From Agaribacterium sp. ZY112 (GTDB lineage Bacteria > Pseudomonadota > Gammaproteobacteria > Pseudomonadales > Cellvibrionaceae), in assembly GCF_041346925.1 (NCBI RefSeq), contig NZ_CP166840.1, positions 620,001 through 684,000 of the forward strand: 64,000 nucleotides of DNA, given 5' to 3'. Below the pieces are notes generated by a model, which searched no databases, was not told the origin of the DNA, and was given only the letters and a program-made list of their open reading frames with translations. Both the position numbers and the translations under genes were made by a program. Positions 1 through 64,000 of this stretch are shown here, one piece after another. Position 1 is the first letter of the stretch. Each line of letters starts with the position of its first letter.

Positions 1-716
1 CCCATATGGCGGTTATTGGCCTTGGTGGGGTTGGCTCTTGGGCTGCCGAAGCGCTAGCACGTTCGGGCATCGGTAAACTTACCTTGATTGAACTTGATGA
101 CATCTGTGTGACCAACAGTAATCGACAACTACATGCGCTAAGCGACACGGTTGGACAAAATAAGCTTGATGTTATGGCTCAACGCCTAAAGCTGATCAAC
201 CCTGCGATTGAACTCAACTGCGTGCACGATTTCTTAACACAACGCAATGCGGCTGAGCTTATCGACGGTGATGTCGATGTCATTATCGATGCCATTGACT
301 CAGTCAACGTAAAAGCGAGCTTAGTGGCTTATTGTATTCGCAGTAAACAACGACTGATTTGTGTGGGCAGCTCGGGCGGTAAGAGCGATCCAAACCAAAT
401 TGATGTTTGTGATCTTGGCCATACAGAATACGACCCGCTATTAGCCAAGCTACGCAATCAACTTTATCGCCATCATAAATTTACACGAACAAGCCGCAGA
501 AAATTTCGCGTAGATGCAATCTATAGCCGCGAAGCCATTGTTTACGCCAAGCCCGACGGCTCTGTATGCACAGATAAAAAAGCCATGATCGATGGCGTCA
601 AACTAGACTGCGCTGGGGGCTTAGGCTCTTCGGTAATGGTGACCGGCAGCTTTGGTTTTTCTGCCGCAGCTCGCGCTGTTTGGCGCTACCTTGAACAGTG
701 TTCAAAAACCAAATAA
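1..716 (+). CDS. tcdA: tRNA threonylcarbamoyladenosine dehydratase TcdA (5' end missing)
   Basis: TcdA (CsdL/YgdL) is an E1-like ATP-dependent enzyme that cyclises t6A37 to ct6A in ANN-decoding tRNAs. The visible part carries the nucleotide-binding GLGGVGSW loop, the ELDDICVTNSNRQ segment and the VIDAIDSV strand, all typical of the family, and the C-terminal SSVMVTGSFGF stretch. The first ATG at position 6 is probably internal: it follows an in-frame His codon, matching the HxxVxGxGGVGSW of full-length homologues, so about 30 residues lie upstream of the window. The 3' end overlaps the convergent yjjV gene by 15 bases. Identification rests on strong remembered similarity to E. coli TcdA. Confidence 0.93.
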   Translation, partial: HMAVIGLGGVGSWAAEALARSGIGKLTLIELDDICVTNSNRQLHALSDTVGQNKLDVMAQRLKLINPAIELNCVHDFLTQRNAAELIDGDVDVIIDAIDSVNVKASLVAYCIRSKQRLICVGSSGGKSDPNQIDVCDLGHTEYDPLLAKLRNQLYRHHKFTRTSRRKFRVDAIYSREAIVYAKPDGSVCTDKKAMIDGVKLDCAGGLGSSVMVTGSFGFSAAARAVWRYLEQCSKTK

Positions 717-1490
717 CTGCTTACAGTTAGCCATATTAGATCGAAGTAGGTGCTCACTCTCTTCGCCGCGCAATTCGGCGATATAAGCAGCAATTGCGGG
801 CAGCTGCTCGGGCGAATTACGCTCATTATTAGCCAGCCAACTTGGACTCATAGCTGGCGCATCCGTTTCAAGCAGCACAGCCTCTAAAGGCAAAGCGCGC
901 ACAGCTTCACGTAATTTGTGAGCGCGCTTGTGAGTCACGGCAGCACCGATGCCTAAATGAACGCCAAGCTTAAGCCACTGCAAAGCCAAATCCTTGCTGC
1001 CATAAAAACCATGTATCACAACACCCGCGCTTAACTTTGCTTCTTTAATAAGCTGCATTAATGGCCCATGCGCTTTCACACAATGCAAAATTAATGGCAG
1101 CTGCAAAGCGCGAGCAAGATCAATATGCACTTGCAGTACTTGTCTCTGGCGCTGCATGTCTGGGCCCTTTAAGGCATCCAAACCACACTCGCCAATGGCA
1201 ACACAGCGTTGAGCCCTTGCCGCTTGTTCTAACTGCTCATACAAAAACGCCATCTCGCTTGGTGCAGAATCCAAATACCAAGGATGCCAACCCACGGCAT
1301 AAGACCACTCTTTATATTGCTCGCATAAGTTATCAAGTTTGGGCCACTGCCTCGCTTCCACCCCCGGCAAAAGTAGATGCGCCATACCTTGTTGCTGACA
1401 ACGAACCCAAAGTGCATCTCGATCTTGCTCAAATGCGTCAAAATCAAAATGGCAGTGGCTATCAATCAAAGTTGGCGCGTAAGTGCCCAC
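702..1490 (-). CDS. yjjV: TatD-family metal-dependent hydrolase YjjV
   Basis: A 262-residue TatD-family TIM-barrel hydrolase, likely a cytosolic metal-dependent deoxyribonuclease. Metal-ligand motifs are all visible: SHCHFDF near the N-terminus, AIGECGLD in the middle, ILHCVKAH, VIHGFYGS and LLETDAPAM near the end. Length and the CHFDF variant fit the YjjV branch better than TatD or YcfH. The start codon is GTG, with GGAG 8 nt upstream, and no better ATG lies near. It is convergent with tcdA and overlaps its last 15 bases, so the two stop regions are read on both strands. In vivo substrate of YjjV is not settled. Confidence 0.88.
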   Translation of the reverse strand: MGTYAPTLIDSHCHFDFDAFEQDRDALWVRCQQQGMAHLLLPGVEARQWPKLDNLCEQYKEWSYAVGWHPWYLDSAPSEMAFLYEQLEQAARAQRCVAIGECGLDALKGPDMQRQRQVLQVHIDLARALQLPLILHCVKAHGPLMQLIKEAKLSAGVVIHGFYGSKDLALQWLKLGVHLGIGAAVTHKRAHKLREAVRALPLEAVLLETDAPAMSPSWLANNERNSPEQLPAIAAYIAELRGEESEHLLRSNMANCKQLFGF

Positions 1491-1598
1491 CTAACGTTCT
1501 CCGTACATTGTTCTAGACTGAGTTTATGCGAAGTCGACTTTATTTGCTTCGCCTCCGTGCTTTAGACGGACTTAAGCACATACATTGATAGCGAGCTT

Positions 1599-2525
1599 AT
1601 GAGCGCACTCATTAACGAACAACTGTATAACATACTTATTGTCGAAGACGACCCCGTCAATATCGACATTATCGTTGATGCCTTAACAGGTCGTTATCGC
1701 CTGTTTGTTGCCAAAAGCCGGGCAAAAGCGCTGGAAATACTCAGCCATAAAGAAATGCACTTTGTACTCTTAGATGTAGGCCTACCCGATGGCAACGGTT
1801 TTGAAATTTGCCATACCGTGATTGAGAACGAGCAAAATTACGGCTTGCCAGCCATTATTTTTATGACGGGCATGGATAATCCTGCTGACGAAGCTCGAGG
1901 TATAGAACTTGGGGCTCGCGATTACATCACCAAGCCGATTAATAATGTTGTGCTTAGAGCTCGAATTAAATTACAAGCTCAAATGCTGCGCCAAACTGAA
2001 CTACTCTCCAACCTTGCTCGCATTGATGGCCTCACCGAAGTCAATAATCGTCGCGCCTTTGATGATCAACTGCGCATAGAGTGGAACCGCTGTATGCGCG
2101 AAGAGCAAAGTGTCAGCCTCTGCTTGCTTGATATCGATTTTTTTAAACAATACAACGATAGATATGGCCACCCCGCCGGTGACGAATGTTTAAAAGCCGT
2201 TGCGCAAAGCCTTAGTGCTACTTTTAAACGCAGTTCTGACTTTATTGCTCGTTATGGGGGAGAAGAGTTTGCAGTCATTATTTACAACAGTGACACCGAA
2301 ATAGCCGAGCGCTTGGTCAATAATGCCTTAGACGCCGTACAAGCCATGTGCATAGAACACAAAAGTTCTACTGTCAGTGATTATCTAAGTTTTAGTGCCG
2401 GGATATGCTCAACAATTCCAGATGAATTAGTCGATACCGATGATTTAATTCGCTGCGCCGATACAGCCCTTTATGAAGCTAAAGCACGAGGTCGAGCAAG
2501 AGTAATCTCTAATGAGCTCGAATAA
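1599..2525 (+). CDS. Response regulator with diguanylate cyclase output (REC-GGDEF)
   Basis: A 308-residue cytosolic two-domain protein. Residues 1-125 form a receiver domain: acidic pair VEDDPVN near residue 17, phosphoacceptor Asp in LLDVGLPDG at about 59, and the conserved Lys in ITKPINN. Residues 140-305 form a GGDEF domain with RYGGEEF at about 218-224, an active-type signature, and an RSSD inhibitory site just before it (RSSDFIARYGGEEF), so product inhibition by c-di-GMP is expected. The architecture is that of WspR/PleD-like cyclases, with phosphorylation controlling dimerisation. The neighbouring convergent gene encodes an Hpt protein that could feed phosphate to it. No histidine kinase is nearby. 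Function is confident, the input signal is unknown. Confidence 0.92.
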   Translation: MSALINEQLYNILIVEDDPVNIDIIVDALTGRYRLFVAKSRAKALEILSHKEMHFVLLDVGLPDGNGFEICHTVIENEQNYGLPAIIFMTGMDNPADEARGIELGARDYITKPINNVVLRARIKLQAQMLRQTELLSNLARIDGLTEVNNRRAFDDQLRIEWNRCMREEQSVSLCLLDIDFFKQYNDRYGHPAGDECLKAVAQSLSATFKRSSDFIARYGGEEFAVIIYNSDTEIAERLVNNALDAVQAMCIEHKSSTVSDYLSFSAGICSTIPDELVDTDDLIRCADTALYEAKARGRARVISNELE

Positions 2526-2548
2526 AATAATTGAACCCAAGCTAACTC

Positions 2549-3145
2549 TTATTCATCCTCACTCAATATCTCTAAGGCATCATCGTAATCATATGATTCT
2601 AATGCCCGACACAGAGCCTCCATTTGTGATGAATCTGCTCGACTGTCTCGAACTCTATTCAATAAGCTAACTTCAGGCACTTCACTGCGCTGAAGAAAAA
2701 CGCGCAATTCTGCATATAAACTACTTTTGTCGCTGTTATTAGCAAGTGAATCATTTTTGACCGTATTCGCATCAATGATACGCTGAGCATCGTCTATGGA
2801 GTCTTCAAACAGACCAATTAACTCAACAAAGACATCCTTGTGAATACTAGCACCTTGACGCAACCATGTTTCTTGCTCTGCTGCCAATTCATATAAAGGC
2901 TGCATGGCCAAATTACCACTTGCGCCTTTAACACTATGAATTAATTCACGTAACTGCTCATTGTCGCCATTAGCAAATGCCACGCTAAGTTGAACACCCG
3001 TGTCTTTATTATGCTCAATATAAGAACCCAAAACCCGAATAAAGGAACTAGAGCGACGAGCAATATCTGGCTTTTTCACAGTAAAATCGATGGTCTTCAG
3101 TTCCGAAGGTAAAACTAATTCAGCATTCTTATCACTTTTTGGCAC
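2549..3145 (-). CDS. Hpt (histidine phosphotransfer) domain protein
   Basis: A 198-residue soluble protein with an Hpt module in its first half. The motif HSVKGASGNLAMQPLYELA holds the phosphorylatable His and the KGxxxN context typical of four-helix Hpt bundles. Residues 1-40 and the acidic C-terminal part (ending in repeated Asp/Glu/Ser) match no domain I recognise. It has no kinase or receiver domain, so it would shuttle phosphate between separate partners. The adjacent, convergent REC-GGDEF gene 23 bases away is the obvious candidate partner, an inference from proximity. The start is GTG at 3145, since no in-frame ATG precedes the conserved region; its ribosome site is weak. Confidence 0.8.
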   Translation of the reverse strand: MPKSDKNAELVLPSELKTIDFTVKKPDIARRSSSFIRVLGSYIEHNKDTGVQLSVAFANGDNEQLRELIHSVKGASGNLAMQPLYELAAEQETWLRQGASIHKDVFVELIGLFEDSIDDAQRIIDANTVKNDSLANNSDKSSLYAELRVFLQRSEVPEVSLLNRVRDSRADSSQMEALCRALESYDYDDALEILSEDE

Positions 3146-3304
3146 GGGACTAGCTCTTTAGACCGATAACACTCATTAGCATAGCAAAACAGGGCCAACT
3201 AGCCCCATAAAGCTACACGGTAAAGGAATAAAAGCACCGTATTAATACAAGGCTGCTAAGCTCAATGGATCGCAAGGAAAAAAAGCAAGATGCTTGGAGC
3301 GACA

Positions 3305-3817
3305 ATGGAACATAATTATCCACCCAATACATTAGATATTGAAGCCTCTGGTTTTGGCAGCTCGAGCTACCCAATAGAAGTTGGCATTGCCAAGCATAAC
3401 GGGGAGCGCTACTGCGCTTTAATTTGCCCCCAGAGCGACTGGCTACACTGGAGTGACACGGCAGAACAACTGCATGGCATTAGCCGCAAAGCATTACTAG
3501 AACGCGGCAAACCAGCTTGTGAAGTTTGCCTGGAACTAAATAAGTTCTTAAATAAAGATGCTGTTTTCTCTGATGCGCTGAGCCATGATCAGCGCTGGTT
3601 ACAACGCTTATTTGAGAGTGTAAGTTTTAGCCCAAGCTTTCAACTCAGAGCTATTGAACACATTATGCTTGAGCAGCAATTTAAATACTGGGACAGGGCC
3701 AAAGCCGAATTAGAAATCAGTCTAAATACAGAGCGCCACCGCGCTAGCTCTGACGCCTTACTCATCCAACAAGCATATGTGCTCAGCCATCGGGCTGCTA
3801 GCAAAGATGCAGCCTGA
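3305..3817 (+). CDS. DEDDh-type 3'-5' exonuclease-like protein
   Basis: About 170 residues of RNase T/DnaQ-like fold. Motif I is visible as LDIEASGFGSSSYPIEVG (Asp and Glu ligands), a motif II-like SDALSHDQRWL in the middle, and motif III as HRASSDALL near the C-terminus with His and Asp spaced as in DEDDh enzymes. All catalytic positions seem kept. The protein is shorter than DnaQ epsilon and lacks extra domains, so DNA or RNA substrate cannot be decided. I prefer ATG 3305 because GGAG lies 5 nt before it; an in-frame ATG at 3290 would add five residues. Runs alone between two signalling genes. Confidence 0.72.
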   Translation: MEHNYPPNTLDIEASGFGSSSYPIEVGIAKHNGERYCALICPQSDWLHWSDTAEQLHGISRKALLERGKPACEVCLELNKFLNKDAVFSDALSHDQRWLQRLFESVSFSPSFQLRAIEHIMLEQQFKYWDRAKAELEISLNTERHRASSDALLIQQAYVLSHRAASKDAA

Positions 3818-3919
3818 GCCCCCCCAGCTAAATATCGCTCATACAAGCTGCGAGAGCTTAACTATACTCAAGAGGCATAGCCTGCGACATCGCAGAACGA
3901 AGACTTAATTTGAGACCTC

Positions 3920-4453
3920 ATGCCTCACCCGCAACAGACATTGATACACCCAAAGCAGTGGCACTTTTTAGTCAGTGCCCTATTACTTTGCGCTCTGTTT
4001 TCTAACAGCGGTGTAACTTGGGCTGGGGTAAACGATAGTGAACTGCGGGCTACCATTGTCTATAGGCTCTTACAATTTAGTAGCTGGAAAGGCCAAGTAC
4101 CCGGCCAAACCCGAATCTGTGTTATTGGCAGCAAAAGCCTTCACCGAGAGCTGCTCAGTATTAGCCAGCATGTCAAAAAAGGCTTTGACGTTAAGCAAGT
4201 CAACGTACCACCACCTTCATCTTGTGACATTATCGTTGCTGGCCCCAAAGCCCAGAAACTAAAACTGGCCGATATACAGCGTAAATTTTTAATCTGCTCC
4301 AGTTGCAAGTCTGAAGAATTAGCAGCTATTCACCTCTATCGTTTTGGCAATAAAATACAGTTCAATATCAACCGAAAAATAGCCGATACCCGTGGCATTC
4401 ACTTTAAATCAAGCGTCTTAAAAGCCGCTAGTAAAGTGGAGGCGGGCTCATGA
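3920..4453 (+). CDS. YfiR-like periplasmic protein (DUF4154)
   Basis: A 177-residue protein with an N-terminal signal segment (hydrophobic run LVSALLLCALFSNSGVTWA) followed by a YfiR/DUF4154 domain recognised from ELRATIVYRLLQFSSWK, TRICVIGSKSLHRELL and HLYRFGNKIQFNINRKIADTRGIHF. In Pseudomonas YfiR is a periplasmic, redox-sensitive repressor of the membrane cyclase YfiN. Cysteines are present in pairs (CSSCKS), which fits the disulfide control known in the family. The stop overlaps the start of the next gene as ATGA, so the two are translationally coupled, as expected of a sensor-repressor pair. No YfiB-like OmpA lipoprotein gene follows. Confidence 0.82.
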   Translation: MPHPQQTLIHPKQWHFLVSALLLCALFSNSGVTWAGVNDSELRATIVYRLLQFSSWKGQVPGQTRICVIGSKSLHRELLSISQHVKKGFDVKQVNVPPPSSCDIIVAGPKAQKLKLADIQRKFLICSSCKSEELAAIHLYRFGNKIQFNINRKIADTRGIHFKSSVLKAASKVEAGS

Positions 4454-6861
4454 GTAGACGCCAGTCTTTACGCTTTAAGTTACTGCGCATTGTAGGCCTC
4501 ACCTTAATTAGCGCAATCATTGTAAGTGGCTTAATACTATTGGCTTTTGGCCGTGAAGATGCGCAAAAAAACACCCGTAACGACCTATACGTTATTGCCA
4601 ATATTCTCGCTGAAAAAGTGAGCTTTGGTTTAAGCCTTGGCAGCCAATACAGTGAAGAAGTTAGTGAAGCTTTATCCAGTGCGCGCCACCATCAAGATAT
4701 CACTCGTGTCTGTTTGTATCAAAAAGATGGCGCCCTCCATTCAAGCTTTGTATCAAACGCCGCTCTAGGAAACTGCATGAGCAGTTTTGAACTTAATAAA
4801 CAGCGTCAAAGACATCAAAATAAAGGTCATCGTAATGCCCACATCATACAAATCGATGTCATTTTACAAGGTGAACATCTCGGCCAATTAATAATAGAAA
4901 GCTCTGGAAAAAGTTTAGATCGCAGTGTTCTTTTTATGGGATTTTCAATCTTTGGGGCTTTATTTGTTTCTGTTTTATTAGCTTATATTTTTGGCAGTCG
5001 CCAACTAAGTCGCTCGCTACAACCCCTGTACGAGCTTTCCCGCGTTGGAGAACGTATAGCTGACAACCCACTAAGCAGTGAGCGTGCTCAAAAACGAAGC
5101 AATGATGAAGTTGGTGACTTGGTCGACGCCATAAACCACATGCTAGATGTATTTTCATTAGAAAACCAAAAGCTAAAAAGTTCAGAAGCCACATTTAGGG
5201 CCTTAACAGAAAACTCCCCAGTTGGCGTATTTTTAAGAAGCTCGCCCAAAAATTTTGATTACATCAATAAAGCGTGGACAAAGATTACCGGCCTTAATGA
5301 AGAGCATGCCGATAGCTTTAGTGACTTTATTGAGAGTGAATATAAACGCCAATACATAGAGAGAATTAGTAAACTGCAACACGGCCAACTCTTTGTACAA
5401 ACAGAGTTTGAATTTCTTCACTACACCGGTGATTACCGTTATTTACAAGAGCACGTCAGTATCGTTCGTGAAGGTAACCGCATTTTTTACATTGGCACTC
5501 TGGTTGATGTTACGGCATTAAAGAGCGCGCAAAATGAACTCGAAACCCTAGCCTATTACGACCCCCTAACAAACCTGCCTAATCGCCGCTTCCTCAATGA
5601 CCACTTAAAATATGCCTTTGCTAGTGCAGAGAAAAAGAACAATAAAATCGCCGCGTTTATTATGGATCTTGATAACTTTAAACGTGTTAACGATTCTCTC
5701 GGTCACGATGCAGGCGATCGATTATTAGAGCGCAGTGCTGCACGTGTGCGCGAAGCCGTATTTAGAGAAGACGTCGTAGTACGCATGGGCGGCGATGAGT
5801 TTTTAGTCCTAGTTGAAGGTATAGAGAACCTAAATAGTGTTGAGTTTATCTGCAAGCGCTTATTAAAAGCATTAAAAACCGAAACCAAAGACGAGCTGAC
5901 AGTTATCCCCGTAAGTGGCTCCATTGGTGTTGCGCTTTACCCCGATGATGCATCGACCCCCGAAGAACTCTTACGCTTTGCCGATATGGCGCTGTACAAC
6001 AGTAAAGAAGGTGGTGGTAATAGCTTTGCGTGTTACTCCTCTAAACTTGACGAGGAAATTCGTGAACAAATACGCATAGAACAAAAACTTCGTCATGCGA
6101 TTGAGCATCGCGAAATTGATGTTCACCTTCAACCACAATACAAAGCAGACACCCTAGAAGCCTGCTGGGCCGAAGCTTTAGTACGCTGGTTTGATAAAGA
6201 CGAAGGTTTTATCTCACCAGCCAAGTTTATTCCTATTGCAGAAGATACCGGCCTCATTCATGACTTAGGTGCTTTTGTACTCGACCGTGTCTGTGAGATT
6301 TTAAGAGATCACGGCGAAGCACTTAGAGATCGGGGCATAGCAGGTATTAGTGTTAATTTAAGTGGCCAACAATTTTTCTCTAGCACTTTAGAAGCAGACA
6401 TAGGCGAAACACTTAAGAAATATGGTATTTCACCCGCACTGGTTGAATTCGAATTAACGGAATCTACTGTCACCGACGACATGGATAGAGCCATTGAAAT
6501 TATGGCCGCATTACGTGACGTTGGCTGCCAACTCAGTATTGATGACTTTGGTACAGGTTATAGTTCATTAAGCTACTTAAAGAAATTCCCAATCACCAGC
6601 CTTAAAATCGATAGATCCTTTGTTATGGATCTACCCGAAAATAATAATGATAGAGAAATCACCTGCGCAATTATCAACCTTGCCCACAACCTTGGTATGA
6701 CGGTGGTGGCCGAAGGCGTTGAAACACGAGAGCAAGCCGATTTCTTAGGCGAAAACAAGTGTGAATACCTGCAAGGTTATTATTTAGCCAAGCCTCAAAG
6801 TGTGCACGATATTATCGCTAGTAAAAACATATCCCAATACGCAAAACCAGCTAAAAGTTAA
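4450..6861 (+). CDS. Membrane c-di-GMP enzyme: CHASE8-like, HAMP, PAS, GGDEF, EAL
   Basis: An 803-residue inner-membrane protein. Transmembrane helices near residues 12-32 and 158-180 flank a periplasmic CHASE8-like sensor. HAMP (about 180-235), PAS (about 250-365), GGDEF (370-525) and EAL (545-790) domains follow. The cyclase signature RMGGDEF (about 445-451) is intact, but the inhibitory RxxD site is lost (FRED in its place). The phosphodiesterase signature is complete: AEALVRW, SVNLSGQQF, ELTES, IDDFGTGYSSL, KIDRSFV, AEGVET. So it may both make and degrade c-di-GMP. GGAGG at 4438-4442 sits 7 nt before ATG. Coupling to the YfiR-like gene suggests periplasmic control resembling YfiN, here with PAS and EAL added. 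Confidence 0.9.
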   Translation: MSRRQSLRFKLLRIVGLTLISAIIVSGLILLAFGREDAQKNTRNDLYVIANILAEKVSFGLSLGSQYSEEVSEALSSARHHQDITRVCLYQKDGALHSSFVSNAALGNCMSSFELNKQRQRHQNKGHRNAHIIQIDVILQGEHLGQLIIESSGKSLDRSVLFMGFSIFGALFVSVLLAYIFGSRQLSRSLQPLYELSRVGERIADNPLSSERAQKRSNDEVGDLVDAINHMLDVFSLENQKLKSSEATFRALTENSPVGVFLRSSPKNFDYINKAWTKITGLNEEHADSFSDFIESEYKRQYIERISKLQHGQLFVQTEFEFLHYTGDYRYLQEHVSIVREGNRIFYIGTLVDVTALKSAQNELETLAYYDPLTNLPNRRFLNDHLKYAFASAEKKNNKIAAFIMDLDNFKRVNDSLGHDAGDRLLERSAARVREAVFREDVVVRMGGDEFLVLVEGIENLNSVEFICKRLLKALKTETKDELTVIPVSGSIGVALYPDDASTPEELLRFADMALYNSKEGGGNSFACYSSKLDEEIREQIRIEQKLRHAIEHREIDVHLQPQYKADTLEACWAEALVRWFDKDEGFISPAKFIPIAEDTGLIHDLGAFVLDRVCEILRDHGEALRDRGIAGISVNLSGQQFFSSTLEADIGETLKKYGISPALVEFELTESTVTDDMDRAIEIMAALRDVGCQLSIDDFGTGYSSLSYLKKFPITSLKIDRSFVMDLPENNNDREITCAIINLAHNLGMTVVAEGVETREQADFLGENKCEYLQGYYLAKPQSVHDIIASKNISQYAKPAKS

Positions 6862-6885
6862 CAGATCTCAAGAGCGCGGTATACT
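6858..6885 (+). promoter_or_regulatory. Sigma70-type promoter before the esterase-like gene
   Basis: TTAACA (6858-6863), 16-bp spacer, TATACT (6880-6885). The -35 box overlaps the stop codon of the GGDEF-EAL gene. It would drive the gene starting at 6934 separately from the upstream pair. Seen by eye, no score computed. Confidence 0.55.
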
Positions 6886-6933
6886 AGGCCAACTATTATC
6901 ACTTTCGATTATGTTTGCCAACTAAGGTCTACC

Positions 6934-7893
6934 ATGTGCAGCACAACTAAACGACTTACGCTCAGGCCCTACTTTGCCTGCCTACGAGTCTTTATTTTGA
7001 GCTTTTGCTTAATAGCCGCAGCTAAAACAACTGCACAAATACCAGATTATCAATTTCAGCTAAGCAGCCCCACTCCAACAAATAATAAATTTAGCTGGAC
7101 TCATAGCGGACAAGTAATCGAAGGCTTTAATCACTACAATTTTTATTGCCCTGAAAACAAACGCCGAATCGGTTTTTATTTTCACAATGCCAACACAGAA
7201 CTAAGTACAACGAGGCAAAGCTCAAGCGGACAGGCGCCTAGCCAAATCAACAACAGAACACGACCTGTGCTTTATATTCTTGGCCCCGGTACTCAAGGCT
7301 CTGAAGCCTCTGGGCTTGCCTTAGCTCAGAAGTTTCTTGAGCAAATAAAGCACTACAAATTACCAGCCATGCACATCGTTAGCGTTAATGGCGGCCCTAG
7401 TAATTTTTACACTAAAGATATCGGCTCTGGTGAAAAAGGCCTACTCTCTCTCGTTCAACATATCGACAGCCAATTTAAGACCATTCGGCAGCGCTCTGGG
7501 CGTAGTCTAATTGGCCTCAATGAAGGCGGCCAAGCAGCCAGCCGCTTGCTCTTTACTCACCCTGAACTCTTTGCCCGCGCTATCAGCGCTAATGCCAGTT
7601 TTGCTCAAGAACACCAACACAGCAAACTGCCCGTCACCAACCCCTTAAACAAGAACAACAGCTGGCAACTGGCCTTCCTCTACGCCAAACAACAAAGTCC
7701 ATTAAGGGTAGAGCTCTTGCAAATAGGCCACCCTCAACACAGCACCTGGCCTGCCAATGAAGCCTACAGCAGCTTCTTAGAACAACTCGGCATTCAGCAT
7801 CGCCTAGCCCCACTGAAACTCGAAGCAGAGCCTCAAAACCTTGAAGATATAAGCATCCTAAGCCTTGAATGGTTGCTGCAAGAAAAACCGTAG
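6934..7893 (+). CDS. Secreted esterase-fold protein with Asn replacing the nucleophile Ser
   Basis: A 319-residue protein with an N-terminal signal sequence (hydrophobic VFILSFCLIAAAKTTA) and an alpha/beta-hydrolase fold resembling the esterase D/IroE group: VLYILGPGTQGSEA, HIVSVNGGPSNFYTKD, then the nucleophile-elbow region LIGLNEGGQAASRLLF. Family members have GxSxGG at the elbow; here it reads GLNEGG, the codon at 7519-7521 being AAT. A late His in GHPQHSTWP is present. By this reading it is probably not a serine hydrolase, and may be a binding or regulatory relative. It lies just upstream of the Wadjet genes but has its own promoter, so a functional link is not implied. Confidence 0.65.
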   Translation: MCSTTKRLTLRPYFACLRVFILSFCLIAAAKTTAQIPDYQFQLSSPTPTNNKFSWTHSGQVIEGFNHYNFYCPENKRRIGFYFHNANTELSTTRQSSSGQAPSQINNRTRPVLYILGPGTQGSEASGLALAQKFLEQIKHYKLPAMHIVSVNGGPSNFYTKDIGSGEKGLLSLVQHIDSQFKTIRQRSGRSLIGLNEGGQAASRLLFTHPELFARAISANASFAQEHQHSKLPVTNPLNKNNSWQLAFLYAKQQSPLRVELLQIGHPQHSTWPANEAYSSFLEQLGIQHRLAPLKLEAEPQNLEDISILSLEWLLQEKP

Positions 7894-8047
7894 TGGGTAC
7901 AAACTAACGAGCAAAGCAAGAGCACGTATAGAAACGACAGAACACGACCTAAGGCTGTCACAAAGCTGTAAAACAAATACTGAAAAAGTAGCCCTCAACT
8001 AGACGGTCTTTGCTACTATCGCGCATCGTTTCACAGCCACAATTAGC

Positions 8048-9493
8048 ATGTTTTTTAGCGACGAGCGCCACAACTTCTTTAAACCTCTGACCAGCAAGTA
8101 CCGCGAGCAAATCGTGCAATGCTTAACGCTGCTCTATCAACGCCTCTATAGTGCTAATGCCGATTACGGGCAGAGCTTAAAGCGCGCACAAGTTATCGAG
8201 CTCTTCGAAGAAGCACTCGCCCGCTCACAAGCCCCTGTTTTTGATGAGAACAGTGATGACAGCGATCAACGCTTTCGCAATCACCGCGAACAAGCCAGTT
8301 GGATACTTAAAGGCTTATTAGAAGCCGGCTGGATAGAAAAACAAGTTGATAATGCCACGTTCAAATCTAGCTACCCTTTTTCGCGCATGGGGCGTTTATT
8401 CACTCAGAGCTTGTGTGATGCCGATAGCAGCCAGGTTCGTACTCGCCACCGCAATACACGTAATACACTGAATGCGCTTGAGGCTTTTTTAAGCCGTGGA
8501 GAAATCTACGATTTACTAGATGCCTTTGATTATAGTGAACGCATTATTACAGACTTTAGCGACATAATCGCCGAACTTGAAGACTTAAAACGTACTTTAG
8601 TGCGTGAAGTTGAAGCTCAGCAACTCGTACATGAAGCCAGCGACCAGTTTTTTGCCTATATGGAACAGCGCTTTCAACCCGACATTGCTGTACGCCTCTC
8701 TGCCGACAGTGTTGAAAAGCACCGCGACGATATTGGCCGCGTAATTACCAGTATTCGCCGCAAGAGCAAAGAATTCAAACAAGAAGCCGAGGCCGCCTTA
8801 CGACAAAGTGCGCCCCAGCTGTGCAATGAGCAACAAAGTTATTTGTGGTTTGTACTCGACACAATAGAAATGCGTATGCGCAATGCCGCCGACATTATGC
8901 TGCCCGCTTTGCGTCGCGCCTTACACGGCTTCACCAAGCGCGCCGACATTGTCATCCGCCAACTGAGTTTTCTCAGTGCTCAAGAAAGTGACAGCTTGGT
9001 TGAGGTCTGCCGCGAACTGTCCGATTTAGATGAGGCACAATACCAACAGCGCCTAAATCAAGCAGCTAAATCCATGTCGACCATGCGCCTACGCCTACTT
9101 GACCCTCGCCACGTACGCCTAACAGAGCGCAAGAAAAAAGGCCCAGTGGATACACGCATGGATGAACACCGAGATGTCGATCTTGGCGCACGCCAAAACT
9201 TGATGGTGCAACAACTGCTCGATCAGGCCTTTGTGTTTAACCGAGAAAACTTACAAAACTATATGTGTGCGGCCCTCAGTGAAGGTAAAACAATTCACAC
9301 CCGCGACCTACCCGTCGACAACGCTCACGATTTACTTGCACTTGCCCACGTTATTGAGCTGGGCAGCGTCAACAACCTAGATTCAGATTTGAAATTCGAA
9401 ATTCACTATCAGGGCCAGTGCGATAATTTTTCGCCGTATTACCAACGCTCAGACGAATTCACCATCGCCTTAATCGATACCAGCCATGCTTGA
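8048..9493 (+). CDS. jetA: Wadjet subunit JetA (MukF-like kleisin)
   Basis: A 481-residue protein assigned as JetA from its N-terminal winged-helix-like segment (NFFKPLTSKYREQIVQCLTLLYQ and WILKGLLEAGWIE), long helical middle, and its position as first of four genes with MukE-, MukB- and TOPRIM-like products. In Wadjet, JetA is the kleisin bridging the two heads of the JetC dimer. The N-terminus resembles the DUF5716 form rather than the DUF3375 form, which would point to a type II-like system; that subtype call is from memory and less certain than the subunit role. The last 8 bases overlap jetB. Confidence 0.82.
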   Translation: MFFSDERHNFFKPLTSKYREQIVQCLTLLYQRLYSANADYGQSLKRAQVIELFEEALARSQAPVFDENSDDSDQRFRNHREQASWILKGLLEAGWIEKQVDNATFKSSYPFSRMGRLFTQSLCDADSSQVRTRHRNTRNTLNALEAFLSRGEIYDLLDAFDYSERIITDFSDIIAELEDLKRTLVREVEAQQLVHEASDQFFAYMEQRFQPDIAVRLSADSVEKHRDDIGRVITSIRRKSKEFKQEAEAALRQSAPQLCNEQQSYLWFVLDTIEMRMRNAADIMLPALRRALHGFTKRADIVIRQLSFLSAQESDSLVEVCRELSDLDEAQYQQRLNQAAKSMSTMRLRLLDPRHVRLTERKKKGPVDTRMDEHRDVDLGARQNLMVQQLLDQAFVFNRENLQNYMCAALSEGKTIHTRDLPVDNAHDLLALAHVIELGSVNNLDSDLKFEIHYQGQCDNFSPYYQRSDEFTIALIDTSHA

Positions 9494-10163
9494 AGAACTA
9501 TTAAACAATGTACTGGCCAAGCTTAATCTCAGCCTGGCCGACTTTAGTGAACTTATAAACCGTTTACTTGATTACGGTGTCATCAACCGCGACGAAAGTG
9601 CCGTTGAAGCCCAGCTTTACGACCGCTACCTAAGTTGTAGCGAACTTGTTGAAGACTATTTAAATGTGATAGGCATTCGCTTAATGCACGATGCCCAATT
9701 TTTAAGTTTAAGAGCTTTTCCACCAAGCGCCGAAGTACCCGGTTTAATCGACGACATTCACCGCCCTTTTAACGGCGGCATGCGCTATCGTCCCAACCAA
9801 CAAGAAGTCGCGTGTATCTTAGTCTTGCGGGTTGAATATGAAAAAGCAGTACGTGAAGGTAAAGTCGATGACAAAGGCTGTGTGCTACTCGCTTTTGAAG
9901 CATTAAGTATGTCAATGACCAACTTACTTAAACGCAGCTTGCCCGAAAACATCAGTGAACGAAAAAATCTGTTTACTCGTTTACGTCAATTGCGCCTTAT
10001 CCATTTTTCTAGTGACGACATGCTCGAAGGCGATGAGGAATATTGGTTAAGCATTCAGCCATCAATTGTTAATTTTGTTAGCAGCGATGCTCTGACTAAT
10101 TTATATCCGAGTGAAGAACAAAATAGCTTAAACCAAGCGTCGGAGGATGGGCATGTATTGTAA
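9486..10163 (+). CDS. jetB: Wadjet subunit JetB (MukE-like)
   Basis: A 225-residue DUF4194/MukE-like protein, tandem winged-helix subunit that binds JetA and the DNA within the JetABC condensin. Recognisable stretches are DYLNVIGIRLMHDAQFLSLRAFPP and QQEVACILVLRVEYEKAVREGKV, and the late LRQLRLIHFSSDDMLEGDEEYWLSIQPSI. It starts inside the end of jetA (8-base overlap) without a clear ribosome site, so translation is probably coupled, and its 3' end runs into jetC. Length is as expected for JetB. Confidence 0.82.
   Translation: MLEELLNNVLAKLNLSLADFSELINRLLDYGVINRDESAVEAQLYDRYLSCSELVEDYLNVIGIRLMHDAQFLSLRAFPPSAEVPGLIDDIHRPFNGGMRYRPNQQEVACILVLRVEYEKAVREGKVDDKGCVLLAFEALSMSMTNLLKRSLPENISERKNLFTRLRQLRLIHFSSDDMLEGDEEYWLSIQPSIVNFVSSDALTNLYPSEEQNSLNQASEDGHVL
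10142..10146 (+). promoter_or_regulatory. Ribosome binding site that sets the jetC start
   Basis: GGAGG directly abuts an ATG at 10147 but is 6 nt from the in-frame ATG at 10153. The second is therefore the likely start (MYCKRAVL). The site lies inside the end of jetB. Confidence 0.7.
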
Positions 10164-13100
10164 GCGCGCTGTACTTGTTAACTGGGGTAATATCCCCGCG
10201 CAAGAATTTGATTTTGGTCCAATAAATTTATTCTCTGGCGGCAATGGTTCGGGTAAAACAACCGCTGCCGACGCCTTACAATCTTTAATGACGGCAGCCC
10301 ACGAAAACTTATTTAATTTCAACCCAGGCCAAGATGAAACAACGCAACGCGGCCGTGGCGGAAAACAGGTTCGCACTCTACAAAGTTATGTGCTCGGTTG
10401 TGATGATGGCAGTTACGCTCGCCCTCGTATTTGTGATGCTTATATCGCTGCTAACTTTCATCCCACTCAAGGTGAAGATGGCGATAAGTTTGTTGCCTTA
10501 ATGTGCATGCGCGCCAGTTTAGATACAGCAGGCACCAACAGGCAGGCTCGCCTAGATGAACTGCAGTTTTTAATTATCCCCCATGAAGAAGTTTTTTTAT
10601 CTGATCTTGTAAAAAAGGATAAAGGTGGAAAATACGTAGTGCCTTTAGCCGACTTACGTACGCAGCTGATGAAAAAATTCGGACGCGACCAAGTTGAAAT
10701 CTACGATAAAAAAGGACCCTACTTGCGTCGACTCTACGGCATATTCCGTGGCGAACGTGGAGCCGTTAGCGATAGAGAAGCCAAACATGCGGCACGAACC
10801 TTCTCTAATTTTATGGCCTATAAACCGGTAAAAAGCATTACCGACTTTGTTGCCAAAGAAGTACTTGAACCCAAAGACTTAAGTGAAGACATTAAAGAAG
10901 TCAGTGAGCTAATGAAAACCATTAGCTCCATGGAGCAAGACACTCGACAAATCAACGATGCCATCAACAACTTAGAGCAGGCGCAAAATAGCACACAAGT
11001 CTATATCAGTAATTTTCAGCAGCGTGCTCTTTATCGTTATGCTGAGCAAAGTCGCCAAGCGAATTTAAAGCAAAGCGACTACCTGAAAGAAAAACAGCGT
11101 CAGAGTGACTTAAATAAAGCCATTAGCGAATGTAAGCAGCAGTCCGAGATCAATAAAGATAAACGTGTAAGCCTGCAGCAAGAATTAGTTGAACTGACAG
11201 CACAACGCCAAGGTATCGGTGCACTTAAAGATAAAGATCAACTAGAAAGCGATATTGAACGCATACAAGATCAGTTAAGCGCCTTAGCCTTACCTTTATT
11301 ACACGAAGACCAAAAAATATCGCGCAACGTAAATAGTGCCAAATGCTTACAGGCCGAACTTAAAGATCCTGAATCGCTACTCAATCTAAATGATTCAGAG
11401 CGCAGTAATTTACAGAAAAAACTTAAAGCACTAATTGATGCCGGTAGTGACACGGATATAAGCGCTCAAACCCTGCAAACCAAAGACTGGATTAACAGTG
11501 ATGCTCTTGAGCAGCGCTTAAACAGCTTGGGGCAACTTGAAGGCTTGCACAACCAATGTGCGGAGCTTATTTTTAACCAAGATAAAAACAGTATTGCCGA
11601 ACTTATCTATGGCAACTTGCATAAAAAACGTGAGCAAAGCGCAAAAGCTAAAACTCAGATGCAGGCCAAACAGATAGAAGTGCAACGTCTACAACAGCAA
11701 CGTGTTAGCTATCCAGCTCATGTTGAACTTGCTTTGCGCGCCATTATTGAACAATGCCCAGAAGCCAAACCGGCAGTGCTTTGTGACTTCATTGAAGTAA
11801 AAGATCCAGACTGGCAAATGGCCATTGAAGGCTACTTAGGTGGCGCCCGTTTTGGCATTGTGGTTGAGCCTGAATATGAAGCCGAGGCCATTCAAATCGT
11901 ACGAGAATTACCGGGGCGACGAAATAACGCTCGCGTAGTTCAAGGCTCCAAGGCTCAACGTGATGCTTCACGTTTACAAGCCGACAACAACAGCATTGTT
12001 GATGTCATGCGTTTTGAACACAAAATTGTAGAGCACTATATTCGAGCAAGCTATGGCAATGTTCGCCGCGTAGACAACCGCGAACAATTAAAATCGACCT
12101 CACGCGGGCTCACTAAAAATGGTTTAGGTTCCGGCTCTTATTCCATGTTCCGTTGTGACATTGATGAAGCTGAACTGGTATTTGGCCAAGGCGCGCGTGA
12201 ACGCGCCCTTAATGCCAAGCAGCAACAGCTACTACAATTACAACAACAAGCCAACACACTTGAAAATCAAGTGCAAAACCTAACAAGCTTACACAGCGAA
12301 TTAAGCGCGTTTAAACATATTCAATGCAGCCAATTAATTCAAGATATGCTACAACAGCATCATGCATTAGAGAGAGCTGAAACAAATTTAAAGAATTTAG
12401 ATCTTGATGATTTTTCTGATCTAGAAGAAAAGCTAAATAATCTACAGCACAAGGTCGTTGAACAAGACCAGCTCAACGATAAACTAAGCATTACTTTAGG
12501 CGGCTTAGAAACAGAGCTAAAAATCAGCCAGCAACGTGCAAATAAATTAAGTTCAGAGCAAGAACAAATTAGCTCTGAGCAAGATCGCCAGGAACAAGAA
12601 GTCCTCAAGCTTGCAAGTTATAATAGCGATTTCAACGCAGAAGAAGCGTTAGCCCATGCTGATGAAGAAGCCAAACAGAGCTCATTTAGCTTTGAAGATA
12701 CCTGCCATGAAGCACAACGAGAACTAGAACGTACAGAGCGTCGTATTAGCGATACGATTATGGAGCACAACCGCAGTGCCCAGCGCTACAACAGTATTCA
12801 ATATCAAAGTCCAAACGACAACCACGAGAGCATTCACGCTTTCTCTGGCATGCTAAAAATACACGATGAACTCGCTCGTATTTATAACAGTCTTAAAAAC
12901 AATGTATTAGTTGGTAAGCACGAAAAACTGCTTGTTTTACGTGAAAGTTTTAATACCACCTTTGTCACCAGCCTTTGCCATTCAATTTATCAGAGTATTA
13001 ACGATGGTAAACGCTGTCTCGATGAGCTCAACAAAGAACTTGAGCACCATCGTTTTGGTGCTGATAGAGAACGCTTTTATTTCGCTTACGACTGGCTACC

Positions 13101-13776
13101 TGAATTTAAAGAGTACTGGGATTTCTTTAAAGACATTATCAACAACCCAAGTTTAGGCGATGGTAATACCCTATTTGAAGTTGAACTAAAACCTAATTCG
13201 ATGGCTATTCGAGACAAGCTACTAAGTATGTTGCTTGATAAGGATGAGCAAAGTGCCTTAAATGAATTACGTCGTATTAGTGATTATCGTAACTACCGCC
13301 GTTACGAAATTTATAAAGAACCTTTAGATAAACAACCGATACCACTTTCGACCTACGGTACAGGTTCTGGTGGTCAGCTTGAGACACCCGCGTATATTAT
13401 TCGCTCTGCGGCCATCACCTCCGCATTTCGATTTAATGAAGGTCAAAGCCACTGTCGCTTAGTACTGGTTGATGAAGCCTTCTCTAAAATGGATGAAAGT
13501 CGATCGCGTGAAGTCATTAACTACCTTACCGAAAGCTTAGGTTTACAGCTTATTTTTATTATGCCCTCGAGCAAAAGCGGGCCATTTATGGATTTAATCA
13601 GCCATCAAGTTGTCTTTAGTAAATGCCCTAGTAATGAGCCCGTTGGTGAATTAAATACCCGTGTATTGGTGGACAGAAAGGTCTGTAATCCCGAGAAAAT
13701 CAAAGATCTTTGGGAGCGCCATCGCCACACAATTCGCCAACAGGCCAGCTTAGACTTTATGCAAGACTTTGCTTAA
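10153..13776 (+). CDS. jetC: Wadjet SMC-like ATPase JetC (MukB-like)
   Basis: About 1207 residues, SMC/MukB-like. Walker A GGNGSGKTTA is near residues 29-37, where it should be in a head domain. Two long Gln/Glu/Leu-rich coiled-coil arms (about 250-490 and 690-930) flank a hinge-like domain containing VLCDFIEVKDPDWQMAIEGYLGG. The C-terminal half of the head has the signature-like STYGTGSGGQLETP (about 1068) and Walker B RLVLVDEAFSKMDE (about 1104). JetC dimerises and extrudes DNA loops, letting Wadjet sense small circular DNA. All ATPase motifs are intact. It overlaps jetB and is followed by a 96-base gap with a hairpin before jetD. Confidence 0.92.
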   Translation: MYCKRAVLVNWGNIPAQEFDFGPINLFSGGNGSGKTTAADALQSLMTAAHENLFNFNPGQDETTQRGRGGKQVRTLQSYVLGCDDGSYARPRICDAYIAANFHPTQGEDGDKFVALMCMRASLDTAGTNRQARLDELQFLIIPHEEVFLSDLVKKDKGGKYVVPLADLRTQLMKKFGRDQVEIYDKKGPYLRRLYGIFRGERGAVSDREAKHAARTFSNFMAYKPVKSITDFVAKEVLEPKDLSEDIKEVSELMKTISSMEQDTRQINDAINNLEQAQNSTQVYISNFQQRALYRYAEQSRQANLKQSDYLKEKQRQSDLNKAISECKQQSEINKDKRVSLQQELVELTAQRQGIGALKDKDQLESDIERIQDQLSALALPLLHEDQKISRNVNSAKCLQAELKDPESLLNLNDSERSNLQKKLKALIDAGSDTDISAQTLQTKDWINSDALEQRLNSLGQLEGLHNQCAELIFNQDKNSIAELIYGNLHKKREQSAKAKTQMQAKQIEVQRLQQQRVSYPAHVELALRAIIEQCPEAKPAVLCDFIEVKDPDWQMAIEGYLGGARFGIVVEPEYEAEAIQIVRELPGRRNNARVVQGSKAQRDASRLQADNNSIVDVMRFEHKIVEHYIRASYGNVRRVDNREQLKSTSRGLTKNGLGSGSYSMFRCDIDEAELVFGQGARERALNAKQQQLLQLQQQANTLENQVQNLTSLHSELSAFKHIQCSQLIQDMLQQHHALERAETNLKNLDLDDFSDLEEKLNNLQHKVVEQDQLNDKLSITLGGLETELKISQQRANKLSSEQEQISSEQDRQEQEVLKLASYNSDFNAEEALAHADEEAKQSSFSFEDTCHEAQRELERTERRISDTIMEHNRSAQRYNSIQYQSPNDNHESIHAFSGMLKIHDELARIYNSLKNNVLVGKHEKLLVLRESFNTTFVTSLCHSIYQSINDGKRCLDELNKELEHHRFGADRERFYFAYDWLPEFKEYWDFFKDIINNPSLGDGNTLFEVELKPNSMAIRDKLLSMLLDKDEQSALNELRRISDYRNYRRYEIYKEPLDKQPIPLSTYGTGSGGQLETPAYIIRSAAITSAFRFNEGQSHCRLVLVDEAFSKMDESRSREVINYLTESLGLQLIFIMPSSKSGPFMDLISHQVVFSKCPSNEPVGELNTRVLVDRKVCNPEKIKDLWERHRHTIRQQASLDFMQDFA

Positions 13777-13822
13777 GCCCAAAGAGCGTTATATATTAGG
13801 GGTAAGGAAAGAATTTGACTAA

Positions 13823-13855
13823 GGGTCAGGATCTGCATTCTGACCCCAGCTTTTT
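13823..13855 (+). terminator. Hairpin with T run between jetC and jetD
   Basis: Arms GGGTCAGGAT (13823-13832) and ATTCTGACCC (13837-13846) pair over 10 bp with one G-T wobble around the tetraloop CTGC, followed by CAGC and TTTTT (13851-13855). It could terminate or attenuate transcription before jetD. The GGGTCAG/CTGACCC arms also resemble the REP-like hairpins linked to RAYT transposases in gammaproteobacteria. Confidence 0.6.
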
Positions 13856-13872
13856 GACACAAGGCCTAAGCC

Positions 13873-15030
13873 ATGAACGCTAATCGACAACGCCCAAGCT
13901 GGGTTGATGAAGAACCGCTCATTCAAGACGTGTTAAACCGTTTTCTCGATCAACTTGATCGAAATGTGAAGTTGCAGTTCAAAGTCAATGCTAAAAGCAC
14001 CCCCCAGCTATTTGACTATGTCGATGATGACCCACAATACCTCTGGCATTTACTTAAAAGCCTCGACAACGAATACCATATTCTTACCGTACATAAACAG
14101 CGCAACAAAAGCGGCCGAGATGCCTATGAAAACGCGCTCTTAAGCTTTAATCCTGATAAAGAAGCGCAAGTTAGATCTTGGCTTAATCGCCCCGCTTTTG
14201 ACCCCTACACCCTAACTTGGAATGAACGCTTTGAAAAAGTTCGCCATTTATTTGAAGACAAAGGCCAAGCGTTAATCAAACCTTTGCGTGTAGAAGGCCG
14301 CAGTGCCGGAGAAGTACTGCAAGCCTTTGCCAGCCTAGCTGACGAAATCACCCACCCTCAGACCTTGCGTAACTTAAGCGCCAAATGCTTTTGGGGAGAC
14401 AGCAAGTTCCTCGATAATAAATCGGATCTATTGGCTGAGCTGTTCCCTAATGCCAGTATGGCTGTGCAGCCCCGTCCGATTATGATGAATGTCATTCTTC
14501 CCGAGAAAATCGAAGAAGTTATTTTTGTTGAAAACCAAGATAGCTTTTTGATGTTAAAACAACTAGCTGATACCCACCCACGCTTTATGCGCAGTGCATT
14601 TGTCTACAGCTCTGGCTTTAAAGGTAGCTCTACCAAGGTTCGCAAGCGTGGCCAAGCCGTATTTAGTGCTTTAAATCTGCCCCAGCAAAGCATGCTTGAA
14701 GCATTTCAAGACTGGTGGTTTAACGAAGGAGAACAACCCTGTTATTTTTGGGGGGATATGGACTATGCAGGCCTAGGCATATTAAAAGCCTTACGCCGTA
14801 GTTTCTTAGGTATGCAAGCTTGGCAAGTAGGTTACGAGCCAATGATGAACTTTCACGATAAAGGCCACGGCCATCAAATTCGTGACAGTAAAAAAATGAA
14901 ACAACTCGACCCCGGCACTTGCGGATGTCGTTACGCTGATGATGTCTTATTGCCAGCCATACGCAACGCCCAGCGCTTTCTCGACCAAGAAATTATTGCA
15001 CTGATGGAATTTGAGCAAAGCCTTAATTAA
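13873..15030 (+). CDS. jetD: Wadjet nuclease JetD (DUF3322/DUF2220, TOPRIM)
   Basis: A 385-residue protein with an N-terminal arm/helical part of the DUF3322 type (NAKSTPQLFDYVDDDPQYLWHLL) and a C-terminal DUF2220 TOPRIM domain. The TOPRIM acidic residues are visible: Glu in EEVIFVENQDSFLML (about 220) and the DxD pair in YFWGDMDYAGLGILKAL (about 294-296). JetD is the toprim nuclease that cleaves closed circular plasmids after loop extrusion by JetABC. The catalytic set looks intact. AAGG lies 9 nt before the ATG. The gene follows a hairpin rather than overlapping jetC, so its dose may be set separately. Confidence 0.9.
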   Translation: MNANRQRPSWVDEEPLIQDVLNRFLDQLDRNVKLQFKVNAKSTPQLFDYVDDDPQYLWHLLKSLDNEYHILTVHKQRNKSGRDAYENALLSFNPDKEAQVRSWLNRPAFDPYTLTWNERFEKVRHLFEDKGQALIKPLRVEGRSAGEVLQAFASLADEITHPQTLRNLSAKCFWGDSKFLDNKSDLLAELFPNASMAVQPRPIMMNVILPEKIEEVIFVENQDSFLMLKQLADTHPRFMRSAFVYSSGFKGSSTKVRKRGQAVFSALNLPQQSMLEAFQDWWFNEGEQPCYFWGDMDYAGLGILKALRRSFLGMQAWQVGYEPMMNFHDKGHGHQIRDSKKMKQLDPGTCGCRYADDVLLPAIRNAQRFLDQEIIALMEFEQSLN

Positions 15031-15262
15031 TAGCTTTGCGATCATTTTTAGTGCTCCTCACACAGCACAAACTAAACAAAGCCGCTCTAATACTACAAGT
15101 AGCGCCAAGTGATTTATAACAAATTTGCTACTGTTTCTATATTAAGCCGCTATTTTTAAAGCAGCTCTACTTTGCACCAAGGGCAAAGCTATCGATATAC
15201 TGCCAATCAATAAAAACCAGAACAGGCCCTTTATTTAGCTATTTGGGCCGGGGACTTCATTG

Positions 15263-17587
15263 ATGGCCATAAAAAAAGCACTATTGCTAACAAGCCTGCC
15301 GCTAGCTCTGTTCGCGTGCTCAGAAGTAAAAGACGACAGTAAAATAAAGCAGCCGCCAGCACCCACCAAACTAATGATTGCCGACTTTGAGGACGAAGCC
15401 AGTGCATCATTATTTGAACTTGAAAGCAGCACCGCAAAGCGTATTAAAAATGATAGTGGCCATGCTATTGAACTTAGTTTTAATAGCCAAGAAAGCCATT
15501 CAAACGCGAGCATTGTGCCAACAAGCCCTTGGAACTGGAGTAATATCGGTGACTTTAATTTAAGTGCCGACATTAGTAACCCCGGTGACGTTAGCGCCCA
15601 CCTTTATGTCGTTGTTGAAGACATCACCGGCTGGCCTCACGCACGCACCGTCAGTATTCCTGCCCGCTCAAGCGACACCTATTATCTAGAATTAAAAGGC
15701 CCACAATTAGAGTTTGATAGCGGTCTACGTGAAAACCCACCAGCGTGGTATAGCGATGATAAAAAAATGTTTTGGCTATACGGCCGCAAAGCTATGCAAC
15801 TCGATGCTATTACTAAAATCACATACTCTCTACGCAGCAACAATGAAGATAAAAGCCTGATTATCGATAATATTCGGCTTACAGGGCTACCAGAAGGTAA
15901 TGCCTATTATCTAAGTGACATTGCAGACAAGTTTGGACAAAGCAACAAACTCGATTTTCCTTTAAAAATACACTCCGACAAACAACTTAAGCAGCTCGCC
16001 AAAGAAGAACTAGCAACACTTGCAAAAGAAGGCCCGATGGCTGGCCGAAGCCGCTTTGGAGGCTGGGTCGATGGCCCCAAGCTCGAAGCAAGCGGTTTCT
16101 ATCGCACCGCAAAAGTTGATGGTAAATGGGCCATGGTCGACCCCGAAGGTTATCTCTTCTTCTCTTCAGCTTTAGCCAACATTCGCATTGCCAATACCAC
16201 CACACTTACAGGTGTCGATTTTAAAGACGATAGCGTTCGTTATATAGACCCCGAAGACGTCACCCCAGAAGATTCGCTTGGCATCCGTCCCGTATCCAAA
16301 GAAGCACAAAAAACACGCTATATAAGCTCGGCCTTGCGCCACAATATGTTCACTTGGCTGCCTGACTACGATGATGAACTGGCCAACCATTACAGCTATC
16401 GCCGCAGCAGCCACATGGGGCCAATGAAGCACGGAGAAACATTTAGCTTCTATCAGGCCAACCTAGAGCGTCGTTATGGTGAAAATTACCCCGACTCCTA
16501 TATTGACACCTGGCGTGACGTCACCATTAAGCGCTTTTTAAACTGGGGCTTTACTTCAACAGGTAATTGGACCGACGCCTCTTTCTACCAGATGGACCGT
16601 ATTCCTTATTTTGCCAATGGTTGGATTATCGGTGATTTTAAAACCGTCACCACAGGCCACGACGTGTGGCACGCCCTACCCGACCCCTTTGACCCCGAAT
16701 TTGAACGCCGCGCCAAGCTCACCACTGAAGTAATAGCCGAAGAAGTAAAAAACAACCCTTGGTGTGTGGGTGTCTTTATCGATAATGAAAAGAGCTGGGG
16801 CAATATGAATGATGCCAAAGGCCGCTTTGGCGTGGCGACGAACACACTCACCCGCAGCGATAGCGACAGCCCGACAAAAGCAGAATTTACCCGCCTTTTA
16901 AAAGAAAAATACGGCACAATCGACAAGCTAAACGCCGCATGGGCTACTGATTTGAGCTCTTGGCAAGAACTCAGCGAACACGGAGTAGAGATCAACAACT
17001 ACGATAACAGCACAATAAATACCGACCTAAGCATGCTTATGCGTGCCTATGCTGACCAGTACTTCCGCATCGTACACGACGCCTTAGCCGATGTGCTGCC
17101 CAACCATATGTATATGGGGGTACGCCTTGCCATGTGGGGCGTCACTAAAGACGTATTGGCCAGTGCGGCCAACTATGTCGACGTGATGAGTTACAACGTT
17201 TATGAAGAGGGCCTGCATCCACGTACCTGGGACTTCCTAGAAGAGATCGACAAACCTAGTATCATTGGTGAGTTCCACATAGGTGCAACCAGCGATACAG
17301 GGCTTTACCATCCAGGCCTTATCCACGCTGCAGATCAAGCCGATAGAGCACGGATGTACAAAGAATATATGTACGATGTTATAGACAACCCCTACTTTGT
17401 TGGCGCACACTGGTTCCAGTATTTAGATTCTCCGCTCACAGGCCGAGCCTTTGACGGTGAAAATTACAACACAGGTTTTGTTACCGTAACCGATACCCCC
17501 TATGTCAACATGGTTGAAGCGGCTAAAGAAATAAACCAAGCACTTTACCCCCGACGTTTTGGTAATAAGAGCGATGATCAACATTAA
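15263..17587 (+). CDS. GH50 beta-agarase, lipoprotein
   Basis: About 774 residues. The N-terminus is a lipoprotein signal with lipobox LALFACS, so the enzyme should be anchored in the outer membrane. Residues 30-210 are a beta-rich carbohydrate-binding-like domain (SPWNWSNIGDFNLSADISNPG); the rest is the GH50 barrel (YFANGWIIGDFKTV, WCVGVFIDNEKSWG, VDVMSYNVYEEG, SIIGEFHIGATSDTG). Glu in DNEKSWG (about 509) and Glu in IGEFHIG (about 670) are the expected acid/base and nucleophile. GH50 enzymes release neoagarobiose or neoagarotetraose from agarose. ATG 15263 is preferred over TTG 15260 because a GGGGA site precedes it at good spacing. The next small gene overlaps the end. Confidence 0.9.
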   Translation: MAIKKALLLTSLPLALFACSEVKDDSKIKQPPAPTKLMIADFEDEASASLFELESSTAKRIKNDSGHAIELSFNSQESHSNASIVPTSPWNWSNIGDFNLSADISNPGDVSAHLYVVVEDITGWPHARTVSIPARSSDTYYLELKGPQLEFDSGLRENPPAWYSDDKKMFWLYGRKAMQLDAITKITYSLRSNNEDKSLIIDNIRLTGLPEGNAYYLSDIADKFGQSNKLDFPLKIHSDKQLKQLAKEELATLAKEGPMAGRSRFGGWVDGPKLEASGFYRTAKVDGKWAMVDPEGYLFFSSALANIRIANTTTLTGVDFKDDSVRYIDPEDVTPEDSLGIRPVSKEAQKTRYISSALRHNMFTWLPDYDDELANHYSYRRSSHMGPMKHGETFSFYQANLERRYGENYPDSYIDTWRDVTIKRFLNWGFTSTGNWTDASFYQMDRIPYFANGWIIGDFKTVTTGHDVWHALPDPFDPEFERRAKLTTEVIAEEVKNNPWCVGVFIDNEKSWGNMNDAKGRFGVATNTLTRSDSDSPTKAEFTRLLKEKYGTIDKLNAAWATDLSSWQELSEHGVEINNYDNSTINTDLSMLMRAYADQYFRIVHDALADVLPNHMYMGVRLAMWGVTKDVLASAANYVDVMSYNVYEEGLHPRTWDFLEEIDKPSIIGEFHIGATSDTGLYHPGLIHAADQADRARMYKEYMYDVIDNPYFVGAHWFQYLDSPLTGRAFDGENYNTGFVTVTDTPYVNMVEAAKEINQALYPRRFGNKSDDQH

Positions 17588-17930
17588 AGGAAGTAACTGG
17601 CAGGGCGTTATTGAATGCCTCGACCTAGACAACAACCTAGCACGCGCCCATGGCGTGGTGCTAGGTTATACTTGGTATATGGAAGCCACAGAAAGCAATT
17701 GGCGTATTGAAATTGCCGAAGACCCCGAGCTCAGCCATAAAGACTTGCCCCTAGTTGGTTTTGGCTGTGGCGGCTGGCTGAATGAGTTAATTAAAGACAA
17801 AAAACAAGCCAAGAAAAAAACCTGCGAGGCTCATATCGTTAATTTTATTAACGCATCTCTTATTCTTTTTTCTGATAAAAAACTCAACTATATTCCTGCT
17901 TCATCTTGCAACTGTAGCGATTCTGCCTAA
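17574..17930 (+). CDS. Hypothetical protein overlapping the agarase gene end
   Basis: About 118 residues, not recognised. It starts with ATG inside the last 14 bases of the agarase gene in another frame, so it is probably translated by coupling. Features are an N-terminal GSNWQGVIECLDLDNNLARAHGVVLGYTWYMEA, a glycine/cysteine patch GFGCGGW, a short basic stretch (KDKKQAKKKT), and a C-terminal CNC. No signal peptide or membrane helix. The coupling suggests co-expression with agar breakdown, but its role is unknown. Confidence 0.6.
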   Translation: MINIKGSNWQGVIECLDLDNNLARAHGVVLGYTWYMEATESNWRIEIAEDPELSHKDLPLVGFGCGGWLNELIKDKKQAKKKTCEAHIVNFINASLILFSDKKLNYIPASSCNCSDSA

Positions 17931-17959
17931 TACGCAGCCTACAAATCAAATTAACGCTT

Positions 17960-18151
17960 ATGGAAAAACAAGCCAGTAAAGATCCTGCCTCCCCCTGTGT
18001 GCGTAATTGCGCTTTAAATAACGAAGATATCTGCCAAGGTTGCTACCGCACTCTAGAAGAAATCAGCCTTTGGTCTAAGGCTAATTTTGAGTACAAAGAA
18101 GAAACATTACTTAAGTGCTACCATAGAAAAAAAGCATATACACGACAGTAA
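17960..18151 (+). CDS. DUF1289 small cysteine-rich protein
   Basis: A 63-residue protein matching DUF1289: SPCVRNCALNNEDICQGCYRTLEEISLW, with four cysteines in the C-x3-C ... C-x2-C arrangement typical of the family and a fifth in LLKCYHRK. The cysteines suggest metal or Fe-S binding, but the role of the family is unknown. It follows the small hypothetical gene by 29 bases on the same strand and may belong to that transcript. Confidence 0.82.
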   Translation: MEKQASKDPASPCVRNCALNNEDICQGCYRTLEEISLWSKANFEYKEETLLKCYHRKKAYTRQ

Positions 18152-18190
18152 GTATGAACATACACTTAAGCTAAGATCTAGCCATTCTTA

Positions 18191-18916
18191 CTAATACACA
18201 AACGGAATAAACTTCTTAGTTTTCTTTGCATAAGCCCTAAACTCATTGCCATAACGCTCTACAAGATAGCTATCTAGATTTGGAATATGAAAACCAACAA
18301 AAGAAGCCGCCATAAAAATAGGTAAAGCCAAAGTCCAATAGTTATAGGTTAATAAGCACCACCCCGTAAATAGCACCGTATCACCAAAGTAATTCATATG
18401 CATAGAGTATTTGAATAAACCATCTGTATAACAGTGGCCTTTGTTAGCAGGGTCTTGCTTCCACCACTTACGTTGAATTTCAGATGCACTATTTAAATAT
18501 GAACCGATAAGCAGTAGGGCCATCGCCAAGACGTCTAGAGAAGACAAAGGAATCACTATACTCCTAAATACGCCCGCACCTATAAGAGTTAACGTTACTT
18601 CAAATAACGCAATAAACGAGAGCAAGCCAAAGACTTCAGACCACTCAACTTTTCTTTGCAATAAATAAAACAAGGTAATGGCATGCCGCAACCAGTAAAG
18701 GGCCGCACAAGCAAGTAATATATATGCTCGCTGAGTATCAACCAGAGTCCAATCCAGCCCAAAGGCCCCCGTAATTTTATCGAAACCCTCAAAAGTAATC
18801 AGCCAACAACAAAACATAACAATCAAAAAATGGCCAGTCATAAAGACTGACTTTTCAACTATAGATTTATTATGGCTTCGGTTAACACCGCCTTTAGTTT
18901 GATCCTTGTAATCCAT
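18191..18916 (-). CDS. DUF1295/isoprenylcysteine methyltransferase-like membrane protein
   Basis: About 241 residues with five to six hydrophobic helices (MTGHFLIVMFCCWLITF, AYILLACAALYWLRHAI, VFGLLSFIALFEVTLTLIGAGVF, LDVLAMALLLIGSYLNS, YWTLALPIFMAASFVGF). The C-terminal motif GLFKYSMHMNYFGDTVLFTGW ... ERYGNEFRAYAKKTKKFIPF is shared by DUF1295 steroid reductase-like and ICMT-like membrane enzymes. The substrate is unknown. ATG 18916 is chosen because AGAGG stands 5 nt before it; an upstream in-frame GTG overlaps that site. Confidence 0.75.
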   Translation of the reverse strand: MDYKDQTKGGVNRSHNKSIVEKSVFMTGHFLIVMFCCWLITFEGFDKITGAFGLDWTLVDTQRAYILLACAALYWLRHAITLFYLLQRKVEWSEVFGLLSFIALFEVTLTLIGAGVFRSIVIPLSSLDVLAMALLLIGSYLNSASEIQRKWWKQDPANKGHCYTDGLFKYSMHMNYFGDTVLFTGWCLLTYNYWTLALPIFMAASFVGFHIPNLDSYLVERYGNEFRAYAKKTKKFIPFVY

Positions 18917-19025
18917 AAGCACCTCTATTCCTTACTGATAAACGACACAAATAACTCAATACAAGCACAAACTTATTACGCTTATCAAACCCATTTGTAT
19001 CTGATCACCCATTTATTCACACTTA

Positions 19026-19805
19026 TTAAATTCTTATTTTACCCTGCATATAATCAGCCGCCTTCCCCTTTAATACAACACATCCGTCAAGCACTTCGCA
19101 CTCCAAGTAACCACCTCGCTTGGATAACTGAGCCGCCGTCAATGTATTTTTATCTAAAACCCTAGCCCAATAAGGCGCCAGCTCACAAAAAGCAGAACCG
19201 GTAACTGGGTCTTCACTAATACTTAATTTCGGATAAAAACAACGACAAACAAAGTCGACATCACTACCTGGGGCCGTCACCACTACACCACGTAAATCTA
19301 ATTCGCATAATTTTGAAAAATCTGGCTTTAATGATCGAACCTGCTCTTCTTTTTGCAAGACGACAATATAATCATAAGCACGAAAAACAGCTTTAGGTTT
19401 TATCGATAATGCATCAAAAAGGGTTTCACTTGTTTCTATTTTTTCAAGCAACACAGAAGGGAAGTTCATACTATAAGCCTGTCCGCACTGTTCCACGACC
19501 AGTACGCCGCTTTTAGTATAAAAACGAATATGCTTGCCAGTATAAGCAAGGTGTTTATATAAAACATGAGCAGAAGCAAGAGTGGCATGACCACAAAGAT
19601 CGACCTCGCTTTCTGGAGTGAACCAGCGCAAAGCGTAACCATCTTCTTGAGTCACAAAAAAAGCCGTTTCCGATAAATTATTCGCTTCCGCTATTTGTTG
19701 CATCTGCTCGTCTGGAAGCCAAGCTTTTAAAGGGCATATTGCAGCAGGATTCCCCGAAAATACTTGATCTGAAAATGCATCAACTTGATAAATATCTATC
19801 TCCAT
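19026..19805 (-). CDS. PhzF-family isomerase/epimerase
   Basis: A 259-residue PhzF-fold protein: IDIYQVDAFSDQVFSGNPAAICPL at the start, the catalytic Glu in ANNLSETAFFV, LRWFTPESEVDLCGHATLASAHVL, and DPVTGSAFCELAPYW. These are the hallmark motifs of the two-lobed PhzF family (diaminopimelate epimerase fold). No phenazine genes are near, so an isomerase of unknown substrate is more likely than phenazine biosynthesis. It follows the LysR gene by 27 bases on the same strand, presumably one transcript. Confidence 0.9.
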   Translation of the reverse strand: MEIDIYQVDAFSDQVFSGNPAAICPLKAWLPDEQMQQIAEANNLSETAFFVTQEDGYALRWFTPESEVDLCGHATLASAHVLYKHLAYTGKHIRFYTKSGVLVVEQCGQAYSMNFPSVLLEKIETSETLFDALSIKPKAVFRAYDYIVVLQKEEQVRSLKPDFSKLCELDLRGVVVTAPGSDVDFVCRCFYPKLSISEDPVTGSAFCELAPYWARVLDKNTLTAAQLSKRGGYLECEVLDGCVVLKGKAADYMQGKIRI

Positions 19806-19832
19806 ACACCCTAACCCCCTATCAAAATATAT

Positions 19833-20720
19833 TTATGACACGCCGTAGTCGGCAAGAAACCGTACAAACATCAGAGTTAAATTCTCTCGACGAGACTTAT
19901 CAGGCCATACAGCATAATACCCCAAAGATTTTAAGCTCCATTCAGGTAATACATGCACAAACTCACCACTATTAATTCGACTTTGAACTAAGTGCTCCGG
20001 CAAAATACTTAACCCCATATCTTGACTAGAAAAATGTCTCATCGCCTCTGCACTATTAACGCCAATGCGTGCACTCTCTGTGATAGTCACCGTCTCACCA
20101 CTTGTAGATGAAGTAAATTCCACCGTGCTTGGACGCATATGAAAACGCACCCAATCCCAATCTTGTAAATCTAAAGGGTGTGTAGCTAGCGGCTTTGTTT
20201 CAACATAACGCTTACTAGCAACCAATAAGCGTTTGCTCTCACCTAATTTCCTCGCCATCAGCGAGCTATCTTCCAGCCAACCAACACGAATACTTAAATC
20301 CAAACCCTCACTCAGAATATCCATAACTTGATCGGTATAATTTAAAGAGAAAGAAACTTTTGGATGTAGTTGAGCAAACTCTGAAATAGCCGTGGAAATA
20401 GTTGAACTGGCTAAAAATGCAGGTAAGGATATTTTCAGCTCACCCACCGGTGCTTGCGACTGAGCGTTAAGCTCATTAAGGCCCGCTTCAGCACTACGTA
20501 TGGCATTAACCACATGGCCATAAAACCTTCGCCCCTCACTGGTTAACACCAGCTTGCGTGTACTGCGATGCAGCAGGGTCACACCTAAATACCTCTCAAG
20601 GTCCGAAACCGTTTGGCTAACTCGCGAGGGGGCAAGCCCAAGCTCTTTGGCTGCCAAACGAAAAGAACCTTCATCAACTACCCTCGCAAACACAGCCATA
20701 TGACGTAGGTGATTAATCAT
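19833..20720 (-). CDS. LysR-family transcriptional regulator
   Basis: A 295-residue LysR regulator. The N-terminal winged HTH (HMAVFARVVDEGSFRLAAKELGLAPSRVSQTVSDLERYLGVTLLHRSTRKLVLTSEGRRFY) is complete and the effector domain covers residues 90-295. It resembles the CrgA/AaeR-like subgroup that begins with MAVFxxVVxxGSF. It probably controls the downstream phzF-like gene and perhaps itself. The divergent neighbour at 20917 encodes an outer-membrane protein and is another possible target. Confidence 0.93.
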   Translation of the reverse strand: MINHLRHMAVFARVVDEGSFRLAAKELGLAPSRVSQTVSDLERYLGVTLLHRSTRKLVLTSEGRRFYGHVVNAIRSAEAGLNELNAQSQAPVGELKISLPAFLASSTISTAISEFAQLHPKVSFSLNYTDQVMDILSEGLDLSIRVGWLEDSSLMARKLGESKRLLVASKRYVETKPLATHPLDLQDWDWVRFHMRPSTVEFTSSTSGETVTITESARIGVNSAEAMRHFSSQDMGLSILPEHLVQSRINSGEFVHVLPEWSLKSLGYYAVWPDKSRRENLTLMFVRFLADYGVS

Positions 20721-20916
20721 TATTCCGCTATCCAGAACTATAAAATCAAATTATTGCATGTTTTTGGAACAAACAAAGAGGAATATATTGTAAGCACAAC
20801 GTGCAGAACATACACCAAGTACAAAAAGCAGACAAAGCACGGACAACACTTAATCCAAACTGAAGCCAGCCTACTAAGTACTAATGAGGGCTTCAGCTTA
20901 CTTAACAGGAGTCTCT

Positions 20917-21654
20917 ATGAAACACCAGCGTCAAAGTCTTGCTATAGCAATCGCAAGCGCTCTAGCCCTTCCAGCTCTTAGCTTATCGTCACTGACACAA
21001 GCAGAAGGCCTTTATGTCTCTGCTCAAGTAGGTATTAGTCAACAAATAAATGAGTCTGAAGCCTATGGCAACAATATTGCCATAGACCCTGACTTTCCCA
21101 GCGAATTCGATACCGGTGATGGCAACGTAGGCGCCATCAGCCTAGGTTATAGCTTTAACAAAAACTTACGCATAGAAGGGCGTATTGCCTATCGTGATAC
21201 CAGTTTTAATGACCGCCAAGTCGGCACTGGTGAGCGCGCCGGTGAAGAGTACATTCTTAATGGCGAGTTTAAGAGTACTACTTTTACGGTGGAAGGCTTT
21301 TATGACTTTGCCAACTCAACAGCCTTTACTCCTTATGTCAAAGCAGGTTTAGGTATTGCCGACAATACTTATACCGCACGACTCGGTGGTGCCGGTGTCG
21401 CAGGTTTCGACCCCTTTGACGGTAAAACAGACGGTTATTACGACGCCTATGCCGATGATGATTCAACAGAGCTCTCTTGGAACCTTGGCGCTGGTGCCAA
21501 TATTGCCGTAAGTGAGCGAGTTTCAATCTACGGTGAATACCAATACGCAAGCTTTGGTGATGTCAGCACCGGTCAGGACTCCTTTACTGATGGTTTCAAA
21601 ATCGATAACGCAAGTGCTAACGAACTAAGTTTAGGCCTTCGTTTCGAGTTCTAA
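20917..21654 (+). CDS. Outer-membrane beta-barrel protein (OmpA/OmpX-like)
   Basis: About 245 residues: signal peptide (LAIAIASALALPALSLSSLTQAEG), then alternating strands typical of an eight-stranded barrel (LYVSAQVGIS, VGAISLGYSFNKNLRIEGRIAYR, TFTVEGFYDFANSTAFTPYVKAGLGIA, SWNLGAGANIAVSERVSIYGEYQYASFG), ending in ELSLGLRFEF with the terminal Phe signal for BAM assembly. AGGAG 5 nt before ATG 20917 rules out an upstream in-frame start. Function unknown. A small secreted protein gene follows 36 bases later. Confidence 0.87.
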   Translation: MKHQRQSLAIAIASALALPALSLSSLTQAEGLYVSAQVGISQQINESEAYGNNIAIDPDFPSEFDTGDGNVGAISLGYSFNKNLRIEGRIAYRDTSFNDRQVGTGERAGEEYILNGEFKSTTFTVEGFYDFANSTAFTPYVKAGLGIADNTYTARLGGAGVAGFDPFDGKTDGYYDAYADDDSTELSWNLGAGANIAVSERVSIYGEYQYASFGDVSTGQDSFTDGFKIDNASANELSLGLRFEF

Positions 21655-21690
21655 ACACTATTTAAACAACAGCAATAAAAGAAGCGCATC

Positions 21691-22041
21691 ATGAAAGCCA
21701 TTAAAAACTACATTTTCAGTATTTGCGTACTGTTAACACCGAGTTTAGCTCTTGCCGACGTCATTGAAATAGCAACATTTACACTTAAAGAAGGAGTAAG
21801 TTACCAGCAATTCGAGCCTATTGATAAAGCGCTGGAACTTGAACACGTATCCAAGCAAGCAGGTTTTATCTCTAGGGAATCAGCCAAAGGTAGCGATGGA
21901 GAGTGGCTGGTAGTTGTGCACTGGCGCTCGCTAAAAGATGCTGATGCATCTATGAATAGTTTTATGAACGCTAAAGCAGCAGCAGAGTTTATGTCGCATA
22001 TAGACAGCTCAAGCATGAGCATGAAGCGTTATTCAAAATAG
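21691..22041 (+). CDS. Secreted ABM-like dimeric alpha/beta-barrel protein
   Basis: A 116-residue protein with a cleavable signal peptide (IFSICVLLTPSLALA, cleavage before DVIEIATF). The mature part, VIEIATFTLKEGVSYQQFEPIDKALE ... GFISRESAKGSDGEWLVVVHWRSLKDADASMNSF, looks like the ferredoxin-like ABM/dimeric alpha-beta barrel fold. Export of such a domain is unusual, since most are cytosolic. It is probably cotranscribed with the barrel protein upstream. A strong hairpin starts in its stop codon. No substrate can be inferred. Confidence 0.68.
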   Translation: MKAIKNYIFSICVLLTPSLALADVIEIATFTLKEGVSYQQFEPIDKALELEHVSKQAGFISRESAKGSDGEWLVVVHWRSLKDADASMNSFMNAKAAAEFMSHIDSSSMSMKRYSK

Positions 22042-22063
22042 CAATTGGGCTTAGCCCAATTGC
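22041..22063. terminator. Bidirectional hairpin between convergent genes
   Basis: GCAATTGGGC, loop TTA, GCCCAATTGC: a perfect 10-bp stem starting in the stop codon of the upstream plus-strand gene. Read on the minus strand it is followed by TATTTTG, so it can also end the marR transcript. Confidence 0.7.
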
Positions 22064-22093
22064 AAGACAGAGGGCCTGCGTAAACCATATTGT

Positions 22094-22522
22094 TTATTTG
22101 GCTTCTAGATTAGAAGCCAATTTGGCGGCAAGAGACTCGAATTGCTCAAGCTCTTGTTGACTCAGGCCCGCTGCCATCTTTTTTTGGCTAGCCTCTAAGT
22201 GCTCTAACAAGAGATTTTGAACATACTGACCGCGCTCTGTAAACACCAATAATTGACTGCGTTTATCACAAGGGTTTGGCTCTTTTAGAATCAAACCTTG
22301 CTCTATTAAACCATTGATCAAACGTGTTATTTGCGCTTTATCGCGCTGAATGACATTCACGATATCGTTAGCGGTGCACTGAGCCTGCCCATGAATCGTC
22401 ATCAAAACGCGTACCTGCATAGGCACAAGCCCCAAACCAAGAGCATCTAAGTCCCGATCCAAATGGCATTTTAAAGAGCGCATTAAACGAAAAATGGCAT
22501 TAATAGTACTTGAATCTGTCAC
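22094..22522 (-). CDS. MarR-family transcriptional repressor
   Basis: A 142-residue MarR protein. The winged HTH is visible: VRVLMTIHGQAQCTANDIVNVIQRDKAQITRLINGLIEQGLILKEPNPCDKRSQLLVFTERG, with the conserved wing DKRSQ. It starts with GTG at 22522. Divergent from the DUF2798/SIP pair; two near-identical 20-bp repeats lie directly between the two starts and are the expected operators, so autorepression and control of the divergent operon are likely. Confidence 0.92.
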   Translation of the reverse strand: MTDSSTINAIFRLMRSLKCHLDRDLDALGLGLVPMQVRVLMTIHGQAQCTANDIVNVIQRDKAQITRLINGLIEQGLILKEPNPCDKRSQLLVFTERGQYVQNLLLEHLEASQKKMAAGLSQQELEQFESLAAKLASNLEAK

Positions 22523-22528
22523 TTAGAC

Positions 22529-22589
22529 CTCAATATAGTTGACAATATCAACAACCTTAAATATAGTGGACATTATCAACCATATTGAG
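22529..22589. promoter_or_regulatory. Twin MarR operator-like repeats in the divergent promoter region
   Basis: Two direct repeats match at 18 of 20 positions: ATATAGTTGACAATATCAAC (22533-22552) and ATATAGTGGACATTATCAAC (22561-22580). Each is itself an inverted repeat of GTTGA/TCAAC (GTGGA in the second), and centres are 28 bp apart. The outer 24-bp arms (22529-22552 and 22566-22589) also form a large imperfect palindrome, 20 of 24 matching. This fits cooperative binding by the adjacent MarR. Confidence 0.72.
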
Positions 22590-22619
22590 ACTGCGAGCAA
22601 GTTAGAGATGGAAAGATAC

Positions 22620-23105
22620 ATGAGCACAACAAGCCTTAACTCAACAGAGGCAAACAAAAAGCGGCCACTTGCACAAAAAATTCTGGTCGTCATGGGCATG
22701 ATGAGCCTTATTGGCGGAACCCTTACAGCGATCATGACAGCCGTTAATGTCGGCTTAAGCCAAAACTTCTTACAACATTGGTTGCCATCATTTACCTTTG
22801 CGGTGCTAGTTATGATGCCCGCGGGCTTTATTTTGATGACCCTTATGAGCAAACTCGCCGACCTCCTTTTAAGTAACGCCAATAAGACCCAGCGCAACAT
22901 TGCAGTGGGTATCGGCATGGCCTTTTTTATGGAGTCTGTATTAGCTGCTGTCACAACAGCCAACAATATTGGCCTAACTAGTAGCAGCGCCTTTTTAGAA
23001 GCATGGAGCAAGGCATTTATTGTTGCCCTGCCTTTTGGTTTAGGCATGGCAGTCATCATGTCGCTAACTTTAAAACCCAAACTTGAAGCATTTATGGCCA
23101 GCTAA
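22620..23105 (+). CDS. DUF2798 membrane protein
   Basis: About 161 residues containing two DUF2798-like units, each two hydrophobic helices: KILVVMGMMSLIGGTLTAIMTAVNVG with FTFAVLVMMPAGFILMTLMSKLADLLL, and AVGIGMAFFMESVLAAVTTANNIG with AFIVALPFGLGMAVIMSLTLKP. Such proteins often sit with MarR regulators and a siderophore-interacting flavoreductase, as here. ATG 22620 has GGAAAG shortly upstream and avoids the operator region that an upstream in-frame start would span. Its end overlaps the next gene. Confidence 0.78.
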   Translation: MSTTSLNSTEANKKRPLAQKILVVMGMMSLIGGTLTAIMTAVNVGLSQNFLQHWLPSFTFAVLVMMPAGFILMTLMSKLADLLLSNANKTQRNIAVGIGMAFFMESVLAAVTTANNIGLTSSSAFLEAWSKAFIVALPFGLGMAVIMSLTLKPKLEAFMAS

Positions 23106-23835
23106 AATCAAGGAGCTAATCACGGGACCCAAAATGAGAATGACCCACGTTGTACGAATTGAAGACCTAAGCCCTCATATGCGCCGTATCGTTGTCGGTG
23201 GAGAAGCGCTAGAAGATTTTCCTCTAGGCCAAGAAGGAGCACACGTTAAAGCAGTTTTCCCAAAACCAGGCGAAAAAGAGCCTAAACTAGGCCTCATGCT
23301 AGGTGCAAAAAAATGGATGCGCTCTTACACCATTCGTACCTTTGATGAACATAAACAAGAGCTAAGCTTAGACTTTGCTGTGAATGATCATCGAGGTTTA
23401 GCAACAGACTGGGCAAGCCAAGCGCAGATAGGCGATTTACTGGGCATAGCAGGACCTGGGCCAACTAAATACACCAATTATCAGGCTCACTGGCATTTAA
23501 TCGTGGCGGATTTAACTGCATTACCTGCTGCAGCTGCAGCATTAGAGAAACTGCCCACAAATGCCAAAGGTTATGCTTTGATCCAAGTACCCACGACAGC
23601 GGATATTCAGCCCCTGAAAAAGCCAAAAGGCATAGAGTTAAACTGGGTGATTGGTCCTTATCAGCATAAGAATTTACTACTAGAAAAAGTACAACAAGTT
23701 GAATGGTTAAATGAAGAACCTGCGATATTTATTGCAGCAGAATCGGCTCAGATGCAAGAAATAAAGCTTTATATAAAAACCAAACCCGGCTATCAAAAAA
23801 AGTTAACCTACGCCTCGGGCTATTGGAAGGCTTAA
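23083..23835 (+). CDS. Siderophore-interacting protein family flavin reductase
   Basis: About 250 residues, SIP/ViuB-like NAD(P)H:ferric-siderophore reductase. The FAD-binding barrel has MRRIVVGGEALEDFP and the flavin motif MRSYTIRTFD, followed by LSLDFAVNDHRGLATDWASQAQIGDLLGIAGPGP; the C-terminal half is the reductase domain (AIFIAAESAQMQEI, LTYASGYWKA). ATG 23083 overlaps the DUF2798 gene by 23 bases. ATG 23134 is an alternative, but residues before it (KIKELITGPK) look coding. Likely role: iron release from ferric chelates in the cytosol, under MarR control. Confidence 0.85.
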   Translation: MKHLWPAKIKELITGPKMRMTHVVRIEDLSPHMRRIVVGGEALEDFPLGQEGAHVKAVFPKPGEKEPKLGLMLGAKKWMRSYTIRTFDEHKQELSLDFAVNDHRGLATDWASQAQIGDLLGIAGPGPTKYTNYQAHWHLIVADLTALPAAAAALEKLPTNAKGYALIQVPTTADIQPLKKPKGIELNWVIGPYQHKNLLLEKVQQVEWLNEEPAIFIAAESAQMQEIKLYIKTKPGYQKKLTYASGYWKA

Positions 23836-23851
23836 AAACAATAAGCCTTCC
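23825..23851 (+). terminator. Hairpin at the end of the SIP gene
   Basis: GGAAGGCTTA and TAAGCCTTCC pair perfectly over 10 bp around AAAACAA. The stop codon lies at the top of the left arm. A-rich rather than T-rich sequence follows, so it may act with Rho or only protect the 3' end. Confidence 0.5.
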
Positions 23852-23924
23852 AAAAATTTATATGTATAGAATGTATGTTCTGAGCATGTATCTAAACTGA
23901 AGGCCGCTACTAATAGCCACTCTA

Positions 23925-24203
23925 CTACCTGTTTGGGCACTCCGACTGTTTAACAGTTTTAGCATCAGAGCGCTCAATCATTTTAACAATGGCAGACTGA
24001 ATAACTTCATTCTCCCTAGCATCGTCATCACTGTTTAAACTCTCCTCTAAAGGTTCTACCCCCTCTTCTAAAATCAATGTCACGAGCACTTTTTTAGCCA
24101 CAGCCTGCTCATCAAGAACATAATTAATTGAAAGTTCCGGATAGCCCTGAAACCCCATTTTGATCTTCTTGGCGATACGCTTTTTAGATTTATCTAAGTT
24201 CAT
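23925..24203 (-). CDS. Hypothetical small protein
   Basis: A 92-residue protein I do not recognise. The N-terminus is basic (DKSKKRIAKKIKMG), followed by a strand-like stretch GYPELSINYVLDEQAVAKKVLVTLILEEG and an acidic linker (EPLEESLNSDDDAREN) with a final helix. No signal peptide or membrane segment. AGGAA 6 nt before the ATG supports translation. It stands alone between SIP and the RibD-like gene. Confidence 0.55.
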   Translation of the reverse strand: MNLDKSKKRIAKKIKMGFQGYPELSINYVLDEQAVAKKVLVTLILEEGVEPLEESLNSDDDARENEVIQSAIVKMIERSDAKTVKQSECPNR

Positions 24204-24271
24204 GATCGTTCCTAATTTAATAAAGGCTCATTGCCTAAGTGCAATACGATAATAAGACCAGCATAACCTAG

Positions 24272-24838
24272 TTAATTATCATAACTAAGCATATATTTCG
24301 TTTGGATAAAATCATTAGCAAAGGCTTGAGCCTGCGCCTGCACTAAATTCACTTGATGTTTGATATGACCAAAGAGGGGTTTGCCACTCCCCAATAATAC
24401 TGGAGCCTGGGTAAGAGTTATTTCATTAATACGTTTTTCATTGATAAACGATGTGATGGTAGCACCACCATCGATATAAGCATGCCGAAAGCCTTCGGCT
24501 TCTAATTCAGCAATAAGGTTGGAAATCTCACCTGAATAGATCTCCACCCGCCCAGCTAAACTATTAGGAACAACACTCACACTTTTGCTGAGCGCAATAA
24601 CTCGAATTGTTCCGTAGGGCCATTGTTCATCCGTAAGCTTAAATTCCGCTAGCTTCTCCATACAGCCTCGGCCCATAATCATACAGTCAACAGAAGCGAT
24701 ATAAGTCAAAAAGCCCATATCCGCTTTCTCTCCTAAATCAACATCATGCCTACCTACAGCTTGTAACCAATCAACATTACCGTCATTTGTCGCAATAAAA
24801 CCGTCGGCACTTATTGCAATAAAAACTGAACACTTCAT
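24272..24838 (-). CDS. Dihydrofolate reductase/RibD C-terminal domain family protein
   Basis: A 188-residue RibD-C/DHFR-like oxidoreductase: VFIAISADGFIATNDGNVDWL at the start, IMGRGCMEKLAEF, VIALSKSV, then GFRHAYIDGGATITSFINEKRINEITLTQAPVLLGSGKPLF. These are standard motifs of the YyaP/YwjB-like group, which binds NADPH but is not the folate or riboflavin enzyme proper. No riboflavin genes are near. Substrate unknown. Confidence 0.87.
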   Translation of the reverse strand: MKCSVFIAISADGFIATNDGNVDWLQAVGRHDVDLGEKADMGFLTYIASVDCMIMGRGCMEKLAEFKLTDEQWPYGTIRVIALSKSVSVVPNSLAGRVEIYSGEISNLIAELEAEGFRHAYIDGGATITSFINEKRINEITLTQAPVLLGSGKPLFGHIKHQVNLVQAQAQAFANDFIQTKYMLSYDN

Positions 24839-24997
24839 TATTTATGATCCTTGATGCAACTTATCTCCAACTTCTTCCCAAATGTAAGCCATCTTTACTG
24901 CACTTATATCTTAAAAATAGAACTTGGTCGCTTATTGGCATTTACAAACGACTTAAAAGCCGTTGAACATTTGTTTTTTGAGGGAACGATTTTATTG

Positions 24998-25327
24998 CTA
25001 TATATCTCGTCGACGCTGTGTAAAATTTTGCCTTTCCGCCTTAGACAAGACGTATTTTTTTAATGGTGCCGCACTAGAACCAAAGCTGCGAAAATTACAA
25101 CGCGCCTGCCTTAAACTTATACCATGGTTGTTGGCAGATATATGATCCAGCTCATCAATATCCTGACCATCATCTTCCCAATAGCAAACAGGGCAAATTT
25201 CATAAGCACCACGTGTCGATAAACTAATGAAATCACAGCAGGGGCACAGCTCCTGAGGCTCTGAATCTTCTGGTTCATACCAGCTGTTCTTTTTGTACTT
25301 AAAAATACTCACAACCTTGTCAGACAT
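24998..25327 (-). CDS. CPCC-family cysteine-rich protein
   Basis: About 109 residues with the CPCC domain: LCPCCDFISLSTRGAYEICPVCYWEDDGQD, then ISANNHGISLRQARCNFRSFGSSA. Two CxxC pairs suggest a zinc ribbon. The family's role is not known. ATG 25327 is chosen because AGGTGA lies 5 nt upstream; two earlier in-frame ATGs would overlap that site. It ends with a basic tail (KAERQNFTQRRRDI). Confidence 0.82.
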   Translation of the reverse strand: MSDKVVSIFKYKKNSWYEPEDSEPQELCPCCDFISLSTRGAYEICPVCYWEDDGQDIDELDHISANNHGISLRQARCNFRSFGSSAAPLKKYVLSKAERQNFTQRRRDI

Positions 25328-25562
25328 CGTCATCACCTGCATAGCAGTTATAAGATTTGCTTAAGTGCCTAAGCTAAACCTGAAAAAGGCTTCCTTTCCT
25401 GCGCATGTACGGCTATTTATACCCGTTAAGGCAGTCAGTGTGCAAGCTAGCCACTATTATTCCGAATTCCAGACGGATCAAATCTGATTAAAATGAATAT
25501 TTATAAGTGCCTACGAGGAATATACTGGAGTCACAGTAGAGTGAGCACAAACAGAGGTCGAT

Positions 25563-26417
25563 ATGAAAGTAGCAATCACAAGCGCCAACGGGCAGTTAGG
25601 CTCAGCTATCGTTAAGGCCGCTATTGGCTTACTAGGCAAAGACAATGTTGTTGGGCTCGCTAGAACCCCCGCTAAAGCTAAGCACCTAGGCATTGACGTA
25701 TTCGCCGGAGACTACAACAACGCTAAAGCCTTAGAAAACTCACTGATAAGCGCCAAAGTCGATGCTGTGTTGTTAATTTCAGGCATGGATGCACCCGATA
25801 AACGTATAGACCAGCACCGCAACGTTATCGAAGCCGCTAAGAAAGCGGGCGTTAGTAAGATCGTCTATACCAGCATTCAAGGTGCTGAAGAAGGCACTGC
25901 GTTTTCAGCGGTTGTACAAAGCAACCGCCAAACAGAGGATGATGTAAAAAACAGTGGCTTAAATTGGGTTATTGGCCGCAACGGTATTTATATAGAACCG
26001 GATCTTGAGTATATCGATAACTACAAAAAGTTGGGCATGATTACTAACTGTGCGGGCGATGGTAAATGCGCTTATACGACTCGTGATGAACTTGCCTTCG
26101 CTTATGCAAAGTTACTTTGTGAGGACAAGCACAACAGCCGCACTTATAACTTACAAGGTGACGCCATTAGCCAATACCAACTTGCAGACTACTTAAACCA
26201 GGCTTTTGATCTTAAGCTCAGCTACCAAGCAGTGTCGGTAGAAGCATATAGGCAAGATCGTATTGACGAACTCGGTGAGTTTTTAGGTACTGTCATTGCT
26301 GGCATTTACGAAGGTATACGCAAAGGCGAAAATGACCGACCTAGCGACTACCTACAAGCCGCTGGCCGTCAACATCAAAGTTGGGATAGCTTCTTCTCTG
26401 AGCAGAAAATCAACTGA
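25563..26417 (+). CDS. NmrA-like NAD(P)H:quinone oxidoreductase (QorB-like)
   Basis: A 284-residue atypical short-chain dehydrogenase. The Rossmann motif is ITSANGQLGSAIV; other QorB/NmrA landmarks are GLARTPAKA, VFAGDYNNAKALENSL, LLISGMDAPDKRIDQHRNVIEAAKKAGVSKIVYTS and NWVIGRNGIYIEPDLEYIDNYKKLG. It lacks the Tyr-x3-Lys pair of classical SDRs, as usual for NmrA-like proteins. QorB-type enzymes reduce quinones with NADPH. AGAGGT is 6 nt before the ATG. It ends 3 bases before the convergent sulfatase gene. Confidence 0.82.
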   Translation: MKVAITSANGQLGSAIVKAAIGLLGKDNVVGLARTPAKAKHLGIDVFAGDYNNAKALENSLISAKVDAVLLISGMDAPDKRIDQHRNVIEAAKKAGVSKIVYTSIQGAEEGTAFSAVVQSNRQTEDDVKNSGLNWVIGRNGIYIEPDLEYIDNYKKLGMITNCAGDGKCAYTTRDELAFAYAKLLCEDKHNSRTYNLQGDAISQYQLADYLNQAFDLKLSYQAVSVEAYRQDRIDELGEFLGTVIAGIYEGIRKGENDRPSDYLQAAGRQHQSWDSFFSEQKIN

Positions 26418-26419
26418 TA

Positions 26420-27952
26420 TTAACGTGATTGCTTAGCAACAATAGCGTCTATCTCAGCCTGCATAGCTTTTACTTTGTCAGGATATTGCTCAGCCAGATT
26501 CTCTGTCTCTGCAATGTCCTTACTTAAATTATACAACTGGGCCTTAGCCTGAACCCCACTTTCAATGCCTTTATCAGCGATCCAATTAGGTTTCACTTCA
26601 CTAGCCTGAATGTATTTCCAAGGGCCTTGACGCAAAGAAAATGTGATCGACTGCTCCAATACTGTTTCACGACCTGCTTTATTTGCATCGAGCCACGCTG
26701 CTAGCGTGTTTTCACTGTCAATAGCTTCATCACTTGCTAAAGGCAGGTTAAGCAACGCAGCAACAGACGCATATAAATCAACTTGCGTCATTAAACTATC
26801 ACTCACACCTGGGCTTACTTTAGTCGGGTAAGAAACAATCATGGGCACTCGTGTTCCGCCCTCATAGGCGCTGTATTTACCGCCATTAAAGGGGCCATTG
26901 GGTTTATGCTGGCCAAGTAATTCAAGCGCTTGATCCTCATAACCATCATTTAAAACAGCACCATTGTCACTGGTAAAAACGATGAAGCTATTTTCAAGTA
27001 AATCCAAGTTTTCTAGATGAGAAATAACTTGGCCTGTAATCCAGTCCATTTGCACAATGGCATCCCCTCTTGGGCCCATGCTACTTTTCCCTTTGAACAT
27101 TGGGTTGGGCAAACGAGGAACATGGATATCATGAAAAGAGAAAAACAAGAAAAAAGGATCTTGCTGATTGTCTGAGATAAAGCGCTTAGCTTTTTCAGTA
27201 AATACCTCATGGAACTCTTCATCTACCCATTCTGCCGACTTAGCCCCAGCCATCCAACCAATACGGCTAATACCATTAACAATCGTATTACTATGCTGAG
27301 TATCTGCAGCCTGACGCAATAATTCCGGCTGCTCCAAGCCATCGGCACGCTCACCAATGCGCTTTTGATAATCGACAAACAAAGGATCATCGTTATCTAA
27401 ATTCATTACATGATGATTTTCTACGTACACCGTCGGCACCCTATCGCCAGTAGCAGGTAATAAAAAGCTATAGTCAAAACCTAGCTCTAAGGGCCCTGGA
27501 GCAATTTTTTTATTCCAATCGACGTTTCCATTCCCCAACCCTAGATGCCATTTACCAACCACTGCCGTTTTATAATCTGCCTTCTTAAGTAAGCTTGCTA
27601 AGGTAGCTTTATCTTCAGGAATGAGCAGAGGCGCATCCCCCTGTAAAACCTGAGCCTGATTACGAAAAGCATATTCACCGGTTAATAACGAGTAGCGTGA
27701 AGGCGTGCAGGTCGCTGCCGAAGTATGGGCATCTGTAAAACGGATACCATTAGCAGCGAGCTGATCAATATTAGGCGTTTCGACCCCCTTTGCCCCATAA
27801 CTGCTTAGATCACCATAACCAAGGTCATCCACATAAAAAACGATGATATTTGGCTTAGAGCTCTGATGACTTGTATTGACACTTTTGTGGTCTGCACAAG
27901 CAGCGACAAAAACAGCTATAACAAAAATAAGACAAAAACGATAAACCGCCAT
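26420..27952 (-). CDS. Formylglycine-dependent sulfatase, lipoprotein (S1 family)
   Basis: About 510 residues from ATG 27952: the codons before it are unlikely coding, and this start gives a proper lipoprotein signal (FCLIFVIAVFVAACAD). The sulfatase motif CTPSRYSLLTGEY starts at Cys82, the residue converted to formylglycine. Metal ligands follow in IIVFYVDDLGYGD and FIVFTSDNGAV, and the domain ends with a typical C-terminal subdomain (GPWKYIQASE). Type S1 sulfatases remove sulfate esters from algal polysaccharides. The agarase at 15.3 kb makes a role in red-algal galactan use plausible but unproven. It needs a sulfatase-maturating enzyme, which is not in the window. Confidence 0.9.
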   Translation of the reverse strand: MAVYRFCLIFVIAVFVAACADHKSVNTSHQSSKPNIIVFYVDDLGYGDLSSYGAKGVETPNIDQLAANGIRFTDAHTSAATCTPSRYSLLTGEYAFRNQAQVLQGDAPLLIPEDKATLASLLKKADYKTAVVGKWHLGLGNGNVDWNKKIAPGPLELGFDYSFLLPATGDRVPTVYVENHHVMNLDNDDPLFVDYQKRIGERADGLEQPELLRQAADTQHSNTIVNGISRIGWMAGAKSAEWVDEEFHEVFTEKAKRFISDNQQDPFFLFFSFHDIHVPRLPNPMFKGKSSMGPRGDAIVQMDWITGQVISHLENLDLLENSFIVFTSDNGAVLNDGYEDQALELLGQHKPNGPFNGGKYSAYEGGTRVPMIVSYPTKVSPGVSDSLMTQVDLYASVAALLNLPLASDEAIDSENTLAAWLDANKAGRETVLEQSITFSLRQGPWKYIQASEVKPNWIADKGIESGVQAKAQLYNLSKDIAETENLAEQYPDKVKAMQAEIDAIVAKQSR

Positions 27953-28152
27953 AAGAACAAGCTCAATAGGAATAAAAAGGGTTGCAATAATAAAAATCAA
28001 ATGATGGCGGAGCTGAAGTTCCGCTTTGCAGTTGCTTAATTTACAATACCGCTCCAATATTTTGAATTCAAGTTTGCAAAGCTTAAACTTAGACGCCCAC
28101 ATTCGATCTATTCAAGATCAATATCTAGATACAAAGAAGGAAACAAGCTGCC

Positions 28153-29109
28153 ATGGCAGATCAACGCTATATCGTCAAAATCTCTGGCGCTATCCAAGAA
28201 AATTACAGCCATGAACAGGTAAGTAAGGCCCTTGCCCAGTTTTTAAAGATAGATGAAGACAAAGCGGCTCAGTTCATCAATAGCAAACGTATTTTAAATA
28301 AAGGGGTCAACGAAACTAAGGCCACTAAATATAAACACAAGCTTGAAAGCATTGGCCTTGTGATTGACCTAATTCCGGAGGGTGTAACAGGCAGCATCAG
28401 CCATACTGAAACTGAGCAAGAGGCTAATGGGCAAAGTAATCGGGACAACCCCCTTCATACAAGCCTCAACTTGAAAGCCTTAGTCGTTGCTGCTGCTACA
28501 GCGCTTATTGGCGCGCTGCTATGGATGTTTATTGCCATCACTTTTAACTTAGAACTGGGAATTGTTGCTTGGGCTATAGGTGGTGCGATAGGTTTTGCCG
28601 TATCGCTTACCGGTACTCGAGGACAAAAAGCAGCCATTGCCTGTGCGGCTTTTGCACTTTTTTCTATTGTACTTGGTAAATATCTAATTATAGATAACGT
28701 CAAAAAAGAAATGGAGCTTGCGCTAACAGACCCTGCTTTAACAGAACAAATGCGCTACGCCTATGAAGAAGAAAAAGAACTCTCTCTATTCTTTGCAGAA
28801 CAAAGCACTAACGAAGAAAGCCAATATCAATTTATGGTCGACTATGGCTACACTGAAGCATCCGATATAAACGGCATTAGCCAAATAGAAAAAGAGGATT
28901 TTATTAACTACTCAGCACCACGCCTAAAAGCTCTAGCTAACAACAAGCTTAGCTTTGAACAATGGCAACAAGACTTAAACGGTATCTTTGAAGAGGTTTC
29001 AAACCTAGAGCTGTTAAGCCAAAGTTTTGCTTGGGCTGATATACTTTTTTTACTATTGGGTATAGGTACCGCCTACCGCTTAGTCAACACAAAACGAGAA
29101 GAAAGCTAG
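28153..29109 (+). CDS. Membrane protein with N-terminal small alpha/beta domain
   Basis: A 318-residue protein. Residues 1-75 (RYIVKISGAIQENYSHEQVSKALAQFLKIDEDKAAQFINSKRILNKGVNETKATKYKHKLESIGLVIDL) resemble the small domain found in front of many uncharacterised membrane proteins. Helices follow near 98-165 (LVVAAATALIGALLWMFIAITF, LGIVAWAIGGAIGFAVSLTG, AAIACAAFALFSIVLGKYLII), then a soluble helical part and a final helix ending AYRLVNTKREES. Function unknown. AAGGAA lies about 10 nt before the ATG. Confidence 0.68.
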   Translation: MADQRYIVKISGAIQENYSHEQVSKALAQFLKIDEDKAAQFINSKRILNKGVNETKATKYKHKLESIGLVIDLIPEGVTGSISHTETEQEANGQSNRDNPLHTSLNLKALVVAAATALIGALLWMFIAITFNLELGIVAWAIGGAIGFAVSLTGTRGQKAAIACAAFALFSIVLGKYLIIDNVKKEMELALTDPALTEQMRYAYEEEKELSLFFAEQSTNEESQYQFMVDYGYTEASDINGISQIEKEDFINYSAPRLKALANNKLSFEQWQQDLNGIFEEVSNLELLSQSFAWADILFLLLGIGTAYRLVNTKREES

Positions 29110-29128
29110 TAGTTTACTTACCAAAAAT

Positions 29129-29151
29129 AAAAAAACCGCTGCAAGCAGCGG
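29129..29151 (-). terminator. Rho-independent terminator of the fasciclin gene
   Basis: On the minus strand: CCGCTGC, loop TT, GCAGCGG, then seven T. Lies 65 bases past the stop of the fasciclin lipoprotein gene. Confidence 0.85.
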
Positions 29152-29216
29152 CTGAAACAGAGGTCTCCTTAACACTGGCGTGCTAGGAGACTTGTGAGCT
29201 CACGGGGAGACAGAGC

Positions 29217-30185
29217 TTAATCAGTAATAACCATGTCGATCACATGAATAATTCCATTCGAGGTGTAAATATCCGCTGTGGTCACCATCGCACCGGCAAT
29301 ATAAAGATTGCCATCTTCAATATGAATATCTAAAGCCTGATCTGCAGCACTGGTTGCGCTTGAGCCATTAAGTGTCATGGCGGTGATGCTATCGACTTCG
29401 GCATCAGCCAATACGTGGTTCAGTAAAATAGTAGTTAAATCACCACCTGGGTCAGCCAATAAGGCATCAACAGTGCCATCAGGAAGTGCCGCAAAAGCTG
29501 CATCGGTAGGTGCAAAAACTGTGAAATCGCGATCAGGATCGGCCAATACCGTATCCAAACCTGCGGCCTGTAAAGCGGCAACTAAGGTTGTGAAATTACC
29601 GGCAGCTACAGCCGTGCCAACAATATTGCTGGTAGTATCTGTACGTTCAGCTGGCGGCGTAATCACAGCATCAAGCACATGAATAACACCGTTATCGGCC
29701 TCTACATCAACCAGTGTCACCATCGCAGTATTTACGTACAGAACGGAATCGACATAGGAAAGAGCAATGCTATCTTCGTTGGCCATTTCAACCTTAGTAC
29801 CAGCAGCAGCGACTGCAGCAGTAGAGTCAACTTCTGCGCCGGATATCACATGGTATAGCAATATGTCACTAAGGGTGTCTGTATCCGCGAGCAAAGCATT
29901 TATTGTGTCATCACCAAGTGCAGCAAAGGCAGCATCGGTTGGTGCAAACACGGTAAAATTAGTGTCGGGATCATCTAATACAGCATCGAGCCCCGTGGCT
30001 TGCAAGGTCGCGACTAGCGTTGTGAAGTTACCATTTTCAACCGCAACATCAACAACCGTCATAGGGTCAGCATCCATCATGCTCTGATCATTACTGTTGT
30101 CGTCATCATCCCCGCCGCAGGCAACAAGCGCTGCACCGAGCATAAGAGTTGATACTAGTTTAATAGGTGAATGTAATAGTTTCAT
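29217..30185 (-). CDS. Lipoprotein with two fasciclin (FAS1) domains
   Basis: About 322 residues. The lipobox is LGAALVACGGDDDD, followed by a short acidic linker. Two FAS1 domains follow (about 45-180 and 190-320), each with the H1 box FTVFAPTDAAFAAL, the YH-type segment (LLYHVISGAEVD, LLNHVLADAEVD) and the H2 box GVIHVLDAVITPP / GIIHVIDMVITD. The two copies are similar even at DNA level, indicating an internal duplication. FAS1 proteins act in cell-surface adhesion. ATG 30185 has AAGGAG 7 nt upstream, so the 11 extra residues of the longer frame are rejected. Pronounced acidic composition suits a salt environment. Confidence 0.9.
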   Translation of the reverse strand: MKLLHSPIKLVSTLMLGAALVACGGDDDDNSNDQSMMDADPMTVVDVAVENGNFTTLVATLQATGLDAVLDDPDTNFTVFAPTDAAFAALGDDTINALLADTDTLSDILLYHVISGAEVDSTAAVAAAGTKVEMANEDSIALSYVDSVLYVNTAMVTLVDVEADNGVIHVLDAVITPPAERTDTTSNIVGTAVAAGNFTTLVAALQAAGLDTVLADPDRDFTVFAPTDAAFAALPDGTVDALLADPGGDLTTILLNHVLADAEVDSITAMTLNGSSATSAADQALDIHIEDGNLYIAGAMVTTADIYTSNGIIHVIDMVITD

Positions 30186-30524
30186 GGGCGGCTCCTTGAG
30201 ATGCCTTAGCACACACATTAGTGCATTGGATTAGTGCTAAGGGATACGCTCGAAAAAACGCCCTAGATCATAAAATAATTATTTTTTTATTGATGATCCA
30301 CTAGCCAAACAAAGGCGTATAAGCGCGCTTATTTTCAGACATCATCCTCTGCGATACTTACCTCTCTATGCATAGAGAATCTATAAAAAAGTTTAACAAG
30401 ATAGGTGTTATAGAGAAGCAACTTACCCCCTAATAACCTCAAGAAATAATAAGCATGAACTTAACTATATTTCAGGATTTTAAAAAAAATAAGAAAAATT
30501 TTTGCAACATAGCCTATAGACTTA
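30186..30524. other. Intergenic region upstream of the fasciclin gene
   Basis: About 340 bases, AT-rich, no convincing ORF. Close to the fasciclin start are two direct repeats ATTAGTGC (30217-30224 and 30230-30237), 13 bp apart, possible regulatory half-sites. The rest shows nothing clear. Confidence 0.4.
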
Positions 30525-30854
30525 TTAAGCCTTTTTTACATATTTAGCCGTTATTAACATTTCACCACCACCAAAAATTTTGCAATCAAGCTGATGATCC
30601 TTGCCGTCAATAATTCGTTTAATCGTTGCTTTAGTGCCGACCTTTAGCACCTGAGAACTGCCTTTCACTTTAAGGTCTTTAATGAAAACAACTTTATCGC
30701 CCGCATCTAAATAGGCGCCATTAACATCTTTGACACTTAGGCGATCTTCTTCTATTAGCGGATTCCATTCATGAGCACACTCAGGGCATACAAGTCGATC
30801 TTGGTCTTGATAGACATAGACAGAACCACACTCAGGACAATCAGGTAAAGACAT
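30525..30854 (-). CDS. yjdM: YjdM/PhnA-family zinc ribbon protein
   Basis: A 109-residue protein nearly collinear with E. coli YjdM (formerly PhnA): LPDCPECGSVYVYQDQDRLVCPECAHEW forms the N-terminal four-cysteine zinc ribbon, and VKDVNGAYLDAGDKVVFIKDLKVKGSSQVLKVGTKATIKRI the SH3-like domain. Despite the old name the family is not the phosphonoacetate hydrolase, and its function is unsettled. It stands as a single gene. Confidence 0.93.
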   Translation of the reverse strand: MSLPDCPECGSVYVYQDQDRLVCPECAHEWNPLIEEDRLSVKDVNGAYLDAGDKVVFIKDLKVKGSSQVLKVGTKATIKRIIDGKDHQLDCKIFGGGEMLITAKYVKKA

Positions 30855-30903
30855 AATTTATACTTTAAAAATTGACTAAAACTAACTTACATAAAATTAA
30901 AAA

Positions 30904-32583
30904 TTAACGCTCATAGAACAGTTTTCGCACCCTCTCTTCCACCTCAGAATTCAGCAACAATGGCTGCGTCACCTCGATCCAAGCATCAATATACGAACTA
31001 GCTGAATAATTGTGTGAACTGCCTCGTGGCACTTTATCTGCCATAGGAAGATCAAATAACAACTGCATAAACGTAATCAGAGGGTACCAAGTTAAATCTG
31101 GCGATACATCTGGGCCTCGCTCCCCCTTTAACCAGTCAGGCTCACGATTTAATAAATCGAGAGAGAAAAAAACCATAGGGTCACTAGCGTATTGAATATA
31201 GACGATACGTATCTCTCCCCAGTGCCATGTCGTATTATTACGCAACTGATTTTCTTGCGCAGTAAAACGCACCATAGAGGCTTCTTGAATTACCGGAAGC
31301 CACGCAGGTGAATCAACCTGACGATTTCGTATAAGTCGCGGAGAAACACTGCTTGGAAAAGGTGCTCCAGCAAATAAAGCCCCCTGAATTGGGTTATTAA
31401 TAATCGTAGCTAAGTTAACAGACGTTTCAGCAGCTAATGCACCTAGGCTCAAGCCAAAGAGATATAATTCAGGACGTTCTTGCTCAGGCAGAGCCGACCA
31501 ATATTCGTGTACCTTTCTATAAAGTGCTGCAGAAGATTCTCTAGCCGCACTAGGGTCAACTAAAAGAGTTAACCAACTTGGTAAATAAGAGTACTGCATT
31601 GCAACTATTGCCGTATCACCGGCATGTAAATATTCCAAACTATCAACAGCAGACTCATCCAGCCACCCCGTTCCGGTAGGTGTTGCAATAATCAATTTCG
31701 AACGAGAGAAGGCATTTATCCGTATCATCTCCTGCAAAGCAAGATCAGCACGCTGATCATAAGTTTCAGCAGAGCGTAAACCAACATAAATACGTAGTGG
31801 CTGCTTGGCTTCTTTTCCATACAGATTAACAAGATCAATAAGAGTCGGGCCAGAGCTGGCAAAGTTTTGACCTTGTCGACCAATCTCATGCCACTTGATT
31901 ACAGACTCTGAGCTACCACTTGCACCGTGCCTAAGGGGAAGACCTTTGCCTTGATCAGAAGTAGCATCCGCCAAAGCATAGATCTCATCTAGAGCCTCTA
32001 CCCCTTTTTTTATAAAGTAGTCATTAGTGATACTGAATACAAAAAATGAAAGAAGTAGCACACCTATAACATTGGCTAGGCGTGTAGGTAAAACTCGAAC
32101 AAGCCGAGATCGAATAATAAAAAAAGCCCTTTTGATCAACCTCACCAAAGACAGCAATAAGGCAGAAAGAATAAGTGACATACAGCTCATATAAACTAAA
32201 GATGCATCTTCAACCTCAGACATATTCATTAAACTTCTAACTGAGTTTTGCCATTGCTCGAAATAGAAAATATTAATTAAATAAGAAAGCACACAGACAA
32301 TAACAACAACGACTTGCAGATAGAGACGCCCTCGCCCCTTCAACTCTGGAAGCTGCAAATAACACCATAGAGAATGCAGTAGCACGCCCAAACCATAACC
32401 GGCAAGCAAGCAAAAAGAAGAAAGTAGGGCCTGTAAATAGATAGGTCTAGGCAATAACGACGGAGACAGAGATATCGAGCAAAAAACAAATGCAACAATC
32501 AGACCAACAAAAGAGAAGCTACTTAAGTAGTGTATAGTCATACTCATCAAACGATAACAAGCATCTTTCATATTGATGAACAT
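30904..32583 (-). CDS. Membrane alpha/beta-hydrolase (Abhydrolase_9 type)
   Basis: About 559 residues. The N-terminal part has five helices (FSFVGLIVAFVFCSISLSPSLLPRP, ALLSSFCLLAGYGLGVLLHSLW, LQVVVVIVCVLSYLINIFYF, VYMSCMSLILSALLLSLV, VIGVLLLSFFVFSI), as in the Abhydrolase_9 N-terminal domain. The C-terminal domain carries IYVGLRSAETYDQRADLALQEM, TPTGTGWLD and the nucleophile elbow LFGLSLGALAAE with an intact Ser. The catalytic domain is probably periplasmic and the substrate is unknown. ATG 32583 is preferred to the TTG at 32592. Confidence 0.8.
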   Translation of the reverse strand: MFINMKDACYRLMSMTIHYLSSFSFVGLIVAFVFCSISLSPSLLPRPIYLQALLSSFCLLAGYGLGVLLHSLWCYLQLPELKGRGRLYLQVVVVIVCVLSYLINIFYFEQWQNSVRSLMNMSEVEDASLVYMSCMSLILSALLLSLVRLIKRAFFIIRSRLVRVLPTRLANVIGVLLLSFFVFSITNDYFIKKGVEALDEIYALADATSDQGKGLPLRHGASGSSESVIKWHEIGRQGQNFASSGPTLIDLVNLYGKEAKQPLRIYVGLRSAETYDQRADLALQEMIRINAFSRSKLIIATPTGTGWLDESAVDSLEYLHAGDTAIVAMQYSYLPSWLTLLVDPSAARESSAALYRKVHEYWSALPEQERPELYLFGLSLGALAAETSVNLATIINNPIQGALFAGAPFPSSVSPRLIRNRQVDSPAWLPVIQEASMVRFTAQENQLRNNTTWHWGEIRIVYIQYASDPMVFFSLDLLNREPDWLKGERGPDVSPDLTWYPLITFMQLLFDLPMADKVPRGSSHNYSASSYIDAWIEVTQPLLLNSEVEERVRKLFYER

Positions 32584-32645
32584 AGACCCCAAAAAATTAA
32601 AACTTCCTTAAAAACAAAGAAAATATACATACGCTGAATTTACAT

Positions 32646-33224
32646 TTAGTCAAATGCTTTTACCACTTCAACCGAAGCTCGTTTTCCTTTAAAAAACGGC
32701 GACGGTGTGTGCTTTTTTCCAAGCAAGCCTTTAAGCATAAACCATATAATTCTCGGCATAAATGAAAGCGGAAATCGCAAATGAGCGTCTTCAGGCACAA
32801 TACCAATGGCATACTTAGCAAAAGCCTTCATCAATACAGGGCCTAATGTCTCTAGCTTTTCTTTTTCACTGGAAAATTGCATCAACTTAACTGAGACACC
32901 AATAAAAGGCACCGATGCTGACCTCATCGTATTAGCGACAGGCATATTGCAACAGCTAGTATGCCAGCGGTAAATACCCTTTTCTCTAAACTGAGTACAA
33001 GCTAGATACTCCTGCCCCTCTGTTATCGCCATATAGGCAGGGTAGGTTTGCAATAGTTCAGAACCGCCACTGTCATCCAGAATTTTGTCTTGATTACCAA
33101 GATAAGCCGCATAGCTTTGACAATCACAGCATAAGCAATGAACATGAAATGAAGAACTTTGTACGACTTTAAGCTCGCCTTTTACCTTGCTACAGCTACA
33201 TTCGAGTTTAACTGTATTTGACAT
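32646..33224 (-). CDS. GFA-like zinc-binding protein (DUF6151 type)
   Basis: About 192 residues. Cysteines are arranged as in the GFA/CENP-V fold: LECSCSKVKGEL near the start, VHCLCCDCQSYAAYLG, and WHTSCCNMPVANTM. It is longer than GFA enzymes and has a C-terminal hydrophobic/basic part (MPRIIWFMLKGLLGKKH). Length and sequence resemble the DUF6151 group; activity is unknown. ATG 33224 has GAGAG 5 nt upstream. Confidence 0.68.
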   Translation of the reverse strand: MSNTVKLECSCSKVKGELKVVQSSSFHVHCLCCDCQSYAAYLGNQDKILDDSGGSELLQTYPAYMAITEGQEYLACTQFREKGIYRWHTSCCNMPVANTMRSASVPFIGVSVKLMQFSSEKEKLETLGPVLMKAFAKYAIGIVPEDAHLRFPLSFMPRIIWFMLKGLLGKKHTPSPFFKGKRASVEVVKAFD

Positions 33225-33361
33225 AATGTCTCTCACAACATTTTATTAACTCCATAATACCTAAGTAACAACACTAAGTCAGAGGATAGATGCGGTTAAG
33301 ATCGAAGAAAACTGATCCAAGAAAAAAGCAGGAGGAAGGGATATACAAATATCATAAAGCC

Positions 33362-33389
33362 AAAAAAGGGCTGTAAGATATACAGCCCT
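33362..33389 (-). terminator. Rho-independent terminator after the small secreted protein gene
   Basis: A perfect 9-bp stem AGGGCTGTA/TACAGCCCT with a 5-nt loop, followed on the minus strand by a six-T run. It lies 11 bases beyond the stop of the gene at 33400-33720. Confidence 0.88.
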
Positions 33390-33399
33390 CAAGAATATA

Positions 33400-33720
33400 C
33401 TAATCGACACAAACAGCTGTTGTAACAACGTAAACGTTAGGGCCCACTCCAGCGTCTTTATTTTCAGTCCACCACCAACCATAGCCCCAATTGTCATAGG
33501 TAGCGTAAAAACCTTGCTGTAGCATTTTCCCACCAGCTACCCAACCATAAGCATGTCCTTTACTACGACACCAAGCTTCAGTGGTTCCCGGCTCTACAGT
33601 AAAGCTAAGATAGGAGCCATCTACAGTAGCAACCTTTGGATTGTTATAAGTTGTTTGCCCAGCAAGAGCTAATGATGAGACAGCCAAAAGGCCTGTTGCT
33701 ATTACAATTTTATTAAACAT
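33400..33720 (-). CDS. Small secreted protein of unknown function
   Basis: A 106-residue protein with a clear signal peptide (IVIATGLLAVSSLALA, cleavage before GQTTYNNP). The mature form is about 86 residues and rich in aromatic residues (AYGWVAGG, YDNWGYGWWWTENKD) with two Cys (EAWCRSKGHAYGW, TTAVCVD) that could pair. AAAGGA is 6 nt before the ATG and a strong terminator follows, so it is a monocistronic expressed gene. Not recognised. Confidence 0.7.
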   Translation of the reverse strand: MFNKIVIATGLLAVSSLALAGQTTYNNPKVATVDGSYLSFTVEPGTTEAWCRSKGHAYGWVAGGKMLQQGFYATYDNWGYGWWWTENKDAGVGPNVYVVTTAVCVD

Positions 33721-33929
33721 TCTTCATCCTTTGAAATAACTGTTAAAGTGAAAAAAAAGCATAACAGCTGTATTTATTTTGATCAACACAGAGCTTGTGA
33801 TTTTTGATCGAAACCAAAAAATAATAGTTGGCACTTAATCACTCTTGACACTATAAAATTCGAATAAATAATTAATGAATAAAGCGACAACACGATTCGA
33901 TTTTACTATATTATTTATTACAATCCCGA

Positions 33930-34589
33930 CTAGCACCAACTGGCTTCATTTTCTGGCTGCTTTAGCAACTCCTCCACATTCGCTAGGAGCACTCGATAAC
34001 CGACGTTGCCATAAAGTATCTGCCGACCACCATCCAACACATAAGATGGACTACCTTTAATACCAAGTTGCCTTGCGCTCTGATAGTCATTCATTAACGC
34101 AGCCAAAGCAGAGCCGTTATTCATACAGGCTTTAATGGGTGGCGTATCTAACCCCCGATGTTCAATTAAGCCATATAAGCCCTCTACATCGCCGATATCA
34201 TAAAGCTCAACAAAAAAGGCTTTGCGAAAAACCAAAGCTAGCTCAGCGCTTTTATCCGCACCATAGGCTAACTCAGCTGCTTTTAGAACAAGATGAGAAC
34301 TTGCAGAACTTGCCGGGCGGCTTTCTTTCCAAATGTTTTTATGTACAGGAGCGTCATCGTATTGTTCAGCTGCGTGCATAACATGCTCAGCAAAGCCTTC
34401 ATAAGCGCCTTTAGCTTGCCACTGTGTTGACATCTTTGTCTGTACATCACCAAAAACATCCACATAGTGATAACGTAACTCAATCTGATTATTAAGGTCT
34501 TTATTTAACTGATCGATGCGACGCTGGGCAATCCAAGCCCAGACACAAAGCACATCAGAGTAATAATCGATAACCAGTGGTTTATTCAT
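33930..34589 (-). CDS. DsbA/FrnE-like thioredoxin-fold protein
   Basis: About 219 residues of the DsbA-family/2-hydroxychromene-2-carboxylate isomerase fold: VIDYYSDVLCVWAWIAQRRID at the start, a helical insertion, and GIKGSPSYVLDGGRQILYGNVGYR with the cis-Pro loop. The usual CxxC is CVWA here, so a dithiol redox role is unlikely; glutathione transferase-like or isomerase chemistry is possible. No signal peptide, so cytosolic. ATG 34589 has AAAGGAA 7 nt upstream. Related proteins are annotated only as DsbA family. Confidence 0.8.
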   Translation of the reverse strand: MNKPLVIDYYSDVLCVWAWIAQRRIDQLNKDLNNQIELRYHYVDVFGDVQTKMSTQWQAKGAYEGFAEHVMHAAEQYDDAPVHKNIWKESRPASSASSHLVLKAAELAYGADKSAELALVFRKAFFVELYDIGDVEGLYGLIEHRGLDTPPIKACMNNGSALAALMNDYQSARQLGIKGSPSYVLDGGRQILYGNVGYRVLLANVEELLKQPENEASWC

Positions 34590-34644
34590 ATTTATTCCTT
34601 TAATGGCATCTTGGAAAACACACAATAAAAACACCAATAAACTA

Positions 34645-35004
34645 TTAGCTACTTTCTGTAGAAGTTTCTTCCTTGCACTTTATGGAGCCAATATACTTTG
34701 GATCACTAAAAGCTATGGGCACGAGCACAGAACCAACCATTGCCGAAGACTCACCTTTCAAGTCATTACGAGTCAACTCTAAAACCTCATAACCTAAAGG
34801 ACACAGCTCCGAGGCACGAATATGCCAACGCTCAAGAACTAAACTAGGATCAACTTTCCCATACATTTCATAAGACAGCGAATAACTATTTTCGCCAATA
34901 GCTTCGTCTTTATAACCGCCGCTCATGACTTTAAAAGCCTGATAATCAACCTTGACACAAGACACCAAACTAAAGCAAAAAACCAACAGTAATAATTTAC
35001 TCAT
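34645..35004 (-). CDS. Small lipoprotein (CC0125/CC1285-like)
   Basis: A 119-residue lipoprotein with lipobox LVSCVKVD. The mature part has GGYKDEAIGENSYSLSYEMYGKVDPSLVLERWHIRASELCPLGYEVLEL, which resembles the periplasmic small-lipoprotein family with RAAEL-G-Y motif. Its start overlaps the end of the upstream zinc-ribbon gene by 8 bases, so it belongs to a three-gene operon (35675 to 34645). Role unknown. Confidence 0.68.
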   Translation of the reverse strand: MSKLLLLVFCFSLVSCVKVDYQAFKVMSGGYKDEAIGENSYSLSYEMYGKVDPSLVLERWHIRASELCPLGYEVLELTRNDLKGESSAMVGSVLVPIAFSDPKYIGSIKCKEETSTESS

Positions 35005-35284
35005 TCTTTAATTTAACAAGGCCATATTTAATTAATAAAAAATAAAAGACCTCTGCGGCTATGGCTATAGGAGCCACAACAGATAAGAGGTAATGTTCAG
35101 TGCCGTAGAGCATAATTAATGGTGGAATAATAACCGCCAAAATCGCGACAACAGCAATAAGCCCAGACCTTTTATCGACATGCACATCCTCTTTACACGA
35201 ATCACATTTGAACTTTAATGGGTTTGGCGTTCTTAACAGAGCCATAAAAGACACATCCGCACCACAATGATGACACTTAGACAT
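34997..35284 (-). CDS. Zinc-ribbon membrane protein
   Basis: A 95-residue protein. The N-terminus SKCHHCGADVSF ... FKCDSCKEDVHVD is a zinc ribbon with two CxxC pairs, followed by two hydrophobic helices (LIAVVAILAVIIPPLIMLYG and LLSVVAPIAIAAEVFYFLLI). GGAGA lies 6 nt before the ATG. It overlaps both neighbours by 8 bases, showing coupled translation. Function unknown. Confidence 0.66.
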   Translation of the reverse strand: MSKCHHCGADVSFMALLRTPNPLKFKCDSCKEDVHVDKRSGLIAVVAILAVIIPPLIMLYGTEHYLLSVVAPIAIAAEVFYFLLIKYGLVKLKNE

Positions 35285-35675
35285 CGCTTTTCTCCTTAAT
35301 AAAATAATCTTTTATATCACTTTTATACAACAGCCAAGCCATAAACAATGGTATAAGTATATTTTCAAGCATGGCCCCCACAGGAAAAGCGCCACGTTCA
35401 CTATCTAGAAACACAAACACCTCATCAGAGATACTTAGCAACACATTAACCAACACCACAGAAAAAAGAAGATGTAGGCCTAGCTTGTTTCTCTTTACAA
35501 TAAGAGCAAGTGCAAAACAGTGCACGGTCAATGCTAAGGACCAAAGGCCCACATGGATAAGCGACAACAGACTTGCATCGGAAATAAACACTAAGAGCAA
35601 CGATGCCAAAAACGGCCACAGGCTGTAATACGCTATACAGCTAAAGCTACAAAACAGAGTGATTGTTTTATTCAT
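35277..35675 (-). CDS. Small integral membrane protein
   Basis: A 132-residue protein of four hydrophobic helices (ITLFCSFSCIAYYSLWPFLASLLLVFI, LIHVGLWSLALTVHCFALALIV, LGLHLLFSVVLVNVLLSI, ENILIPLFMAWLLYKS) ending in a charged tail DYFIKEKSDV. It is the first gene of the overlapping three-gene operon with the zinc-ribbon membrane protein and the small lipoprotein. Not recognised. Confidence 0.6.
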   Translation of the reverse strand: MNKTITLFCSFSCIAYYSLWPFLASLLLVFISDASLLSLIHVGLWSLALTVHCFALALIVKRNKLGLHLLFSVVLVNVLLSISDEVFVFLDSERGAFPVGAMLENILIPLFMAWLLYKSDIKDYFIKEKSDV

Positions 35676-35776
35676 TACCTAGCAGCAGCCACTATTATCA
35701 AGGTCATTTTCATAAGCAAAACCTTAACATGCTTTCAAATAAACCGTAACACAGAGCCTGTTACTAGAGGCGTCAC

Positions 35777-35810
35777 AAAAAAAGGCCAAAGATTCTCACC
35801 TTTGGCCTTT
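35777..35810 (-). terminator. Rho-independent terminator of the DUF3360 gene
   Basis: A perfect 11-bp stem AAAGGCCAAAG/CTTTGGCCTTT with an 8-nt loop, followed on the minus strand by a run of seven T. Lies 71 bases after the stop of the transporter gene. Confidence 0.88.
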
Positions 35811-35881
35811 CAACTTTCACTTATTTAGCTGTTATCTTCAGCTTTACTTTCACTTCACACTTAATCTAAAAAGCATCAGCA

Positions 35882-37333
35882 CTAAATAAGCGCTTTAATG
35901 CCCGGTAATTGGCCCACGCAGGCTAGTGAACCAATACATACAATAACGGCAATCACTGGAATCAGTTTGTCATTACGGCTTAACTCTTTGGCGCGATCTT
36001 TATCACCAATTAATCCAAAGTTATCAAGCAACATAGTTAGCGCCCAGCCAAATACAGGGTTAACAAGCGCACAAGAGAAGATGCAAATACCGGCGCTTTG
36101 CGAGCTCTTGGTATCTTTAACCATTTGCATACCCGCTTCCATAAGAGGAAGGAAAACGCCAACAATCAGAGCAACACGCAATACGGGCTCCCACATGGCT
36201 AGATCCATCGGATAACCCAAGACCGCAGCAACAACACACAACAAACCAGTTAGCAATGCTCCACCCGGAATTGGACGCTTAGCAATTGCAGCGGGAATCA
36301 TATACGTACCCCAAGAAGAAGCGAGGTTACCGCCACCCAAGCCTGCACCGATAATCTGACGCACTGAGCTTACCGCCATAGTGTCGTCAACATTCATCAA
36401 CACACCTTTAGCTTGTGGAGGATAGTTCAGCTCTTGGAAAACTCGGTGCCCCAAGAAATCTGGCGACCACATGGCAACAGCCAAGATAGAGAAAGGAATA
36501 ACAGCAATAAAGCTATTTACATCTGGCCAGCCCAGCTGCCACCCCGTGTTTTCCCCCCACCAATAAAACGGACTCATATGAGGCAGGCCCGGCTCGGTAG
36601 AAAACTCAAATGGAGCGCCCATAATCAAAGCAACAATACCGGCAATGGCCGAGCACAGCGGAATAGCCAACCAACGTTTTTGCACACGCGCCAAATACGC
36701 GTAAACAATAATAGTGGTGACAATCACCATAAAACCAACAGGGCCTTCTTCTAAACCTAAAGACCAGCCCTTTAATTTACCAATTTGGCTAATCAGCCCC
36801 ACAGCACCAAGATAAATCAGCAGGCCACCACGGACACCCTCGCCCGTTAGCGCAACCAGTTTAGACCCGCCCTTGGTAATACTAAGCAAGATACCAAATA
36901 CACCCACCATAATCCCCAGTGCCAGAGGATGCCCACCGGCTGCAGCAATAAGTGGAATCAAGGGGATCATAGGCCCGTGGGTACCGGCCAAGTTTGAATT
37001 GGGGTTAAGAATGGCTGAAAAAAGAACAACAAAGAGCACGCCGGCAATCAGCAATTCAAAGCGCACATTCTCAGCAATAAACTCAGGGCTTAAGCCAAAT
37101 TGAGCAGCAAAAGCGGCGACCATGGCCGTCACCATCACAATCTTACCAATGGTGGCCGCAAGCGCAGGCACCCAATCTTCTATTTCTACACCAAAGTCGC
37201 GACCAGGCAGATTAATGCCCCAGCGCTTAAACGACATGATTTTTAGTTCGTTCTCTAGGTACTCATTACGAGTAGCAAACTCACTGGCGGGTTTGTGGCG
37301 CTGACGGTAAGTCGTCGCTTCTTGATCTGACAT
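35882..37333 (-). CDS. DUF3360-type membrane transporter (putative anion/nucleobase carrier)
   Basis: About 483 residues with ten or more helices after a hydrophilic N-terminus (YRQRHKPASEFATRNEYLENELKIMSFKRWGINLPGRDFGVEIEDWVPALAATIGK). The sequence matches what I remember of DUF3360 membrane proteins from marine gammaproteobacteria, whose fold is related to SulP/NCS2 carriers: repeated glycine-rich helices (AILNPNSNLAGTHGPMIPLIPLI, GAGLGGGNLASSWGTY). Substrate unknown. ATG 37333 has AGAGG about 8 nt upstream; an in-frame ATG at 37396 would add 21 residues. Base composition is more GC-rich than the neighbours, typical of a highly expressed or acquired gene. Confidence 0.7.
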   Translation of the reverse strand: MSDQEATTYRQRHKPASEFATRNEYLENELKIMSFKRWGINLPGRDFGVEIEDWVPALAATIGKIVMVTAMVAAFAAQFGLSPEFIAENVRFELLIAGVLFVVLFSAILNPNSNLAGTHGPMIPLIPLIAAAGGHPLALGIMVGVFGILLSITKGGSKLVALTGEGVRGGLLIYLGAVGLISQIGKLKGWSLGLEEGPVGFMVIVTTIIVYAYLARVQKRWLAIPLCSAIAGIVALIMGAPFEFSTEPGLPHMSPFYWWGENTGWQLGWPDVNSFIAVIPFSILAVAMWSPDFLGHRVFQELNYPPQAKGVLMNVDDTMAVSSVRQIIGAGLGGGNLASSWGTYMIPAAIAKRPIPGGALLTGLLCVVAAVLGYPMDLAMWEPVLRVALIVGVFLPLMEAGMQMVKDTKSSQSAGICIFSCALVNPVFGWALTMLLDNFGLIGDKDRAKELSRNDKLIPVIAVIVCIGSLACVGQLPGIKALI

Positions 37334-37437
37334 CGATCGGCCTCTTTCGTGCGAAGGCAGAACCTGCAGTAAAGGCGCTTGTTCCGTAGCCACCATTACA
37401 AAGCTCTGTGCAGTTTTAATTGGTTGTTGTATTGGCT

Positions 37438-37469
37438 TAGGCTGCTGAGGCAGCTCTGAGCAGAGCCTA
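37438..37469. other. Imperfect hairpin upstream of the DUF3360 gene
   Basis: TAGGCTGCT pairs with AGC-AG-AGCCTA (9 bp, 2-nt bulge) around a 12-nt loop. On the minus strand it would lie in or near the 5' leader of the transporter gene; no T run follows. Confidence 0.35.
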
Positions 37470-37656
37470 GATTAAGACTTTGGCACAAGCGTGACTTGAG
37501 CTGGGTCGTATTGCAGCCATTAGTTCCCTTTGGCTTTAGAGATTATTCACTCCCTTTGATCTTGGTCATTGCTGCTTTGGCGCCACTTAGCACAAGCAGA
37601 AAATACAAGCCCGTGTACAATAGCCCTTTGCTAAAAACACCATAGAGAACACAAGC

Positions 37657-38088
37657 ATGCTAGATAGCGTATTGCGCGTTTATGGCGAAAGCTTTGACGT
37701 AGAGGCTTTTCTTGCCCAGCACCCCATCGACGCCCACTTAGAAGCCTATAACATTGGCGATACCGATATACTCGGCGGCGCTTGTGAACACAGCGGCTTT
37801 GATGCACTGATCTCTGAAACCGCTGATGCACAGAGCCATCAACTCGAGCTTTACGCCTTCTTAGAGAAACACAAAAATAGCCTTCTCGCCTTAAAAGCGG
37901 AGCAAGCGCAATGCGTCTTAGATATTGGTTTAGGTCTAGCTTTAATAGAAAACAACGGCACTAGCGCTAACAGTAATATCGTACTCAGTAGCAAGCTTAT
38001 AAGCCTGTGCAACGAGCTCGGTTTGAGCATAGAGTTTTCAGCCTATCCACAGATGGATGAAACCCTTGAAGAACCTGGAAATCATTAA
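37657..38088 (+). CDS. Hypothetical protein
   Basis: A 143-residue soluble protein, not assigned. The N-terminus VLRVYGESFDVEAFLAQHPIDAHLEAYNIGD and the middle HSGFDALISETADAQSHQLELYAFLEKHKNSLLALK resemble a small family of uncharacterised alpha/beta proteins seen widely in proteobacteria. The stretch CVLDIGLGLALIENNGTSANSNIVLSSKLISLCNELGLSIEFSAYP suggests an alternating strand-helix fold. No signal peptide. It is divergent from the transporter gene. Confidence 0.6.
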   Translation: MLDSVLRVYGESFDVEAFLAQHPIDAHLEAYNIGDTDILGGACEHSGFDALISETADAQSHQLELYAFLEKHKNSLLALKAEQAQCVLDIGLGLALIENNGTSANSNIVLSSKLISLCNELGLSIEFSAYPQMDETLEEPGNH

Positions 38089-38403
38089 ACTAACGCCGCT
38101 AGAGTTAGCCTGCGCATCAAAATTAAGATCATAGCGATACCAATACTTAGATAGATCACTTCTTACGAACAAAGAATGGCCAAACGCCCTAAAGAGAGTG
38201 CTACAATGTTGTTTAGTGCGCCAAGGCAAGAAGCCTAGCCCTTAATCAATACTGTAGAGAATGGCCTCTACGGCCCGACTCTAGAAGAGATCCGGCCACA
38301 TAAAACCATCTAAATATGCTCAAAACGACCAGCCAGCGCCTTGCTTGCTGTAGTTGTTGTGCGCTTTTTTATTATCAACCGAATCAAAATATGAGAGAAC
38401 AGT
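38089..38403. other. Intergenic region without a gene
   Basis: About 315 bases. No ORF with coding character. The start has a weak inverted repeat CTAAC/GTTAG. I see no other structure. Confidence 0.4.
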
Positions 38404-39171
38404 ATGGACTCACATGAAGCTGAAAACTTACGTAAAAATAAGCTACGAATTCATCAGTACATGATGCAGGACATTGACCCTTCAGAAGATGATCTAGGTG
38501 ATGATTTAGAAGAAGATTCAGTACTGCCTAAAGGCGCCCCTAAAAAAGCTCAGACCACAGGACAAACAGCGCAAGACGTAGCTAACTGGAGTAATTTCCT
38601 CGCAGGCCAAGCTATATCAGTGACAGGTAAGACGGCAACCGTCGCCAACTTCGCACAAACCGGCAACCTGCTAACAGCGGCTTCTACCGGAACCTCTGCA
38701 GCACTTGCCCCTGTGGTGATGATTACAGGCCCAATTGGCATAGCCATGGCCATTATCGATTCAGCCTTTTCTGGTTACTCTGCTTATAAAACCCAGCAGC
38801 ACATACGCCAGCTAGAACGCATCATGAAAGATTTAGGGCCAAAAGCTAAAGACGGCACACTTGAAGCCATCGGTTTTTGCATCAAGAAAAAGAATAAAAA
38901 GCTAAAGCGTAAAGGCTTTGGTTGTATTCCTGTACTCGGCAGCTTGTGCAACAGTATTTACACCACGGGTCGCTCTATTCAAAAACGCGTCAACGGCACT
39001 CGCGGCCTTGAACGTCGCCAGCGTGCATCTGAACTTTGGCACAACACCCTTCTAGGTGACCCTTGCGCCATTGCTGCCTGTAAAGAGCTGCTTGGTGATA
39101 AGGTATACGGGCTAATCGCAGGCATGAGTGACGGCCATTTAGTATTAAAGAAAAAATTACGCTCGCTCTAA
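38404..39171 (+). CDS. Hypothetical protein with Gly/Ala-rich hydrophobic segment
   Basis: A 255-residue protein, unrecognised. It has an acidic N-terminus (DPSEDDLGDDLEEDS), a polar Thr/Ser/Gly/Ala stretch (VTGKTATVANFAQTGNLLTAASTGTSAALAPVV), one long hydrophobic segment (MITGPIGIAMAIIDSAFSGYSAY) and a strongly basic middle (KKKNKKLKRKG) with GFGCIPVLGSLCNSIY. The C-terminal helix-rich domain contains LGDPCAIAACKELLGDKVYGLIAG. There is no signal peptide. The layout (soluble arms around a glycine-rich helix) is seen in some secretion substrates and toxins, but no such system is adjacent, so the role is open. Confidence 0.55.
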   Translation: MDSHEAENLRKNKLRIHQYMMQDIDPSEDDLGDDLEEDSVLPKGAPKKAQTTGQTAQDVANWSNFLAGQAISVTGKTATVANFAQTGNLLTAASTGTSAALAPVVMITGPIGIAMAIIDSAFSGYSAYKTQQHIRQLERIMKDLGPKAKDGTLEAIGFCIKKKNKKLKRKGFGCIPVLGSLCNSIYTTGRSIQKRVNGTRGLERRQRASELWHNTLLGDPCAIAACKELLGDKVYGLIAGMSDGHLVLKKKLRSL

Positions 39172-39191
39172 AATAGCCCCCCCATAAGTCG

Positions 39192-39224
39192 TGCAGTTGC
39201 TCAACATAGGCCTGAGTAACTGCA
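39192..39224 (+). terminator. Hairpin after the 38404-39171 gene
   Basis: TGCAGTTGCTCA (39192-39203) and TGAGTAACTGCA (39213-39224) pair over 12 bp with one G-U wobble and a 9-nt loop, 20 bases past the stop. There is no T run, so it may be a 3'-end stabiliser or part of a Rho-dependent end. Confidence 0.5.
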
Positions 39225-39282
39225 TGCAAAAAGTACAAACAGCCAATAAACTGTAGCCCCACTTTTCTTAGCAAGGCCTAAT

Positions 39283-40497
39283 ATGCACTTTGAACTTTGC
39301 AATGATCTGAGCAAGGTAAAAGCCGAAGACTGGGACGCACTCTGGCCTGAAGACTATATCTTTAGTCGCCACGCGTTCTTATTAGCCTTTGAGCAAAGCG
39401 GCAGTGTCAACAAGGGCACAGCGAACAATGGCCCCATAGCTGAGCACAGCAATAAACAAAACCATAGCGGCTGGCAAGCTCAACACTTACTTGGCTTTAA
39501 CAAAGATAAGAAACTTGTTTTTGTTATGCCTCTGTATTTAAAAGAGCACAGTTATGGCGAGTACGTATTTGACTGGGCTTGGGCCGAAGCCTATATGCGC
39601 TGCGGGCTTAGTTATTATCCCAAGCTTGTTAACGCCATTCCCTTTACCCCAAGTTGCGGGCCTCGCTGGGCGGGAGAGCTGGATAATAAAGAACTCGCCC
39701 AAACCCTTAGCCATATCTGCAAAGAACATAACTACAGCGGCGTGCATAGCTTATTTACTACTGGCCAGCAAACTCTAGAGACCGAAAATTGGGTTCAACG
39801 CCAAGGCACGCAATTTCAGTGGTTTAACCGAAACTACCAGTGCTTTGATGAATTTCTTGATCAACTGAGCTCACGAAAGCGCAAGAATATTCGCAAAGAG
39901 AGAGCAAAGTGCCAAGATCTAAAGATAAGCATGCTTAGCGCCACTGACTTAAGTGAACAAGATTGGATAAATTTCTACCAACTCTACCAGCTCACTTATT
40001 TAAAACGCAGCGGCCACGGCGGTTATTTAAAACTCGACTTCTTTCTACAGCTCGCTAAAAACCTACCTGAGAATATCGTGCTTTGCCAAGCCAAAGATGG
40101 AGAAGATCTGGTTGCCGCCGCTGTATATTTCCGTGATCAAAAAAATCTATATGGACGCTACTGGGGCGCGCTCAAAGAGTACGACGGCCTACACTTTGAA
40201 TGCTGTTACTACCAAGGCATCAACTACGCAATAGCAGAAAGCCTGCAACGCTTTTGCCCAGGCACTCAGGGTGAACATAAAATACAACGAGGTTTTGAGC
40301 CCGTGCTCACCCGCTCTTATCACTTTTTAGTAGAGCCTGGCTTTTATTCTGCCATTGATGAATTCTGTCAACGTGAACGCCAAGACAACCTGAGCTATTT
40401 ACGTGATGCAAGAACTTACCTTCCCTACAAAGAAGGCTTCGATTTGGTAGCTGAAGAACAATTTTTAAAAACCCAACTGCCCGATCGTAAACCATAA
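39283..40497 (+). CDS. FemAB-like GNAT acyltransferase (COG3146)
   Basis: A 404-residue protein of the peptidogalycan/FemAB-like group: VKAEDWDALWPEDYIFSRHAFLLAFEQSG at the start, HSYGEYVFDWAWAEAYMRCGLSYYPKLVNAIPFTPSCGPR, RKRKNIRKERAKCQ, FYQLYQLTYLKRSGHGGYLKLDFF and LYGRYWGALKEYDGLHFECCYYQGINYAI. These are consistent landmarks of COG3146. A tandem GNAT fold and aminoacyl or acyl transfer are expected, but no acceptor is established. A His/Asn-rich insertion (residues 40-65) is unusual. AAGG lies before the ATG. Confidence 0.85.
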   Translation: MHFELCNDLSKVKAEDWDALWPEDYIFSRHAFLLAFEQSGSVNKGTANNGPIAEHSNKQNHSGWQAQHLLGFNKDKKLVFVMPLYLKEHSYGEYVFDWAWAEAYMRCGLSYYPKLVNAIPFTPSCGPRWAGELDNKELAQTLSHICKEHNYSGVHSLFTTGQQTLETENWVQRQGTQFQWFNRNYQCFDEFLDQLSSRKRKNIRKERAKCQDLKISMLSATDLSEQDWINFYQLYQLTYLKRSGHGGYLKLDFFLQLAKNLPENIVLCQAKDGEDLVAAAVYFRDQKNLYGRYWGALKEYDGLHFECCYYQGINYAIAESLQRFCPGTQGEHKIQRGFEPVLTRSYHFLVEPGFYSAIDEFCQRERQDNLSYLRDARTYLPYKEGFDLVAEEQFLKTQLPDRKP

Positions 40498-40943
40498 AAG
40501 CAATATAAATTATTTAATTAAGCTACTCGAAGAAACGCAGAGTTAAACTCTTTAAGCGTCTGAATACGTCGCTTCATACCTGCATAAATAAATGTGCTTA
40601 GTATTTACAACGTTGCATCGCTACGATTTAAATCCACGTAAGCCATGTACACCATCATACTCATGCCGCATGTCTATTAAATAAACAAGCACAAGAGACG
40701 CACGGTCGCAATTTACTTCATCATTAGCGATTCAACATCCCCAAAACCAAAGTGTTACAAAAAAGTACTTTTCTAAGATAGCGATCCTAGCTTTTATCAT
40801 GCTAACCTCCGCAAATAACGTATGCATTAATACATGCATGCTCTCAACTATGTCACATCTACATGCCGCCGTGCTTGGATATCCTCCGGTACGCTCTATT
40901 GGATGACCTTCTTAGATTACGCAAGTGAAAGGAGTACTTGTTA
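40498..40943. other. Intergenic region upstream of the large lipoprotein gene
   Basis: About 445 bases, no supported gene. AAAGGAG (40928-40934) is the ribosome site of the following gene. A 19-codon minus-strand frame near 40523-40579 is too short to call. Nothing else is evident. Confidence 0.4.
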
Positions 40944-43673
40944 ATGCCCATCTCTCAATCTTTAGCGGTGTTCCGCACTCTAGCTGCATCCACTATTATT
41001 ACACTTAGCGCCTGTGGAGGCGGGGGCGGCTCTTCCGACCCAAGCCCTACGGGCACACCCGGAACACCACATCCAGACTCTTCTGCCAGCCCTCAGCCTA
41101 ATGGCTCCCCAGCCCCTTCAATTGCTGCGCTTAATGAATCACGCTGTGCCGCGATTAACGAATACGAATGGCTTGAAGAGCGCTGCTATGTCATCGGCAA
41201 CCCCAATGTAGAAAATCTGCAATATATCGAATTACTGCCCGCTCAAGACAGACAAGACTTACTTGACTGGTTAACAAAGCTAGAGAAAAAAGTCGGCTTT
41301 AATAAGATCTTTCCCAATTTCAGTGATGACAGTAGTCTCGGCTCGATTCCTAATGCCGATGATGTACTTGCACTCGATCATCATTTATTACTCCAGCGCC
41401 TCAACAACTCTAGTGTGCTAAAAACCAACAGCGGTATGGTGAGTATTTCTAAGCTCGGCTTAAGTGACGAGAGCTATACGCAGGAGATAAGCGTTAATGC
41501 ATCGGTGGATGAAAGTGTCATAGAAGACAAGCGTGTCGGTTTAAACCTTGGCGGCGGACGTATGATTCTGTCCTTATTTGGTGCCGAAGTGTATCGCTTT
41601 AATATGGTTGACGAGCTATTCCTGCAAAGCCACATAAGCAATAACAGAACCAGAGACTTAAGCTCAAAACCAACGCTCAAGCTTAAAAGCAAAAGGCAAG
41701 ACGAGCAGAGCCATGCCAGCATGCCAACAGCACCGCTGCTTGAACTACTCAGCTTACACTTTGCCGCCGAAGACGATAGCGTAAGTGCGGTGCAACAGCA
41801 CTTAACACTGAGCCAAGACTACGCTGACAATCACATAACACTCGATGCGAAACAGCCAAAACTCGCCATGCAATTGCAGCTAGCAGACGAAAGCTCAGCA
41901 CTATTTAGTAACAGTGAATTCGATAGCAATATTACCGGCTTAAGCGCCACAGCTGAAAACTTATATTTTCCAAAGTTCAGCCTCGGTACGCATTTACATA
42001 AAGATGTGGTGAATTTACCACTACAAATCTATTTGAGCCCTGCTCGTTTTTCCGGCAGCAAAGGTAGTGTTATTACCGTTGCGCTTGAGCTGCAACTGGA
42101 AGAGGCCGAAGCACTGAACGATGAAATCACCCAGCGCACCTACAGCTACAAAAAACCTAAATTTGTGCAAAATACCGATGCCAAGCTTTACGCTTTTGAT
42201 GAGACCCCACCTGCATTCGATTTAAATACAGGCTTTACACAGCGCCTTGAGGCAATGCAAAACAGCGCTGATCGTTCGCTTTATTCAAGCGATCAGTGGC
42301 CTTACTTCCCCAGTTATCGTCAATGGGTTTCAAGCTTTGCCACACTAGTTGAAAGTGAGCACCAGCTAGCAATGACCTTGCTGATGGACGAGAGCTTACG
42401 CCAAAAAGTGATGACTCTTGCCGCTCCAAAGTATGCTGCTGGCACCGCAATGCCTACTCAAGAAGAATGGAACGATAGCCGTTTCTGGGCCGATGATTTA
42501 AGCAGGATCTTAAACCAAGCATTTGAAGAAGACGCTGAACAAGCACTAGAGAAGCTACCTACATGGTTAAGCTCAGAGCAAAACATTCCAGCGTTTGCAG
42601 AGCTTAACCAACACCTAGGGGCCGTGCTCGAGCCACTCGATGACGAGCTACTTAGTGCGAACACCGAGTATTTGTTAGATTTTTATGTGCGTATGGCCTA
42701 CCTTGGCCAGCTCAGCAGTAGTCAAATGCCAACACCCGAGCAAATGCTTAACGCCATCAATACTGCGGGCATTGATTTTCAGTCGGCCATGCAAGGCCAA
42801 CTATTGAATCTAACCAATGTTAGCTACAACGCACCACGCCAATGGAATATCGACCAAGATGCACTCGGTATTATTACTGCCATTTCAAGCATACTTAATG
42901 ATACAAATGTGGCGCTAATCAAAGACCACGACAATAAAGCGTTTGATTACTCCAGCATTAACAAGCTCAATACTCAGGTTTTCACTTTATATATAGACAG
43001 CAACAAAGATTTAAGCGTTTTAACACAAGCCTTACAGCAACGCCATACGGCACTCAGTGAGCTCAATCAATTTGTCGAGCTCGATGCAGTAAATATGCAA
43101 GATGATTTTAAATTTAAAGCTGGTGCCAACGACCTTGCTGGCCGAGCTTACAAAGAGCGCTGGTCTGCACAAACCTATCACGATTTAGTTAAAGTGATGA
43201 GTTTTGCTTATACACGTAACTTTCAATATGAGCCGCAGTGTACATCTAGCTCAGTCGTTGAAAACATTTACTGCACCGATCGTTTTGATCCAAAACTATT
43301 TAAGCTTTATTCAAATACCGAGGGCTATCTAGCTAAATACGGTGAGAGTAAGCCCTATATTGAACAAGCTGAAGTATTGGTAAATATCGACTCTAGCATC
43401 GCTCAGATTGATGAACTCAAAGGTTCACTCATACAATCACTACGCCCTGATTACACCAGGGCTATTGAAGACGGCCTATGGCTCGACTGTGACGCAGAGC
43501 AAATTGTAAATAACAGCAATAATGCTAAACACCTAATAGATCGCTACCTACAACTTGTACAAGCTGACCCACTACCTACATTGTACAGTGATGCTTTTGA
43601 AGCCCAACAAGAAACAAAAGAGGCTTTTATTTCACAACTTAAGCAGTGCGAACAGGTTGATAGTGGTGACTAA
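40944..43673 (+). CDS. Large lipoprotein of unknown function
   Basis: About 909 residues. The signal ends in lipobox IITLSACGGGGGSS, followed by a Pro/Ser/Thr/Gly linker (residues 25-60). The remainder is a large soluble region of mixed strand and helix character, with EWLEERCYVIGNPNVENLQYIELLPAQ, then two or more all-helical parts, and Cys near the C-terminus (YEPQCTSS, DCDAEQ, LKQCEQ). No enzyme motif I know is present. ATG 40944 is chosen because AAAGGAG is 9 nt upstream; the TTG two codons earlier is too close. It could be a surface-exposed lipoprotein. Confidence 0.68.
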   Translation: MPISQSLAVFRTLAASTIITLSACGGGGGSSDPSPTGTPGTPHPDSSASPQPNGSPAPSIAALNESRCAAINEYEWLEERCYVIGNPNVENLQYIELLPAQDRQDLLDWLTKLEKKVGFNKIFPNFSDDSSLGSIPNADDVLALDHHLLLQRLNNSSVLKTNSGMVSISKLGLSDESYTQEISVNASVDESVIEDKRVGLNLGGGRMILSLFGAEVYRFNMVDELFLQSHISNNRTRDLSSKPTLKLKSKRQDEQSHASMPTAPLLELLSLHFAAEDDSVSAVQQHLTLSQDYADNHITLDAKQPKLAMQLQLADESSALFSNSEFDSNITGLSATAENLYFPKFSLGTHLHKDVVNLPLQIYLSPARFSGSKGSVITVALELQLEEAEALNDEITQRTYSYKKPKFVQNTDAKLYAFDETPPAFDLNTGFTQRLEAMQNSADRSLYSSDQWPYFPSYRQWVSSFATLVESEHQLAMTLLMDESLRQKVMTLAAPKYAAGTAMPTQEEWNDSRFWADDLSRILNQAFEEDAEQALEKLPTWLSSEQNIPAFAELNQHLGAVLEPLDDELLSANTEYLLDFYVRMAYLGQLSSSQMPTPEQMLNAINTAGIDFQSAMQGQLLNLTNVSYNAPRQWNIDQDALGIITAISSILNDTNVALIKDHDNKAFDYSSINKLNTQVFTLYIDSNKDLSVLTQALQQRHTALSELNQFVELDAVNMQDDFKFKAGANDLAGRAYKERWSAQTYHDLVKVMSFAYTRNFQYEPQCTSSSVVENIYCTDRFDPKLFKLYSNTEGYLAKYGESKPYIEQAEVLVNIDSSIAQIDELKGSLIQSLRPDYTRAIEDGLWLDCDAEQIVNNSNNAKHLIDRYLQLVQADPLPTLYSDAFEAQQETKEAFISQLKQCEQVDSGD

Positions 43674-43846
43674 AACCATTAACAACTAAAGAGATAAGAA
43701 GTGAAATAAGGGGTGCCACGATACTATTCAAGCTGGCCATTTTATAAAACCACACTTGTTGTGGCGCCTCTTACATTAAGTGCTTTTTTTGAGGGATGAG
43801 CTATTTATTATTTATATATCTCATCCACTGAAGTGAGTAGTTATTT

Positions 43847-44635
43847 TTAACTTTGCTTAAGCTTCTTCCACTTCCTTTTCATTTTCTCACTAAAGCTAAA
43901 CTTGATAGAGCGATCAAATTGTTCGTCTGGTCGAGCCTGATAATTAGTGCTAACACTTTCTTTAAACTGAACTTCCAACTCTGGTCTACCATTGGTGTAA
44001 TAGTAAAGCGCAATCGATCGACGTGAACGGTCTTCGGGGCAAGTAAGTGGCTCAGGATGACCATGATAAGAAAAGTCGGTTGTCGAAAATACAACCAGCC
44101 TATTAATAATAGGTAAGACCTTTTGCACCCTTTCGCTCATATCCTCATTCCAAAGCTCTAAATGACCACCATAAGATTCTTGCCAATCATCATTCAGGTA
44201 AAGCAAGACATTAATACGGCGATCCAGCTTCATCTTTCGGTGGTAGTTGAAATCGGTATGAACTTTCAAAAAACCACCTTTTTTGATTTCATGTATGCCG
44301 CCACCTTCAAAATAAGGGTCGGGAATAATGCCTTCAATACCAGTTAGCTCTTCAAGGAAACTGATAAACTCAAGCGAATTCAACTCAGAGATCAAGGACC
44401 AGGTATGCTCCCCCCAAGCCAAACGCTTAGAGGCCGCATGCTTATTAACCGATCCATAAAACTTCTTTTCAATATCTTTATTTGTTGCAGCGGCCTCACT
44501 GGCAACCTCTTTCAACATAGCCTTATCAAATAGACCATCGAGCACGATATGAGGAAAGGGTTTAGCCGATGCATAGGCCGACTTACTGGCACTAGCAGTT
44601 TGATACAGCTTTTTATAGTCTAATTCTAATGGCAT
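43847..44635 (-). CDS. 2OG-Fe(II) oxygenase (prolyl-4-hydroxylase-like)
   Basis: A 262-residue oxygenase. The double-stranded beta-helix has the iron ligands HTDFNYH (HxD) and the distal His in FSYHGHPEPL, with the 2-oxoglutarate-binding Arg in SRRSIALYYYT. A PYFEGGGIHEIKKGGFLKVHTDF strand precedes. These features fit the P4H-type 2OG-Fe(II) superfamily used on proteins or sugars. No partner substrate gene is clear. A basic C-terminus (SEKMKRKWKKLKQS) is notable. Confidence 0.88.
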   Translation of the reverse strand: MPLELDYKKLYQTASASKSAYASAKPFPHIVLDGLFDKAMLKEVASEAAATNKDIEKKFYGSVNKHAASKRLAWGEHTWSLISELNSLEFISFLEELTGIEGIIPDPYFEGGGIHEIKKGGFLKVHTDFNYHRKMKLDRRINVLLYLNDDWQESYGGHLELWNEDMSERVQKVLPIINRLVVFSTTDFSYHGHPEPLTCPEDRSRRSIALYYYTNGRPELEVQFKESVSTNYQARPDEQFDRSIKFSFSEKMKRKWKKLKQS

Positions 44636-44909
44636 AGGGAAAGCTCTAGGCGTTGCTACAAATTACGCTGATTGTACTTAGCAGGGAGAGGAGAAAGCAA
44701 GTTTAAGCACAATGATATAGACCTCAAACAACACCGGTATGAGAAGAATCTACAGGGCCTCGATACTAGCATTTAACAATAGCTTAACTGCATATAGATG
44801 GGATTCCCTTCTTAACAGCCAGCATAAAATCATCCGAAATACAGCGCTTGTATTATGACCAACAAATGACCTGTGTATCACTTATGTTATGCAACTCTGT
44901 TAAGAGGGC

Positions 44910-46364
44910 TTAAAGCTTAGCTTGTTTTTGCTCTATCTTTTTCAATAAACCTATACGCTCATCAGCAGTAAAATCGCCCGTTTCAATTTTATTTATAAAA
45001 AATTGAAGTTGGTGCTCTGAAGCCGAGGCAATGATACCATTTAAGGCTTGTGCTCTAGGTACAGCAGAGGAGACACTTGTAGCAAGCTCAAAGGCTTGGT
45101 AAGCATCCTTACTGCTAAGTAAAAAAATTATTTCTGATGCTGCCCGATCATAAGTATCGCCCTGTAAACCAGAACCAAGCCATTCAAGCGCTGCGTCACT
45201 ATCTTGCTCATACCACTGTGTGGCGGTATACGCTGCCACTTCAGCCTGCAATTGAAGCGGGAAGTTGGTGATTTGTCGACTGATTAATTCAGGATTTTGA
45301 GCTGCAATAGAATCCACAATCGTCGTCAGTAATACTCCGCCCTGATCCCCTAGAAGTAAAACCTCAGGGTCTGAAATAAGAGTATTTAATAAAAGCTCTG
45401 GTGAAGAAAGCCCAGCTTCAGATAGCCTAAATAAACTCATCGCCCTCGTTTTTGCATCATCCGTCTCTTGAAGCATAAGAAAAGCATCATCCATTGATTC
45501 TCGGCTAATGCTTTCGATAAGCATCGGCGTTAATTGCTGCTTCATCTCATCATTATTTTGATCGGCCAATAGTTTGGCCGCTGCTCGAGGAGAATCACCT
45601 GCATAAGTTGAGATAATGCTTGTGATTAGAGACAGGCGGAACTGCTCTGTTAATATACTGGAATCCAGAGACTCCAACCAATTAAGTGCATCATCAATAT
45701 TTTGTTTAGCCCAACCATTGGCTAAAGCCAATAAAACCTCTTCTTGACTACCATGGTTGGTAATAAGATCCAAATTTTCTTCAGCCGTCTGTGGATTTTT
45801 ATCGGCAAGATAAAGCAAGGTATCGTATACAGAATCATTAAAGACATAATCAGGGACTAAGCCGTCTAGATCATGCAACCATGTAAATAGCGAATCAACA
45901 TCACTGTAGCGCCAAGCAATAAGCAAGCGATCAAACATGGTATTACGTAATTCACCAGAAGGGATTTGCACTAAGACTAAGGAAGCCTCACTAGGGTCTA
46001 CTGTTGCTAGCTCAGTAAATAATTCGGAAAGTAGAAGCTCCCCCATCGAACGGATGACACGCTCATATAGCTCTGGATGAACGATTTTTATATGATCAAA
46101 AGCAGACGTATAACTAAGTTCCCAGCCATCAAAATTCGATACTTCTTGAGCGCTACCACTTTGCAGTAGAGCATTAGTTAAAGCTAGATTTTGCTTACTT
46201 TTTCTAGCGTTACGAGCCTCGCCTTGATACTTTGCACCCGCGCTTTTGCTTGTAACTAAAGGCGTAACCCCCTCTGGATAGGAACTTAGATGACGTACAA
46301 CCCCATAACAGCTCAAGACGCCAAATAAATAAGAAAATAACAAAATCGCTGTTATTTTAAGCAT
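44910..46364 (-). CDS. Membrane-anchored helical-repeat protein
   Basis: A 484-residue protein with one N-terminal helix (LKITAILLFSYLFGVLSCYGVV) and the rest probably periplasmic. It carries several copies of a loose motif of the form D-x-x-x-A-x-x-WL-x-x-L: DVDSLFTWLHDLDG, NIDDALNWLESLDS, SMDDAFLMLQETDD and DSDAALEWLGSGLQGD, spaced about 70-130 residues apart, as in alpha-solenoid proteins. It is acidic and Leu/Ala-rich. Function unknown. Downstream of the small secreted protein gene on the same strand (54 bases). Confidence 0.62.
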   Translation of the reverse strand: MLKITAILLFSYLFGVLSCYGVVRHLSSYPEGVTPLVTSKSAGAKYQGEARNARKSKQNLALTNALLQSGSAQEVSNFDGWELSYTSAFDHIKIVHPELYERVIRSMGELLLSELFTELATVDPSEASLVLVQIPSGELRNTMFDRLLIAWRYSDVDSLFTWLHDLDGLVPDYVFNDSVYDTLLYLADKNPQTAEENLDLITNHGSQEEVLLALANGWAKQNIDDALNWLESLDSSILTEQFRLSLITSIISTYAGDSPRAAAKLLADQNNDEMKQQLTPMLIESISRESMDDAFLMLQETDDAKTRAMSLFRLSEAGLSSPELLLNTLISDPEVLLLGDQGGVLLTTIVDSIAAQNPELISRQITNFPLQLQAEVAAYTATQWYEQDSDAALEWLGSGLQGDTYDRAASEIIFLLSSKDAYQAFELATSVSSAVPRAQALNGIIASASEHQLQFFINKIETGDFTADERIGLLKKIEQKQAKL

Positions 46365-46418
46365 CTAAAAAACCCATAAAAACTGTCGTAAAGCGAATCT
46401 ATCAATCATGCTAAAAAA

Positions 46419-46985
46419 TTATAGCGCTATTACAGTGCTATAAATTGGTACGGCATTTTCATCAAGAAACTCTAATAACAACTTTTTATCTGAGTATTTT
46501 TCATCATCGCCAATATGCGTTCCACCTGATTCCGTACTCACTACATACGACTCACCAAACTCAACCTGAAACTGATGAGATGGATTAAACTCAGCTATGG
46601 TTTCTTTATTATAGAAATCGCCAAAAAATAATGCACCTGCAACAGTAAAATGTGCATTACCTTCTTCATCATATGCACTTTCCGAGTCAGCACCATTCTC
46701 ATCTTGCTGGTAATGAGCGTTAAAATACACAGATGTGGATAAAGGCTCATCATCCCCGATATATACCGCACGAAGATAGCTAAACTCAAAATCAATCATA
46801 CTTGTATTTTTAATACTAAGAAGCGTCTCAATATCTTTAACATTAATAGTTGGAGGAGAATCGATTATGTTTTTTTCTAACAGAGACACCTCAACACCCA
46901 AATCAGATGGACTCGCATTTGTAAAAAAAGAAAAAAACACATATAGAAATAAAAGACAGGAAACTGACTTACAACTATTTTTCAT
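46419..46985 (-). CDS. Secreted protein of unknown function
   Basis: About 188 residues with a signal peptide (SCLLFLYVFFSFFTNASP). The mature part is beta-rich and acidic: DLGVEVSLLEKNIIDSPPTINVKDIETLLSIKNTSMIDFEFSYLRAVYIGDDEPLS, ending VPIYSTVIAL, which suggests an immunoglobulin-like fold. ATG 46985 is 9 nt from AGGTGG; a second ATG at 46991 is too close to it. It stands 83 bases downstream of the GH16 gene on the same strand and may share its transcript. Confidence 0.55.
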   Translation of the reverse strand: MKNSCKSVSCLLFLYVFFSFFTNASPSDLGVEVSLLEKNIIDSPPTINVKDIETLLSIKNTSMIDFEFSYLRAVYIGDDEPLSTSVYFNAHYQQDENGADSESAYDEEGNAHFTVAGALFFGDFYNKETIAEFNPSHQFQVEFGESYVVSTESGGTHIGDDEKYSDKKLLLEFLDENAVPIYSTVIAL

Positions 46986-47067
46986 AGACATTATCCACCT
47001 AAAAAAGACATGAGATAAAGTGCAAACCACACACTGATTTGCACTACGACTAAGTATTAAGTAGCAA

Positions 47068-47844
47068 TTACTTACGCCAGCTTCTTACCCAGTCAACATA
47101 CATAGATTCTCCAGACTCATCCGGTAGCATTTGCCCAAACACCCCAAGAGACAACCGAAGGCGCTGCTGCTTTCTCATCCAGTTATGATTAATTGTCCAA
47201 CGAGGATAATTATTAAAATAGAATCTAACTTTGTCTTTATCCCACTCAGAACCATAAATATGAAAGCCTTCGTCGATTTTAACACCGAGTGGTATACCAG
47301 TATCTGTACCCCAAGATTGACGCTCATCAATTTCTTTGGATTGATGACGGTGTAAATGTACGCGGAAGTGATTACCCCACATCGCGCCAGTTCCTCGACT
47401 CTCCTGAATATCTAGCTCATGAGAATAAGTATTACCTACCCCGATGTCCCATAACCAAAAAGCAGAGTTTAAACTGCCAGGAGCAGATTTCATGCGTGCT
47501 TCAAAGTAGCCATAACGAACTTTTGTTCTTGAAGTGATAATACCAGAGGTATATGGCTTACCATTATTTTCTTCTAAGTAAGAAGATATTTTTAAATACT
47601 TACCTTCTACTTCATCAATATTTTTAGCTCTTGGAGTGAAATTCCATAGCTTCGCTCCAGGCCATGCATAATTATTAGATGTAAATCCATTTTTATGCCA
47701 TTTACCTGTAGCAATTCTATTATCATTAAATTCATCACTCATTCCTGGGATTTCTTTCCACCCACTCCCAGGAGGCGCTGCAAAAGCAGCACTTGCGAGC
47801 AGGATTGACCCTGCGGTCACTGCGAACATATTACGAAGATTCAT
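47068..47844 (-). CDS. Secreted GH16 agarase-like glycoside hydrolase
   Basis: About 258 residues. The signal peptide is MFAVTAGSILLASAAFA, then a single GH16 jelly roll without extra carbohydrate-binding modules. Landmarks are WKEIPGMSDEFND, KWHKNGFTSNN, SGIITSRTKVRYGYFEARMKSA, SAFWLWDIG, and the catalytic motif HELDIQES (ExDxxE, nucleophile and acid/base Glu). The set resembles beta-agarases and related GH16 galactanases; exact specificity (agar, porphyran, carrageenan) cannot be told. ATG 47844 with AGGTGA 6 nt upstream is chosen over an ATG three codons earlier. With the GH50 enzyme it suggests agar degradation: endo-cleavage outside, further cleavage at the outer membrane. Confidence 0.88.
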   Translation of the reverse strand: MNLRNMFAVTAGSILLASAAFAAPPGSGWKEIPGMSDEFNDNRIATGKWHKNGFTSNNYAWPGAKLWNFTPRAKNIDEVEGKYLKISSYLEENNGKPYTSGIITSRTKVRYGYFEARMKSAPGSLNSAFWLWDIGVGNTYSHELDIQESRGTGAMWGNHFRVHLHRHQSKEIDERQSWGTDTGIPLGVKIDEGFHIYGSEWDKDKVRFYFNNYPRWTINHNWMRKQQRLRLSLGVFGQMLPDESGESMYVDWVRSWRK

Positions 47845-47880
47845 TATTATCACCTAAATATAAGTTATTATTGGCCTGCC

Positions 47881-47902
47881 AAGGTGTCCGACCGGACGCC
47901 TT
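47881..47902. promoter_or_regulatory. GTCCG/CGGAC palindrome just upstream of GH16
   Basis: AAGGTGTCCG (47881-47890), AC, CGGACGCCTT (47893-47902): 10-bp arms with one mismatch. It starts 37 bases before the GH16 start codon, a good place for an operator. The binding protein is unknown. Confidence 0.5.
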
Positions 47903-48254
47903 TATTGCATTCAAAGTTACACTTCCTCACCAACACAAAAAACACTGCACTAGGATGAAAACAACGTCAAAGAACCATGTCTCACAATCGCCCCAAGAAT
48001 AAACACATAAAAATGAGAAAATCCTATAAAACAAGATAATAAATTTCTATCAACCCAGATAGAGAAATTTAACAGAACACACGCCGTCATTAGGTTTCAA
48101 AAAATCAAACCGCTAAAAAACATCGCCATACCATCAATTAAAACCACAAAAAAAGCCTTCCAAAAACAATAAGAAACAACAATTTTATTACCAAAAATTA
48201 TAGAGAAACCATCACAGCAACAAAAAAAATCGCCACTTAATAAGATATTAAAAG

Positions 48255-48291
48255 CCATAAATGTCCGCCCCATAAATACGGACATTTATGG
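48255..48291. promoter_or_regulatory. Perfect 13-bp inverted repeat
   Basis: CCATAAATGTCCG (48255-48267), 11-nt spacer CCCCATAAATA, CGGACATTTATGG (48279-48291). The inner GTCCG/CGGAC core recalls the palindrome at 47881. The spacer holds another CCATAAAT copy. It may be an operator, or a hairpin in a leader. Confidence 0.5.
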
Positions 48292-48516
48292 ACGACCACC
48301 ATAAAAACAGTGATCTAAACAAATACAAACATCATATTGATTTAAATTAACTACCGATAAAATCACACAAAAACCAAACCACCATTAAATCAATAACGCC
48401 TTAGGTGCACCTCAGATTGATTACGTCATTTATATTCATTGGCTTTTAAACTATGGCATGAAACACCTGTGTATTATATTTTCATCATGTAGTCGCCATT
48501 CTTTCGCAGGCTTATA

Positions 48517-48548
48517 TCGACGTAAGTTACACCAACAAGCTACGTCGA
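48517..48548. repeat. Inverted repeat TCGACGTA/TACGTCGA
   Basis: TCGACGTA (48517-48524) and TACGTCGA (48541-48548) are perfect 8-bp arms separated by 16 nt. It may form a hairpin; no T run follows on either strand. Confidence 0.35.
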
Positions 48549-48775
48549 CGCTCTTGACCTGCCCCTTTACTTATTACTTTTTTGATAAAGGCTTACGTTA
48601 GAGAAAGGTATAAGTCGCAATCAGCATCAGTGTTAAAAGATATATAGCGCCTCCTTGATTGTGTAGCTCCGGTTAAGCACTTGGCTTCAGCGGTCAACTG
48701 TTGCTTGTTCTGTGTAGGTAATATAAACCCATAGGCCAACTGACTGGCCACTCAAGATGCTCAACGAGGTGCAAG

Positions 48776-49267
48776 ATGCAAATCCACTCAGCCAATAGCC
48801 AATACTACCCAACTGAACTGGTTCAACATATCGGTGAACTTGCCCAAAAGAATGTCGTGCCAGCACAAGAAGCACCAAGCTTGGTTACCCCTGAAGACGT
48901 CAACACACAAGCTGACTTAATCAGCGACAAGATAAACACAGCCAAAGAAGCTCAAACTGAAGCGCTGAGTAAGCGTAACAATGCCGCCATGGCTATATAC
49001 GAGCAACAGCATCAACAGACAATGACAGAGATCTACGCTCAGGTTTATAGTGGCCAAAGCATTGATAGCAGTGACGGTGTCGACCTAGAGACTGCTGCTG
49101 ATTTTTACCAAAACAGACATCAGAGCCAACTGGCGAACAGCCTTATCAATCGAGAAACTCAGGAGCGCAACCTAGCTGAACACATGCGTGAGAGCTTAGA
49201 AGAGCGGCATAGCCCATCTATTCAACCGGTTGAAAACCTAGGTGGGCAAATAGATATTCGTGTGTAG
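48776..49267 (+). CDS. Hypothetical helical protein
   Basis: A 163-residue soluble protein, Gln/Ala/Glu-rich and probably helical: ADLISDKINTAKEAQTEALSKRNNAAMAIYEQQHQQTMTEIYAQVYSG followed by DLETAADFYQNRHQSQLANSLINRETQERNLAEHMRESLEERH. No signal peptide or membrane helix. GAGGTG is a good ribosome site. The composition fits a coiled-coil or flagellar/adhesion accessory protein but no family was recognised. Confidence 0.55.
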   Translation: MQIHSANSQYYPTELVQHIGELAQKNVVPAQEAPSLVTPEDVNTQADLISDKINTAKEAQTEALSKRNNAAMAIYEQQHQQTMTEIYAQVYSGQSIDSSDGVDLETAADFYQNRHQSQLANSLINRETQERNLAEHMRESLEERHSPSIQPVENLGGQIDIRV

Positions 49268-49313
49268 CTTAACCCTTGGTTAGCATCCCCTAACATGAGC
49301 AACACAAAAAGCT

Positions 49314-49322
49314 TGTTATAAT
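49314..49322 (+). promoter_or_regulatory. Extended -10 promoter element
   Basis: TGTTATAAT, an extended -10 box (TGnTATAAT), 38 bases before the start of the Yellow/MRJP-like gene. No clear -35 is seen, as usual for this type. Confidence 0.6.
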
Positions 49323-49360
49323 CCTAAGCCCGCCATTAGTCACTCACACAAAGGCTTAAT

Positions 49361-50458
49361 ATGATTCGCTTTCTCACTCGCTCAAGCAGCCAAGCTAGCA
49401 TTGCACTCATCTGTGTCTTACAGATCGTATTCATGTCTACATTACATGCCCAAGCTAATAAAGGTCTGGAGGTCTTCAGAGAGCTACCAAGTGACATACC
49501 TCCTGCAAACATCGCCGTAAGTGAAGACGGGCGCATTTTTATGAGTACTCACTTAGCTTGGGGCTCACCCCATAAAATAGTCGAAGTACTCAAAGATGGC
49601 AGCTACACGCCTTACCCAAAAGCCGAGTTTTTTCCACCACTCAACGGCGTATTAGGCGCCATTGTTGACCGCAAAAATATCTTTTGGTTTTTGGATACCA
49701 TTTGGGGTAAAGATGCTATGGGCCGTGTTATCGGCTGGGACATCGAAAAAGATGAGCTCTATAAAATCTTCTACATTGCTCGCCCAATCGTCAACGATGC
49801 CTATATTTTAAATGATATGGCGGTAGATCGTGACAACAACGCTATATATATATCAGAAACCGCTGCAAGTGACACATCCGCTCTACTCGTGGTTGATATC
49901 GACACGGGACTTGTACGACGTGTGCTCAGTGGCTCCTTTGCCACCGTAGCCGAAGACAAGCCTTTAGTCGTTCAAGGCCAAGTAGTGAAAATGCAAGGTA
50001 AAGAGGCGCGTGTAGGTGTTAACCCTATCACCATCGATGTAAACAATGAATGGGTCTATTTTGCCCCCATGAGTGGCCACACACTTTATCGAATAAAAAC
50101 CAAAGACCTGAACAATACAGAGCTTAGCGACAAAGCTTTAACAGCTCGTGTCGAACGCTACGCAGAAAAACCTATGGGTGACGGCATCACCATTGATGCC
50201 GAAAACAACATTTATGTTTCAGATCTTGAAAACAGTGCAATTGGCGTGATCAAAGCGGATAAGAGCTATGAAACACTCTATCAGGATGACACATTACTTA
50301 GCTGGACCGAAGGCTTTGCAACAGCCGGCCAACAAGGCATCTACGCAACCAGTAACAAGTTGCACCTATCACCTGCTTTTTTAAATAAAGAAACGACAGC
50401 CCGACAGTTTTACATCCTTAAATTCGACTCGCTCGGCAAGGCAAGCTTAGGTCGATAA
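49361..50458 (+). CDS. Secreted Yellow/major royal jelly protein-like beta-propeller
   Basis: A 365-residue protein with an N-terminal signal (ASIALICVLQIVFMSTLHAQA). The six-blade propeller of the MRJP/Yellow type shows in IAVSEDGRIFMSTHLAWGSP, LNGVLGAIVDRKNIFWFLDTIWG, RPIVNDAYILNDMAVDRDNNAIYISETAASDTSALLVVDIDTG, VYFAPMSGHTLYRIKT and DGITIDAENNIYVSDLENSAIGVI. Bacterial members are annotated as L-dopachrome tautomerase-related but their activity is unproven. Probably periplasmic. A hairpin follows. Confidence 0.8.
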   Translation: MIRFLTRSSSQASIALICVLQIVFMSTLHAQANKGLEVFRELPSDIPPANIAVSEDGRIFMSTHLAWGSPHKIVEVLKDGSYTPYPKAEFFPPLNGVLGAIVDRKNIFWFLDTIWGKDAMGRVIGWDIEKDELYKIFYIARPIVNDAYILNDMAVDRDNNAIYISETAASDTSALLVVDIDTGLVRRVLSGSFATVAEDKPLVVQGQVVKMQGKEARVGVNPITIDVNNEWVYFAPMSGHTLYRIKTKDLNNTELSDKALTARVERYAEKPMGDGITIDAENNIYVSDLENSAIGVIKADKSYETLYQDDTLLSWTEGFATAGQQGIYATSNKLHLSPAFLNKETTARQFYILKFDSLGKASLGR

Positions 50459-50840
50459 CTAATTAGGGAATAAATCATACGGCGCCAATAACGCATTCAA
50501 ACACTACCAAAAGGCTCAATAAGTATAGCGGCATAACTATTGAGCCTACATACCGCCCACTGTAATCCTATGTAGACTCCATGGTGAGACAGGGTTTGAG
50601 CTCTTAACCTAGGGCTTTCTAGTAAAACTCCATTATTTACTAAAAATAAAGAAATTCATTAAAATGGCCACGATTTTAACCACAGCTTGAATAAAAATAG
50701 ACATTTGAAATCAATAAGGGGAAACCTCAAGTAGCCAGAAACGACTATGTGGATTTAAGAGCTTCAGCAATCCAGAAGAAACACAAGGAAATAGATGAAC
50801 TCCCCCCGTCTCCCTCCTAATTAAGCAACCACATTAAACC
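50459..50840. other. Intergenic region between convergent genes
   Basis: About 380 bases with no coding frame of note. It contains the hairpin at 50512-50547. The rest shows nothing structured. Confidence 0.45.
50512..50547. terminator. Hairpin between the propeller and NADPH oxidase genes
   Basis: AGGCTCAATA (50512-50521) and TATTGAGCCT (50538-50547) are perfect 10-bp arms. On the minus strand TTTT follows, on the plus strand no T run. Possibly bidirectional. Confidence 0.5.
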
Positions 50841-52799
50841 CTACTCAAATTTCTCTTCCTTGTAATAAAAACCTTGCTTAAGCGCAGAAAGTCTCACCGA
50901 TTTCCCTAGAGCTTTGGGGCCACAAAAATACACATCCACCTTAGCATTAGGGTGTTCTCTTGCAGCCTCACTAAATACACTATCCCAATTTGGCCGACCT
51001 GCGGATGTGCGAGCACATAAACCCGTTAGGGGGTCAAAACGCATCGTATACCAAAATACATCAAAGGCTATTTGCATAACAATGTTCGATAGAGATCGTG
51101 TCAAACTTGTCAGATGTATATGAAGTTTAAAATTTCGATCACCTAACTGCTTATCAGCTTGCTGCAATAAATCAATAAACCAGCTATACGACTTCTGCGA
51201 TCGATTTAACCAATGAAAATGAATAACCTGCTGTTGTGCATTTATATTATCCTCCTGCTCCTGCCTTTGCTTTAACAGGATGCTCTGTAATGTGGATGCA
51301 AAGGGTGTTATACCAATCCCACCAGCGACTAAAATTGCGACGCGAGAACGATATACACTGCTTGTAGGCGCACTATAGGGCCCATCAATGTAAGCACAAT
51401 GATTCGCAGACGTAGAAGCCGACTTATTGGATAGGTTGTTTAACGCGCAAGTCCAATTACCATTTACACGCACATGCAAGTCCAACGAACCAGATTGCGG
51501 GGCAGCACTAATAGTAAAGGGGTGCCACTGTGTTTTTGATAACGCGGGAATTTTTAGCTTGACATAGTCCCCAGGGTAAAACTGCGGTAGATGGTGCTCT
51601 TTAAAGCGCACCAGAGTCACCTGGTCCGACATTGATTTAAGCTCACTTATATTTAGCTCTTTTCTCCTTCGCCACAATCGCATACACAAATCTGAACCAA
51701 ATACTAAGGCAAATGGCGCTAACCACTGCCAAAAAGATGGGCCATGAATCAGCATAGCGATAAGAAAAGGGATATATAGTTGATGAATACTTAAAAAACG
51801 CTCGTAATTGTAATTTCGACGCTGGCTAAAATACCCCATAGCGACCAGTATAATTACTGCAAGTAAACCAGTTACCCCCACCAAAGTGCAAAATAATATC
51901 CACGGAATATTTTGTGCCGTTAAAATATAATTATTAAAATGCGCTGTAATATGCACTATAGAAAATAGCACTATTGCGCCAACGATGCCTTTATGAATAC
52001 CAACAAGATTATCGAGCGGCAATATCTTAGATAAACGTGTGTGTCTCAGCTTGCCGAGCAAGGTTTTACTCATTGGCAGTAGAACCAATGCACAATTAAA
52101 ATTTAAACACGCCCCCCCACCACGAGCTATTTGCACAGATAAGCTTGCGCCTTGCTCTGCATAGCTATACATAGAAAATACAAAGAGGAAAATATTAGCC
52201 ATTAAGTAGAAGATAAACCAAACACTACTCGCCATCTTATTCTTAAAAGACCAAAAGCTGTGAGCAATGCGGTTTTTTATTGTACGCTGACTAGAGTTAT
52301 TCGAATCCGTGCCCAGTAGGCCGTTGATAAAATCATCGAACTGGTAATCAATGTCAGGAACTAGCGCTAATAGCTTTACGAAATCATCGCCACTCAGGCG
52401 GTCACCGCTTGGAAGGTCCGCCATTTTGAAAATACATGTTTGTAGAGCATCCAGCTGCCGATCTGAAACAATTAGGCTCTGATCAGATATGCATGCTGAT
52501 ATCAACTTACCCAACTCTTGCTTACTGACATAGCCGTCATTATCTTCATCGCAGAGCGACATAATAAAATCTAATCGACTACGAATATCCCTACTAGATA
52601 GTATATGAATAAATCGATCAAACTCATCTCTGTCGATATAACCTGAATTATCTTTGTCAATTAAATCAAATATCCTTCCCGCTAAGTATTTGTCTTTTAT
52701 ATTTAACGCCGATTTGAGCTTTTCTTGATCAATTAACTCTTCTCTCCCAGCAATTCTATCGAAGGGCTGCTGGCGTGTCGTTAGTAAAAACCCAAGCAT
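50841..52799 (-). CDS. EF-hand NADPH oxidase (NOX5-like architecture)
   Basis: About 652 residues from ATG 52799 (a GTG at 52850 would add 17). Two canonical EF-hands, DKDNSGYIDRDE and DEDNDGYVSKQE, occupy the first 120 residues, with a degenerate third near 145-160. A six-helix ferric-reductase core follows, with haem His pairs at H-x13-H (IHKGIVGAIVLFSIVH) and H-x12-H (HQLYIPFLIAMLIH). FAD motif WHPFTISAAP and NADPH motifs VAGGIGITPFAS and YFCGPKALGKS complete the dehydrogenase. The order EF-hands, membrane core, dehydrogenase is that of calcium-activated NOX5. It should move electrons from NADPH across the membrane to oxygen or ferric iron. Confidence 0.88.
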   Translation of the reverse strand: MLGFLLTTRQQPFDRIAGREELIDQEKLKSALNIKDKYLAGRIFDLIDKDNSGYIDRDEFDRFIHILSSRDIRSRLDFIMSLCDEDNDGYVSKQELGKLISACISDQSLIVSDRQLDALQTCIFKMADLPSGDRLSGDDFVKLLALVPDIDYQFDDFINGLLGTDSNNSSQRTIKNRIAHSFWSFKNKMASSVWFIFYLMANIFLFVFSMYSYAEQGASLSVQIARGGGACLNFNCALVLLPMSKTLLGKLRHTRLSKILPLDNLVGIHKGIVGAIVLFSIVHITAHFNNYILTAQNIPWILFCTLVGVTGLLAVIILVAMGYFSQRRNYNYERFLSIHQLYIPFLIAMLIHGPSFWQWLAPFALVFGSDLCMRLWRRRKELNISELKSMSDQVTLVRFKEHHLPQFYPGDYVKLKIPALSKTQWHPFTISAAPQSGSLDLHVRVNGNWTCALNNLSNKSASTSANHCAYIDGPYSAPTSSVYRSRVAILVAGGIGITPFASTLQSILLKQRQEQEDNINAQQQVIHFHWLNRSQKSYSWFIDLLQQADKQLGDRNFKLHIHLTSLTRSLSNIVMQIAFDVFWYTMRFDPLTGLCARTSAGRPNWDSVFSEAAREHPNAKVDVYFCGPKALGKSVRLSALKQGFYYKEEKFE

Positions 52800-53039
52800 A
52801 ATTCCCACACGTAATTCATATTCACCGCTTTCCAAATAGGGAAAACCCACCTTTGGATGGAAATGTGAATAGTGACACTCAACGGTGTAAATAAATGCAT
52901 TTTTTTTCGAGTTCTACTTAGAATGAGACAGCGTAGGCAGGCAAAGGGCAACCTAGCTCACAAAAAGCGCCTCAATGAAACTAAAGGGCCAAAACAGACA
53001 TAAACCGGACAAAAAAGGAACACTGGACAAAGAAGAGGC

Positions 53040-53105
53040 ATCGGACAGCACCAATGGACACCTGAACAAGGAATCGGACAATACAATCAATACAATGGAC
53101 ACCTG
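53040..53105 (+). repeat. Two imperfect direct-repeat units with GGACA motifs
   Basis: Unit 1 is ATCGGACA (53040-53047), 4 nt, CAATGGACACCTG (53052-53064). Unit 2 is ATCGGACA (53073-53080), 12 nt, CAATGGACACCTG (53093-53105). Six GGACA motifs occur between 53007 and 53101, and AGGTGTCC at 53160-53167 is an inverted copy of GGACACCT. Confidence 0.7.
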
Positions 53106-53221
53106 CTTTGTTATACAGACAACAGATTACGCCAGTTTCAATGTGAAAGTGACTAAGGTAGGTGTCCCTTTTATGCCCCCTATTCAGAACATCTTAGTGT
53201 CATACAACACTGCAAGGCCTT

Positions 53222-53253
53222 GATCATACAAGCGATCTGGGATTTGTATGATC
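53222..53253. terminator. Hairpin beyond the DUF2306 gene
   Basis: GATCATACAA (53222-53231) and TTGTATGATC (53244-53253) form a perfect 10-bp stem with a 12-nt loop, 3 bases past the stop of the minus-strand gene. No T run follows. Confidence 0.45.
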
Positions 53254-53256
53254 CGC

Positions 53257-53895
53257 CTAAGTTTTGTTTAACGCCTTAGCTCGTGCATTTTCGCGAAACA
53301 GTATCCACTGTACAAATGCTAAGTTTGCTAATAACCCAAACCAAATCACCGATCCTATTACTAGGTCTGTCATGACTTCCTCGCCAAAAATGACAAACAC
53401 GGGGATAAACACAACACGTTGTGTTGCTGGGCCAAGCGCTGATGCCATCGCGAACATCATCCATTTTCGGTGATTCTTAACGTTACGCACGAGGATGTTT
53501 TTTATAGCAAGGTAAAACGCTACGAACATAATGATGCAGTATGCCCAAATACCTGAATACTTTAAGTTGCCACCATAGTCGGCAAAAAACTGATTCATCC
53601 ACAGCGCTGTAAGAGCCGCTAACATGCCAGATACAATAAGTATTCTGCCAGTGGCACGGTGTATCTTGGGATACTTTCTACGCAATGGTGCTGCAAACTG
53701 AAAGGGAGAAACCAAGTTAAATGTTATTCCTGCTATTACATGGATAACAATGGGCAGTGTATGCGACAAATTATCACTTGAAAATGAAGCAGAGTTGACG
53801 GTTGTGACTTGTACAAAACCTGCGGCAACGGATGCTAATCCAAGAAGCAACAACAAACCACAAGATTTCCATTCTTTTAATTGACGAAATGACAT
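53257..53895 (-). CDS. DUF2306 membrane protein
   Basis: A 212-residue protein with about six helices: LLLLLGLASVAAGFVQV, VIHVIAGITFNLVSPFQF, ATGRILIVSGMLAALTALWMNQ, IWAYCIIMFVAFYLAIKNI, WMMFAMASALGPATQRVVFIPVFVIF, LVIGSVIWFGLLANLAFVQW. The H-HxxxGxxF and RKYPKIHRATGR signature is DUF2306. Conserved His and Arg residues in helices suggest haem or quinone contact, but the family is uncharacterised. AAGGA lies 8 nt before the ATG. Confidence 0.83.
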   Translation of the reverse strand: MSFRQLKEWKSCGLLLLLGLASVAAGFVQVTTVNSASFSSDNLSHTLPIVIHVIAGITFNLVSPFQFAAPLRRKYPKIHRATGRILIVSGMLAALTALWMNQFFADYGGNLKYSGIWAYCIIMFVAFYLAIKNILVRNVKNHRKWMMFAMASALGPATQRVVFIPVFVIFGEEVMTDLVIGSVIWFGLLANLAFVQWILFRENARAKALNKT

Positions 53896-54263
53896 AGATT
53901 TTTCCTTCTCACAAAGACATAAAGTGCACTAGGCAACACGTCAACCCGTTGTGTATTAACCTCAGCGAGAGGGCATATTATGCAAATAGGTAGTGATTAT
54001 CGTCTGTACGTGAGGGCGCGGACAGTTTCTTTGCAAAAATACTGACACTATTTGTCACTACTTGTGAACTAATCGAAGATGGCGGCATAGACAAGCTAAT
54101 CAATAAAAGTCGTAGAGCATGTATGCAAAGCAAACTTTATTTGATGGGAGATCGATTTCGGCCGAGAAAAGTGAGCTCAAATCTAAACTGGCAGGTACCG
54201 AAATAGATCGGTAACTGCCAGGTCAAGTCTGAGCTACTACATATTAAGCATTACTATAATCAG
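53896..54263. other. Intergenic region with possible transposase remnant
   Basis: About 370 bases. No intact gene. A plus-strand frame ending at TAG 54204-54206 includes the stretch CELIEDGGIDKLINKSRRA, which reminds me of the helix-turn-helix start of IS481-type transposases. It is short and does not continue as that family would. A hairpin is listed at 54188. Confidence 0.3.
54188..54221 (-). terminator. Hairpin after the crystallin/beta-trefoil gene
   Basis: CTGGCAG-g-TACCG and CGGTA-a-CTGCCAG pair over 12 bp with one mismatch around an 8-nt loop, 42 bases past the stop on the minus strand. TTTAGATTT follows, so termination is plausible. Confidence 0.6.
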
Positions 54264-55505
54264 CTATAGAGCATGTACATTCCAGCGCGAACTCCACCAT
54301 GCACTACCAACCTCACCCGCCTCTAGGTCACCATTTTCAATGTGCAAAAAGAGCCCAGGTTGTGAGCGGCTTTGAATACGGTACACGTGCCCACCATTAG
54401 CATTCTTTAAACCTTCCCAGTGGCCATCACGAATTAATTGCCACTGAGCACTTTGCCAATGTCCCTGAATAACCCCAGACTCAACAACACCGCTATCTAT
54501 ATGTAAATAATGTGAGGGCCGCCAAAGGCTGCGTATACGGAAAAAATCGCCCTCTACAGGCTCCAATTGCCATACGGCACTTAGTTGATTGCTTGTAGTT
54601 GCATTAGCAGCTATATCACCATCCGTTATGTTGAGCCCTTTATCGTTTTTCCAAAAGCTCTCAATACGTACTAAGCCATCTGCCAAGGAAGGATTATGGC
54701 TATCGGTATCAAGACCTGAAGCCACTATGGGGGCACAAGAAGCAGCCAGCTTTGCAGTTGCAAAGGCCGACCAGTTTTCTAGACCATAAGGGCTCAAGCT
54801 ACTATAAGAGCCCGGCTCAAAATCGTGTGACTCACTTCTTAGATTATTATTAAAAGGTGAATTAGCTTTACTACCAAACAATTCAACCTCATAACAACTA
54901 GGCACAGTTAAAGATGACCCTATAAAAGAGAAACCACCAACAGAGGTATAAAGTCTGGACCGGTGCCTAAACGGCCCATTTGTCCATTCATGATAATAAC
55001 GCTCATTTAATGAAGCTAGTCTGTTATCAGACTCCACTGCAATAGGAAATTTATCACCCGTAAAATTTGCATTCTCGTAAAGAATAGCCAGATCCACTAA
55101 TGGATCACATGTGTTGTTGCGCTTTTTATAAGCCAGAGCAGACTCAACCGTATTGTTCATATTGCCCAATGACGAATACGCCCCCGGGGCATAAACCCCC
55201 CAGCGCCCTCTAAAGAATTCATCCGAGGCAAGAATGGCACAATAGCCCTCTGCTACTTCTAGGCTAGATATATTATTAAGACCAACGGGAAAAAAGAAAT
55301 CTTGAAATTCAACAATTGTGGGAGCTGATGCCGCTCTTCGGGCCTCCAGCACTCTCTGCTCACCGTGGAACTCAAGCTGCGCCCCACTAAAGCCTTCGCT
55401 ACTGTAAAACGTTAAGGAAGCCTCTTGAGAAAAACTGATATTAGAAAAAAGTAAAACCGCTGCAGAAACAAAAACAAGACGAAATAAAGATAATAAACGA
55501 AACAT
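54264..55505 (-). CDS. Secreted protein: crystallin-like N-terminus, beta-trefoil C-terminus
   Basis: About 413 residues. The signal peptide (LVFVSAAVLLFSNISFSQ) precedes a part with beta/gamma-crystallin-like Greek-key features (LTFYSSEGFSGAQLEFHG, LYENANFTGDKFPIAV, YEVELFGSKANS). The last 150 residues are three trefoil repeats: VRIESFWKNDKGLNITDGDI, FRIRSLWRPSHYLHIDSGVVESG and YRIQSRSQPGLFLHIENGDLEAG, each with Trp. This resembles RICIN/CBM13-like sugar-binding domains. ATG 55505 has GGAG 5 nt upstream. A carbohydrate-binding secreted protein is likely, ligand unknown. Confidence 0.7.
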   Translation of the reverse strand: MFRLLSLFRLVFVSAAVLLFSNISFSQEASLTFYSSEGFSGAQLEFHGEQRVLEARRAASAPTIVEFQDFFFPVGLNNISSLEVAEGYCAILASDEFFRGRWGVYAPGAYSSLGNMNNTVESALAYKKRNNTCDPLVDLAILYENANFTGDKFPIAVESDNRLASLNERYYHEWTNGPFRHRSRLYTSVGGFSFIGSSLTVPSCYEVELFGSKANSPFNNNLRSESHDFEPGSYSSLSPYGLENWSAFATAKLAASCAPIVASGLDTDSHNPSLADGLVRIESFWKNDKGLNITDGDIAANATTSNQLSAVWQLEPVEGDFFRIRSLWRPSHYLHIDSGVVESGVIQGHWQSAQWQLIRDGHWEGLKNANGGHVYRIQSRSQPGLFLHIENGDLEAGEVGSAWWSSRWNVHAL

Positions 55506-55771
55506 TAACACTCCATTGCTTTCTCAGATAAAAACGAATGGATTGGTCGCAGTGACCTAGTAAACCCTTACAAAGAAAACAGAAAAACCAAGAGAAAATG
55601 TTAAATCATTGCTTTATAAAAAAATAAGGGGCAGAAACCATGAGATCAAATAGTTCTTAGGAATCTGGATGCTGAAAATCATCACTCAAAAACTTTGACC
55701 AACCGCTTCAACTGTGTGTTATTTGACCAAGTATTCGCTAAAAATAATACCGCTGAGTTGTTTATCTTCAA

Positions 55772-56176
55772 CTAACTATTTAAAGGTTTTCGTTGCGAAT
55801 TGGCCAACAGCTTTTCAAAGCGGCCATCGCCGAATGGGATAATGTGGTAAGTTTCAATCTTATTGGGGGCTACAGCAGCTTGCCCGGCTTTACTAGGGCA
55901 GGGGCTGGGATTGCCCGCTATGGTCATGTTTCGGCCAAGCGTAGAGGAATCACCAGCTTCTTTATTGAAAGTTTTAGTTTTCCAATCCGCTCCTTTATTT
56001 CGATAAGCGATGATTCTCTCATCAATTTTTGCGAGACAAGAGATGTAATTAATCATACCCTGTTCTTCTTGGCTATTTAGATTATCTTTGGCGCTCTGAT
56101 AATCTTCAACCGCCTGCTCTAAAATTGAATTCTGACCATGGCAAGAAGTTCCAAGTAAGTCTTCAAGTTGAGGCAT
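55772..56176 (-). CDS. Hypothetical small protein, last gene of the adhesin operon
   Basis: A 134-residue protein without signal peptide. It starts MPQLEDLLGTSCHGQNSILEQAVEDYQSAKDNLNS (helical) and ends ETYHIIPFGDGRFEKLLANSQRKPLNS. HIIP with nearby basic residues recalls HNH-nuclease toxins, but the rest of an HNH motif is missing. AAAGGA lies 7 nt before the ATG. It follows the 211-residue gene by 61 bases on the same strand. Function not assigned. Confidence 0.5.
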   Translation of the reverse strand: MPQLEDLLGTSCHGQNSILEQAVEDYQSAKDNLNSQEEQGMINYISCLAKIDERIIAYRNKGADWKTKTFNKEAGDSSTLGRNMTIAGNPSPCPSKAGQAAVAPNKIETYHIIPFGDGRFEKLLANSQRKPLNS

Positions 56177-56237
56177 TTTTGAATCCTTTCAATTGTATGT
56201 CTCTATTTTTACAAACGCAGTTTCGGGTTTACAAAAA

Positions 56238-56873
56238 TTACCTATACCCACCTTCATGCTCTGGCTCTTTCAAACCCAAACGCACTTCATTGCGAAGATT
56301 GGCGGGTTTGGGAGGAAAATAAAACCCTGCATTTTCAATTGCAGCGGCTGCGTCTTCACTTATGAGTGTTTGCGCACTGGTTAATACATTATCTTCATTG
56401 TTTTGTTTATCAGCGATGGCTGCATAGAGCCAAAAGAATCGTGTACCTTCTGGGCGTTCGCTATAAAGACGTATTGCTGTTTGTTCTTTATTTTTTTTAT
56501 TCCCATCTTGATTTTCTTCCTGGGTCTGTTCGCTACTTTGATCTGTTGGCGCTTGTGCGGCAACTAAGAGCATGGTTGGTGCAAAGCCATTAAGTGCTGT
56601 GTATTGAGCAATATCTTGATCAAGTATTTGGGTATCGCTTAAAAAGAAACTAGCTTCATCTAAACGCATAAAATCACTTAGACCAGCCTGAAGAATCTCT
56701 ATATCTGCTTGTTTTGCTAAAGCTTGAGCAACAGCAAGCACTTCCGTAGGTGCAACTAATAAAAGCTGTTCACGTTCGCTCTCTGTAGCAGCATCTGTGT
56801 TTGTGTCGCTCTCTTGTGCAACAAGGGCAAAGCTGAATACGCTTGAGATACATAATAAAAATATCTTTTTCAT
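56238..56873 (-). CDS. Secreted hypothetical protein linked to T1SS genes
   Basis: A 211-residue protein with a signal peptide (IFLLCISSVFSFALVAQ) and an acidic mature part (ESDTNTDAATESEREQLLLVAPTEVLAVAQALAKQADIEIL) containing an acidic Gln-rich linker (SSEQTQEENQDGNKKNKE). It begins 9 bases after the OmpA gene, clearly in the same operon. GAGGT lies before the ATG. I see no known domain; an accessory role in adhesin export or anchoring is a guess from context. Confidence 0.55.
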   Translation of the reverse strand: MKKIFLLCISSVFSFALVAQESDTNTDAATESEREQLLLVAPTEVLAVAQALAKQADIEILQAGLSDFMRLDEASFFLSDTQILDQDIAQYTALNGFAPTMLLVAAQAPTDQSSEQTQEENQDGNKKNKEQTAIRLYSERPEGTRFFWLYAAIADKQNNEDNVLTSAQTLISEDAAAAIENAGFYFPPKPANLRNEVRLGLKEPEHEGGYR

Positions 56874-56882
56874 AACTACCTC

Positions 56883-57500
56883 TTACTTCCTTAAAGTGGT
56901 TTCTTCAGCGCTGTAGATTGTCCAAGCTTCTTCAATTTTTTCGCTACCAGGATAGGTAATTAAACCCACAGTACGACGACGCCGGTGTTCAAGCGGACGA
57001 AATAAAGAGTTTCGACTATCAGTAAAGACATGCTCTTGTACACGCGATGGGTCAATGCCTTCCGCTGATAGCGCTTGAATAATACTGTCGGCACGGCGCT
57101 TAGCGAGTTTTTTATTGTAAGCCAAGCTTCCTTCACTACTGGTATCACCAATAAGTTTTAAATTAGAGCTTGGTAAACGTTCCATTGCGGCTGCTAGGCG
57201 CACAATTTTCCATTGCTGATCATCACGAATGGCCGAACTGTCAAAATCAAAGTCGATATGAAATTCTTTATGCGCCAGTGCAGGTTGCCATTCAGCGCAT
57301 CCATTTGTGTCTATAACTGAGTGATCGGGTGTTTTAGCACAAATGTCACGCGCATTGACTACGCCATCTTTATCGCTATCGTTGATGTCATCCCACTGAT
57401 ATCTATCTACCTCCGCATCGGGGATAGAAGTACAAGCACTTAAACCAAAGGCAAGTATAGGTAACGCGACCATTGTTTTAAAAATAATAGTTGTTTTCAT
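56883..57500 (-). CDS. OmpA-family lipoprotein
   Basis: A 205-residue protein: lipobox LAFGLSACTSIP, a calcium-type thrombospondin-3 repeat (DINDSDKDGVVNARDICAKTP) and a C-terminal OmpA peptidoglycan-binding domain with IDFDFDSSAIRDDQ and GDTSSEGSLAYNKKLAKRRADSI. It would tie the export machinery to peptidoglycan at the outer membrane. It starts 9 bases past the tolC-like gene, with AAGGA 7 nt before ATG. The OmpA domain next to LapE-type genes is commonly seen in marine T1SS operons. Confidence 0.85.
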   Translation of the reverse strand: MKTTIIFKTMVALPILAFGLSACTSIPDAEVDRYQWDDINDSDKDGVVNARDICAKTPDHSVIDTNGCAEWQPALAHKEFHIDFDFDSSAIRDDQQWKIVRLAAAMERLPSSNLKLIGDTSSEGSLAYNKKLAKRRADSIIQALSAEGIDPSRVQEHVFTDSRNSLFRPLEHRRRRTVGLITYPGSEKIEEAWTIYSAEETTLRK

Positions 57501-57509
57501 GCTGTGTCC

Positions 57510-58808
57510 TTACTCCTCGCCTTTCCATTGTTCTGGGTAATCAACACGCAGTGAATATAAGAGCGTGCCCATGGCATTATTTAAGCGATAGTGTGCAAGC
57601 TTGGCATCGTATTTAGCGGTGATGTAATTACGGCGCGCTAAAAAAAGTTCAATTTTAGAATCGAGTACATCTAACAAAGAACGGCGCCCTAATTTAAATT
57701 GCTGTTTATAACCCATTGTTGCTGCGGTAGCGGCATCGACATTTTCTCTATACAACTCTTCTTGTTGATTTAAGAAATAATGTGCATTCCAGCTGAGCTT
57801 GGCACCTTCTTCTATTTGTTTGATTGTGCGTTTTTGTATAGAGAGCGCTTCTTGATATCGCCAACCCGAGGCTTTAGCTCTGGCCCTATCACTGCCGCCG
57901 TTATAAAGTTCGTAACGGAAGTTCAGCATTAAACGAGCATCTTCATCGGGGCCTTCAAAACCACCGACGTTGTCGTTTTTATTGGCAGTAAAATCCAAAC
58001 TTACTTCTGGGAAGTAATTGCTCTTCGAGCCACGAAATTCTTGTTTAGCCGCTTTAATATCGGCCTCAGCCTCTAATATAGCTGGGTGCTGCTCTAGAGC
58101 TTTATCTATAAGCTCTATCACTGAGCCTGGCACGACAGCCATGTCCGCACGCGGCGTATTTAAGTCTGTAGGCATAGCCCCTACTTCGCTATAAAACTTG
58201 GCCTGAAAATCCATTAAATTATTTTGCGCTGCAGCTAAAGAGGCTCGCGCCGTAGCTAAACGCGCACTGATTTGAGCGTAGTCTGAAGAGCTACTTAAAC
58301 CCTTGCTCATTCGTGAGTGCACGTCGTTTAAGGTCTCTTGGTGATCGGCAACGTTGCGGCGTGATAGCTCTACCACTTCCTGTGCCTTAATCACCTCCAT
58401 ATATAGTTCACAGACTTTCAGCGATAGGTTTTCTGCTGTTAGCAATAAGTCATAGCGTTCAGACTCGGCTTCTAAACTCAAACGTTTTACTTCTGAGCTG
58501 GTACGAAAACCGGTAAATAGATCTTGCGAGATGGTTAGGCCGAGCTCGGTGCGTTGCAAATCGGCATCTAAACGTTGGCCGCTGTTATAGCGAGTTTCTT
58601 CTTGGCCTACGCCTCCAAAAACGGCAACCTTAGGTAAATACCCGCCTTTTGCTGCACGCCGTTCACTGGTCATTGAACGATAATTGGCATATTGCTGACG
58701 AATATCTGGATTTGAGTCGATGGCTGACGCAACAGCCTGCTCGAGCGTCATTGCACTCACTGTTGGGCTTAAGCTTGCCGCCAAGACACAACTTAATAAC
58801 AATCGCAT
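57510..58808 (-). CDS. TolC-family outer-membrane channel for T1SS
   Basis: A 432-residue TolC/AggA/LapE-like protein with signal peptide (LLLSCVLAASLSPTVSAM). The two halves carry outer-membrane factor repeats: LEQAVASAIDSNPDIRQQYANYRS, TISQDLFTGFRTSSEV and LEQHPAILEAEADIKAAKQEFRGSKSNYFPEVSLDFTANKN, LMLNFRYELYNGGSDRARAKAS. It forms the exit duct for the adhesin. AAGGA 7 nt before ATG. It lies 23 bases downstream of the HlyD-type gene. Confidence 0.9.
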   Translation of the reverse strand: MRLLLSCVLAASLSPTVSAMTLEQAVASAIDSNPDIRQQYANYRSMTSERRAAKGGYLPKVAVFGGVGQEETRYNSGQRLDADLQRTELGLTISQDLFTGFRTSSEVKRLSLEAESERYDLLLTAENLSLKVCELYMEVIKAQEVVELSRRNVADHQETLNDVHSRMSKGLSSSSDYAQISARLATARASLAAAQNNLMDFQAKFYSEVGAMPTDLNTPRADMAVVPGSVIELIDKALEQHPAILEAEADIKAAKQEFRGSKSNYFPEVSLDFTANKNDNVGGFEGPDEDARLMLNFRYELYNGGSDRARAKASGWRYQEALSIQKRTIKQIEEGAKLSWNAHYFLNQQEELYRENVDAATAATMGYKQQFKLGRRSLLDVLDSKIELFLARRNYITAKYDAKLAHYRLNNAMGTLLYSLRVDYPEQWKGEE

Positions 58809-58831
58809 GGTAGGTCCTTGTGCCGTTAAAC

Positions 58832-60151
58832 TTAGGGTTCTCGCATCGCGCTAGCACGGGCGCGAAGCAAAGGTTTCATCCAATAACTTAATACGGTTTT
58901 ACGCCCAGACATAATATCTACGGCTGCTTGCATGCCAGGAATAATTGGCTGCTGATGTAGGTGGCTCGCGTCGGTCTGTATATGAGCCCGATAATACGTA
59001 ATATCTTCTTGTGGATCAGTTAAGGCATCGGCACTGACATAAGTCACTTCACCTGTTAAACCGCCATAAATCACAAAGTCGTAGGCGCTGAATTTTACCA
59101 CGGCTTTGAGCCCGGGTTTCACAAAAGCGATATCTTGCGGGGCAATTTTTGTTTCAATAATTAATTTATCATCCAAAGGGACGATTTCCATAATCGGCTC
59201 ACCTGGTCTAATCACACCACCACGCGATTTAAAGGCTATGGCTTTAACTTTACCTTTTACCGGTGAGCTTATGCGCGTACGACTTAATTGATCAGCCAGT
59301 GCTCTGCGACTTTCACTCAAGCGCGCTAGCTCGCTGTCGACTTCAGCAAGTTCTACTTGCGCTCGGGTACGAAATTCAAGTGCGGCACTTAGGCGCTCAC
59401 TGATGGCTTGATCGCGAGCGGCTGCCAACTTTTCTGCCTCTAAAGCCGAAGTTTCCAAGTCTCCGCGCAGGCTAGTGAGGTCACGCTCCAACTTTAACAA
59501 TTCAATTTCAGCAACCGCACCAGTATCTACCGCATCTTTAGTTAACTGAACCTCTTGCTCTGTAAGTTTTAAGTTCTTCTCTATGGTTTCTATATCGCGC
59601 AGGGCTTCGTTTAAACTACCCTGCTGTTGCTGAATTTGCTGAGCAGCTTCAAACAGTTGTGCTCGCAATTGTTGCAAATGCTCTCGATAACTTGCCAGTG
59701 AGTTCGCCTCTGCATTAGCGGAAGCATCGGTATCGGGAAGTTGCTGCTCGTTAATAGTAATAGCGTTTTTCCAAACTCCTTGGCTGTTTATTTCTACGCT
59801 ATTCACTTCGGCCTGTAAACGACCGCGTTTAGCCAATAGTGCACTGCGCTGTTGTTCACTTTCTTGATAGTTCGCTCGGAAACGTGTGTCGTCTAATTCG
59901 AGTAATACTTGCTCGGCCTCGACCACCTGCCCCTCTTGCACTAATAAACGCTTAAGTATGCCGCCCTCTAAGCTTTGTATCTTTTGTACGGCACTAAAGG
60001 GCACTACCTTGCCTTCCCCCACCACCACTTCATCTAGCTCGGCCCAACTTGCCCAGAGCAAAATACATAACATCATCGCAGCAAGCAGCCACGTTATTTG
60101 ACGAGCGCGATAGGCTGTTTTTATCTGCTGCCAATGCAGGTGTGTACTCAT
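58832..60151 (-). CDS. HlyD-family membrane-fusion protein (LapC-like)
   Basis: A 439-residue periplasmic adaptor with one N-terminal helix (ITWLLAAMMLCILLWASWAEL), a biotinyl-lipoyl segment (VVGEGKVVPFSAVQKIQSLEGGILKRLLVQEGQVVEAEQVLLELDD), a long helical hairpin of about 200 residues, and the C-terminal RISSPVKGKVKAIAFKSRGGVIRPGEPIMEIVPLDDKLIIETKI. It links the ABC transporter to the TolC-type channel. It starts in an ATGA overlap with the ABC gene, so translation is coupled. Confidence 0.92.
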   Translation of the reverse strand: MSTHLHWQQIKTAYRARQITWLLAAMMLCILLWASWAELDEVVVGEGKVVPFSAVQKIQSLEGGILKRLLVQEGQVVEAEQVLLELDDTRFRANYQESEQQRSALLAKRGRLQAEVNSVEINSQGVWKNAITINEQQLPDTDASANAEANSLASYREHLQQLRAQLFEAAQQIQQQQGSLNEALRDIETIEKNLKLTEQEVQLTKDAVDTGAVAEIELLKLERDLTSLRGDLETSALEAEKLAAARDQAISERLSAALEFRTRAQVELAEVDSELARLSESRRALADQLSRTRISSPVKGKVKAIAFKSRGGVIRPGEPIMEIVPLDDKLIIETKIAPQDIAFVKPGLKAVVKFSAYDFVIYGGLTGEVTYVSADALTDPQEDITYYRAHIQTDASHLHQQPIIPGMQAAVDIMSGRKTVLSYWMKPLLRARASAMREP

Positions 60152-62406
60152 TGCTTGGGTTCCACCTGTTTGCCTTCAGCCTGTTTAATCGGGCCATCTG
60201 CTTGCATCTTTGTTGAAGTACTTACTGGGCTGGTAGACGCTGGGCGTACACTGACCGAACGTACTCGATTTCGTTGTCTTAATAATTTATCTACAGGGCC
60301 ATCGGCAATAATACGGCCCTGATCTAAAATAATGGCGCGGTCACACATAGAAAGTAATTGCGGTTTATGGCTCGCTATCACCATGCCTGTTGAGCGTGGC
60401 AACTTTTTTAAATTTTGAATAACTAAGGCCTCAGCACGCTGATCCATAGCGCTGGTGGGTTCATCTAATAACATCAGCGACGATTGGCGCAACAGCGCGC
60501 GCGCCAGTACCACAGCCTGACGCTGGCCTCCCGATAGGGCACGACCAAATTCACCAACATTGGTATCTAAGCCTTTTTCCAACTGATCGAGAAAAAGACT
60601 CACACCACTTTCAACAATGGCTTTGCGCAACTCATCTTGATTAACGCTATTTTGGCCCAAACAGATATTTTCTATTAGCGAGCCATAAATCAGCGCAGGC
60701 TGCTGAGCGACCCAAGCCGTATGCTCACGCAGCTCTGCTACGGGCCACTGACGACAATCAACCCCGTCAAAAAGTAACTGGCCACGGCTAGGTCGATATT
60801 GATAAGCCAATAAAGACAATAAGGTAGACTTACCCGCACCAGCAGCCCCCATTAAAGCGACTCGCTCACCGCGAGCCAAATGAAAACTTATTCGCTCTAA
60901 GGCTGTGCGCTCACAATCTGGGTAAACAAAATCTACCTGCTCTAATTGTATAGAGCCTTCAAATTGGCGCACTTCCATCGCCTGTGTTGGCTGAGCTTCT
61001 TGCTCTAGATCCATCACCTGATTAACTGAGTCTAAGGCCGTACGAGTTTGTTGGTATTTTAATAAGAGCATGGCTAATTGATTGACCGAACTCGCAGCCC
61101 GGCCGCTAAGCATAACAATGGCAATTAAGCCACCCATACTCAACAAGCCCTCACCAATACGATAAACACCAACAATAATTAAACCTATGGTGACAAACTG
61201 TTGGCTGCTTAAAATACTGTGGCTTAATGTTTGTGATTGCTGGCGCGCACTGATATTCCAATCCGACAGTGCTGCCACACATTGCTGCCAACGCTTAAGA
61301 GCTAGGCCCTCAACATTAAGCTGCTTGGTTTCTGGCAATAACTGTAACTGTTCAAGTAATTGACTCTGCCTCTGAACCGAAAGCCGAGAGGCTTCCTCAA
61401 TACTTTTCTGTAATTTTCCGCGCAACAATAAACTCGCGATAATAATACCCGTCATAATCACAAGCGGCACAAGCACCATCGGGCCACCAAGCCAGGCAAT
61501 GACGATTAAAAACAATAAGGTAAAGGGTAAATCAACTAAGGTGGCGAGCGTGGCCGAAGTTAAAAAGTCTCTAACACTGTCGAACTCTTGAATCTGTTTA
61601 GAAAAAGCTGCAGCTGATTTAGGCCTTTGCTCTAAGCGCATCCCTAAGGCTTTGGAAAACAATTCACTAGAAACATTTACATCTATGCGCCGCCCAGCCA
61701 TGTCGGTGACTTTAGTGCGTGCTTGTTTTAATAGCCAATCAAAAACCAGTGCAATTGCTGCCCCACTGGCAAGCACCCACAGTGTGTGCACCGCTTGGTT
61801 TGGTACAACACGGTCGTACACATTCATCGTAAACAGAGGAATAATTAGAGCGAGTAAGTTGACGCACAAAGATGCAAGCAATAAATCCCTGTACCACGGT
61901 TTTACTTGCTGTATGGCATGCCACAACCAATGGCGTTTAGTGTTTTTTACTAAATCACGGCTGCGAGCATCAACTATTTTTTCTGGGGCTAATAAATACA
62001 ACGTATTTTGTAAGTCACTTATATTAAGTTCAGCAATACGCTCTTGCCCTTCTGCATTTAGGGCTGCATAACGCACAACTAACTTATCACCGTGTTTAGC
62101 TTCAATAATTAGAGGCTCTGAAGCACTAACATTTTCACTAATATCTGTTTCTGAAACGGTGTTTTTGTGTTTACTTTTCGCAACAGCCAATAAGGGCAAT
62201 GGCAGCTTATCAATTTCGGCCAAGCTAGCCTGTTCACAGTGCAAACCACAGAGTTCGGCTGCTCGTACAAACTCAGCCTGAGTCAGTAAGCCACCATCAA
62301 GCGCCACCGCCGTTTTTAATTGGGCAGGATGGCGTTGCATCGCAAAGTGCTGAGTGAACCAGTATAAACTGGCGAGCCACTTATCCTCTGTGGGCGTTTG
62401 CTGCAC
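60148..62406 (-). CDS. Type I secretion ABC transporter (LapB-like)
   Basis: A 752-residue exporter. Residues 1-150 are a C39-like domain without the catalytic Cys, as in LapB-type transporters of RTX adhesins. Six transmembrane helices follow (around 170-460), then an ATPase domain with Walker A ALMGAAGAGKSTLL, signature RALSGGQRQAVVLARALL, and Walker B SLMLLDEPTSAMD. A Pro/Ser-rich tail rich in Val/Lys/Thr closes it. GTG 62406 is the start, with AAGGAA upstream. It exports the adhesin encoded directly before it. Confidence 0.92.
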   Translation of the reverse strand: MQQTPTEDKWLASLYWFTQHFAMQRHPAQLKTAVALDGGLLTQAEFVRAAELCGLHCEQASLAEIDKLPLPLLAVAKSKHKNTVSETDISENVSASEPLIIEAKHGDKLVVRYAALNAEGQERIAELNISDLQNTLYLLAPEKIVDARSRDLVKNTKRHWLWHAIQQVKPWYRDLLLASLCVNLLALIIPLFTMNVYDRVVPNQAVHTLWVLASGAAIALVFDWLLKQARTKVTDMAGRRIDVNVSSELFSKALGMRLEQRPKSAAAFSKQIQEFDSVRDFLTSATLATLVDLPFTLLFLIVIAWLGGPMVLVPLVIMTGIIIASLLLRGKLQKSIEEASRLSVQRQSQLLEQLQLLPETKQLNVEGLALKRWQQCVAALSDWNISARQQSQTLSHSILSSQQFVTIGLIIVGVYRIGEGLLSMGGLIAIVMLSGRAASSVNQLAMLLLKYQQTRTALDSVNQVMDLEQEAQPTQAMEVRQFEGSIQLEQVDFVYPDCERTALERISFHLARGERVALMGAAGAGKSTLLSLLAYQYRPSRGQLLFDGVDCRQWPVAELREHTAWVAQQPALIYGSLIENICLGQNSVNQDELRKAIVESGVSLFLDQLEKGLDTNVGEFGRALSGGQRQAVVLARALLRQSSLMLLDEPTSAMDQRAEALVIQNLKKLPRSTGMVIASHKPQLLSMCDRAIILDQGRIIADGPVDKLLRQRNRVRSVSVRPASTSPVSTSTKMQADGPIKQAEGKQVEPKQ

Positions 62407-62415
62407 GTAAATTCC

Positions 62416-64000
62416 TTAGACTGTAATCAATAACTGATCAGTGATGAGTTTTTGTAAGATGTCGTCGTCATCAATGCCAGAGGTTGAACCGCCATAAAGC
62501 TCATCTACCGTTTGCCCTTCAATTACGATATTTTGTACATCACCACCACCTAGATCGATCACTAAGGTGGTGTCCGTACCGTCATCACTGAAGTCCATAA
62601 CCACATCGAGTTCCGCTCCGGTTGAGGACGCCACCCCCTGCAATAAATCACTGAGATCTATGCTATCGGTACTGATATCTGAGCCATCACGTGACGCATC
62701 AAACGCGGCAATATGATCACTTGCCGGCGTGCCCGCAGGGCCAGCACCAACAAGATCAAAAACAAAACGGTCTTCTCCACCACTGCCCATTATGGTGCTA
62801 TCACCTGCTGCGCCAACGACAACCTGTAAGCTAGCGACTGTACCAGTGTCTGTCTGACCATCGAGTTCAGAGTAAGGGGTTAAGCTAAGTACAAAATTAT
62901 CATTGGCTTGCAGCCCCGTTACCTCAAGGCTAGCCACGTCGGCAGCGGCTATGGTCCAGATCGAGCCCTGTGGACTTTGACCAACAAAACTTGCGTGATC
63001 TGGCAGACCTTCAATTTTGACAAAAGCCTCTTCACCCGGTGCAGGATTTTGCAATTGCACACTTAAATCCAAGCTGTGCTCACCAGCCGATGAATCACCA
63101 TCAATAACAAGCTGATCGTAGCTTTGCGATAATAGAGGAGCATCAGGTAGCGGGCTTAAATGAAGCGTAATGGCCTCTTGAGCATCCGCAATGTCGCTGG
63201 TATCTGTGGCTAAACTGCCATCAACAACAGCTTCATCTTTGGCTTGCACAGCAACATTCATTTGCAAGTCACCAAAGGCCGTAGGCCCAGTGAGCAAGTC
63301 AAAACTCGCTAAGCTATCGCTATCACTTTCAAATACGGCAACTAAGTTACCTGTGCCTACATCAACAACAAAGTCGACGCTATGATCACCTACTTTAATC
63401 CCCTTAAGACCATCCAAGGCACTTGCGTCTGAACTAGCACTGACAACCTCAACAGTTAAAATCAGTACTTCGTTTGCATTCACTGTTTCAGTAGTACTTG
63501 CATTGATCGCGATATTAACTACATCCCCTTCACTGGCGTCTAACTCATCAAGGTCATTCGCCATTTGTGGCGTATCAGCTACAGGCAGGACATGTACGGT
63601 AAAGCCCTGTGTTGTCAGTAGGTGTTCATTTGTTTCACGCTCAACCGTCACCGCACTTAGGCTTAATTCGAAGTCACCACTGAAATCCAAAGGCGGTACA
63701 ATCACTAAATTATCGAGCTGGTCGGCTTGCACAGCAAAGGCGTAGGTAGGCTGGCCCATAAACGTACCGCCATCTTCACCATTATTCGGCAGCTGTGTGC
63801 TGCCGTTGTAATATATGACCGCCCCCTGTGGCACGCCGGTGATCTGTAGGCTCATATATTCCGAGCCATCGGTATCATAGAGCTCGGCATCTAAGCCGGT
63901 TAGCGCAATTTGGCTATCTTCATTACCGGTAATATCTACGGCGCTTAATATCGCATGATCTGTAACAGGTTCTAACTCAAAGTTGATATTGCCGCTACGC
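62416..64000 (-). CDS. Large T1SS adhesin, C-terminal part (5' end off window)
   Basis: The frame is open to the window edge, so at least 528 residues are visible and the start lies beyond 64000. Residues form cadherin/immunoglobulin-like repeats (VVNIAINASTTETVNANEVLILTVEV; SLQITGVPQGAVIYYNG; LHLSPLPDAP) typical of LapA/BapA adhesins. The C-terminus has the T1SS target of the VCA0849 type: GSGGEDRFVFDLVGAG, DHIAAFDASRDGSDISTDSIDLSDLLQG, LVIDLGGGDVQNIVIEG, and a terminal hydrophobic DDILQKLITDQLLITV. The ATG at 63855 is internal. It is cotranscribed with its own exporter and probably anchors cells to surfaces. Confidence 0.88.
   Translation of the reverse strand, partial: RSGNINFELEPVTDHAILSAVDITGNEDSQIALTGLDAELYDTDGSEYMSLQITGVPQGAVIYYNGSTQLPNNGEDGGTFMGQPTYAFAVQADQLDNLVIVPPLDFSGDFELSLSAVTVERETNEHLLTTQGFTVHVLPVADTPQMANDLDELDASEGDVVNIAINASTTETVNANEVLILTVEVVSASSDASALDGLKGIKVGDHSVDFVVDVGTGNLVAVFESDSDSLASFDLLTGPTAFGDLQMNVAVQAKDEAVVDGSLATDTSDIADAQEAITLHLSPLPDAPLLSQSYDQLVIDGDSSAGEHSLDLSVQLQNPAPGEEAFVKIEGLPDHASFVGQSPQGSIWTIAAADVASLEVTGLQANDNFVLSLTPYSELDGQTDTGTVASLQVVVGAAGDSTIMGSGGEDRFVFDLVGAGPAGTPASDHIAAFDASRDGSDISTDSIDLSDLLQGVASSTGAELDVVMDFSDDGTDTTLVIDLGGGDVQNIVIEGQTVDELYGGSTSGIDDDDILQKLITDQLLITV

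Follow-up and report, generated by a model that had tools for sequence, protein, structure and literature searches.

A complete type I Wadjet operon in Agaribacterium sp. ZY112 and a probable housekeeping role for its JetABC motor

The jet operon and its features

Is the jet operon of Agaribacterium sp. ZY112 an anti-plasmid system only, or does its JetABC motor also work for the chromosome? The window, i.e. the whole stretch of DNA analysed, comprises 64,000 nt (assembly GCF_041346925.1, contig NZ_CP166840.1, positions 620,001-684,000, forward strand). The strain belongs to the Pseudomonadales; in the genome counts, "family" refers to the Cellvibrionaceae and "class" to the Gammaproteobacteria. 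Four co-directional, intact ORFs in the order jetA-jetB-jetC-jetD form one operon on the + strand at window positions 8048-15030, with the following features:

8048..9493, + strand: jetA, kleisin subunit, 481 aa (PADLOC PDLC00445 JetA1, E 3.9e-212; Pfam PF18982 JetA)
9486..10163, + strand: jetB, KITE/MukE-like subunit, 225 aa (PADLOC PDLC00482 JetB1, E 5.3e-86; PF13835 DUF4194)
10147..13776, + strand: jetC, SMC ATPase, 1209 aa (PADLOC PDLC00515 JetC1, E 0; PF13558 SbcC_Walker_B, PF13555, SMC hinge)
10237..10260, + strand: Walker A of JetC, GGNGSGKT (motif, coordinates checked)
13366..13377, + strand: ABC signature of JetC, SGGQ (motif, coordinates checked)
13462..13482, + strand: Walker B of JetC, VLVDEAF (motif and PF13558, coordinates checked)
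13823..13846, + strand: terminator-like hairpin with a downstream T run, in the jetC-jetD gap (fold z -1.8 for the gap)
13873..15030, + strand: jetD, TOPRIM-type nuclease subunit, 385 aa (PADLOC PDLC00527 JetD1, E 1.4e-115; PF09983 JetD_C; profile match to MksG 8b7f)
14530..14532, + strand: JetD Glu220 in VENQDSF, predicted catalytic (invariant in 26/26 JetDs; aligned with MksG VENLDSF)
14755..14763, + strand: JetD Asp295-x-Asp297 in GDMDYAG, predicted metal site (invariant in 26/26 JetDs; aligned with MksG GDLDLDG)

The original prediction of a complete four-gene Wadjet, with the three ATPase motifs in JetC and the Glu and DxD motifs in JetD, was borne out: each protein matched its PADLOC JetA-D profile over nearly its whole length, and the intact motifs rule out a degraded or partial system. 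jetA and jetB overlap by 8 bases. JetC residues 3-1208 align to positions 1-1211 of the JetC1 profile and, since homology begins at residue 3, a jetC start at 10153 is more likely than one at 10147. The hairpin at 13823-13846 is suggestive of a site that may separate jetD from jetABC transcription; the number of terminator-like sites in the region was not significant (6 observed vs. 9.5 expected).

All four subunits scored best with the type I profiles (JetA1, JetB1, JetC1 and JetD1). Matches to other types were weak and limited to JetC2 (E 1.4e-5 vs. E 0 for JetC1) and JetD3, while no JetA2 match was obtained at a threshold of 0.001. JetA had been described as DUF5716-like and, on that ground, as type II. 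The likeness stands, as PADLOC describes JetA1 as the DUF5716 family; the subtype does not, as the profile scores favour type I for every subunit and rule out type II. DUF3375 is the mark of type II.

JetD retains VENQDSF and GDxDxxG, and Glu220, Asp295 and Asp297 are each invariant in the 26 aligned sequences. When the JetD profile was compared with solved chains at E values up to 1, only 8b7f, the MksG nuclease, matched (E 9.5e-6), and both its motifs line up with those of JetD; a TOPRIM fold is predicted for JetD from this homology alone. Single-sequence searches of solved chains with JetA, JetB, JetC and JetD gave no match. JetABC (SMC ATPase, kleisin and KITE) would use ATP to extrude DNA loops, and JetD would cut small circular DNA once extrusion around the circle is completed.

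The genomic neighbourhood was scanned with PADLOC using 40 of the 51 other window ORFs of at least 120 aa (all of the 40 lie within the first 56,200 positions). Six of the 40 ORFs matched (a ThiF protein, a TatD DNase, a DEDDh exonuclease-like protein, a 2OG oxygenase-like protein, a GGDEF regulator and an agarase), all of them weakly or as relatives of other enzymes. No defence island was found in the part of the window examined, in agreement with what had been proposed.

One alternative is ordinary Wadjet defence, i.e. plasmid cleavage and nothing else. In its favour, the window's system is complete and intact, and JetD is present in 4/4 genomes of the window's genus. On this reading, the frequency of JetABC among relatives would reflect strong plasmid pressure, and copies lacking JetD would be decaying or recently disarmed. 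We consider it unlikely, on the evidence from the relatives presented below.

JetABC in the family and in the class

JetC of the window's clade was detected in 123 of the 144 family genomes but in only 17 of the 303 genomes of the class at the identical threshold, a difference that argues against defence alone. JetA was present in exactly the same 123 family genomes. Considering good-quality genomes only, 115/128 harbour JetABC and 13/128 do not; JetABC is near-universal in the lineage, though not fully. It is also dispensable, because those 13 genomes lack it and no PF13558 protein was found as a substitute in the 14 JetABC-less genomes examined. Replacement by MukB or MksB was likewise considered and not found in these 14 genomes. 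Smc was present in 142/144 family genomes, and the genome of the window's strain also encodes Smc and ScpA. JetABC would be a second SMC complex beside Smc, resident in the family and probably inherited vertically for the most part.

Absence and turnover of JetD

JetD counts were obtained by six-frame profile searches because gene lists built from the longest ORFs hide some genes (e.g. the JetD of genome G098). JetD was found in 49 of the 144 family genomes, leaving 74 of the 123 JetC-bearing genomes without a JetD of the window's kind. Profile bias was rejected as the origin of these absences, as a 26-sequence JetD profile, built mostly from family members, recovered the same 49 genomes as PADLOC. 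With the PF09983 profile, a JetD-domain protein of another kind, encoded elsewhere in the genome, was found in nine more JetC-bearing genomes, and in 65/123 JetC-bearing genomes none of the three profiles matched.

On the tree, JetD switches between presence and absence no fewer than 15 times. Sister genomes differ by clean jetD gaps, and in one case jetD was truncated by replacement while its jetC remains 99% identical to that of a JetD-bearing relative. Genus g8 (21 genomes, 20 with JetC) lacks the window-type JetD throughout, which speaks against defence alone. When the 4 kb following jetC were searched for JetD remnants in the JetD-less genomes, the score was significant in one genome only (G091). 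JetD would have been lost, rather than gained, many times among the relatives and retained in the window's strain.

JetABC lacking JetD might still be a defence system, which extrudes and silences, sequesters or mis-segregates plasmid or phage DNA uncut, or which uses an unlinked nuclease. The nine JetD-domain proteins encoded elsewhere are in line with an unlinked nuclease, as is the location of jetD away from jetC in five genomes (G041, G045, G131, G141 and G142). However, the 65 genomes without any JetD-domain match by the three profiles speak against a JetD-less defence, and no single gene occupies the place of jetD across the JetD-less genera; we regard this explanation as improbable. None of ten genes adjoining jetC in JetD-less genomes matched a nuclease family, and three of the ten matched no Pfam family. 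Loss of the JetD contact at the JetB N-terminus, for which a review names an IFDR motif, was not apparent, as JetD-bearing and JetD-less copies looked alike by eye (77/81 JetBs recovered; G122 unreadable in the columns shown).

Constraint, genomic site and inheritance of jetABC

Next, we consider how jetABC evolves in the absence of jetD. In JetD-less pairs, dN/dS of jetA and jetC was 0.012-0.067 where computable, and that of Smc in those pairs was 0.013-0.068. In JetD-bearing pairs, dN/dS of jetD was 0.035-0.218. Walker A and Walker B were intact in 46/46 JetD-less JetCs. Low dN/dS and intact ATPase motifs indicate selective maintenance of the complex without its nuclease, contrary to the decay proposed under defence alone. 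In favour of defence alone, JetC evolves somewhat more rapidly than Smc in the majority of pairs (dN ratio in 13 JetD-less pairs, median 1.25, range 0.37-3.75), and it moves horizontally in some genera. The JetC and Smc trees are partly congruent, with 35 of 78 splits in common (shuffled mean 0.17, maximum 1). Multi-member genera formed one clade in 7/11 cases in the JetC tree vs. 11/11 in the Smc tree; g1, g13, g18 and g23 were broken up in the JetC tree, which shows some horizontal transfer of JetC.

In many genera jetABC lies among housekeeping genes, and in 43/81 loci it was linked to two or more of the housekeeping-site genes (glnS, cysS, hemB, ligA, zipA, a transglycosylase gene and an unnamed one). 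Defence genes are seldom near-core at housekeeping sites, and this also weighs against a JetABC that defends without cutting. The window's own jet operon is not at a housekeeping site and JetD is kept throughout its genus; consequently, the evidence for domestication comes from the relatives.

The neighbouring genes also bear on a third explanation, that the main task of JetD-less JetABC is DNA repair, as it is for Smc5/6 or Rad50 complexes, and not bulk chromosome folding. In two Hahella loci, ada and a gene for a PF09859 damaged-DNA oxygenase lie between jetB and jetC, and ligA often adjoins the jet genes. Nevertheless, this pair was found in just 2/32 named loci and in none of the 81 family loci listed, where ligA is the only repair gene that recurs. 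We regard a mainly repair role as very unlikely.

JetABC probably has a housekeeping role as a second, inherited SMC complex, with JetD as an optional anti-plasmid module that this strain has kept. An everyday chromosomal job of the motor is suggested because most related species keep the motor while the nuclease is repeatedly lost; judged from these comparisons, it may consist of chromosome organisation, segregation or repair and would be independent of JetD. The window's strain probably has both functions, anti-plasmid and chromosomal. The resident condensin role raised in the original prediction gains strong comparative support from the near-core JetABC, the housekeeping sites, the strong constraint and the repeated JetD changes in the relatives, and not from the missing defence island that had been offered as its basis. 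The broader proposal, that in the family and several related families the primary role of JetABC is that of a chromosomal (or repair) SMC complex under Smc-like constraint, into which JetD has been plugged and from which it has been dropped many times, has in our view about an even chance of being correct.

Comparison with known systems

The literature search, in one collection, found no work pairing Wadjet with Cellvibrio or with Microbulbifer. JetD-less Wadjet relatives (MukBEF and MksBEF) are already published, and operons of the window's family may already figure in the operon list Data S1 of PMC7617805. PMC7617805 describes several further Wadjet-group members besides MukBEF that also lack MksG/JetD. 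If "Wadjet defence" were counted by JetC or JetA matches alone, many of the loci studied here would be mislabelled, as the family figure of 74/123 without window-type JetD illustrates. Sister species with a clean jetD gap and constrained jetABC constitute matched natural pairs for studying JetABC function without the nuclease.

The window system resembles Wadjet type I in its four subunits, the order jetA-B-C-D, the type I profiles and the nuclease motifs common with MksG. Unlike it, JetABC here is near-core in a family and often lacks JetD, and the window JetC and JetA are far in sequence from the solved examples (no chain matched by either profile in the PDB copy searched at E 0.01). MukBEF is likewise a Wadjet-group condensin without MksG/JetD, but Smc is retained in the family studied here. 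To our knowledge, MukBEF hosts lack Smc. MksBEF of Pseudomonas aeruginosa is also a Wadjet-group SMC complex without a nuclease that operates alongside Smc; nuclease loss there was inferred for one lineage, whereas here JetD differs among sisters many times at one site. If the proposed role is true, a switch from defence to housekeeping, or even the reverse, would be ongoing now and could be caught between sister species.

The jetABCD operon and its surroundings

The operon is complete, as the original prediction had proposed, and consists of the following genes:

8048-9493, jetA (kleisin), intact ORF
9486-10163, jetB (KITE protein), intact ORF
10147-13776, jetC (SMC ATPase), intact ORF
13873-15030, jetD (predicted TOPRIM-type nuclease), intact ORF

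Each of the four proteins gave a near whole-length match to a PADLOC profile, and their Pfam families were consistent with the PADLOC calls. Walker A, signature and Walker B are all retained in JetC, while JetD retains the Glu of VENQDSF and the DxD of GDMDYAG, residues that are invariant in the aligned JetDs (26/26). The profile of aligned JetDs found the solved MksG nuclease, with both JetD motifs aligned; the JetC and JetA clade profiles did not match any solved chain at E 0.01. The predicted type II subtype was not confirmed, as the top PADLOC profile was of type I for all four subunits, and on these matches the operon is classed as a member of Wadjet type I. The accompanying proposal that JetA is of the DUF5716 kind agrees with PADLOC, which describes the best-matching profile (JetA1) as a DUF5716 family.

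Between jetC and jetD, at 13823-13846, there is a hairpin that resembles a terminator and has a T run, and in genome G003 the same gap has a hairpin before eight Ts (locus L072, 10342-10400); elsewhere this gap is frequently near zero. Such a hairpin could uncouple the nuclease from jetABC; the number of such sites in the region is not significant, and the fold z is only -1.8 in the window and -0.8 in G003.

The host genome (4.28 Mb, one contig) encodes its own Smc and ScpA, and the closest named match to its JetC is from Agaribacterium haliotis (Cellvibrionaceae, 74% identical). The operon had been predicted to lie outside any recognisable defence island, and this holds for the 40 of 51 other ORFs of at least 120 aa scanned with PADLOC (the 11 unscanned include all past 56,200): six of them gave matches, look-alikes or weak, and there was no defence system. 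Upstream of the operon there are a YfiR-like gene, a gene for a c-di-GMP regulator and one that matches no Pfam family. At 3920-6861 the YfiR-like periplasmic protein gene overlaps a HAMP-PAS-GGDEF-EAL gene, likely forming a YfiR-controlled c-di-GMP pair. Downstream, 15260-17587 encodes an agarase-like protein that matches Agarase_CBM and glycoside hydrolase 42, as would suit a marine host that degrades agar.

Prevalence and genomic site of jetABC

Clade JetC was present in 123 of the 144 genomes of the family (E 1e-20; 115/128 among good genomes), and JetA occurred in the identical 123. There was a single JetC match per genome with three exceptions, G014 and G111, each with a second, distant JetC, and G023, whose jetC is split. 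The same profile and threshold recovered 17 of 303 genomes in the class-wide sample, the window's genome counted, and at 1e-100 the profile recovered 88 of 390 in the order-wide sample. Wadjet frequency in bacteria is about 5-10% according to the review PMC10586767; compared with this value and with the class, the family is therefore an exception. JetABC is dispensable in some lineages, and no other PF13558 protein was found in the 14 genomes without JetABC that were examined.

Site and phylogeny were analysed at 81 loci, namely that of the window plus those of 80 among the 122 other JetC-bearing family genomes. At least two linked site genes, identified by Pfam on representatives, were present at 43 of the 81, in two arrangements: glnS-cysS-(hemB)-jetABC and zipA-ligA-transglycosylase-hemB-jetABC. 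Smc is only a few kb away at many of the latter sites. In other genera, including the window's, jetABC lies elsewhere. In quick LG+G4 trees, where some long branches come together, JetC and Smc had 35 splits in common out of 78, against a mean of 0.17 and a maximum of 1 after shuffling, their path lengths correlated at 0.58 (permutation maximum 0.17), and multi-member genera formed clades in 7/11 cases for JetC and 11/11 for Smc. The exceptions to this agreement look like replacement. In genus g13, G041 and G045 retain jetABC at the ligA-hemB site and carry JetD away from it, while G042, G043, G046 and G048 have a full jetABCD at a different site, which groups with g17, g25 and g28. In G004, which belongs to the window's genus, there is a highly diverged jetABCD, and a second contig carries a JetD clustering with the genus's usual JetD (contigs C102 and C101; loci L073 and L247); perhaps jetABC was replaced and the old nuclease left behind.

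Distribution of JetD

The PADLOC profile detected JetD in only 49 of the 144 family genomes, all among the 123 with JetC, and a profile built on 26 of these bacteria's JetDs recovered the same 49. Within these, the G091 JetD is a fragment, the G112 match is interrupted by a stop, JetD is apart from jetC in G041, G045, G131, G141 and G142, and G104 and G140 carry them on separate contigs, so that linkage is not readable. A general PF09983 search gave 61/144, made up of 48 from the set of 49, four genomes that lack JetC and nine that have JetC together with another JetD-domain protein, which in G014 and G111 adjoins the second JetC. No match to any of the three JetD profiles was obtained in 65 of the 123 JetC-bearing genomes. 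Among 70 JetC-bearing genomes of the order-wide sample outside the family, JetD adjoins jetC in 15 (in G492 a stop interrupts the match), is absent in 54 and is a broken, unlinked remnant in one. Among 32 named loci, JetD was found in the stretch after jetC in 14 and was lacking within 9 to 10 kb in 17; in the other the contig stops 73 bases past jetC. In Microbulbifer, JetD is present in yueqingensis, halophilus, litoralis, rhizosphaerae and thermotolerans and absent from hainanensis, flavimaris and guangxiensis (taiwanensis could not be scored).

The JetC tree requires at least 15 changes of JetD presence and the Smc tree at least 16 (five and six respectively within 23 sampled g22 genomes), counts that do not distinguish gain from loss. 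The JetD tree agrees with that of JetC (r 0.73 in 30 genomes, permutation maximum 0.51; 0.57 for JetD against Smc), which favours an old association followed by many losses. The JetDs of G128, G116 and G062 each stand alone on a long branch and may represent separate gains. We compared the region downstream of jetC in ten genome pairs. In six pairings from g22 and g23, jetD was cleanly missing and a matching 3' flank resumed after a gap of some 0.9-1.3 kb, in G128/G127 the gap was about 2.6 kb, in G062/G060 no matching 3' flank was found downstream of jetC, and in two pairs both members had jetD. In G091 (L114, 5783-8427), where jetC shares 99% identity with its counterpart in the JetD-bearing G108, jetD ends after about 110 codons, and in place of its 3' part there is a stretch of about 3.4 kb that includes a 624-aa ORF. 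Ten genes adjoining jetC in JetD-less genomes included no nuclease family match, and three had no match at all.

Constraint on JetD-less complexes

In 13 JetD-less pairs, dN/dS was 0.013-0.053 for JetA (computable in 11), 0.012-0.067 for JetC (computable in eight, the others being saturated) and 0.013-0.068 for Smc (computable in all 13); JetD gave 0.035-0.218 in five JetD-bearing pairs, a sixth being saturated. JetC evolves somewhat faster than Smc (median dN ratio 1.25 across the 13 pairs, range 0.37-3.75, with three pairs at about 3 or above). Walker A and B were intact in 46/46 JetD-less JetCs and the signature was matched in 45/46, the pattern having first caught another stretch in G095. 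No stops were found inside JetC matches, although JetC is shortened in G119, and G023 has it in split form. Ten JetA matches contained one stop codon; in the four examined (G039, G042, G063 and G084) it is the natural end, because the ORFs are full length (476-479 aa). JetD-less JetABC is not undergoing decay.

Proposed role and comparison with known systems

According to the review PMC10586767, JetABC is thought to extrude loops using ATP, and JetD to cut once loop extrusion of a small circle completes. The window operon has all the parts that would be needed for ATP-driven extrusion by JetABC and cutting of small circles by JetD. The comparison across genomes indicates that JetABC would earn its keep without JetD. 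Its likeliest job there would be chromosome organisation or segregation alongside Smc, as for MukBEF and MksBEF. Repair is a serious alternative: two JetD-less loci of Hahella carry, between jetB and jetC and on the same strand, one gene for an ada-type regulator/methyltransferase and another for a PF09859 damaged-DNA oxygenase (L061, 7952-9801; L069, 7921-9809), an arrangement hinting at a repair link.

Nuclease-free complexes of the Wadjet group are already published: MksBEF is stated to have likely arisen from JetABCD through JetD loss (PMC10586767), and it is stated that MukBEF and several other members are without the nuclease (PMC7617805). In the portions of the literature searched, no lineage was found with a near-core type I JetABC at housekeeping sites, constrained nearly like Smc and repeatedly shedding JetD.
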